From assembly GCA_009839325.1 (NCBI GenBank), contig VXPW01000008.1, positions 1 through 34,336 on the forward strand: 34,336 nucleotides of DNA, written 5' to 3'. The translations under genes were made by a program, and so were the position numbers. The stretch's first letter is position 1. Each line of letters begins with the position of its first letter. The notes beneath the pieces are model-generated. The model searched no databases and had not been told where the DNA came from. It saw only the letters and a list, made by a program, of their open reading frames with translations. Shown in pieces: positions 1-34,336 of this stretch. The stretch comes from Rhodospirillales bacterium (GTDB lineage Bacteria; Pseudomonadota; Alphaproteobacteria; TMED109).

Positions 1-2
1 CG

Positions 3-608
3 CGCGCCCTCTGCGAGGAGGCTTGGGCACTGGTACAGCGGCTTCGCCTGGTCGTCAGGCGACGGTTCAGCCGAGCCGGGTACGTACTCGCCCGAATCGG
101 TCGGCAGACAACGCTGGAGACTCGGACGGTGGAGGATCACGCCATCCTCCGGGGGATACTCCGGCGGCGGGTGGAGCGCCGGTATGTCGGGGCAGGAGGT
201 GTGCCGATCGTACCGGTGCTGCAAGCTGCCGCGCACGAGTTAGGACAGGACGACTCGCCGGCGGCCGCCTACCTGCCCGGCCTGCTTGCGGGCGAGATTG
301 CGCGCCTGATCGAGTTTGCGCGTACCGACGCCGACGCGGTGCTTATGGGTTGGCACCGGCTGGCGGCGATCCGCGAAGAGGTCGTGCAGTCGCTCGGGGA
401 GCCCGACCCCGGCGAGGAGCCGTCGTGGCACCGTATCGATCTCGCCGACGCGGTGAACGCCCGCAACCTGGCGGAGCTGCCGTCGCGGCTCGAGGATCCC
501 TTCACCCTCACGCAGGTGCGCGCCACGGCGCAGCTCCTGACCTTCTGCGGCCTTCTCCACGAAGCCTATCCCCTGGGGCCGGTGCAATGCCTGGCGGCCG
601 GCCAGTGA
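3..608 (+). CDS. Unrecognised protein, 5' end outside the window
   Basis: The reading frame is open from the first complete codon of the window (position 3) to a TGA at 606-608, so the gene enters from the left and only its C-terminal ~201 residues are visible. A GTG at 129 could be an internal start, but codons upstream (reading ALCEEAWALVQRLRLVV from position 6) look equally protein-like, so I prefer a partial gene. The visible part is soluble, rich in Ala, Leu, Arg and Glu and probably helical, with no signal peptide, membrane segment or motif I know. Its last 22 bases overlap the next gene, which implies translational coupling and a shared role. I do not recognise the family and assign no function. 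Confidence 0.6.
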   Translation, partial: RALCEEAWALVQRLRLVVRRRFSRAGYVLARIGRQTTLETRTVEDHAILRGILRRRVERRYVGAGGVPIVPVLQAAAHELGQDDSPAAAYLPGLLAGEIARLIEFARTDADAVLMGWHRLAAIREEVVQSLGEPDPGEEPSWHRIDLADAVNARNLAELPSRLEDPFTLTQVRATAQLLTFCGLLHEAYPLGPVQCLAAGQ

Positions 609-1486
609 CGCCGCCCGTCCCGGTCACCCTGCGGAACGGGGCCGCGTTGCCGCTTGAGCTGCCCACCCGGGTGATCGGCCTCTACCTCCTGCACCTCCTG
701 AAGCACGACTTCAGCACGAACGAGCGGTTCGTGTTCCGCAAGCTCGGCATCGACCGTGACACGCGCCGGGATACCGGCCGGGACTTTGATGTCGACACGC
801 ACGACTACCGCTGGATGAACAAGGCGCTGGCGATGGAGCTGCTCACCGCCCTGTTGGTCAGCCGCATCGACAGCCCGGCCCGCGTCGACAGCCAGTGCCT
901 GCTCGACGAGCACCACGGCCTGCCGCTCACCTTCGCGCCGCCAAGATCCGCCGACGTCATTGCGCATTACGCGACCGGGTCCGGTGAGCAGACGTTCGGC
1001 ATCGTCGTGGAAGCGAGCGCGAAGCGGGACATGAAGGTGGCCCAATTCGAGACGCAGCTGCGCCAGGCGATCGAACGCGCGCGGGAACTCCAGGCGGAGA
1101 TCGGAGTCCCGGTCTACGCGCTCGTGATCAACGGCGCCGAGGTCGGGTCCGATGCCGACTTTGCCGGCAGTTTCCGGAAGATGGTGTACCGGTACGGGAT
1201 CGAGGATGACCCGTCGCTGTGCCTGGTCGCGATGGATGCCAACGATCTTGGGTGGGCGTACTGCGACCTTGTCGCCGGGCCGCCGGGCGACCGGGTCCAC
1301 TTCCGCACCGAGCAGTTGCGCGGCGTTCTCGACGCCCTGTACGCAGGCCTGCAGCAGCCCGAAATGCTCTCGAAGAAAGACTGGATCCGCACGACCTGGT
1401 CCGGCCTCGGCGCGGACGGGGCGACGCGAACGCTCCCGTTGCCGGAGGACGAAGATGGCGATGAACAGGGCGCGGGGACGGAGTGA
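587..1486 (+). CDS. Unrecognised protein, possible nuclease-like core
   Basis: This frame gives 299 residues from the ATG at 587 (MPGGRPVTPP). The frame is open further left, to 23, but that upstream part lies inside the preceding gene and reads as Arg/Gly/Ala-rich noise, so I start at 587. The body looks like a real globular protein. Around residues 121-160 a strand-like stretch with D123 is followed by GIVVEASAKRD (E142, K146) and a helix with Q157 and Q160. This loosely resembles the D-Xn-E-x-K ... Q layout of PD-(D/E)XK nucleases, but the E-to-K spacing is one turn longer than usual, so it is only a suggestion. The C-terminus is acidic. The 22-bp overlap with the upstream partial gene indicates an operon. 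A long GC-rich hairpin lies about 120 bp downstream. Confidence 0.6.
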   Translation: MPGGRPVTPPVPVTLRNGAALPLELPTRVIGLYLLHLLKHDFSTNERFVFRKLGIDRDTRRDTGRDFDVDTHDYRWMNKALAMELLTALLVSRIDSPARVDSQCLLDEHHGLPLTFAPPRSADVIAHYATGSGEQTFGIVVEASAKRDMKVAQFETQLRQAIERARELQAEIGVPVYALVINGAEVGSDADFAGSFRKMVYRYGIEDDPSLCLVAMDANDLGWAYCDLVAGPPGDRVHFRTEQLRGVLDALYAGLQQPEMLSKKDWIRTTWSGLGADGATRTLPLPEDEDGDEQGAGTE

Positions 1487-1602
1487 TCCGCCACTGGCGA
1501 TCCGCATCCGAATGTGACGCGCTGCGCCCCCGGAGGCTTGGCCAATAGTCGACCCCGGCCGCTCCATCGGTCGCGATTTTCTCGTTTTGGATGGGCCAGA
1601 CT

Positions 1603-1642
1603 GCCGGGGGCAGGTCAGTCATGGCTTGAACCTGCCCCCGGC
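1603..1642. repeat. 13-bp perfect inverted repeat (hairpin)
   Basis: The arms gccgggggcaggt (1603-1615) and acctgcccccggc (1630-1642) are perfect inverted complements around a 14-base loop. The hairpin lies between the 587-1486 gene and the next gene. No T-run follows, so it is not a standard intrinsic terminator. It may still stall or protect the upstream transcript. The minus-strand reading of 1605-1617 is tgacctgcccccg, which recurs on the plus strand at 30997-31009 and resembles the termini of some IS3-family elements. A relic of IS ends is therefore an alternative. Confidence 0.55.
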
Positions 1643-1710
1643 TAGGCCTGCGGGCTTGTAGCAAGCCGGTGTCGGTGGAGCATTCTCGACCTTGCAACAA
1701 GGAGGCAGCG

Positions 1711-2610
1711 ATGCGCTTTCTGACGGGAACAGCGATTCAACGGGCGGTGGTGAGCATCATGTCGCGGCCTGGCCAGGCCATGGCCGCCGTCGCCTACTGG
1801 GGAAAACGTGGCCAGGAGCTCACCGGGCTCGATCTCAAGGAGTACCCCGAACGCGCTCGCATCATTTGCGACCTTGACCACGTGGCTTGCAACCCGTTTG
1901 CAATCGAGGAGCTGCTGGATCGAGAAATTCGCATCAAGACCTTGCCGCGGCTTCACGCCAAGGTCTGGATAAGCGGAGATGTCGTCGTCCTGGGCTCGGC
2001 GAACGCATCCGGTGCGGCGCTTCCGACGGATCACGATGACGGCCGGGCAAACGTCGAGGCGGCGTTCGAGATACATGGCCGTGAGCGGGCGCAAGAGGTC
2101 AAGGACTGGTTCGAGGCCCGATGGAACGACGCGCGCCCGATCAGCTGCACAGCCCTGGAGCGTGCCAAGAGGCGATGGGAGCAAGCGCAAGCGGGGAAAC
2201 GAAAGACCCCACCGGCGGCCCGGTCCAAGAGTGGTAAGAGCGGGGACGTGGGCCGGCCGGAACTGAAGACATGGCTGATCGACCAAGCTGCCGAAACGGC
2301 CGTGAAGCTGAACAGGGGAGACGGGTTCGACCGGGATTTCATTCTCAGCGTGCTACGGCGCTGTAAGCAGACTGCCGAATGGCGCGACCGCTACGCCAGG
2401 TTCGTCGGGGGTGACGTCGACGACCCGAACAACCCTTGGAAGAAGAAGATCAACCCGGAGCTCGGCAAGAAAATTCGCGAAGCCGTGGGCGCTGAACGGA
2501 TCCTGACCCCGGGTGGAAACCCGAGAAGGAAATCCGTGCGAGGTCCGGACATCATCGGGCGGTACACTCTTCTGAAACTCCCGAGCGATCGGAGTTCCAC
2601 GCCGGGCTAG
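1711..2610 (+). CDS. Phospholipase D-fold nuclease-like protein
   Basis: The protein has 299 residues from the ATG at 1711, chosen because AAGGAGG ends six bases before it; a GTG at 1669 in the same frame lacks such a site. Residues 80-100 carry a single HKD-type motif, H82-x-K84 followed by GSANAS (95-100), and a conserved-looking E at about 117. This is the active-site signature of the phospholipase D superfamily, whose single-motif members are often nucleases that dimerise to form the active site. The usual Asp six residues after the Lys is replaced by a Gly-Asp pair (SGD), as in other divergent members. Residues 170-190 form a Lys/Arg-rich linker, and the C-terminal ~110 residues are a basic, Trp-containing domain I do not recognise, perhaps DNA-binding. 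PLD-fold nucleases occur in restriction and defence loci, which fits the island, but the substrate is unknown. Confidence 0.75.
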   Translation: MRFLTGTAIQRAVVSIMSRPGQAMAAVAYWGKRGQELTGLDLKEYPERARIICDLDHVACNPFAIEELLDREIRIKTLPRLHAKVWISGDVVVLGSANASGAALPTDHDDGRANVEAAFEIHGRERAQEVKDWFEARWNDARPISCTALERAKRRWEQAQAGKRKTPPAARSKSGKSGDVGRPELKTWLIDQAAETAVKLNRGDGFDRDFILSVLRRCKQTAEWRDRYARFVGGDVDDPNNPWKKKINPELGKKIREAVGAERILTPGGNPRRKSVRGPDIIGRYTLLKLPSDRSSTPG

Positions 2611-2804
2611 ACGGCCTCCGATGCGCTTCGGATTGCAGGGGTTCGCCGTGTGGGGCGCAATCCTGACGCCTGCGGACTTCGGCGGACTCGGCTCTCGCGC
2701 AGCGCCCCTAGAGCATGTCCGTCATTGAGAGAATCTCCGGGGGGATTCTGTTTCGGGTAAGAATGTGATTCAAAGGGTTTTTGGCGGAACCGGAGGCCGG
2801 ACCC

Positions 2805-3101
2805 ATGACCCGACCCTATTCGAATGACCTTCGCGAGCGGGTGGTGCGCGCGCACCTCGACGGCGAGCCGATCCGCGCGGTGGCGGCGCGGTTCGGGGTC
2901 AGCGTGTCGTCGGTGCCGAAGTGGACGGCGCGATACCGGACGACCGGCAGCGTCGGGCTGGGCCAGGTTGGCGGCCACCGCCCGTGGCTGCTGGAGCCGC
3001 ATCGCGAGCGGGTGCACGCGCTGGTGGTGGCGACTCCGCACCTCCATCTCACGGCCATGCGCAGGGCGACGCCGTTCGGAGAGAGAATTTGTCACCTGTG
3101 A
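2805..3101 (+). pseudogene. IS630-family transposase, N-terminal remnant
   Basis: The frame begins MTRPYSNDLRERVV and continues with IRAVAARFGVSVSSVPKW and a GSVGLGQVGGHRP segment. This is the helix-turn-helix N-terminus of IS630-family transposases (Tc1/mariner superfamily). Similarity stops near residue 86 (about 3063). The frame then runs into unrelated codons and a TGA at 3099-3101, and the whole DDE catalytic domain is missing, so this is a dead fragment. The AT-richer sequence at 2710-2800 just upstream, beginning gagcatgtccgtcattgaga, is probably the left end of the element. The fragment marks past mobile-element activity in the island. Confidence 0.8.
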
Positions 3102-3316
3102 GCCATATCGCGTTTGGGTGAGCACGCCGGTGCCCACGGAGCGACCCAGATTCTGGAAGTGGGCGATGTCTACGACATGGGAGCACTTTCGTCGCGGTCG
3201 CTCAACCAGCCGATGGAACGCGTGCGCGGCTTCCCGGGTATCCGCTGGCCCCTGATGCCTGGCCATCATGGCCCACAGCGGTCGACCGGGCTCCGAGCGA
3301 ACGGCCAAGCCCTCAA
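3102..3316. other. Short tract without a supported gene
   Basis: On the minus strand this stretch is open and reads plausibly (for example GLAVRSEPGRPLWAMMARHQ), but it has no start signal and fuses into the IS fragment in the same frame. It could be the tail of a gene destroyed by the IS630 insertion. I do not recognise it. Confidence 0.3.
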
Positions 3317-4030
3317 TTATGACCCGCTTTGAGTTTCCTCTTGGCGAACGCGAGACAGCGCAGCGGCTACGAGTCCAGCGGGTACCGCGACGATTCCGAG
3401 CCCGCACATCAGGATGACGAACGTGAAGAGTCTCCCGCCCACGGTCACCGGATACACATCGCCATAACCCACTGTCGTCAGCGTGGCGGTTGCCCACCAG
3501 AGGCTGTGCAGGATGCTCGCGAAGGCTTCGGGCTGTGCCTCGTGCTCGAAGTACCAGATACCTGCTGCCGACAGGTAGAGGAGTGCGATGGCGACGCAGG
3601 CGAAGAGTACGATCTCCTCCTTGGCGAGCGCCATTGCCTTCCCGAACCGGGCCATGGCAACGCTGTACCTGCTCAGCTTGAGGACCCGCACAATGCGGAA
3701 TAGCTGCAGTACTCGCAGGGCACGCAGGTCCACGCCACCCAGCGTGAGATAGAAGGGGAGGATGGCCGCCACATCGACGATCCCATGGAAGCTAAGCACG
3801 TATCGGAGCTTTCTCGGTGCGGTTCCAACACGGAGCCCGTATTCGATTGTGAACAGCCCCACGATGGCGATTTCCGACCACGAGAGGATCGACCGTATGT
3901 CGGGCGTCAGGTTCGGCAGCGTTTCGATGGATGCGGTAACGACCGAGACGAGGATGAGCACGATCACGGTCAAATCGAACATGCGTCCGGGAATCGTGTC
4001 GCTACGTTGAACGATCTCAGAAATGGTCAT
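3317..4030 (-). CDS. Voltage-gated potassium channel, Kv/KvAP type
   Basis: This encodes a 237-residue six-transmembrane ion channel subunit that should tetramerise in the inner membrane to conduct K+. Hydrophobic helices lie at about residues 18-34 (S1), 50-66 (S2), 83-98 (S3), 102-121 (S4), 138-160 (S5) and 203-226 (S6). S4 carries regularly spaced arginines (LRALRVLQLFRIVRVLKL), the classic voltage sensor. The pore loop contains the selectivity filter TVGYGD at 186-191. There is no cytoplasmic RCK/TrkA domain; the protein ends 12 residues after S6, so it resembles compact archaeal and bacterial Kv channels. The start is the ATG whose complement is at 4028-4030. It is read opposite to the genes on both sides and lies next to an IS remnant inside the island. 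Whether it serves defence, such as membrane depolarisation, or is an ordinary cargo gene cannot be told from sequence. Confidence 0.9.
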   Translation of the reverse strand: MTISEIVQRSDTIPGRMFDLTVIVLILVSVVTASIETLPNLTPDIRSILSWSEIAIVGLFTIEYGLRVGTAPRKLRYVLSFHGIVDVAAILPFYLTLGGVDLRALRVLQLFRIVRVLKLSRYSVAMARFGKAMALAKEEIVLFACVAIALLYLSAAGIWYFEHEAQPEAFASILHSLWWATATLTTVGYGDVYPVTVGGRLFTFVILMCGLGIVAVPAGLVAAALSRVRQEETQSGS

Positions 4031-4941
4031 GCTTTACTTCCCTTCACGCAGCGTAGTGGACGGCGGTGAACCTCGGTTCACGAAGCAAATTCGCGACAAT
4101 TGTGGCCGGAGTGTCAGAACGGTCTGGACCCGTAGCCCCAGTGCGCCTGCCAACCTCCAAGGCCACTATTGTCCGGTCATCGTGAACTTGTCATTTCGAT
4201 CGCAAGATTCCTATCGTCGCCGTTAGTGCAGCAAAGTGTGCTCTTGGCCGCCGTCCGGTGGAAGCTGCCATTCGTTCACGACAGAGGCGAGCGCTCCCTG
4301 TCGATTCCGATAGGAGGGCAGGCCGCGGCCAGTGGCAATCAAGTGCATGATCCGCGTTCGATGAGCTGCCGTGCTTGCGGCAGGTGTTCATGTTCCCCGC
4401 TCTGCCTGCCCGTGCGGACGGAGTTGGCTGTCTCAGCACAGGATGGGCCTGCTGGTTCGCTGTTGCCAGAAGTTCAGGCGCGTGACCCGGCACGTACTCT
4501 TGCAGTGCGTTCGTGGGCGCGGCGGCGAACGAGTCCGACACCAGCAACAACTGTTCGCAGACCATGAGAGAGACGTCCACTGAAGGCGTCTGCGAAGCTC
4601 TTGTTGGCTGAAGCTTCTGCCGAGGATGCATCGTACGGCACTCTTCGCTTCTTGTGCCGGCGCTCGCGAGTTCGCGCCAGTACGCAGCGTGCGCTGCAGA
4701 TCCGCGCGCCCAGGCGGAACGTACATGGGGCGGGGCCCCGACGACGAGACCATACCGGAGCGAAGAACCGTCATCCCCGGCGCGCCCAGTCGCCCCAAAG
4801 CGACCGCTATGATGCCCGCCCCATTGCGGCAGGGGCGCCGGGTGGCACCGCCTGGCGCTGCCCGACCAACGGCACAGGCGGCTTCTCGCGTGAAGCTACC
4901 GCGTAATGCCTAGGCGGTAACCTCGAGGAAGCGGTGTATCG
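4031..4941. other. 911-bp intergenic tract, no supported gene
   Basis: Several frames of 70-146 codons are open here on both strands, but none has a convincing ribosome site, protein-like composition or family I recognise, and they overlap one another. A six-base-pair hairpin (gtgaac / gttcac at 4066-4071 and 4076-4081) lies upstream of the channel gene. The tract should contain the promoters of the leftward channel and the rightward Shango operon. I could not pick a clear sigma-70 promoter for either. It may also include decayed mobile DNA. Confidence 0.4.
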
Positions 4942-7518
4942 ATGAACGTGCTGGTGGTGTTCCTAGGCTTGGGGTTCGCCGTCATCGGGTTTGCCGCGGC
5001 GGTCTGCATCATCCTTCCGCTGCCTCGAATTCGTCTAGTGACGCGATTCCGAGCGCTGGGGGTGCTCATATTGGCGTGCGTGGCCTACGTGGCTGTCGGG
5101 TACGTCCTTGGGGAGTACGGGCTCTATGGCCGGCCTGGTCCCTGGGGTTGGCTCGTGGTCCTGGCAGCCGGATTCGGAATCCTCCGATTTGTACTCGCTG
5201 ACCGCAGGCGAAAGCCTGTAGCGATCCGAACGCCTGACAAGCCTTCGGCCAAGGTACCGGTTCCGGAGTCACCGGCGGAGGTGGCCCGACCGGATATAAC
5301 GCCAGTGGAGAAGGACTCCGAGCCACGACCGGCGGCGTCGCCGCCAGTTGGAGCCCCGCAGAGAACTTCAGCGGGTACGCCTGTGAACGGCGGCACTCCG
5401 GCAGAAGTTGTGTCGCATCCCGCTCCCGCCGCGCCACGCCGCGGTCAGGTGAGACGGGTCCCTCGAACCGGTACGCACTGGATTGATCCGGGCGACGACG
5501 TAAGGGTCGCCGGCCGTCATCTCGGCGGCATGGTCTACGTCGGTTCGGAAACCCTCCAGGACACTTGGGAACACGCGAACAACGCCCTGATCGATCCGCG
5601 ATTGCCGGTGGCAAGGCTTGGCACAGATTTGGGCGGCGAGAGCCTGCCGTACTGGCCGAGCTATCGCGACATCAACCCGCGGGCGCGCGCAACCTACCTG
5701 GATTGGCTGGCCGGAGGTCGGTCGGACCCGCGAATCGGGCCAGGGTACGTGTTTCTGTATTTCTATGGCCTCGAGCGACGGTTCTTCCAGGACGCCCCTA
5801 CGGAGGAAGAAAGGCGTCTCCTGGTCGCGGAGGTTTCGCGGCTCCATGAGGCCCACGGCGAGAATCATTCGGTCCGGCGGTATCTCGGCGTATTCCTGAA
5901 CGCTGCGGCCGTGGTTCTGGAACCCCATGGGGAACACAAGCCGCCCTTCGCAAGGTCGGCGCACGAGTTGCCCCTTTTGCTCCGTGTCGCGATCGGACAA
6001 ATGGTGAAGTCAGGGCAGCCGCTTAGCGCCGACTGGCTGCTCGAATGGTACGTCGCCCATCCGGATACCAGGCTCCGGACTGCCGTCACCCGAGCTCTCG
6101 CTGAATTCAGGGTGCTCTTCATGCTGCTCTTCGACGACCGGTTTCCGGAAGGACTCTTGCTTCGGGCACCCAAACGGAGGCTGCGGGCCGTCTACCGCGC
6201 CGCGTCGGGGACATTCGAGGCGGATCTTCGGAGTGCTCTTGGTGACATGCCCGACATTGCGGCGCTGTCGCGGCCGGTCACGGTGGCCCGGGAGATCGCC
6301 GACGAGGCCGCCGGCGCACTCCAGAAGTACAGCCGCTTTCTCGGCCGCAACCCGAATGGGCGGGACACGATTGAGGCGCACGCCCTCTTGCCCGAGCTGC
6401 TTTGGCCGCATTTCCCCTCCGCCGGAATGGAGGCTCTCCGGCATTGGGCGCAAGCCAGGATCGACGACGGCGGCCTCGTGCCGGTTGAGCAGGTGGTCGA
6501 GCGTCTGGAGGGAGCGACGCCCGACAAGCTGGGGAAGCGTCAGTTGACCGGTGCCGCCGACGCACTCGCCCGTTTGTCGATCGGCCTGGCACCGGACCCG
6601 AGGTTCGCCTTGCGCAGTCCGAGAATCGGCGAACCGGTGGTCCTGTTCCGGCTGCCTGCCGGGTTGACGAAGCTCGAAGACGTCAGCGAGACCTACAAGA
6701 ATCTCTTGTTCCACGTCGCGATGGGGAGCTTTATTGCCCAAGCCGACGGCACCGTGGCAGCGAAGGAGCGTGAAGTCTTGGAAGATCGGATCGATACGTC
6801 GGGACTGCGCCCCGACGAGCGCGCGCGGCTCCACGCCAATCTCACGTGGATGCTGGAAATTCCGCCCGACGTCGGCCTGTTCCGGCGCCGGCTCCGGGAT
6901 GCACCCGAGGGGACGCGGCACGTGCTCGGCCAGGCGGCCCTTGCCCTGGCGGCTGTAGACGGCGTCATCGACCCGAACGAAATCAAGGCTATCGAGCGGT
7001 TGTACAGCGCGATCGGCCTCCCCACCGAGGGGATCTACGCGGATCTGCACGCACTTACGGCACGTTCCGAGCCTGTCACGGTCGTCGCGCCCGGGCAGTC
7101 GGAGAACGTCGGCTACGCGGTCCCGTCACCGCCGCCCGAAGACCACAGCGTCGTGCTCGATGCGGAGCGTGTGGCCGCGCTGGTGGCCGACACCGCCAAG
7201 GTGTCCTCGGTGTTGGGAGAGATCTTCGACGACGGCACGGACGCGGAGGAGGAAGACCTCGAAGAATCGCTGGATGGGGAGGGGAGCGACTTCCCGGGCC
7301 TTGACGCCCAGCATGCGGCATTCCTCGACGAGTTGCTGACCCGCACCCAATGGGATGAGTCGGAATTCGCAGCGTTGGCGCGGCAGTTCCGGCTGATGGA
7401 GGAGGGAGCCCTCGAGACGGTGAACGAGTGGGCCTTCGAGCAGCATGACGGTCTACTGATCGAGGCCTACGAGGGCTACGAGATCAATCCGGACATTGCG
7501 GCAGAGTTACGATCCTGA
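4942..7518 (+). CDS. sngA: Shango SngA: membrane-anchored TerB-domain protein
   Basis: This is an 858-residue protein and the first gene of a complete Shango anti-phage cassette. Three transmembrane helices (about 4-26, 37-57 and 68-85) are followed by a Pro/Ala-rich linker (90-175). A TerB_N-type domain begins near residue 178 and includes PYWPSYRDINPRARATYLDW and GYVFLYFYGLERR (268-280). A central TerB-like helical repeat lies at 588-705, with the acidic repeats AQADGTVAAKE and AAVDGVIDPNE. An acidic stretch (763-785) precedes a TerB_C-like tail (785-858). TerB-fold proteins were first linked to tellurite resistance and later to membrane-associated DNA-processing systems. The sequence suggests that SngA tethers the ATPase and helicase to the membrane, but its biochemistry is not visible. 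A GAGGAAG site precedes the ATG. The stop lies 10 bp before the ATPase gene. Confidence 0.9.
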   Translation: MNVLVVFLGLGFAVIGFAAAVCIILPLPRIRLVTRFRALGVLILACVAYVAVGYVLGEYGLYGRPGPWGWLVVLAAGFGILRFVLADRRRKPVAIRTPDKPSAKVPVPESPAEVARPDITPVEKDSEPRPAASPPVGAPQRTSAGTPVNGGTPAEVVSHPAPAAPRRGQVRRVPRTGTHWIDPGDDVRVAGRHLGGMVYVGSETLQDTWEHANNALIDPRLPVARLGTDLGGESLPYWPSYRDINPRARATYLDWLAGGRSDPRIGPGYVFLYFYGLERRFFQDAPTEEERRLLVAEVSRLHEAHGENHSVRRYLGVFLNAAAVVLEPHGEHKPPFARSAHELPLLLRVAIGQMVKSGQPLSADWLLEWYVAHPDTRLRTAVTRALAEFRVLFMLLFDDRFPEGLLLRAPKRRLRAVYRAASGTFEADLRSALGDMPDIAALSRPVTVAREIADEAAGALQKYSRFLGRNPNGRDTIEAHALLPELLWPHFPSAGMEALRHWAQARIDDGGLVPVEQVVERLEGATPDKLGKRQLTGAADALARLSIGLAPDPRFALRSPRIGEPVVLFRLPAGLTKLEDVSETYKNLLFHVAMGSFIAQADGTVAAKEREVLEDRIDTSGLRPDERARLHANLTWMLEIPPDVGLFRRRLRDAPEGTRHVLGQAALALAAVDGVIDPNEIKAIERLYSAIGLPTEGIYADLHALTARSEPVTVVAPGQSENVGYAVPSPPPEDHSVVLDAERVAALVADTAKVSSVLGEIFDDGTDAEEEDLEESLDGEGSDFPGLDAQHAAFLDELLTRTQWDESEFAALARQFRLMEEGALETVNEWAFEQHDGLLIEAYEGYEINPDIAAELRS

Positions 7519-7528
7519 GGGACGACCC

Positions 7529-8827
7529 ATGGCAACTTCGAAAATCAGACGACGCGAGCGCGACACCATCATCCAGGCGCTGAGGGCGGGCGTGGTGCCC
7601 AAGCTCGGGCTGCAGCACATCCAGGTGGGGCGCGCGCGCGAGATCGACGAACTGATCCGCGACATCGCCCGCATCCGCGATGGCGGTGCCGCAATCCGCT
7701 TCGTCGTCGGCGAATACGGATCGGGCAAAACGTTCTTCCTCAACCTGATCCGCCTGGTTGCCCTGGAGAAGGGACTGGTCGTGCTGTCGGCGGACATGGC
7801 GCCGGATCGGCGATTGCACGCGACCGGTGGTCAGGCCCGCTCCCTCTATGCGGAGATGACCCGGAACGCTTCGACGCGGACAAGGCCCGAGGGCGGCGCC
7901 ATGGCATCGATCGTCGAGCGCTTCGCTAGTCAGGCGGTGCGCGAGGCGGAAGCCGGCGACCGGGAGCCCGGCGATGTCATCCGCGAGAAGCTCTCGGATC
8001 TGGAGGAACTCACCGGCGGCTACGACTTTGCCACGGTGATCGCGCGCTACTGGGAGGGATTCGAGACGGGGGACGAGGAGCTCAAGTCGGCGGCGCTGCG
8101 GTGGCTCAGGGCCGAATGGTCTACCCGGACCGATGCCCGGAAAGCTCTCGGTGTTCGGACGATCATCGACGATGCGAACGTCTACGACCAGCTGAAGCTG
8201 CTTGCAATGTTCGTGCGCGAGGCGGGATACAAGGGGCTGCTCGTCTCGCTCGACGAGCTGGTCAACCTCTACAAGCTGGCGTCGTCCCAGGCGAGGAAAT
8301 CGAACTACGAGCAGATCCTCCGCATCCTCAACGACGTGTTGCAGGGGAGCGCCCGGCACCTCGGCTTCGTGCTGGGTGGGACGCCGGAATTCCTGATGAA
8401 CACGCGCCGCGGTCTCTACAGCTACGAGGCGCTCCAGTCCCGGCTCGCCGAGAACACCTTCGCGCGGGACGGTCTCGTCGACCTGTCGGGGCCGGTCATG
8501 CGCCTGAGCAACTTGACCCCGGAGGACATGTACGTCTTGCTCGCGAACGTCCGCCGCGTAGTGCTGGGAAATGACGCCGGCGTCCCCGACGCGGCGCTCA
8601 AAGCCTTCATGGCCCACTGCGCCGAGCGCATCGGGGACGCCTACTTCCGGACGCCCCGCAACACGGTCACCGCCTTCGTCAACCTTCTCTCGGTGCTGGA
8701 GCAGAACCCAGGTGCAGGCTGGCAGGACCTGATCGGTTCGGTCGATGTGGCGACCGACTCCGGAGACGACATGCAGGACATCCACGACGACCCGGCGGAT
8801 GATGGACTCGCGTCCTTCAAGCTCTGA
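7529..8827 (+). CDS. sngB: Shango SngB: P-loop ATPase
   Basis: This encodes a 432-residue AAA/STAND-like ATPase. Walker A is GEYGSGKT at residues 61-68, Walker B is LLVSLDE at 237-243, and VLGGTPEF at 281-288 matches a sensor-1 strand. An N-terminal stretch (VPKLGLQHIQVGRAREID) resembles the start of DUF2791 ATPases such as BrxD of BREX systems. The ATG at 7529 was chosen because a GAGGGA site lies just upstream; a TTG at 7496 would overlap the previous gene. The gene follows sngA by 10 bp and overlaps sngC by 29 bp, so the three are almost certainly co-translated. In this family the ATPase probably works with the helicase on DNA. That role is inferred from its relatives, not shown by the sequence. 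Confidence 0.9.
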   Translation: MATSKIRRRERDTIIQALRAGVVPKLGLQHIQVGRAREIDELIRDIARIRDGGAAIRFVVGEYGSGKTFFLNLIRLVALEKGLVVLSADMAPDRRLHATGGQARSLYAEMTRNASTRTRPEGGAMASIVERFASQAVREAEAGDREPGDVIREKLSDLEELTGGYDFATVIARYWEGFETGDEELKSAALRWLRAEWSTRTDARKALGVRTIIDDANVYDQLKLLAMFVREAGYKGLLVSLDELVNLYKLASSQARKSNYEQILRILNDVLQGSARHLGFVLGGTPEFLMNTRRGLYSYEALQSRLAENTFARDGLVDLSGPVMRLSNLTPEDMYVLLANVRRVVLGNDAGVPDAALKAFMAHCAERIGDAYFRTPRNTVTAFVNLLSVLEQNPGAGWQDLIGSVDVATDSGDDMQDIHDDPADDGLASFKL

Positions 8828-11027
8828 GCCGTCCCGGGCGTTCGACCGGCTGGCGGAGCCCGTCCGCCGGTGGATCTGGGACAAGGGTTGGCAGAGCCTG
8901 CGTGACATCCAGGAGCGTGCAATTCCGCTGCTGGTGGACGGCGACGACGACGTGATCATTGCCGCCGCGACTGCTGGCGGAAAGACTGAAGCTGCGTTCC
9001 TCCCGCTCATCTCGCAGGTCTTGGACCAACCGGGGGACGGCGGTTTCGACCTTCTCTACGTGGGACCGCTGCGGGCCCTCATCAATGACCAGTTCGAGCG
9101 GTTGGACGACCTGTGCGAGCGGGCCGAGCTTCCCGTGTTCCCCTGGCACGGCGATATTGCGCAGGGCGTGAAGAGCCGGGCCCGCAAGAACCCGCGCGGC
9201 GTGCTGCTGATCACCCCGGAATCGCTCGAGGCCCTGTTCGTGCTGCGCGGGTTGGAGGTGCCCACGCTGTTTGCCGGCACGCGGGCCGTCGTGGTCGACG
9301 AGTTGCATGCGCTACTCGATACCGAGCGCGGCATCCACATGCGCTCGCTCCTGACCCGGCTCGAGGTGGCGCTCGGGCGCCGGATTCGAAGGGTGGGCCT
9401 GTCCGCGACGCTGGGGGAGATGGAACTTGCCCGCGAATACCTCCGCCCGGAAGCGCCCGGGGACGTGGTGGTGCTGGAGAGCCGGTCGAATTCGCAGGAA
9501 CTCCAGGTGCAGATCCGCGGCTACCTCCGCGAGGGGGACCGCGGAGAGGACGCCGATTCGGAAGCGGAAGCTGCATCGGCGGAGCACGCCGTGGCGAAGC
9601 ACCTGTTCGCCAAGCTCCGCGGGAAGCGAAACCTGATCTTTGCGGGATCACGACGGTCGGTCGAATCGTATGCCGACATGCTCCGCAAGATCTCGGAAGA
9701 CGAGCGCGTGCCGCTGGAATTCTTGCCGCATCACGCCAGCCTCTCGCGGGATCATCGGCTCGATCTCGAACGACGGCTCAAGGAGTATCCGGCGACCACC
9801 GCCGTCTGCACGTCGACACTCGAACTCGGCATCGATATCGGCGATATCGCATGCGTGGCGCAGATTGGCCCGCCGTTCTCCGTGGCGTCGCTGCGCCAGC
9901 GCCTGGGCCGGGCCGGGCGGCGCGCCGACCAGCCGGCCGTGCTCCGCATGTATGCCGTTGAGACGGACCCCGACGCCGAGGCGCACCCGCTGGACCGCCT
10001 GCACCTCGATCTGATCCGCTCGATCGCGATGGTCGAGCTGCTGATTGAGAAATGGTGCGAGCCCCCCACGCGCCAGGCGCTGCACCTCTCCGCGCTCACC
10101 CACCAGGTGCTGTCGGTGATCGCCGAGCACAATGGGGTGAAGGCCGGGCGGCTCTACCGGACCCTCTGCGAGCGGGGACCGTTTCGCCGCGTGACCCGGG
10201 AACTGTTCGCAAGCCTGCTGCGGCAGCTCGGCAGTGCCGACGTCGCACTGATCGAGCAGGATTCCGAGGGCACCCTGCTGCTCGGTCGTCACGGCGAACG
10301 TCTGGTGGAACACTATCGGTTTTATGCGGTGTTCCAGACCCCGGAAGAGTACCGGATCGTCGCCGACCGCAAGCCGCTGGGCACCCTGCCGGTGATCATG
10401 ATCCTGACGGTCGGCATGACCATCATCTTTGCCGGCCGACGCTGGCGCGTCCTCAGCATCCATGAGGAAGAGAAACTGATCGAGGTCACCGCCGACCGCG
10501 TGGGACGGCCGCCGCCGTTCGGTGGCAGCGCCGGGGTCATCCACGATCGGGTGGTGAAACAAATGATGGCGGTGCTGCAGGGAACGGCCGCGCCGGCCTA
10601 TCTGGATGCGACCGCAGTCAGGCTGCTGGCACACGCGCGTCGCGAGTTTCAAAGGTTGGACGTCGGCGGAAAACCTGTCTGCGAGTTGAGTCCGGACAAC
10701 TGGCTCATTGCGACGTTGAGCGGCACCGTCAAGACATCATCGCTCGCGCTGGTGCTGCGGGCGCAGGGGTACCGGGCGGACGTGTACGACGGTTTTCTCG
10801 ATGTAACCCGCGATGGGGATCTGCCTCCGGTGGGGGAGGCGCTCGAAGGAATCGTGTCGTCCGGGCCCGCGGCGCTCAAGGAATCCTTGGCCGGTGGGAA
10901 GAACCTGATGGTCGAGAAATTCCATCCCTACCTGAGCCAGGCACTCCTTGTCGAAGACGCCGTCAGCAGCAGGGTCGACTTTAAGAGCCTGCCGCAGCAT
11001 GCACGGAGACTGCTTGGTGCCGGCTAG
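8799..11027 (+). CDS. sngC: Shango SngC: Lhr-like superfamily 2 helicase
   Basis: This 742-residue DEAD/DEAH-type helicase has all SF2 motifs. Motif I is ATAGGKTEA (57-65), Ia is VGPLRALIND, Ib is ITPESLEAL, II is DELH (167-170), III is SAT (202-204), IV is IFAGSRRSVES (280-290), V is TSTLELGIDIGDI (338-350) and VI is QRLGRAGRR (367-375). The DELH box, the motif V and VI wording and a long C-terminal extension after the RecA lobes resemble Lhr-type DNA helicases and the BrxHI helicase of BREX. Two adjacent ATGs (8799 and 8802) sit inside the end of sngB. I use the first; an upstream in-frame ATG at 8745 would add 18 residues of poor quality inside sngB. This is the presumed DNA-translocating effector of the Shango cassette. 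Confidence 0.9.
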   Translation: MMDSRPSSSEPSRAFDRLAEPVRRWIWDKGWQSLRDIQERAIPLLVDGDDDVIIAAATAGGKTEAAFLPLISQVLDQPGDGGFDLLYVGPLRALINDQFERLDDLCERAELPVFPWHGDIAQGVKSRARKNPRGVLLITPESLEALFVLRGLEVPTLFAGTRAVVVDELHALLDTERGIHMRSLLTRLEVALGRRIRRVGLSATLGEMELAREYLRPEAPGDVVVLESRSNSQELQVQIRGYLREGDRGEDADSEAEAASAEHAVAKHLFAKLRGKRNLIFAGSRRSVESYADMLRKISEDERVPLEFLPHHASLSRDHRLDLERRLKEYPATTAVCTSTLELGIDIGDIACVAQIGPPFSVASLRQRLGRAGRRADQPAVLRMYAVETDPDAEAHPLDRLHLDLIRSIAMVELLIEKWCEPPTRQALHLSALTHQVLSVIAEHNGVKAGRLYRTLCERGPFRRVTRELFASLLRQLGSADVALIEQDSEGTLLLGRHGERLVEHYRFYAVFQTPEEYRIVADRKPLGTLPVIMILTVGMTIIFAGRRWRVLSIHEEEKLIEVTADRVGRPPPFGGSAGVIHDRVVKQMMAVLQGTAAPAYLDATAVRLLAHARREFQRLDVGGKPVCELSPDNWLIATLSGTVKTSSLALVLRAQGYRADVYDGFLDVTRDGDLPPVGEALEGIVSSGPAALKESLAGGKNLMVEKFHPYLSQALLVEDAVSSRVDFKSLPQHARRLLGAG

Positions 11028-11131
11028 GGCGGACGGTGCCGAGTGACCAACCGGACTACGGTGTCGCGATGCGCCCCCCGTGGTGGGATTTCCGTGCCAG
11101 TAGCAGCTCGATTGTCGTGAAGGAGACGCGC

Positions 11132-11752
11132 ATGAAGCACGATGAAACGTGGTGGAGAACCATGAATACGAGGCCGATGGCCGACCGGCAGATCGATCAG
11201 CTCATCGGTCTTGCCCAGGGGATTGTCGCGGACGGAATCGTCAACCAAACCGAGGCTGAAGTGCTCCAGAACTGGCTCCGGGCGAATCGGCGCACCAACA
11301 ACCTTTACGTGAGTCGGCTACTCGACCTCGTGGAGGCAGTGTTGAGGGATGGAGTGCTCGACGATGACGAGAGTCGGGACCTGCACGACGCCCTCATGAG
11401 TTGGACGGGTGGCGGGGAAACAGACCGCGGGGGGCAGACCTCTGCATCCCTGCCGCTCGACCCGATGCCGCGAACCGTGGTCATTCCCGGGAACATCTTC
11501 GTGTTCACAGGTACGGGTGTATTCGGAACCCGGAGGGAGATGCATGAGGCGACAATTGGAGCCGGTGGCACCGTAGACGGCAACGTCACGAAACGAACGA
11601 ATTTCGTCGTGCTGGGAACTTATGTCACGCCGGCGTGGGCACACCAGAGTTTCGGGCGGAAGATTGAGAAGGCTATGGAGTACCGTGACCACCAAGGGAC
11701 TGGTCTTCGAATCGTGCACGAGGAGGACTGGATGGGAGCCTTGGGATCGTAA
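11132..11752 (+). CDS. TerB-like plus BRCT domain protein, possible Shango accessory
   Basis: The protein has 206 residues. The ATG at 11132 has AAGGAG six bases upstream; an open frame reaches back to 11036 but without such a site. The N-terminal ~90 residues are helical with two acidic repeats, GIVADGIVNQTEAE and VLRDGVLDDDESRD, each the kind of DG...E loop seen in TerB/DjlA-like domains and in the neighbouring SngA. After a linker, residues ~115-205 form a BRCT domain: IFVFTGTGVFGTRREMHEAT, then GGTVDGNVTKRTNFVVLG and a C-terminal EEDWMGAL helix, like the BRCT of bacterial DNA ligase. BRCT domains bind DNA ends or phosphopeptides. It starts 104 bp after sngC on the same strand. A role in Shango is an inference from the shared TerB-like fold and proximity. 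Confidence 0.8.
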   Translation: MKHDETWWRTMNTRPMADRQIDQLIGLAQGIVADGIVNQTEAEVLQNWLRANRRTNNLYVSRLLDLVEAVLRDGVLDDDESRDLHDALMSWTGGGETDRGGQTSASLPLDPMPRTVVIPGNIFVFTGTGVFGTRREMHEATIGAGGTVDGNVTKRTNFVVLGTYVTPAWAHQSFGRKIEKAMEYRDHQGTGLRIVHEEDWMGALGS

Positions 11753-12312
11753 AGCCGCACCGGCTCCCACGCCGGATGATCGTGGATGGTGCTGCAGATC
11801 TCCGACCCGTCTCAAGGATCAGCGCCGACAGCCTGCCGGCTGGACAGCGTTCACCGAGCGGAGGGGTAGGCGAACGGTGCTGCTACATCCAGCGCCCGCA
11901 CCGTTCACACTACCCGGACAAGGATGACGGCGTCGTCGGGGAACGCCACCGCCGCCCACACCGGATGATCGCTCACGAGCCGCTACTTCCCGGCCGCGCG
12001 ATTCGCCGCCCGCTTTACCAGCAACCCCGCCGCCGTCCGTAACACGAAGATCTGTCCATCCCGCCGCTGCGCTCCCAGTAATGCCATGGCTTCAGTGCGA
12101 TTGCAGTAGCTTACGCCAGCAGTACCGGGACCGCCGTCGCTGATCTGCTGACGCCTGGAGGGTCAAACGGGGAGCAACAATTCGAGTGACCGGTAGACTC
12201 TGGGCGTTGTCGGAAAACGCATTGGGTAGAGCAGTAGTGTCATCGATATTGCTGAACCATCGATGGACACGCATCGCGTGATTCCTACAGTCTGATCGTT
12301 TGCGGAACCACG
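11753..12312. other. 560-bp tract without a supported gene
   Basis: Only short overlapping frames are present and none is convincing. The sequence ccggatgatcg occurs twice (near 11773 and 11961), flanking a segment of about 190 bp. This is a weak direct repeat that may reflect a small duplication. The tract grows AT-richer toward the next gene, which suggests a junction between DNA of different origin. Confidence 0.35.
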
Positions 12313-12882
12313 GTGACCGTTCAGCACATGATCGAGACATTCCTGGCAGAGTACCCGGCGACAATTTCAGCAGTTTCTGCGATTGCGACGGTGAGTGCCG
12401 TGATTGCCGCACTTTATCTGGCGCGGAAACAATCCCGCCCCAGACTACAGATTTTCGCAGACATCAATGTCTACATATCTTCTGAATCCCAAATTGATTC
12501 TTCGAATTTCGAATTGGGAAATGCCCCCCGTATGATTGGTGTGACGATAAACAATGTTGGGCCGGTAACCGTGTCAATTTCGTATTGGAGTTCCTTCATC
12601 TGGAGTGTTTGGGGGGGCAAGGAACGGGCCATGCTAAATCCTGCTGAGCCGGATTTTCGTAGTGAGCCCATAGTGCTACAACCGGGGAATTCTGCATCAA
12701 TCGTTTTGTCATTTGATTTACCGGCGCAGGCCGAGATGATGAAGAAGCTGGCGGCGAGCTCTCGGTTGGGAGCATGGTCGCTAAGGTTTCCTCGGTTGAC
12801 CCTTCGTACAGAAATAGGTGACTGTTTTCGGGCGAGGCTGGGCAGTTCGCTACGATCCCATTTACAGACTCCCAGCACGTAG
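12313..12882 (+). CDS. Small single-pass membrane protein, unknown
   Basis: This encodes 189 residues from a GTG at 12313; an ATG at 12328 is an equally possible start, since neither has a strong ribosome site. One transmembrane helix at about residues 16-38 (TISAVSAIATVSAVIAALYL) is followed by a basic RKQSRPR stop-transfer segment. The remaining ~145 residues should therefore be cytoplasmic (N-out) and form a beta-rich domain with VTINNVGPVTVSISY and IVLQPGNSASIVLSFDL. That pattern is seen in many uncharacterised membrane-anchored proteins of defence islands. The gene is clearly richer in A and T than its neighbours, which argues for separate acquisition. I do not recognise the family. Confidence 0.65.
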   Translation: MTVQHMIETFLAEYPATISAVSAIATVSAVIAALYLARKQSRPRLQIFADINVYISSESQIDSSNFELGNAPRMIGVTINNVGPVTVSISYWSSFIWSVWGGKERAMLNPAEPDFRSEPIVLQPGNSASIVLSFDLPAQAEMMKKLAASSRLGAWSLRFPRLTLRTEIGDCFRARLGSSLRSHLQTPST

Positions 12883-12906
12883 CATCGTTACTCGTTTTCT
12901 GAGACG

Positions 12907-12920
12907 CCTGCCGCGGCAGG
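12907..12920. repeat. 14-bp perfect palindrome between convergent genes
   Basis: The sequence cctgccgcggcagg is a perfect palindrome located between the stop of the rightward membrane-protein gene (12882) and the stop of the leftward LexA-like gene (12945). It could fold into a short hairpin on either transcript. No T-run follows on either side, so termination is possible but unproven. Confidence 0.5.
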
Positions 12921-12944
12921 GAATGGCGTCCCCAAAGGGGCTTG

Positions 12945-13559
12945 TCAATTCTTCTTGTGGGATCGAACAGATGCGACGACGACGCCCTTGATGTCTGATC
13001 CCTCATCACTCAGCAATGCTGGTGCGCCCTCTATAGATCCCACTGCGAGCATGATGCGACCATTAACGAGGCGTGTCCGCCCGATAGCGACTTTACCGTC
13101 GACACTCGCGACGACCATCTCGCCCCCATGCGCGTCGCGTGCCTCCCGCACCGCGACCAAGTCCCCATCGTGCAGTCCGATACCCGTGGCTATTCCACCC
13201 TGGATTCTGAGGCAGAAATCCGGCCGCGTGCCGAAAATCGCAACAGCCGCTTCAACAGAAATTGTGCGTTCGACATGGTCGCCGGGACGCAGCGACGTAT
13301 CGGGTAGTACACGCCGGACGATGGGCACACCATCGCCCGAGTGCGACGCGTCAACAATCCTGATGCCACGAGACCTGTGCGGCACGACCACAAGGCGCCC
13401 TTTGGCAACCAAGCGCTTCAGGTAGAGCGTGACCGTACTGACCGACTTCCATCCCAGAGCCTGGCGCAGTTCTTCGCGGGTTGGCGCGATCCCATCCGCG
13501 GCGATGTGGTTCTGCACCGCGGACATGAAGTCTGATTCCCGTCGGGTGAGGTCGCCCAT
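12945..13559 (-). CDS. LexA-like repressor lacking protease catalytic residues
   Basis: This encodes 204 residues. The N-terminal ~65 form a LexA winged helix (TRRESDFMSAVQNHIAADG, then PTREELRQALGWKSVSTVTL). The C-terminal part matches the S24 peptidase domain of LexA: FCLRIQGG (115-122), GIGLHDGDLVAV (126-137) and EMVVASVDGKVAIGR (147-161). Aligned with E. coli LexA, the catalytic Ser in GMSM falls on Ile123 (GGIA), and the catalytic Lys in VTVKRL falls on Gly160 (VAIGR). The Ala-Gly self-cleavage site is also absent from the linker. The fold is kept but autocleavage should be impossible, so this is probably a repressor not inactivated by RecA. The start is the ATG complementary to 13557-13559. 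It is divergent from the 13845 gene, and the shared 285-bp region holds candidate operators. Confidence 0.85.
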   Translation of the reverse strand: MGDLTRRESDFMSAVQNHIAADGIAPTREELRQALGWKSVSTVTLYLKRLVAKGRLVVVPHRSRGIRIVDASHSGDGVPIVRRVLPDTSLRPGDHVERTISVEAAVAIFGTRPDFCLRIQGGIATGIGLHDGDLVAVREARDAHGGEMVVASVDGKVAIGRTRLVNGRIMLAVGSIEGAPALLSDEGSDIKGVVVASVRSHKKN

Positions 13560-13647
13560 CGCCTGCCGTTTGTCTCTACCGTATCCACCGACTGTAGACG
13601 TACTGCCGGCACGTTAGGCGACGAATCGACGATCGCAAACAAGGTAC

Positions 13648-13678
13648 TTGACGAGCTGGTACATCATCGGCATATATA
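13648..13678 (+). promoter_or_regulatory. Sigma-70-type promoter for the 13845 gene
   Basis: A near-consensus -35 box TTGACG at 13648-13653 is followed by an AT-rich -10 region within catatatatg. Reading CATATA at 13671 gives a 17-base spacer; TATATA at 13673 gives 19. Transcription would begin at about 13684, just before the first hairpin of the leader. This is pattern recognition only. Confidence 0.55.
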
Positions 13679-13682
13679 TGCC
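13669..13682. promoter_or_regulatory. Perfect 14-bp palindrome over the -10 box, candidate operator
   Basis: The sequence ggcatatatatgcc is a perfect palindrome covering the -10 region of the promoter above. A dimeric repressor bound here would block RNA polymerase. The divergent LexA-like repressor gene, about 110 bp away, is the obvious candidate to bind it. That pairing is inferred from position and from the dimeric DNA-binding fold. It does not match the E. coli (CTGT-N8-ACAG) or usual alphaproteobacterial (GTTC-N7-GTTC) SOS boxes. Confidence 0.55.
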
Positions 13683-13683
13683 A

Positions 13684-13844
13684 ATCCGCCACTGAGATCT
13701 GGCGGAATTCGAGCGGCTCCCGCCAGCGGTGCAACGCCAACGGGAGCCTTTGACGAAGACGCAGAGGGTCTTCGTCACGGGCAGCATAGCGCGGGGCACT
13801 GCGCTTGCTGCCCGTGCGCCCTCTGCATGCAGAGGGAACGTCAC
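13684..13844 (+). promoter_or_regulatory. Structured leader RNA with competing hairpins
   Basis: Five inverted repeats follow one another in the predicted 5' leader. They are ccgcca/tggcgg (13686-13691, 13700-13705), ggctcccg/cgggagcc (13715-13722, 13741-13748), gacgaagac/gtcttcgtc (13752-13760, 13768-13776), acgggcagca/tgctgcccgt (13777-13786, 13806-13815) with an inner agcgc/gcgct, and the palindrome ccctctgcatgcagaggg (13819-13836). The last right arm contains the ribosome site GAGGGA. Two arms have alternative partners. CCCTCTGC (13819-13826) is also complementary to GCAGAGGG at 13761-13768, the loop of the third hairpin. TGGCGG is also complementary to a second CCGCCA at 13720-13725. Exclusive folds that hide or free the ribosome site are the signature of an RNA switch. 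No known riboswitch class is recognised. Confidence 0.55.
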
Positions 13845-14846
13845 ATGCAATCAGCGACCTCGGAAACAGGTTGTGAAAGCCTGCGCGCGGCCTTCGACAC
13901 GATCCGCAAGCGTCCGTGCCGGTTGTGCGGCACCAGCCCGGACGGGGTGTTTGCGCGATGCACGGCCCGATACGGCAAGGTAGGTCCGCTGCTCGTCATC
14001 GCCCGCGGCCCCGGCAATGAGTTGGCCTTGGCGGAGGTGGCGTGGGATGGCGACGGCGAGGTCGGCTGTGTGAACCCAGAGGCGCTGTACTTGGTACGGC
14101 CCCCTGCGTTGTCAGCTGCGGACGCGGCGACGGAAGACGCGGTACGCACCGCGGGCGGGGAACTCCGGATCGCGTCCGGCTTCAACGACCCACAAGTCAA
14201 ACGGACGGTCTGCAGGAGCGCCATGGCGACTACCTGGCAGGTGGCGGGTGTGTACCCCCTGGTCGAGAGCGGCGTGCTCCGGGAGACGCCGCGGCCGCTC
14301 CGCACGTTGGCCCATTCGAATGCACCCGCCTACGGGCGCTGGCCGGCCCCTTGGATGCCCTGGGTGTCAGTGTGCGATGTCGTTCCGTGGACGGAACTTC
14401 CGTTTCGACAGCGGGTCCGGAGGGGCAAGGAGGGCCTCCCCTGCGACGCCTTCGCTGCGGCCGGACTGCCGCCGGTGAGCATCGATGCGCACCCGATCGT
14501 GAAGGCCCTGGTGCTGGCTGCGTTGCTGCGGTGTGTGCCCTGGCAGAGTGACGGGAAATCGCTCGGAGCGCGCCTGTTGCCGCCGCCTCCGGCGGACGTG
14601 GCGATCGTGGGCATTTATCAAGGGCACGTCTATCGGCTCGGTTGCGACGGCCAGTACGAGCGGTTGTTCGCCAACTGTGACGATGCCCGCGCAGTAGGCG
14701 TGCGGGAGATTGAACTCGCGGCAGGGCACATGCGCATCGCTGATCAGTGCAACGGCGTGACCGCCCGCAAGGGAGTCAACGACGATGCACCTGTCAGCGA
14801 CGGGGCGCATGACAATCGGGCAAGCGCGTGCGAGCGCAAGGGGTGA
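13845..14846 (+). CDS. Unrecognised 333-residue protein with Cys-rich N-terminus
   Basis: The ATG at 13845 follows a GAGGGA ribosome site inside a perfect palindrome; an in-frame ATG at 13827 lies within the palindrome itself and has no site of its own. Near the N-terminus the sequence RKRPCRLCGTSPDG...RC has a CxxC and a further Cys, as in a small zinc-binding knuckle. The middle contains GPLLVIARGPGNELALAEVAWDGDG, and the body is soluble with many Trp/Pro-rich turns (GRWPAPWMPWVSV). There is no signal peptide or membrane helix. I do not recognise the family. The gene lies divergent from a LexA-fold repressor and is the last gene of the island before the tRNA, so it may be the regulated product of that unit. 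Confidence 0.7.
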   Translation: MQSATSETGCESLRAAFDTIRKRPCRLCGTSPDGVFARCTARYGKVGPLLVIARGPGNELALAEVAWDGDGEVGCVNPEALYLVRPPALSAADAATEDAVRTAGGELRIASGFNDPQVKRTVCRSAMATTWQVAGVYPLVESGVLRETPRPLRTLAHSNAPAYGRWPAPWMPWVSVCDVVPWTELPFRQRVRRGKEGLPCDAFAAAGLPPVSIDAHPIVKALVLAALLRCVPWQSDGKSLGARLLPPPPADVAIVGIYQGHVYRLGCDGQYERLFANCDDARAVGVREIELAAGHMRIADQCNGVTARKGVNDDAPVSDGAHDNRASACERKG

Positions 14847-15520
14847 TCCGGTGTACGCCTGAACTTGGTAGATGGATGTCACTGCCGCTACGGTTGCGCG
14901 CAAACAGGTTCCGGACACTTGCTCGTCATCCGGACGCAAACGATCGCGTCGCCGTTTGCTCACTGCCGCCTGCGGTCCACTTGCTTCGGGTCCGAAATCG
15001 GAAATGGTGGAAAGGAGGACAGGTGGCTGACCGGTCAACGGAAATCCGACTGTGTTTCGCCCGCCGGTCCTTCACGTAAGGCCTAAGCGTGACTCGGTGT
15101 TCCGTATGAAGGCGAGTGCCAGCTCGGTGGTTTCCGCGTGACGTGATCAAGCACCGGCCATGCGGGGCATTGGGCGATTGCCGACTGGCCGGGAGCAACC
15201 TGCTCGCGGCCCATTCTCGACGGCAGCGCACGCTGACTAAGGGGCCCATCAGTCGATGGGTTTGAATTCGGCGGGTGATGAAGCGTCCGCACGGCCGTTG
15301 AAGGCATTGCTTCCCATCAATTCAGCAGCTTACTGCTTAGGACATCGCAAACTGCAACTTTTCAAAAACCCCTGACAGAAAGCAGGGATTTTTGCAATTC
15401 CGAAATCTAACCTTTTTCGACGAAAATTCTTAACCTGCTGTTTTATAGCCCAAGAAGAGATTCCAGATCCTGAATGGCATGTCGTTGATCACATCAAATA
15501 TGTCCCATTATTCAGAACGG
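14847..15520. other. 674-bp tract between the island's last gene and tRNA-Ser
   Basis: No substantial gene is supported. The only coding hint is an AAAGGAGG at 15011-15018 placed just before a GTG at 15023, opening an 18-codon frame that ends in TAA at 15077-15079. A peptide this short cannot be judged from sequence. From about 15310 the DNA becomes notably AT-rich up to the tRNA 3' end, as is common where an integrated element meets its tRNA target. Confidence 0.4.
15364..15393. terminator. Possible bidirectional intrinsic terminator
   Basis: The sequence aaaaa-cc-cctg, an eight-base loop and cagg-ga-ttttt form a short hairpin flanked by an A-run on the left and a T-run on the right, so it could terminate transcripts from either side. 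The GC stem is only five pairs, so efficiency may be modest. It lies about 130 bp from the 3' end of the leftward tRNA gene. Confidence 0.45.
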
Positions 15521-15523
15521 CTA

Positions 15524-15613
15524 TGGCGGAGGGAGAGGGATTCGAACCCTCGATACGGTTTCCCGCATACACGCACTCCAAGCGTGCGCCTTCGACCACT
15601 CGGCCACCCCTCC
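15524..15613 (-). tRNA. tRNA-Ser (anticodon GGA)
   Basis: The complement reads as a complete 90-nt class II tRNA including an encoded CCA. The acceptor stem is GGAGGGG with TCCCTCC and discriminator G. The anticodon stem CACGC/GCGTG encloses the loop TTGGAGT, giving anticodon GGA (reads UCC and UCU). A long variable arm (ATGCGGGAAACCGTAT) is diagnostic of tRNA-Ser, and the T arm is GAGGG-TTCGAAT-CCCTC. Its 3' end points left, toward the accessory island, which is the usual orientation when an element has integrated into a tRNA 3' end. Confidence 0.97.
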
Positions 15614-15811
15614 GGAACTGTCCAGCGTAGCGATTCCCGCAAACCGCTCAACCGGCAGTCAGTTCGTTCTCGTGCGTGTCCGTATCCCTTCGACTACTGA
15701 CGTCCGGGCTGAGTTCGGAGCAGCCCTGGCTGGTACCCGTTGGTGGGTTTCCGCGGTTTCGTGCCCGTGTCCGCGACCGAGCGATCGGCGAAGCCCCTGC
15801 GAACAGCCCGG

Positions 15812-16726
15812 TCAGGTCGGGTGGAGGCTCCCTGCCGCATCCGGATCGTCCTCCCCGGCTTGTGCAGCGAAGATCGACGTATAGCCGCTCGACCAGTCCG
15901 GCGGGATGAGGCATGGGCGCGGGTCGTGATGGGCCCACCTGGCGGGTTGGCCGCGAATGACCTCACCCGCGTGTGGAGCGGGCTCCGGGTGCGGGGTGTA
16001 CGGAAACGCGTCGGCTGACGCGTAGGCGTTCAACAGCAACGCCCGCCCCTCAGCGCTGCGACTGGGAGGGGATCCGTGCACGGTGCGGCAATTGTGGACC
16101 GTGATGGCACCTGCCGCCGCCTCGATGTAATCGGCTCGGGTCACGTCCAGACGCTCCACGTCGGGGTCGTTCAGGCATCCTTTCCACTGACCCTGCTCGT
16201 CATACTGATCGAAGAGCTCGCCGGTATGGCTTTCCGGGATGAAGCCCAGTGCCCCGTTGGCAAGGGTCATGTCTTCCAGCAGCAGACCGATCGTCAGCGG
16301 GCTGTAGTTGGTATGCGGATAGAACTGGATGTCCTGGTGCCAGTCCACCTGGTCATGGCCGTCGTTCCATTTGAAATTGAGTTTCGAATGGTGAAAGACC
16401 ACGTCGGGCCCGACGAGATCGGCAGCGACGTCAGCCAGTACTCCCGAGGCGATCTTCCAGAACAACGGGTGGTGCTGGTGCGGCCGCCGGAGGCGGCGCA
16501 ACCGCGGTGAATCAGCGGAGTGGCCGGGCGCCAGATCGAACACTTCGCCGGAGCAGGTCTCCTGCTTGCTTCGCTCGATAAATTCGTGGACCACGGTTCG
16601 GATGGCTGCCAGTTCGCCGGGGCCGAACATGGCTTCGACGACAACGTAGCCCTTGCTGAAGTACGACTCGCGCTGGCCTTGGCTGAGTACGCGCGCCTGA
16701 TGGGTAAGCACTGCTTCAGGCGTCAT
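15812..16726 (-). CDS. Phytanoyl-CoA dioxygenase (PhyH) family protein
   Basis: This encodes a 304-residue Fe(II)/2-oxoglutarate-dependent oxygenase of the PhyH family. The metal triad is visible: H130 and D132 in DWHQDIQF and the distal H217 in [10 protein letters not shown], followed by R228 for the 2-oxoglutarate carboxylate. The N-terminal [20 protein letters not shown] is the usual start of the double-stranded beta-helix domain. Members hydroxylate many small molecules, so the substrate cannot be named. The neighbouring minus-strand gene, 226 bp upstream, encodes another 2-oxoglutarate oxygenase (TauD-like), and the two may act in the same catabolic route. It ends about 200 bp before tRNA-Ser and appears to belong to the chromosome rather than to the island. 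Confidence 0.88.
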
Positions 16727-16952
16727 GTCGATTCGAGCTCCCCGGTTATCCAGCCGTCCACGAACTGGTTCTGGCGGACCCCGGATACCTTATACGAGCT
16801 CGCCGGTACGGGGCCCGGTCCGGCCGGACATCCCGGTAGCCGCGTCGACGCCGACAGACCACGCCATTTCCGTGCAACGGGTCCGGTCGCGCTGGTCGCA
16901 AGCGTTCGCGGCGGGCGTCCGGCGGCAAGGGTCGGGCGGCCATTCGGGCGTT

Positions 16953-17813
16953 TCAGGAGGGTCGGTCGCCCTCGATCTGAATCCGCAGCATGCGTCGCCG
17001 GTAGCCGTGGTAGTCGTTCAGCGGGTAGTGCAGCGCGGCCCGGTTGTCCCAGAAGGCAAGCGATCCGGCGGCCCACCGGAAACGGGCCGTGAACGGAGCC
17101 TGCGACTGATGGGCAAACAGCCATCGCAGCAGCGGCTCGCTCTCGTCTTCGGTCATGCCGACGAAACGGACCGAATGGGCTCCGTTCACGTAGAGCACCT
17201 TGCGGCCGGTTTCCGGGTGGGTCCGCACCACGGGATGCACGGCCTGGAATGTCCGGTCCTGCAACGAGCCCGAACGCGGCGCACGGGTCGCGGAGACGGC
17301 GGCCCCGTCCGAACGGTTTACTGCACGGAGCGGCTCCAGCATCGCCTGCATGCCGGGCGACAGGGCGTCGAAGGCCTGATAGCCGTTGGCGAACAGCGTG
17401 TCGCCACCGACCTGGGGCACTTCCAGCGCGTACAGGAGGCTCGCCATCGGAGGACGTTCGAGATAGGCGGTGTCGGTGTGCCAGAGACCGCCGAAGTTGA
17501 CGGTCTCGTCCTCGCGCTTGAGTACTTCGATGACATGGGGTTCTTCCGGGACTCCCGTCACCATCGGGTACGGCATCGGCGTGCCGAACAGCCGCGCGAA
17601 TGCGGCAAGCTCCCTGGCGCCGAGCGTCTGATCCCGAAAGAAGACGACCAGGTACTGAAGCCAGATTTCCCGGATCGATTGCACCGTCTGCGGATCGAGC
17701 GGCGTCGAAAGATCCACGCCGCCGATTTCAGCGCCCAGTGCGCCGGGGAGCGGCCGCACCGTCAACGAGGACCGTTGCGCTCCCTCGGTAAGGGTGTCCT
17801 GGCCACCTACCAT
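16953..17813 (-). CDS. TauD/TfdA-family 2-oxoglutarate dioxygenase
   Basis: This encodes 286 residues from the ATG complementary to 17811-17813, chosen because GAGGGA stands just upstream; the frame is open to 17960 but the extra residues are unlike the family. The N-terminal LTVRPLPGALGAEIGGVDLS is the TauD signature start. Fe ligands are H112 and D114 in LWHTDTAYLERPP and H262 in WDNRAALHYPLNDY, and R277 in RRMLRIQ binds 2-oxoglutarate. Relatives release sulfite from taurine or cleave aryloxyacetates and other acids. The exact substrate is not evident here. No sulfonate transporter is adjacent, so a taurine role is not supported by context. Confidence 0.9.
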   Translation of the reverse strand: MVGGQDTLTEGAQRSSLTVRPLPGALGAEIGGVDLSTPLDPQTVQSIREIWLQYLVVFFRDQTLGARELAAFARLFGTPMPYPMVTGVPEEPHVIEVLKREDETVNFGGLWHTDTAYLERPPMASLLYALEVPQVGGDTLFANGYQAFDALSPGMQAMLEPLRAVNRSDGAAVSATRAPRSGSLQDRTFQAVHPVVRTHPETGRKVLYVNGAHSVRFVGMTEDESEPLLRWLFAHQSQAPFTARFRWAAGSLAFWDNRAALHYPLNDYHGYRRRMLRIQIEGDRPS

Positions 17814-18002
17814 CGATTCCCTCGCGTACGACGGATCAGGCGGGGCGCCCTGCATTCCGTCCACCGGTAATGCGGCGCATTGTAGTGGGAGAGTGCCGTG
17901 CGGCGTGTGGGCAGGTCGGCCAGGGACCCGGACGTCGAGCGCCGTTCGCAGCGCCGCCAAATGCGGGCACCAAGGCTTTGCCGGAGCTTCCCGCGGCGGA
18001 GT

Positions 18003-18848
18003 CTACGCCTCCCCCGTGCTACTGGGCGACCGCCCCCGGCGCCGCAGTTCATACAAGGCGACCGCGGATGCCGCCGACACATTGAGACTACCTTGGTCGC
18101 CCCTGATGGGGATGGACACGAGGGAGTCGCAGTTGGCGCGGGTGCCGGGGCGCAGCCCGCTGCCCTCGGCACCGAGCACGAGCGCGATGGGTTTGTCTGC
18201 ATTCATTCGCGCCACGGCCGCAGCGAGCGAATCGGGGGACGCGGGCTCGAGGCCCAGGCAGGCGAAGCCCGATGCCCGCAGGATGCCCAGGGCGTGCGCG
18301 AAGCGGCGCGCCCGCACGACCGGGACGATCTCCAGGGCACCGGATGCGGCCTTGGCCAGAGACGCCGTCTCTCCCGGCGCATGGCGTTCAGGCATCGCGA
18401 GGAACGCTGCCCCGAACGCGGCTGCCGAACGCAGGATCGCGCCGACATTCTGCGGATCCGTGACGCGATCGAGACAGACCGCGACCGTTCCGGGGCCCGC
18501 CGCCCGACACAGCCGCTCGAGGTTCGGCTCGGGCAGCCGGTCGACTTCGATCGCCACGCCCTGATGGGTGGCATCGGCTCCGACCAGCCGATCGATGTCT
18601 TGCCGGGCTCGGGCCTCCGGAACCGGGGCGGGCGCGCGCCGCCGGAGCAGTCGGGCAAGGGATTCGGCGAGGCTGCGTCCGGCTTCCTGCGCGACGAGGA
18701 CCCGATGGATCCGGCGCTCGGGGTTCTGCAACGCCGCCCGCACCGTGTGGCGGCCGTACAGCCATATGGTGGGCGAGGGGGTGCGCAGGCTCCTCGGGCC
18801 GTCGCCGGGACGGCTCCGCCGGCGGCTGCCGCGCGGGCGCGTCGTCAC
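18003..18848 (-). CDS. rlmB: RlmB/TrmH-family rRNA 2'-O-methyltransferase
   Basis: This encodes 281 residues from a GTG complementary to 18846-18848. Its first bases overlap the stop of the upstream alkyltransferase gene (GTGA), which fixes the start; the longer open frame to 19205 is only that gene's shadow. An N-terminal substrate-binding domain (residues 28-105, IWLYGRHTVRAAL and ATHQGVAIEV) precedes a SPOUT methyltransferase domain. Its trefoil-knot motifs are DPQNVGAILRSAAAFGA (131-147, catalytic R140), LVLGAEGSGL (223-232) and IPIRGDQGSLNVSAA (246-260). RlmB methylates the 2'-OH of G2251 in 23S rRNA using SAM. The first ~25 residues are Arg-rich and not part of the conserved fold. The gene is translationally coupled to the DNA-repair alkyltransferase. 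Confidence 0.9.
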   Translation of the reverse strand: MTTRPRGSRRRSRPGDGPRSLRTPSPTIWLYGRHTVRAALQNPERRIHRVLVAQEAGRSLAESLARLLRRRAPAPVPEARARQDIDRLVGADATHQGVAIEVDRLPEPNLERLCRAAGPGTVAVCLDRVTDPQNVGAILRSAAAFGAAFLAMPERHAPGETASLAKAASGALEIVPVVRARRFAHALGILRASGFACLGLEPASPDSLAAAVARMNADKPIALVLGAEGSGLRPGTRANCDSLVSIPIRGDQGSLNVSAASAVALYELRRRGRSPSSTGEA

Positions 18849-19423
18849 GCGGAGTCGATCCGGACTCCCTCGGCTTCGAGCATCGCCCGTTTGAGCGTCG
18901 TTCCCCAGGCGTAGCCGGCAATGCCGCCGTCGTTGCCGATCACCCGGTGGCAGGGGACCAGCCAGGCGATCGGGTTCGCGCCGTTCGCCTGCCCCACCCA
19001 TTGCGCGCCGCGGGGGGTCCCGAGATTGCGGGCGAGATCCCCGTAGCTGCGGGTCTCGCCCTTCGGGATCGCGAGCAGTTCGGACCAGACCTGCAGTTGC
19101 CGCTCGGTCCCGGCCAGGCGGATGCGCGCCTCGCCGGTCCGGCACAGCGTCGCGGCCCGCCCGGCAAGTGCATCCGGGTTGGCGCGGAACGTCGCCATCG
19201 GCCAACGATCCGCCATCGACCGGAAGACCTCCGCGCGCGTACCGTCACCGCGGAAAGCGAGTCCCACGAGGTCCTCGGCCTGACAGAGCATCAGCATGTC
19301 GCCGAACGGCGAATCGAACCACCCGTAGTCGATGGCCTGGCCGCGGCCGCGGCGGGCACGCGGTTCGGCCACGGTCTCCCAGGCAATTCGGAGCCCCCCG
19401 ACCGTTGCCGGATGGTCAGCCAC
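18845..19423 (-). CDS. ogt: Methylated-DNA--protein-cysteine methyltransferase
   Basis: This encodes 192 residues from a GTG complementary to 19421-19423. It repairs O6-alkylguanine by suicide transfer of the alkyl group to its own cysteine. The C-terminal active-site domain has LQVWSELLAIPKGETRSYGDLA (two halves at 110-118 and 119-131), the helix-turn-helix QWVGQANGANPIAWL and the active-site VPCHRVIG with Cys158. The N-terminal domain (residues ~30-100) is the RNase-H-like domain of Ada/Ogt proteins. No AraC-like Ada domain is present. It overlaps the NIPSNAP-like gene upstream by 8 bp and rlmB downstream by 4 bp, forming a tight three-gene unit. The symbol ogt is by family; orthology to E. 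coli Ogt rather than Ada-C is not proven. Confidence 0.9.
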   Translation of the reverse strand: MADHPATVGGLRIAWETVAEPRARRGRGQAIDYGWFDSPFGDMLMLCQAEDLVGLAFRGDGTRAEVFRSMADRWPMATFRANPDALAGRAATLCRTGEARIRLAGTERQLQVWSELLAIPKGETRSYGDLARNLGTPRGAQWVGQANGANPIAWLVPCHRVIGNDGGIAGYAWGTTLKRAMLEAEGVRIDSA

Positions 19424-19745
19424 GGCTGGGCTCCGGGAAGAACGCCACCGGCGTCATCAGGCGATTGTCCTGCGCGACGAGCGCTCCCAGCTTTGCGCTC
19501 TCGCCCACGTAGGCCTGCCAGTCGGGATCGTTCCACATGGCCGCCCGCTTGGCTTCGCGGTCGCCCGCATTCTCGTAGACCCAGATGTGAACGTACTGGT
19601 TGGGGTTGGGCGTCTCGGTGACCAGGTAGGCGAGTGGCGGGCCGAGATGCCGGGTTTGCGGCGCCTTCCCCATCCGCTCGTAGAGCTCCAGGTGTTTCTT
19701 GATGGTGCCGGGACGGCAGGTGTACGTGCGGACGTCAAGCAGCAT
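19416..19745 (-). CDS. NIPSNAP-family protein
   Basis: This is a 109-residue ferredoxin-like-fold protein. The start MLLDVRTYTCRPG (ATG complementary to 19743-19745, GGAG upstream) and the later NQYVHIWVYENAGDREAKRAAMWNDPDWQAY are the NIPSNAP domain signature. The frame is open upstream to 19874, but that part is Arg-rich and not conserved. Bacterial members often accompany catabolic enzymes; their biochemistry is poorly known, so no reaction is assigned. It is the first gene of the minus-strand unit NIPSNAP - alkyltransferase - rlmB and is divergent from ppk2. Confidence 0.85.
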   Translation of the reverse strand: MLLDVRTYTCRPGTIKKHLELYERMGKAPQTRHLGPPLAYLVTETPNPNQYVHIWVYENAGDREAKRAAMWNDPDWQAYVGESAKLGALVAQDNRLMTPVAFFPEPSRG

Positions 19746-19847
19746 GCGGATCTCCGAGATCGGAATCGGGGGTGAGAACGTACAGCGACGGAGCCGGCGC
19801 CGATAGGGATGGGGACGGCGGCCGGCGGAAAGCCCGGCGTTCCGTCC

Positions 19848-19864
19848 GGTTCCACGCCGGAACC
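19848..19864. promoter_or_regulatory. Inverted repeat in the NIPSNAP/ppk2 divergent region
   Basis: GGTTCC-acgcc-GGAACC (19848-19853, 19859-19864) is a perfect inverted repeat with a five-base spacer. It lies about 16 bases before TATACT (19880-19885), a good -10 box for ppk2, so it occupies the -35 position. A regulator bound here could act on one or both divergent genes. No regulator gene is adjacent. Confidence 0.4.
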
Positions 19865-19919
19865 TGCGTGCCATTCATTTATACTGGAGCCGAGGAAGAT
19901 AGGCGGGGTTGTGCCGGTC

Positions 19920-20918
19920 ATGACGGCAGAGCACCAGAGAGCGGGCCCGCAGGATCGCGCGCTGGCGGAAATTGCCAGGGCCGTCACGCAGTCCCAGAAC
20001 GGGGCCGAACCGGTGCCGTCAGGCCCCGAGGCGCCGGAGCCGCCGGCCTCACCACCGACCGATCCGGACCGCGAACTTGCGGCACTGCGCCTGGATCCCA
20101 ACGCGCGGGCCCGGATCTTCCGGGAGGGCGTGTATCCCTACAAGCGCAAGCTTGAGACCTCGGCCTACGAAAAGCAGAAGCAGAAGCTGCAGGTCGAACT
20201 GCTGAAGGTTCAGAACTGGGTCAAGGAAGCCGGTGAGAAGGTGGTCGTGGTGTTCGAGGGACGCGACGCGGCCGGGAAGGGCGGTACGATCAAGCGGTTC
20301 ATGGAGCACCTGAATCCGCGCGGCGCCAGGGTCGTTGCGCTGGCGAAGCCCAGCGAGCGTGAACAGGGCCAGTGGTATTTCCAGCGGTACATGCAGCACC
20401 TGCCCACCGTTGGCGAGATCGTCCTGTTCGACCGTTCCTGGTACAACCGCGCGGGCGTCGAGCGGGTCATGGGCTTCTGTACCGGGCGCGAATACCTCGA
20501 GTTCCTGCGGCAGTGTCCGCAGATCGAGCGCATGCTGGTCAACAGCGGGATTCGGTATTTCAAGTATTGGTTTTCGATCACGCGTACCGAACAGCGACGG
20601 CGCTTCGATTCACGAATGAAAGACCCGCTCAAGCAGTGGAAACTCTCGCCCATCGACACCGCGTCGATCGACAAGTGGGACATCTACACGACCGCCAAGG
20701 AAGAGATGTTCTTCTATACGGATACGGCCGACGCCCCGTGGACGGTCGTGAAGTCCGATGACAAGAAGCGCGCCCGGATCGCCTGCATGCAGCACTTCCT
20801 CTCGACGCTTCCCTACCCGGACAAGGACCCGGACGTCGTGCAGGGTCCGGACCCGCTGATCGTCGGCCCCGCGACGAACGTCGTGGCGCTGGACGCGCCA
20901 CTGCCGGGAAAGCCCTGA
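19920..20918 (+). CDS. ppk2: Polyphosphate kinase 2 (PPK2 family)
   Basis: This encodes 332 residues from the ATG at 19920 (a GTG at 19911 is an alternative). PPK2 enzymes transfer phosphate between polyphosphate and nucleotides, mainly making GTP/ATP from GDP/ADP. The core begins near residue 68 (REGVYPYKRKLETSAYEKQK), with Walker A FEGRDAAGKGGTI (112-124) and Walker B LFDRSWYNRAGVERVMGF (169-186), followed by a lid region and YWFSITRTEQRRRF and DDKKRARI. A single PPK2 domain with this wording fits class I, which phosphorylates nucleoside diphosphates. The first ~60 residues are a Pro/Ala-rich extension beyond the usual start. A TATACT -10 box and an inverted repeat lie upstream. It is followed by mutS after about 150 bp. 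Confidence 0.92.
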   Translation: MTAEHQRAGPQDRALAEIARAVTQSQNGAEPVPSGPEAPEPPASPPTDPDRELAALRLDPNARARIFREGVYPYKRKLETSAYEKQKQKLQVELLKVQNWVKEAGEKVVVVFEGRDAAGKGGTIKRFMEHLNPRGARVVALAKPSEREQGQWYFQRYMQHLPTVGEIVLFDRSWYNRAGVERVMGFCTGREYLEFLRQCPQIERMLVNSGIRYFKYWFSITRTEQRRRFDSRMKDPLKQWKLSPIDTASIDKWDIYTTAKEEMFFYTDTADAPWTVVKSDDKKRARIACMQHFLSTLPYPDKDPDVVQGPDPLIVGPATNVVALDAPLPGKP

Positions 20919-21069
20919 CCCCATCGACAGATCAATCATCGCCGAAGCCTCGAGGGTGCGGCGGCGTGTTCCCGGTGCAGGTGAAAGCGCTCGGCAAGGA
21001 CCGGCCCTGGCCCGCATGGCCGGTCGGGACCGGGCGCTCGATGATGGCCCGGCGTGGTAGGTTTTTTCG

Positions 21070-23784
21070 GTGACCCAACTGACGATTCCGGCCTTCGACG
21101 TGGCCTCCGAGACCGAGCCCCGCGAACGCGGCGCGAAGGGTCTCACGCCGATGTTCCAGCAGTACTTCGCTGTCAAGGAGCAGCATCCGGGCTGCATCCT
21201 CTTCTTCCGGATGGGCGACTTCTACGAACTCTTCTTCGAGGATGCGGAGAAGGTCGCCGCAGAACTCGACATCGTGTTGACGACGCGTGGCGTGAGCGAA
21301 GGCGAGCCGGTTCCGATGTGCGGGGTCCCTGCGCACGCGAGCGAGAACTACCTGGCCCGGCTCACGCGCAAGGGTTTCCGGATCGCCGTGTGCGAACAGG
21401 TGGAACGTCCGGAACAGGCCCGGCGCCGCGGGCACCGGGCCGTCCTCAAGCGGGAAGTGGTGCAGGTGGTGACCCCCGGCACCGTGGTCGACGAGCACCT
21501 GCTGGAGGCGCGCGAGAACAGCTTTCTGGCGGGGCTGGCGCAGATCAGCTCCCAGCTGGCCGTGGCCTTTGCGGATATCTCGACCGGCGAGGTGGAAGCG
21601 GAGGCGGTGGATCTGGAAGGTCTGGAGGCCGCGCTGGCGCGCGACGGCACCCGGGAAATCATCGTGGCCGATGCGCTGGCGCGCCAGCCCGAGATCCAAG
21701 CTGTCCTGGCGGCGCACGACGCCTTGGTCACCGAATTACCGGCGGCCCGCTTCACGTTCGAAGCCTCGGAACGTCGCGTCCGGGAGCACTACCAGGTGCT
21801 GGCGCTGGATGCCTTCGGCGCGTTTACCCGCGCCGAGGTCACGGCCCTTGGCGCCGTGTTCGACTATGCGGAGCTTACCCAGCAGGAAAGCCTGCCCGTA
21901 TTCCTGCCGCCCCGGCGGGTGGCGCCGGACGGATATCTTGGGATTGATGCGGCCACGCACCGCAATCTCGAGTTGACCCGCTCTCTCGCCGGCGCCCACA
22001 GCGGGTCGCTGCTTGAGGCCGTCGATCGCACCGTGACCGCGGCGGGAGCGCGCCGCCTGGCCGGCGATCTCGCCCGGCCACTGACCGACTGCGGTCGCAT
22101 CGCCACGCGCCACGACCGGGTCGAGTGGCTGGTCGGCGAGGAAGAGGTTCGGACCCGGGTGCGGTCAGACCTGAGACGGGCTCCGGACAGCGCGCGAGCG
22201 CTGTCGCGCATCGCCTTCAGACGCGGCGGGCCCCGCGACCTCCGGCACATCGCCGACGGCCTGGCCGTGGCGGCGGACGTGCGGGCGCAACTCGCGGGCA
22301 GCGAACGCCCGCTGCCCGTCGGCCTGCAGGAAGTCTTCGCGGCTCTCGACGGCGAGGCGGGCCTCGCGGCACTGCTTGGCCGCGCCGTCGAGGTGGACGC
22401 GCCGCGTCTGGTGCGCGAAGGCGGTTTCGTGCGGCCCGGCTTCCGGACGGACCTCGACGAGCAGCGCGCCCTGCGGGACGAGTCGCGGCGGTTGATCGCC
22501 GCCATGCAGGCAGAGGAGCGCGAGTCGACGGGGGTGCACACGCTCAAGATCCGGCACAACCGGGTGCTGGGCTACTTCCTCGAGGTGCCGTCCGGCCAGA
22601 CCGAGAAGCTCAAGGCCGGCGATGCGGACGGCCGATTCCAGCTTCGCCAGACCTTGGCCGGCGCGTCCCGCTTCATGACGCCGGAGCTTGCCTCGCTCGC
22701 GGAGCGGATCGAACTGGCGGGCGACCGGGTCCGGGCCATCGAGGAGCAGGTGTTCGCCGAGCTCTCCGAGCAGGTGCTGGCCCGGAGCGAGCCGGTGCAG
22801 CGGATCGCGGGGGCGCTGGCCGCCCTCGATGTCGCGCAGGGGTTTGCCGAGATCGCCCGGGAGCGGAACTACGTGCGTCCCGCCATGCACCCGGATACCC
22901 GATTTCGCGTGATCGGCGGCAGGCATGCGGTCGTGGAAGCCGCCGTCGCCGGGACGTTTGTCACCAACGACTGTCAACTCGACGACGCTGAACGAATCTG
23001 GCTGGTGACGGGTCCGAACATGGCGGGCAAGAGCACCTTTCTTCGCCAGAACGCCTTGATCGTCGTGCTGGCGCAGGCCGGCGGCTACGTGCCGGCCGAG
23101 AGCGCCGAGATCGGCGTGGTGGACCGGCTGTTCAGCCGCGTGGGCGCCGCGGACGACCTGGCCCGCGGCCGGTCGACCTTCATGGTCGAGATGGTGGAAA
23201 CGGCCGCCATCCTCAATCAGGCGAGTCCCCGGTCGTTCGTCATCCTCGATGAAGTGGGCCGGGGGACGGCCACCTTCGACGGTCTCTCGATCGCCTGGGC
23301 CACGGTCGAGTACCTGCACGGGCGCAACCGTTGCCGGTCGCTGTTCGCTACGCACTACCACGAACTCACACAGCTGGCCGAGCGCCTCGACGCCCTGGCC
23401 TGCCGGACGCTGCGCGTGCGCGAATGGAAGGGCGAGGTGGTGTTCCTCTATGCCATGGTCGAGGGGGTCAGTTCACGCGCCTACGGGATCGACGTCGGCC
23501 GCCTCGCCGGTCTCCCGGGCGAGGTCCTGGACCGGGCCCGACAGATTCTCGCGCGCCTCGAGGCAGAGGGCGGCACCGTGCGCGGCGCCACGCTGACCGC
23601 GCTGCCGCCGCCGAGCGAGCCGGAATCCGATCCGGTCGCCGACCTCCTGGATGGCGTCGACCCGGATTCGCTGTCCCCGCGAGGCGCCCTGGAACTCGTC
23701 TATCGACTCGTGGAATTGCGGCGGAATGGGTATAAAACGATATCGAACTCGGGAGACAGCGCCGGCTCAACGTCGCCTAACTGA
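21070..23784 (+). CDS. mutS: DNA mismatch repair protein MutS
   Basis: This encodes a 904-residue MutS from a GTG at 21070. The mismatch-binding domain has FFRMGDFYELFFEDA, with the Phe-x-Glu wedge at F51/E53 that stacks into the mismatch. The connector, lever and clamp follow. The C-terminal ABC-type ATPase contains Walker A TGPNMAGKSTFLRQNA (~647-662), the signature region RGRSTFMVEMVETA, Walker B DEVGRGTATFDG (~727) and FATHYHEL. Length and domain order match bacterial MutS1. MutS recognises mismatches and recruits MutL. It stands at the head of the mutS - glnD - murJ - trpS run, 62 bp before glnD, an alphaproteobacterial arrangement. Confidence 0.97.
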   Translation: MTQLTIPAFDVASETEPRERGAKGLTPMFQQYFAVKEQHPGCILFFRMGDFYELFFEDAEKVAAELDIVLTTRGVSEGEPVPMCGVPAHASENYLARLTRKGFRIAVCEQVERPEQARRRGHRAVLKREVVQVVTPGTVVDEHLLEARENSFLAGLAQISSQLAVAFADISTGEVEAEAVDLEGLEAALARDGTREIIVADALARQPEIQAVLAAHDALVTELPAARFTFEASERRVREHYQVLALDAFGAFTRAEVTALGAVFDYAELTQQESLPVFLPPRRVAPDGYLGIDAATHRNLELTRSLAGAHSGSLLEAVDRTVTAAGARRLAGDLARPLTDCGRIATRHDRVEWLVGEEEVRTRVRSDLRRAPDSARALSRIAFRRGGPRDLRHIADGLAVAADVRAQLAGSERPLPVGLQEVFAALDGEAGLAALLGRAVEVDAPRLVREGGFVRPGFRTDLDEQRALRDESRRLIAAMQAEERESTGVHTLKIRHNRVLGYFLEVPSGQTEKLKAGDADGRFQLRQTLAGASRFMTPELASLAERIELAGDRVRAIEEQVFAELSEQVLARSEPVQRIAGALAALDVAQGFAEIARERNYVRPAMHPDTRFRVIGGRHAVVEAAVAGTFVTNDCQLDDAERIWLVTGPNMAGKSTFLRQNALIVVLAQAGGYVPAESAEIGVVDRLFSRVGAADDLARGRSTFMVEMVETAAILNQASPRSFVILDEVGRGTATFDGLSIAWATVEYLHGRNRCRSLFATHYHELTQLAERLDALACRTLRVREWKGEVVFLYAMVEGVSSRAYGIDVGRLAGLPGEVLDRARQILARLEAEGGTVRGATLTALPPPSEPESDPVADLLDGVDPDSLSPRGALELVYRLVELRRNGYKTISNSGDSAGSTSPN

Positions 23785-23845
23785 CGGCGGAAATGGGGGT
23801 TTCGGTCCCCGTGCGGAGCGGGGTCGGAGCTTGAGATGAGCGGTC

Positions 23846-26593
23846 ATGGATATCGCTGAGCCGAGAAAGATCATCGCGCGGCGGGCACTGGTCGCCGAAG
23901 CGGAAGCCCTGCGCGGACAGGCCGACGGGCCCGAGGCCTGGCGGCAGGAGCTGGCCGGTCTGCTGCGTGGCGCCGTCGCGGCTGGCCGGGACGAGATCCA
24001 AGCCCGTTTCCGAGGCAGCGGACACGGCCTCGCAACGGTCCGTGAACATGCATTCCTGCTCGACCAGGTGCTGGCGTTTCTGGTGGACGCAGCCCGTACG
24101 GGCGCCCTGGTGGACGACGCGGTCGTCGATGACCTGGCAGTGCTCGCGGTGGGCGGATACGGACGCCGGGAGGTCTGCCCGCATTCGGACGTCGACGTGC
24201 TGTTCCTCACGAGCACGCAGCCTGGGCCGGCAACCCGGGACCTGATCCAGTTCATCCTGTACGTGCTCTGGGATCTCAATTTCACCGTCGGCCACGCCGT
24301 GCGCAGTGTCGATGAATGCGTGCGCGCCGCCCGGTCGGACTGGACCATCGCCACGAACCTGCTGGACCAGCGTTTCGTGTACGGCAACCAGAAGACGGCC
24401 GGACGGTTCCGGCGGCAGTTTCGGGCCAAGGTGGTTGAGCGCCTCGGTACCGCGTTTGTGCAGGCCAAGGTGCTGGAGCGGGACCGACGTCACATCCGCA
24501 TGGGTGATACGCGTTACGTCAACGAACCCAACTTGAAGGAAGGAAAGGGAGGCCTCCGCGACCTTCATCTGCTCCGCTGGATCGTCCAGATCCTGTACGG
24601 CCGGGATGACATGCGCGTGGCGGTCGAGCACGGCCTATTCTCCGAGGCCGACCGGGTAGCGTTCGAGCGCGCGTTGCAGTTCCTGCTCTCGGTGCGCTGC
24701 CACCTCCATTTCGAAAGCGGTCGCGCGGAAGAACGCGTGATGTTCGACCTGCAGCCGCCGCTGGCGGAGCGCATGGGTTACCGGGACCGCCCCGGCGCCA
24801 ACCGCATCGAGCGGTTCATGAAGCACTACTTTCTGACGACCAAGCGCGTCGGCGAGATTACCGGGGCCGTGCTGTCCAACCTGCGCGAGCAGCGCCGGGC
24901 CCGGTCGATGTTTGGCTGGCTGCGCCTTCCCGCCCGCAAGGTCGAAGGCTTCGAAGTGCGGAACGGCGAGATGGTCCTGCCGGACGCCACCGTCTTCGAC
25001 CGGTCCCCGATCGAAATCCTGAAGACGTTCCGGGTGGCGGCCGAGCACGGGTTGCTGCTGCACCCGGCGTTGCGCCGCGAACTCCAGGCGCGGGTCCGCC
25101 TGATTGACGGCCTCCGTGCCGACGTCGCGGCCGGGGGTGTGTTTCTCGATCTCCTGGCCTCGACCAACGACCCGGAACCGGTGCTCCGCCAGATGGCGGA
25201 AACGGGCGTGCTGGGCCGCTTCGTTCCGGACTTCGGGCGCGTGGTCGCCCAGACCCAGCACGACATGTACCACGTCTACACCGTCGACGAGCACACGATC
25301 CGCGCCGTCGGCATGCTGTCGGCGATTGAGCGGGGAACCGCTCCGGACGATCTCGCGCGGGTCTCGCGCGTGGCCCGCAACCTCCAGTCGCGCCGGGTCC
25401 TGTACCTGGCCGTTTTCCTGCACGACATTGCCAAGGGAAGGGGCGGCGACCACTCGATCCTGGGGGCCGAGGTCGCGCACGAACTGGGCCCCAGGCTGGG
25501 GCTGGACGCCGAGGAAACCGAGACGGTCGCATGGCTGGTGCTCGAGCACCTGTACCTGTCCGGGATGGCCTTCAAGCGCGACGTGCAGGATCCGCAAACG
25601 GTCGCCGACATCGTCGCCCACGTCCAGTCGCCGGAACGCCTGCGGCTTCTCTACGTGCTCACGGCCTGCGATATCGCCGCGGTCGGTCCAGGGGTCTGGA
25701 CAAGGTGGAAGGCCGATCTGCTCGAGGAAGCGTTCGACATGGCGCTCGCCGTCATGCAGGGGGCGAGTCTGAAAGACACCCACGACGAGCGGATCGAGCA
25801 GACCATGGAAGGGTTCCGCGCCATCATGACCGACTGGCCGGCGGCCGATGTCGATGCATTCGTCCAGCGCTGCCGGGCGCACTTCTGGGCCGTCCACGAT
25901 TCGGACACCCTCGCGCGCATTGCCCGTGCCGTCCGTGCGGCCGATCATGCCGGCCGCCCCCTGGCCCTCGATTGGCACGTCCGTACCGGCGGCCGCACGG
26001 CGGAAATCACGGTCTACGCCCCGGATCAGCGCGGTCAGTTTGCGCGGATCGTGGCCGCGATCACCCTCGCCGAGGTGAGCGTCGCGGACGCCAAGGTCAT
26101 GACGTCCCGCGACGGCATGGCGATGGATACCTTCCTGATCGAGGCGCAAAGCGGCGCCGCGTTCGACGACCCGCGGCGGATCAAGACGCTGCTCGCCTCG
26201 ATCGAGAAGTTCATCCGGGACGAGCCCGACGTCGCGCACATTCTCCACGAGGTGCGGCCGCGTTTCCGTAGCCGGACCGACGTGTTCCGGGTCGCCCCGC
26301 GCGTGCGTGCCGACAACGATGCGAGCGCCACCCGTACCGTGATCGAGATCGAGGCGCGCGACCAGCCCGGACTGCTGCTGGCCATCGCGGGAGCACTGCT
26401 CGAGCTGGGGGTCTCCGTGTCGGGCGCCCGAGTTTCGACGTACGGTGAACGGGCGATCGACGTGTTTTACGTGCAGAACGGATTCGGCGGCAAGATCACC
26501 GAAGGCGCCGAACTGGAGCGGGTCCGTCAGCACTTACTCGGGGTCCTGTCCGCCCTGCCGGGGAACGCCGTCACGGATCCGAAGGCTGCCTGA
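23846..26593 (+). CDS. glnD: Bifunctional [protein-PII] uridylyltransferase/removing enzyme GlnD
   Basis: This encodes a 915-residue nitrogen-status sensor that adds UMP to PII proteins when glutamine is low and removes it when high. The N-terminal nucleotidyltransferase domain has VGGYGRREVCPHSDVDVLFL (102-121, metal ligands D115 and D117). The GlnD-specific helical region follows (VNEPNLKEGKGGLRDLH). The HD phosphohydrolase domain contains VDEHTIRAVG and FLHDIAKGRGGDHS (~522-535). Two C-terminal ACT domains (~720-770, TVYAPDQRGQFARIVAAITL; ~831-885, EIEARDQPGLLLAIAGALLE) bind glutamine. All parts are intact. The ATG at 23846 lacks a strong ribosome site. The stop at 26593 lies 22 bp before murJ. 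Confidence 0.97.
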   Translation: MDIAEPRKIIARRALVAEAEALRGQADGPEAWRQELAGLLRGAVAAGRDEIQARFRGSGHGLATVREHAFLLDQVLAFLVDAARTGALVDDAVVDDLAVLAVGGYGRREVCPHSDVDVLFLTSTQPGPATRDLIQFILYVLWDLNFTVGHAVRSVDECVRAARSDWTIATNLLDQRFVYGNQKTAGRFRRQFRAKVVERLGTAFVQAKVLERDRRHIRMGDTRYVNEPNLKEGKGGLRDLHLLRWIVQILYGRDDMRVAVEHGLFSEADRVAFERALQFLLSVRCHLHFESGRAEERVMFDLQPPLAERMGYRDRPGANRIERFMKHYFLTTKRVGEITGAVLSNLREQRRARSMFGWLRLPARKVEGFEVRNGEMVLPDATVFDRSPIEILKTFRVAAEHGLLLHPALRRELQARVRLIDGLRADVAAGGVFLDLLASTNDPEPVLRQMAETGVLGRFVPDFGRVVAQTQHDMYHVYTVDEHTIRAVGMLSAIERGTAPDDLARVSRVARNLQSRRVLYLAVFLHDIAKGRGGDHSILGAEVAHELGPRLGLDAEETETVAWLVLEHLYLSGMAFKRDVQDPQTVADIVAHVQSPERLRLLYVLTACDIAAVGPGVWTRWKADLLEEAFDMALAVMQGASLKDTHDERIEQTMEGFRAIMTDWPAADVDAFVQRCRAHFWAVHDSDTLARIARAVRAADHAGRPLALDWHVRTGGRTAEITVYAPDQRGQFARIVAAITLAEVSVADAKVMTSRDGMAMDTFLIEAQSGAAFDDPRRIKTLLASIEKFIRDEPDVAHILHEVRPRFRSRTDVFRVAPRVRADNDASATRTVIEIEARDQPGLLLAIAGALLELGVSVSGARVSTYGERAIDVFYVQNGFGGKITEGAELERVRQHLLGVLSALPGNAVTDPKAA

Positions 26594-26615
26594 GCCTGCG
26601 CCTGGAATTCGGCGC

Positions 26616-28160
26616 TTGTTCGCCCCCGTCGCCACCGTCGGGGGACTGACGCTCGCCAGCCGCGCCCTCGGTCTCGTCCGTGACCTCCTGATCGCCGCCG
26701 CCCTGGGTGCCGGCCCCCTTGCGGACGCGTTCTTTCTTGCGCTCAGGCTCCCGAACCTGTTTCGGGCGCTCTTCGCCGAGGGCGCATTCTCGGCGGCGTT
26801 CGTGCCGGTGTTCGCCGCGCGGCTCGAGCAGGAAGGCCCGGATGCCGCCCGGGCCTTCGGCGCGGCCGTGGCTTCCGTGCTGCTGATCGTGCTGGTTCCC
26901 TTCACGCTGCTCGCCGAATGGCTCATGCCGACGGTGGTAGCGGTGCTCGCGCCGGGGTTTCCGGAGACGGGGGAGCGCTTCCAGGCCGCGCTGTCGCTGG
27001 CCCGCATTACCTTCCCCTACCTCGCGCTGATCACGATGACGGCCTTCTTCGCGGCCGTTCTCAACGCCATTTTCCGATTTGCCGCCGCCGCCGCCGCCCC
27101 CCTTCTTCTCAACCTCTCGCTGATCGGCGCGCTGCTGCTGGCCGCCGGGTGGTTCGAAACGCCGGCGCACGCCTTGGTCTGGGGCGTGCTGGTGGGCGGC
27201 GTGGCACAGCTCGCGCTGGTCAGCGTGGATTGCTGGCGCGCCGGCATGCCGATCCTCCCGGGCCGGCCGCGGCTCACGCCGGAACTCCGGAAGTTCGGGC
27301 GTCTGATGGTGCCCGGCGTGATCGGCTCAGGCGTGACCCAGTTCAACGTCGTGATCGGCACGATGTTCGCCAGCGTCGTGCCCGGCGCGGTCGCCTGGCT
27401 GAACTATGCGCACCACCTTGTGCACCTGCCGATCGCCGTGGTCGGCCTCGCCGTCCGAACCGCCCTGCTCCCCGCTCTCGCGCGGCGCCTGCACGGCGCC
27501 GACGCGGCGACGGGGCAAGCTGAGCAACAGCAGGCCACGGCAATCGCACTGGGCCTGTCGGTGCCGGCGGCGGTCGGCTTGTGGGCCGTGGCGGAACTTG
27601 CGATCGAGGTGCTGTTCGAGCGTGGGTCGTTTACTCCGGCGGACACGGTTGCAACGGCGGCGGCGCTCCGGGCCTACGCGTGGGGGCTGCCCGCGATGGT
27701 GCTGGCGCAGGCTCTGGTCGCGTCGTTCTTCGCCCGCTTCGATACTTCCACGCCGGTAAAGGTCGCCGCTGCCGCGATGCTGGTGAATGTCGCGTTCATC
27801 GTGCTATTGATGCCGACGCTGGGACATGTCGGGATCGCCCTCGCGCAATCCGTGTCGGCGTGCGCGCAGGCGGGCCTGCTCACCGTGCTGGTCGTGCGGC
27901 GGGGCTACGCCAGGATCAGTCCGGAAGCCGTCGGCAAGGGAATCCGGGTCGTGCTGGCTGCCGCCCCGCTTGTCGCCTTGGCGTATGTCGCCGATCCGTT
28001 GCGCGCCGAGTTCGCTGCGGTCGGACCGTTCGCCGGCGCCGCCACGCTCGCGGTGCTGGTGACGAGCGGGGTGGCGGGTTTCGCGGTTCTGGCGCTCGCC
28101 TTCGGCGTGGTGCGCCGCGGGGACGTGACGGCGGCGCTCCGGCGGTTTCGCTCCCGATGA
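26616..28160 (+). CDS. murJ: Lipid II flippase MurJ (MviN family)
   Basis: This is a 514-residue polytopic inner-membrane protein that flips lipid II to the periplasm for peptidoglycan synthesis. It begins LFAPVATVGGLTLASRALGLVRD, the conserved MurJ N-terminus with the TLxSRxxGxxRD motif. FFLALRLPNLFRALFAEGAFSAAFVP and LNYAHHLVHLPIAVVGLAVRTALLPAL are further family landmarks, and about 14 hydrophobic helices can be counted. The only start codon near the conserved N-terminus and after the glnD stop is a TTG at 26616; the frame is open to 26445, but that part lies inside glnD and is unlike the family. A rare start codon in an essential gene is slightly unusual. It is probably co-transcribed with glnD. 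Confidence 0.93.
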   Translation: MFAPVATVGGLTLASRALGLVRDLLIAAALGAGPLADAFFLALRLPNLFRALFAEGAFSAAFVPVFAARLEQEGPDAARAFGAAVASVLLIVLVPFTLLAEWLMPTVVAVLAPGFPETGERFQAALSLARITFPYLALITMTAFFAAVLNAIFRFAAAAAAPLLLNLSLIGALLLAAGWFETPAHALVWGVLVGGVAQLALVSVDCWRAGMPILPGRPRLTPELRKFGRLMVPGVIGSGVTQFNVVIGTMFASVVPGAVAWLNYAHHLVHLPIAVVGLAVRTALLPALARRLHGADAATGQAEQQQATAIALGLSVPAAVGLWAVAELAIEVLFERGSFTPADTVATAAALRAYAWGLPAMVLAQALVASFFARFDTSTPVKVAAAAMLVNVAFIVLLMPTLGHVGIALAQSVSACAQAGLLTVLVVRRGYARISPEAVGKGIRVVLAAAPLVALAYVADPLRAEFAAVGPFAGAATLAVLVTSGVAGFAVLALAFGVVRRGDVTAALRRFRSR

Positions 28161-28259
28161 TCGGGCAGGAACGTCGAGCCCCACGCGCCTGTCGCCCGGC
28201 TCCGGTCACAGTCGAGTCTTTGCTATGTTGCCGCACTTCGGAATTGAACGAGATGCCTG

Positions 28260-29282
28260 ATGCCTAGGGTGTTTTCAGGGGTGCAGCCCACCGGCAACCT
28301 GCATTTGGGCAACTATCTGGGTGCCATTCGGAACTTCGTCTCGCTGCAGGATGAGCACGAGACGATCTACTGCGTCGTGGATCTCCACGCGATCACGGTG
28401 CAGCAGGATCCGGCGGCGCTCCGCGAACAGATCCTGGAAGTGGCGGCCACCTTCATCGCGGCCGGCATCGACCCGAAGCGGAGCATCATCTTCAATCAGT
28501 CGCGGGTGGTGCAGCACGCGGAACTGGCGTGGATCTTCAACTGCGTTGCGCGGTTGGGCTGGCTCAACCGGATGACCCAGTTCAAGGAGAAGGCCGGCAA
28601 GCACCGGGAAAACGCTTCAGCGGGGCTCTACGTCTATCCGTGCCTGATGGCGGCCGACATCCTTGCCTACCAGGCGGATCGCGTGCCGGTGGGCGATGAC
28701 CAGCGCCAGCACCTAGAGCTCGCGCGCGACATCGCGCAGAAGTTCAACCACGATTACGGCCGCGAATTCTTCCCGATCATCGAACCGCTGATCCACGGAC
28801 AGGCCACCCGGGTGATGAGTCTGCGCGATGGCCGGGCAAAGATGTCGAAGTCCGATCCCTCCGAGCAATCCCGGATCGGGCTGACCGACGACGCGGACAC
28901 GATTGCCAGGAAGATACGGCGGGCACGAACCGACCCGGAGCGGCTCCCGGATGAGGCCGCGCTGGCCGATGACGGCGGGCTCAGCCCTGACCTGATCGAT
29001 TCCAGGCCCGAGGCGGCCAATCTGCTGACGATCTTCGCCGCACTGGCGAGGAAGCCCGTCGCCGACGTCGTCGCCTCCTACGCCGGGGCCGAGTTCAGCC
29101 GCTTCAAGACCGATTTCGCGGACCTTGCGGTGGCGTCGCTCGCGCCGCTCGCGGAACGAACCCGAAGCCTCCTCGACGAACGTGCGGAACTGGAGGCGAT
29201 TCTCGACTCCGGTGCAGAACGGGCGACGGCGATCGCGCAACCGGTCGTGAACGAAGTGAAGCGCATCGTCGGCTTCTTCTAG
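28260..29282 (+). CDS. trpS: Tryptophanyl-tRNA synthetase
   Basis: This is a 340-residue class I aminoacyl-tRNA synthetase that charges tRNA-Trp. The HIGH-equivalent motif is [13 protein letters not shown] (10-22) and the KMSKS loop is [14 protein letters not shown] (~193-206). Between them is the TrpRS-type tryptophan pocket ([20 protein letters not shown] and [16 protein letters not shown]). Length is normal for bacterial TrpRS. The ATG at 28260 is preceded by a weak AACGAG site. The 100-bp gap after murJ may contain its own promoter. Confidence 0.97.
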
Positions 29283-29314
29283 GTCGCACCGGGTATCAGC
29301 GCAAGCAGCGTCGC

Positions 29315-30223
29315 GTGGAAATCTACCTGCCGATCGCCGGCATGCCGGTCAGCATCCTGCTCCTGCTGGGAATCGGGTTTGGCACGGGAATCCTGTCCGG
29401 AATGTTTGGGCTGGGCGGGGGCTTCCTTACCACTCCGCTGCTGATTCTGATCGGGATCCCGCCGACGGTGGCGGTCGGCTCGGAGGCAAGTCACATCGCG
29501 GCGTCGTCAGTATCCGGGCTGGTCGCCCACGCCCGGCGCGGCAACGTGGATCTCCGGATGGGGTTGGTGCTCCTCGCTGGCGGCACGCTGGGCGCGATCA
29601 CGGGCTTGGCGATCTTTCGCCTGCTTAGCCGGCTCGGACAGATCGATGACGCGATTTCGCTGATCTACGTCGTGGTCCTCGGTACCGTGGGCGTGCTGAT
29701 GGGTCTCGAGAGCCTGCGGGCACTGCGGCGGCACCGTCTCGGGATACGTTACCGTCCCAGCCGCCAGACCCTCCTGCGCGGCCTGCCGCTCCGGGTGCCG
29801 TTCCGACGGTCCGGCCGGTACATGAGCATCGTGCCACCGGTGCTTACCGGGTTCGTGGTCGGTGTGTTGTCGACCATCATGGGCGTGGGCGGCGGCTTCA
29901 TCCTCGTGCCGGCCATGATCTACCTGTTGGGGGTGCCCACGCAGGTGGTCGTCGGCACATCGCTGCTGCAGATCGCGGTGGTGACGACGATTGCCACGTT
30001 TCTTCATGCGGCCTTCAACCAGAATGTCGATCTCCTGCTCGGACTGCTCCTCCTGATCGGCGCCGTGGTCGGAGCGCAGATCGGCTCACGCCTCATGGTC
30101 CAGCTGCGCGGGGAGCAAATCCGCTTCCTGATGGCGGGCCTGGTCCTGCTGGTCGTGGTCATGCTGGGGCTGAACCTAGTGCTGCCGCCCGACGATCCTT
30201 TCATCGTGGAGCGGGTGCTGTGA
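29315..30223 (+). CDS. TauE/SafE-family permease
   Basis: This encodes a 302-residue membrane protein from a GTG at 29315 (MEIYLPIAGMPVS). The two-fold repeat of the TauE/SafE family is clear: GILSGMFGLGGGFLTTPLLI near the N-terminus and VLSTIMGVGGGFILVPAMIY in the second half, each with a Gly-rich half-helix, within about eight transmembrane segments. A basic cytoplasmic loop (RALRRHRLGIRYRPSRQ) separates the halves. The family exports or imports sulfite, sulfoacetate and other organic anions; the substrate here is unknown. It overlaps the next gene by 4 bp (GTGA). This pairing with a TIGR02186 protein is typical of alphaproteobacteria and suggests that the two form one transport unit. Confidence 0.92.
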   Translation: MEIYLPIAGMPVSILLLLGIGFGTGILSGMFGLGGGFLTTPLLILIGIPPTVAVGSEASHIAASSVSGLVAHARRGNVDLRMGLVLLAGGTLGAITGLAIFRLLSRLGQIDDAISLIYVVVLGTVGVLMGLESLRALRRHRLGIRYRPSRQTLLRGLPLRVPFRRSGRYMSIVPPVLTGFVVGVLSTIMGVGGGFILVPAMIYLLGVPTQVVVGTSLLQIAVVTTIATFLHAAFNQNVDLLLGLLLLIGAVVGAQIGSRLMVQLRGEQIRFLMAGLVLLVVVMLGLNLVLPPDDPFIVERVL

Positions 30224-30954
30224 GCCGGTGGCGGAAGGCCCTTTCCCTAGCGGCCGTGCTGGCCGGAGGCGCCGTCTGCGGGGCGAACGCGCCTGCCCAG
30301 ATGCCGATGCTGGTGGATCTCGCCAATCACCGAATCCACATCGATGCGGCGTTCACCGGCGCTGACCTACTGCTCTTCGGCGCCCTTGAGCAGCGGGGCG
30401 ATGTGGTTGTCAGGGTGGTTGGTCCGCCCACCGACATCGCCGTCCGCCAGAAGATCAACACCGGCGGGATCTGGTTGAACGGCGATCGGGTCGATGTAGG
30501 TACGGTTCCCTCGTTCTACTCGGTAGCGGCGTCGCGTCCGCTGGACGACATCGCTTCACCCGATCTGCGCCGGGACCTGGAGCTGGACGTTCGATACCAG
30601 GTGAGCGCGGACATCCCGGAGGCGCACCGGGCGGGGTTTATCCGAAATTTCACCCGACGAGGGCTCTACACCGTGGAGCAGGTCCCGGTCAAGATCATCG
30701 GTGGCCGCCTGTTTCGGGTGACAATTTCCCTACCGGAGGAGACTCCCCCCGGTGAATACTGGGTGGAAACCCTGCTGTTTCGAGAGGGAACCCTCGCGCA
30801 CCGCCGGATCAACCGCCTGCTCGTCGAACGCGTCGGCTTCGAGTCATTCCTGTTCGACCTCGCACAGGACCGTCCCGCGGAGTACGGACTGCTGGCCGTG
30901 GTGCTGGCGTTGGCAATGGGGGTCACTGCAGCCGAAGTGTTCCGCCGGGTGTAG
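30220..30954 (+). CDS. TIGR02186-family transmembrane protein
   Basis: This encodes 244 residues. An N-terminal signal peptide (RKALSLAAVLAGGAVCGANAPA) is followed by MLVDLANHRIHIDAAFTGADL, LFGALEQRGDVVVRVVGPP and VRQKINTGGIWLN, the wording of the TIGR02186 family. A Gly/Pro-rich periplasmic domain follows (VTISLPEETPPGEYWVETLL). A C-terminal transmembrane helix (YGLLAVVLALAMGVTAAEVF) ends with RRV, so the bulk should lie in the periplasm. The family has no known biochemical activity and is largely confined to alphaproteobacteria. The GTG start overlaps the stop of the TauE/SafE gene, arguing for co-translation and a shared role in anion transport. Confidence 0.88.
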   Translation: MSRWRKALSLAAVLAGGAVCGANAPAQMPMLVDLANHRIHIDAAFTGADLLLFGALEQRGDVVVRVVGPPTDIAVRQKINTGGIWLNGDRVDVGTVPSFYSVAASRPLDDIASPDLRRDLELDVRYQVSADIPEAHRAGFIRNFTRRGLYTVEQVPVKIIGGRLFRVTISLPEETPPGEYWVETLLFREGTLAHRRINRLLVERVGFESFLFDLAQDRPAEYGLLAVVLALAMGVTAAEVFRRV

Positions 30955-31345
30955 AACAAAGACAACCACTAGCGCACGTGAGTGCCGTAACATTGATGAC
31001 CTGCCCCCGTTGAATTGGTCCACTGTTAAGGTGCGTGAACGGAGGACGATGAACGTGACCTCGTGAGCCGTCTCCAGGCTTGTGAGCGCATGCGACCAGA
31101 CAAGCCGAAGGACCGGTTGGGCTGCTGCGCCTCGGGGATCCGCCGCACCTTCAGCATCGGCGCCCCGTCGAGCAGCCGAAGCCCCGTAGGCATCGCCCCG
31201 GCCCTGCGGGCCTTCGCCCGCGTTGTCCTCACGCCTGTTCGAGACGCACAATGCGAGCAAAGGATCGCCATGACGGGCCCGTTTGCGACGGAAAAACATG
31301 TTATACGACACAAAACGTGTTTTACGTCAAATAGGCAGCTTTATT
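30955..31345. other. Intergenic tract with IS-end-like sequence
   Basis: No gene is supported. The sequence tgacctgcccccg (30997-31009) resembles the terminal repeat of some IS3-family elements. About 45 bases later a GGAGG precedes an ATG (31049) that opens only a five-codon frame, like a truncated orfA start, so this may be a relic IS end. The part from about 31290 becomes AT-rich and leads into the Fic promoter. Confidence 0.4.
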
Positions 31346-31376
31346 TGTCGCTTAAAGGTCTTTAGCGACATATAAT
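31346..31376 (+). promoter_or_regulatory. Near-leaderless promoter with inverted-repeat operator
   Basis: A perfect -10 box TATAAT stands at 31371-31376, only seven bases before the ATG at 31384. Transcription should start at or within a base or two of that ATG, giving a leaderless message; no ribosome site is present. The inverted repeat TGTCGC-t-TAAAG-gt-CTTTA-GCGACA (31346-31370) fills the spacer up to the -10 box. Binding there would block polymerase. The winged-helix N-terminus of the Fic protein itself is a possible repressor. Confidence 0.6.
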
Positions 31377-31383
31377 CCGCCAT

Positions 31384-32781
31384 ATGCCGAAGCGGGTCCC
31401 CGAGCAAGAGCTTGACGCCATTATCAGCGTCGTGGCGGCCCATCCGGGCGGCGTGCAGGTCGGCGCCATCCGCGAGGGACTGCCATACGAGCTGCCGCCG
31501 CGGATGCTGCAGCGCCGCCTCGGCCGGCTGGTGGAACAGAAGCGGCTGCTCGCCGAAGGGCAGCGCAAGGGCCGTCGCTATCGCGTGCCCGTCACCATCA
31601 CCGACAAAGGCAATCGGGCCGCGGGGGGCACAGTCGTCGAAGTGCTTGGTGAGGTCTACGTACCGATCTCACCAGAGGCGGATGCGGTCAGGCAGGCGAT
31701 TCGCGCGCCGATCCAGAACCGGCAGCCGGTGGGCTACCAGCGCGCCTTCCTCGATGACTACCGGCCCAACGTCACCTACTACTTGCCGGCGGAAACGCGC
31801 CAACGCCTGCTCGACAGGGCTCGTCCGCCCGACGGCGAGCGCCCGGCAGGCACCTACGCCCGAACGATCTACAGCCGCCTGCTGATCGATCTGTCCTGGA
31901 ACTCCAGCCGCCTGGAAGGCAATACCTACTCCCTGCTGGAAACCGAGCGCCTGCTGGAGCTCGGCGAGGCCGCCGAGGGCAAGGATGCGCTGGAAGCGCA
32001 GATGATCCTGAACCACAAGGCGGCCATTGAACTGCTCGTCGACCAAGCCGACACGGTCGGTTTCAACCGTTACACCATCCTGAATCTGCACGCCCTGCTC
32101 GCGGACAACCTGCTTGCCGACCCGCAGGCTGGCGGCCGCCTGCGGCGCATTCCGGTAGGCATCGGGGGCACGGTCTACCATCCGTTGGAAGTGCCGCAGC
32201 TCATCGAGGAATGCTTCGAGAAGATTCTGGATACCGCAGCCGCGATCACGGACCCCTTCGAACAGGCCTGCTTTGCCCTCGTGCACCTCGCCTACCTGCA
32301 GGGTTTCGAGGACGTCAACAAGCGAGTCTCCCGCCTCGCAGCCAACATCCCGCTGATCCGCGGCAATCTCTGCCCCCTGTCCTTCGTGGATGTGCCAGAG
32401 CGTGCCTACATCGACGGTGTGTTGGCCGTCTACGAGCTGAATCGCGTCGAGCTGTTGCGTGATGTGTTCGTCTGGGCCTGCGAGCGCTCCTGCGCTCGGT
32501 ACTCGGCGGTGCGCCAGTCCTTGGGTGAGCCGGACCCGTTTCGCTTGCGTTACCGGGCGCTGGTCATCGAGCTGGTTGCCGCAGTAGTACGCACCGGAAT
32601 GGACAAGCAGGCCGCTACCGCACTGACACGGCAACGCGCCGCTCAGCAGGTGTCACCGGCGAACCAGGCGCGATTCGTCGAAGTCGTGGAGACCGAGATC
32701 ATGAGCCTCCACGAAGGCAACATCGCGCGCTACCGCTTGCGGCCGGCCGAGTACCAGGCGTGGCGGCAAGGCTGGCGTTGA
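31384..32781 (+). CDS. Fic-fold protein with winged-helix N-terminus, catalytic His replaced
   Basis: This encodes 465 residues. The N-terminal ~75 form a winged helix (IREGLPYELPPRMLQRRLGRLVEQKRL in two halves, 29-55). The Fic core follows. The class II autoinhibitory motif S-x3-E-G is intact at S174-E178-G179 (WNSSRLEGN). The core motif that is normally HPFxDGNGR reads QGFEDVNKR at 306-314: Gln replaces the catalytic His, Gly the Pro, Val the Gly and Lys the second Gly, while Phe, Asp, Asn and Arg are kept. The downstream VSRLAANIPLI and CPLSFVDVP stretches are orderly, so this is not decay. I recall other Fic-family proteins with similar LQ-F-DVNKR wording, so a distinct subfamily is likely. 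Fic enzymes usually transfer AMP to proteins; whether this one is active is doubtful. Confidence 0.85.
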   Translation: MPKRVPEQELDAIISVVAAHPGGVQVGAIREGLPYELPPRMLQRRLGRLVEQKRLLAEGQRKGRRYRVPVTITDKGNRAAGGTVVEVLGEVYVPISPEADAVRQAIRAPIQNRQPVGYQRAFLDDYRPNVTYYLPAETRQRLLDRARPPDGERPAGTYARTIYSRLLIDLSWNSSRLEGNTYSLLETERLLELGEAAEGKDALEAQMILNHKAAIELLVDQADTVGFNRYTILNLHALLADNLLADPQAGGRLRRIPVGIGGTVYHPLEVPQLIEECFEKILDTAAAITDPFEQACFALVHLAYLQGFEDVNKRVSRLAANIPLIRGNLCPLSFVDVPERAYIDGVLAVYELNRVELLRDVFVWACERSCARYSAVRQSLGEPDPFRLRYRALVIELVAAVVRTGMDKQAATALTRQRAAQQVSPANQARFVEVVETEIMSLHEGNIARYRLRPAEYQAWRQGWR

Positions 32782-33141
32782 CGGGGATCAAGAATGCCGG
32801 CCTTGCGGCGGATCAGTGCCGAACGCTTCGGGGGGGGCTTGGCCCCGATCCGGGGGCACGCCTGCCGGCGGGCCTTAGGGATCAGCGCCGACGGGCTGCC
32901 GTTCGAGGTACGGCCGCGACGCGGGCCTGAGTTCCGGGGCACGCGCCGCCTGCGCCGTTCGACGGGACGTCGGCGGTGACCCGCACCTCGCCGCGTGCCC
33001 GGCCAACGCTCGCCCGCCTTGTCGACGGGACGGAATGGGCAGGGGCCGGCCGGCACCGGGCCAATGGGCTTGTGTTCCGTCCGGTGCAGCGTCCCGCGCC
33101 GGCGCGCAGGAGCGACGTTTCTCCCCTCATATTCTTCCACT
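32782..33141. other. 360-bp GC-rich tract, no supported gene
   Basis: Only Arg/Pro/Gly-rich shadow frames are present. It may contain the degraded 5' part of the surface-protein fragment that follows. I see no RNA gene or clear repeat. Confidence 0.35.
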
Positions 33142-33594
33142 TTGACCAAGTACTCTTCATTCCCGATTCAGCATTTCGCCCCCGACCGGGGTTACACCCG
33201 AGTCAAGGCCTACGCAGTTGGAGAGGCGCCCGGAGTCAACCCGATTCTTGCCGGCACGTCGGCGCAATGGTTGGGCCTCATGCTCGGCCGAGACCTCGCG
33301 GTCGGGTCCGACCGGGGCCAGGTGCTCCAGGGCGACGCCACCATTCACGTGGAATTCGGCGCTACCGGGATTACAGCCGACGTGCTGTTCAGCGGTATTG
33401 CCGTCATCGGGGGCGGCGCCGCTCGGCCGGATATCGAATGGCACGACCTAGCCATGGAGGAGGACGCCTTTGAACGTCACGAGTCGCCTTCCGAGCGGAT
33501 TCGGGGGCGCTTCTACGGTCCCGGTCAACAGGAGGTCGGGGGGATCTTCGAACGCGGTACGATAACGGGCGCCCTCGGCGGCGTGCGCGACTGA
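33142..33594 (+). pseudogene. Fragment of a transferrin-binding-protein-like surface protein
   Basis: The last ~125 residues of this frame read like the C-terminal beta-barrel domain shared by TbpB/Slam-dependent surface lipoproteins and uncharacterised alphaproteobacterial relatives: a WLGLMLGRDL strand, GQVLQGDATIHVEF, ADVLFSGIAVIGGG and the hallmark RIRGRFYGPGQQEVGGIFE near the end. A full protein should have a signal sequence and several hundred further residues. Here only ~150 codons follow a TTG at 33142, with no ribosome site. Upstream codons to 32995 are low-quality. I therefore treat it as a 5'-truncated remnant, though a short intact protein cannot be excluded. Confidence 0.6.
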
Positions 33595-33689
33595 CGTCTC
33601 CGGCCTCAGCGCCGGGCGCGGCAGCCTTGGATCGCCCCCCCCGAAGCAGTCGGAATCCGTGCGACCGCCGAACAATCTCGTGCCGGGCG

Positions 33690-34134
33690 AGCCCGTATGC
33701 CGTCCGGTGGGGGCCCGCCGCGTACCGCCGGCCGCCGTGATCGCGATGGTCGGGCGTCCCCCGAACCACGGCAGGATCTGGCGCAGGCAGTAGATCTGGT
33801 TGACCTCCAGCGTTCGTGGTTTCCAGCGGCGCCCGTACCGGCGGAAGACCTCCTCGGCGACCGTCTCGAAGGGCATGGACAAGGTTTCGGTACCGCCCCG
33901 GAGCGAGGTGAGTTCGGTCACGGCGCGGGCTCGGGCCTCGGGGACGGTGACGGCCCCGGCGTCGCCGCCGTCCTTCCAGACCCGCGAGCCGGACCTGCAG
34001 AAAAAAACGCTGGGCGTCGGACGGGGTGACGCGTACGCCGAAACCACGGAGTTCGGAGTCGCGGACGGCATAGGGTCGGCGGCGGGGGGCCGGAGCCCGT
34101 GGATCTGGCCCTGGCGAATGCGGGTACGGGACAT
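33690..34134 (-). pseudogene. Frameshifted, truncated tyrosine recombinase (phage integrase)
   Basis: Pieces of one integrase lie in two minus-strand frames. From the ATG complementary to 34132-34134 the protein starts MSRTRIRQGQIHGLRPP. It continues in another frame as YAVRDSELRGFGVRVTPSDA and RFFLQVRLAG (the arm-type DNA-binding DUF4102 domain), then returns to the first frame as GAVTVPEARARAV and FETVAEEVFRRYGRRWKPRT (the SAM-like core-binding domain). At least two frameshifts are needed. The similarity fades near 33700, and the catalytic domain with its Arg-His-Arg-Tyr residues is absent, so it is inactive. It marks an old integration event at the right edge of the window. Confidence 0.75.
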
Positions 34135-34336
34135 GGGCAATTTCCTCGCGCTGCATTTGCATCTGGGGACGCGCAACCGCTCGCTGCTGCACCCAGACAT
34201 CGAAAATGCGAGGACAACAAACTAAGATAATCAGCTGGTTAGAACAGAAGATGCGCCGCCGAGTGTAGCACGTAACCGACTGCGAAGACCCGCATGCGTC
34301 CTAACGCGGACCTGAAACGATCTCCAGGTTTTTGCA

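Follow-up and report, generated by a model that had tools for sequence, protein, structure and literature searches.

The window analysed here (the whole stretch of DNA, 34,336 nucleotides) spans the whole of one contig (C20) in a draft genome of 2.73 Mb, labelled G000. Comparisons within the genus refer to a set of seven genomes (alphaproteobacterial MAGs). The features on which the analysis is based are the following:

4942-7518: SngA-like TerB protein (Shango-like defence)
8745-11027: SngC-like helicase (Shango-like defence)
11036-11752: BRCT-domain protein, after the SngC-like helicase
12945-13559, minus strand: LexA-like repressor gene, pointing away from the hairpins
13667-13684, no strand assigned: 18-bp inverted repeat with one mismatch, overlapping a weak promoter-like sequence
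13685-13706, plus strand: hairpin H1, specific to the window; 13720-13726 is an alternative partner for its right arm
13715-13748, plus strand: hairpin H2, the first of the conserved cassette
13751-13777, plus strand: hairpin H3, loop GCAGAGG; its GACGCAGAGGG is identical in the homologous copy of genome G002
13776-13816, plus strand: hairpin H4, the last of the conserved cassette, with two bases common to H3
13819-13836, plus strand: H5, a perfect 18-bp palindrome (CCCTCTGCATGCAGAGGG) whose right arm carries AGAGGG, a likely ribosome site; absent from G002
13845-14846, plus strand: ORF333, an orphan protein gene directly downstream of the leader
15524-15613, minus strand: tRNA-Ser(GGA), the left edge of the conserved chromosome and thus the island border

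The conserved chromosome begins at the tRNA-Ser gene (15524) in G002, G004 and G005, and at most 32 bp from there in G001 and G003; left of this gene no match to the five genomes was seen in the stretches compared. Given the SngA- and SngC-like Shango genes and the LexA-like gene in the left part, together with a chromosomal similarity that starts at tRNA-Ser, we place the leader on a genomic island. The tRNA-Ser(GGA) gene itself (15524-15613) acts as a border in at least five genomes of the genus and is an apparent integration hotspot.

The product of the LexA-like gene matches TIGR00498 lexA with 114.6 bits (cut-off 110.95) as well as the Pfam domains LexA_DNA_bind and Peptidase_S24. A promoter had been claimed ahead of the leader on the basis of the sequence, a claim to which a consensus scan of 13400-14000 lent no match; visual inspection shows a weak TTGACG...TATATA pair, spaced by 19 nt, at 13648-13678. 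Even with up to three mismatches allowed, the genome has a single site of the 18-bp inverted repeat, 13667-13684, situated between the leader and the LexA-like gene. Judged from its sequence and position, it may be a candidate operator of the LexA-like repressor.

ORF333 belongs to no family in Pfam, PADLOC, NCBIfam or PHROGs, has no PDB relative below E 0.65, and its predicted structure, at a mean pLDDT of 37, is of no use. No ORF333 match came up when viral contigs were scanned at the protein level. The only relative of the gene that was found is a decayed fragment in G002, located approximately 12.4 kb from the same tRNA-Ser. Against this fragment, 105 codons show 28, 20 and 44 substitutions at the three codon positions, a coding-type pattern on which we rejected the idea that ORF333 is a spurious frame.

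Hairpins and fold strength of the leader

All five inverted repeats that the sequence-only reading had described ahead of the ATG at 13845 were recovered as H1 to H5 at the places indicated. The arms of H1 are TCCGCCA and TGGCGGA (13685-13691 and 13700-13706), and those of H4 (13776-13786 and 13806-13816) are fully complementary. The last repeat is indeed an 18-bp perfect palindrome with a plausible ribosome site in its right arm (AGAGGG at 13831-13836, 8 nt ahead of the ATG). Two alternative pairings had been pointed out as well and both exist in the letters: the left arm of H5, CCCTCTGC (13819-13826), is the exact complement of the octamer GCAGAGGG in the loop of H3 (13761-13768), and CTGGCGG at 13699-13705 is also complementary to CCGCCAG at 13720-13726.

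The fold of 13684-13860 has an energy of -97.9 kcal/mol (z -6.34), which none of 200 shuffles reached, and the minus strand of the leader folds as strongly (z -7.59). When the plus strand was scanned in 428 segments of 160 nt, with 24 shuffles each, the segment at 13681 (z -6.1) was level with the one at 17601 (z -6.1) and both were the strongest; for a segment set exactly at 13684, z was -8.9 (plus strand) and -7.8 (minus strand). A perfect palindrome of at least 18 bp appeared in 30 out of 20000 shuffled leaders, and the window has none besides H5. Chance does not account for the hairpins, which are real. The segment 17601-17760, located outside the hairpin leader, represents the second strongest fold signal in the window (z -6.1).

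Across the whole window, no Rfam 15 family reached its gathering cut-off except tRNA-Ser. The best sub-threshold score within the leader was 21.9 bits, where 78 would have been required, in agreement with the earlier statement that no known riboswitch class is recognised, and the G002 copy has no Rfam family match either. Since the Rfam and tRNA searches remained without a match there, tRNA-like, tmRNA and other known RNAs were rejected for the leader. The claim of an unusually structured noncoding leader thus holds (z -6.34, no Rfam family), and a homologue keeps H2, H3 and H4.

The homologue in G002

A BLAST search with the window matched positions 13714-13812 to G002 (72% identity, E 4e-5), the one other genome with a match among the 61 searched. 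Within the genus (seven genomes) the homologue is likewise found in one other genome, G002, and covers H2-H4, which we refer to as the cassette; left of H2, sequence comparison detects no similarity to the G002 copy. A search with covariance model R1 found one copy each in G000 and G002. The G002 copy scored a CM E of 9e-23 with G002 itself in the model: R1 was built from both sequences, so that E-values for these two are not independent.

Both the two-sequence alignment (A3) and model R1 place H2, H3 and H4 in the two copies. Among 34 countable pairs, 22 are unchanged, four have changed on both sides and still pair, four have changed on one side and still pair, and four are broken. In simulated substitution, four or more double changes occurred in 0.22% and four or fewer broken pairs in 0.30%, for a consensus structure that was taken mainly from the window fold and adjusted with both sequences in view. 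Structures slid along the alignment paired at most 49% of cells (against 95% for the actual structure), whereas the shuffle control of the covariation tool was weak (33 of 500 shuffles reached the observed value). The GACGCAGAGGG of H3 and ATAGCGC...GCGCTT of H4 are unchanged between the copies. Pairing of H2-H4 is kept through four two-sided changes in a comparison of two sequences only; H1 and H5 are absent from G002.

On its plus strand the G002 copy folds slightly better than its shuffles (z -1.68 over 231 nt; z -1.33 over 128 nt, 17 of 200), and on the minus strand it reaches z -2.48 (4 of 200 shuffles). The helices contain five G·T against seven A·C mispairs overall; those in H2 lean to the minus strand (one G·T, six A·C) and those in H4 to the plus strand (four G·T, no A·C). 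Given this balance, neither strand is favoured as the transcribed one, and a plus-strand preference based on the four wobble-type single changes was dropped, as counting A·C mispairs cancels it. A coding origin of the cassette was rejected on account of gaps of 1, 3, 4 and 2 columns between the copies.

Searches in wider collections added no further copy. Plasmids and phages gave no cassette match. Of the 14 stretches returned by a pattern scan of viral contigs, not one matched the model at E <0.5, and a tighter pattern returned one stretch that was already among them. The exact pattern occurred in 20 stretches of the genome contigs, of which the model confirmed G002 itself alone (L030). Model searches recovered the own genome and G002 among 28 genomes of the order and the own genome only among 385 of the class. 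In 398 genomes of the phylum the own genome was found together with a match in G725 (E 0.03), which was dropped as it lies inside an open reading frame; a match in G006 was dropped at E 0.57. The class and phylum samples were drawn from larger groups with stricter filters and possibly overlap.

The two copies differ in their surroundings. That of G002 precedes an M16 peptidase gene, unlike the window copy, which precedes ORF333. Orthologues of the peptidase are present in all seven genomes of the genus, and the model found no cassette ahead of them in G001, G003, G004, G005 and G006 (readable flanks); in G000 the corresponding place is occupied by a 100-N gap. G002 carries 1671 bp (contig L007, 7290-8960) where G003 has 84 bp, and the segment is missing from G005 as well. 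The cassette (L007, 8862 to approximately 8973) sits at the right edge of this segment, whose boundary lies in the final 13 bp of H4 or immediately after it. The segment replaces other sequence instead of being cleanly inserted, and it has no clear target-site duplication; recombination may have introduced it as a patchwork, or the MAG contigs may have been misjoined. The vertically inherited DNA of the M16 region shows about 93% identity between G000 and G002, and the far lower identity of the cassette argues for separate acquisition or fast change.

Two further observations concern this region. An 86-bp imperfect palindrome is located within the G002-specific segment (L007, 7381-7466) and may represent two facing insertion-sequence ends. 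In addition, the interval from a nucleotidyltransferase-like gene to M16 (e.g. in G001, L071) holds cargo that differs by genome, making it a second variable site of the genus.

Readings of the cassette

One proposal of the sequence-only reading was an RNA switch, in which a ligand or RNA event would form a pseudoknot between the H3 loop and 13819-13826, so that H5 opens and the ribosome site of ORF333 is freed. The octamers of the window complement each other exactly, and their 8-bp duplex (-14.6 kcal/mol, loop costs left aside) exceeds H5 (-10.8 kcal/mol); none of 5000 shuffles of the 3' segment pairs equally well with the loop, but this segment is a palindrome of that very octamer. The homologue does not follow. 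G002 lacks H5, 2385 of 5000 shuffles do as well as the best pairing that its loop makes with the 3' side (-11.9 kcal/mol), and the corresponding flanks of G003 and G005, which have no cassette, pair equally (-11.9 and -11.6 kcal/mol). Moreover, a fully formed 8-bp helix in a closed loop of 7-8 nt would leave no crossing nucleotides, about 5 bp being more realistic, and Rfam offers no match. With H5 and the ribosome site specific to the window and the loop pairing of G002 at chance level, the switch is not conserved. The copies precede unrelated genes (ORF333 and the M16 peptidase), no terminator match lies near either of them, and the 19-kb locus around the ORF333 fragment in G002 contains no cassette, the absence of hairpins upstream of orthologous genes being one of the refuting conditions that the sequence-only reading had set. 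The riboswitch reading is not supported, and we consider the loop switch itself very unlikely.

What H5 does in the window is a separate matter. It keeps the ribosome site mostly paired in the predicted fold (mean unpaired probability 0.14) and so probably masks it; H5 may hide the site in the window alone, as an arrangement that is not conserved. Poor default translation of ORF333 would then be the likeliest local effect.

Our preferred, still tentative reading, in which our confidence stays a little short of even, is that H2-H3-H4 (13715-13816) constitute a structured noncoding cassette of about 105 bp that is carried in this genus on horizontally acquired DNA, now placed between the LexA-like gene and ORF333. 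Directly observed are the hairpins, the changes that preserve pairing, the island surroundings, and a diverged homologue whose site is non-orthologous and recently rearranged. Island DNA would have brought the cassette in, a transcript from near 13684 would carry H1-H5 as the leader of ORF333, and the window-specific H5 would sequester the ribosome site, leaving ORF333 poorly translated by default. The cassette itself is real: a strongly palindromic noncoding element on apparently acquired DNA, with one known relative and a putative function only.

Two alternatives concern the level at which the hairpins act, and each of them is rather unlikely in our view. The cassette could be the gene of a trans-acting small RNA carried by islands, on either strand: the two downstream genes are unrelated, GACGCAGAGGG and ATAGCGC...GCGCTT did not change, and the minus strand folds strongly (z -7.6 in the window, z -2.5 in G002) with an H3 loop that would expose CCCUCUGC. 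This sequence resembles an anti-Shine-Dalgarno seed of the kind found in known sRNAs. Yet there is no promoter or terminator match near either the window or the G002 copy, and the mispairs (5 against 7) favour neither strand. That same balance (H2 with 1 G·T and 6 A·C, H4 with 4 G·T and 0 A·C) would suit a structure acting as DNA, the hairpins serving a mobile element as single-stranded DNA or protein-binding sites (in recombination, transfer or replication) or being kept palindromic by templated correction, as would the position at the edge of the G002-specific segment; against it, the scans made recognised no transposase, relaxase or recombinase adjoining either copy, and no clear target-site duplication was seen at the cassette. 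It might also be argued that an old element is decaying without function and that its hairpins are left by descent, in line with the orphan gene context, the decayed ORF333 fragment in G002 and the weak G002 fold. The pair-preserving changes exceed the simulation and the window copy is nearly perfect, however, which makes such a relic extremely improbable.

Returning to the structured cassette, a bolder extension would make it the first recognised representative of a family, without a name so far, of structured RNAs that move laterally in alphaproteobacterial MAGs. The invariant H3 loop would recognise cassette-adjacent sequence and, in the window, switch translation of ORF333 by pairing with the H5 arm. 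We regard this as highly doubtful. If the cassette family were real, its members would be small structured noncoding elements that spread together with defence islands and change the leaders of genes beside their landing site. The case also illustrates that an RNA switch which looks convincing in a single sequence can dissolve once one homologue is examined.

Comparison with known systems

The mechanism proposed by the sequence-only reading has a counterpart in repZ of ColIb-P9, for which Asano and Mizobuchi reportedly described in 1998 a pseudoknot switch where pairing of a loop to a distal sequence exposes the ribosome site. By contrast, no plasmid replication gene is present in our case, and the only homologue does not keep the loop pairing.

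As to MITE-like elements, a filled site (G002) can be compared with sites without the segment (G003 and G005), but the difference, 1671 bp against 84 bp in G003, is of the replacement type. With one copy per genome, no target-site duplication and no transposase seen alongside, a mobility of its own is at most conjectural for the cassette. The many copies expected of CIR, REP and other dispersed palindromic repeats are not seen, G000 and G002 having one copy each. According to PMC2229807, CIR, RPE, ERIC, RUP and RU are small palindromic mobile sequences of bacteria that occur in multiple copies; CIRs are found in Alphaproteobacteria, consist of two arms and a linker, and carry GANTC, a motif that is absent from 13684-13844 and from L007 8840-8990. 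The cassette shares with these elements a size of approximately 100-150 bp, an intergenic position and long inverted repeats, and differs in having one copy per genome and three hairpins (PMC2229807). REP palindromes (PMC3733652) are extragenic, tagged with GTAG/CGTC, 20-40 bp long and present in many copies; both they and the cassette are extragenic palindromes, the cassette being longer (approximately 105 bp) and single-copy.
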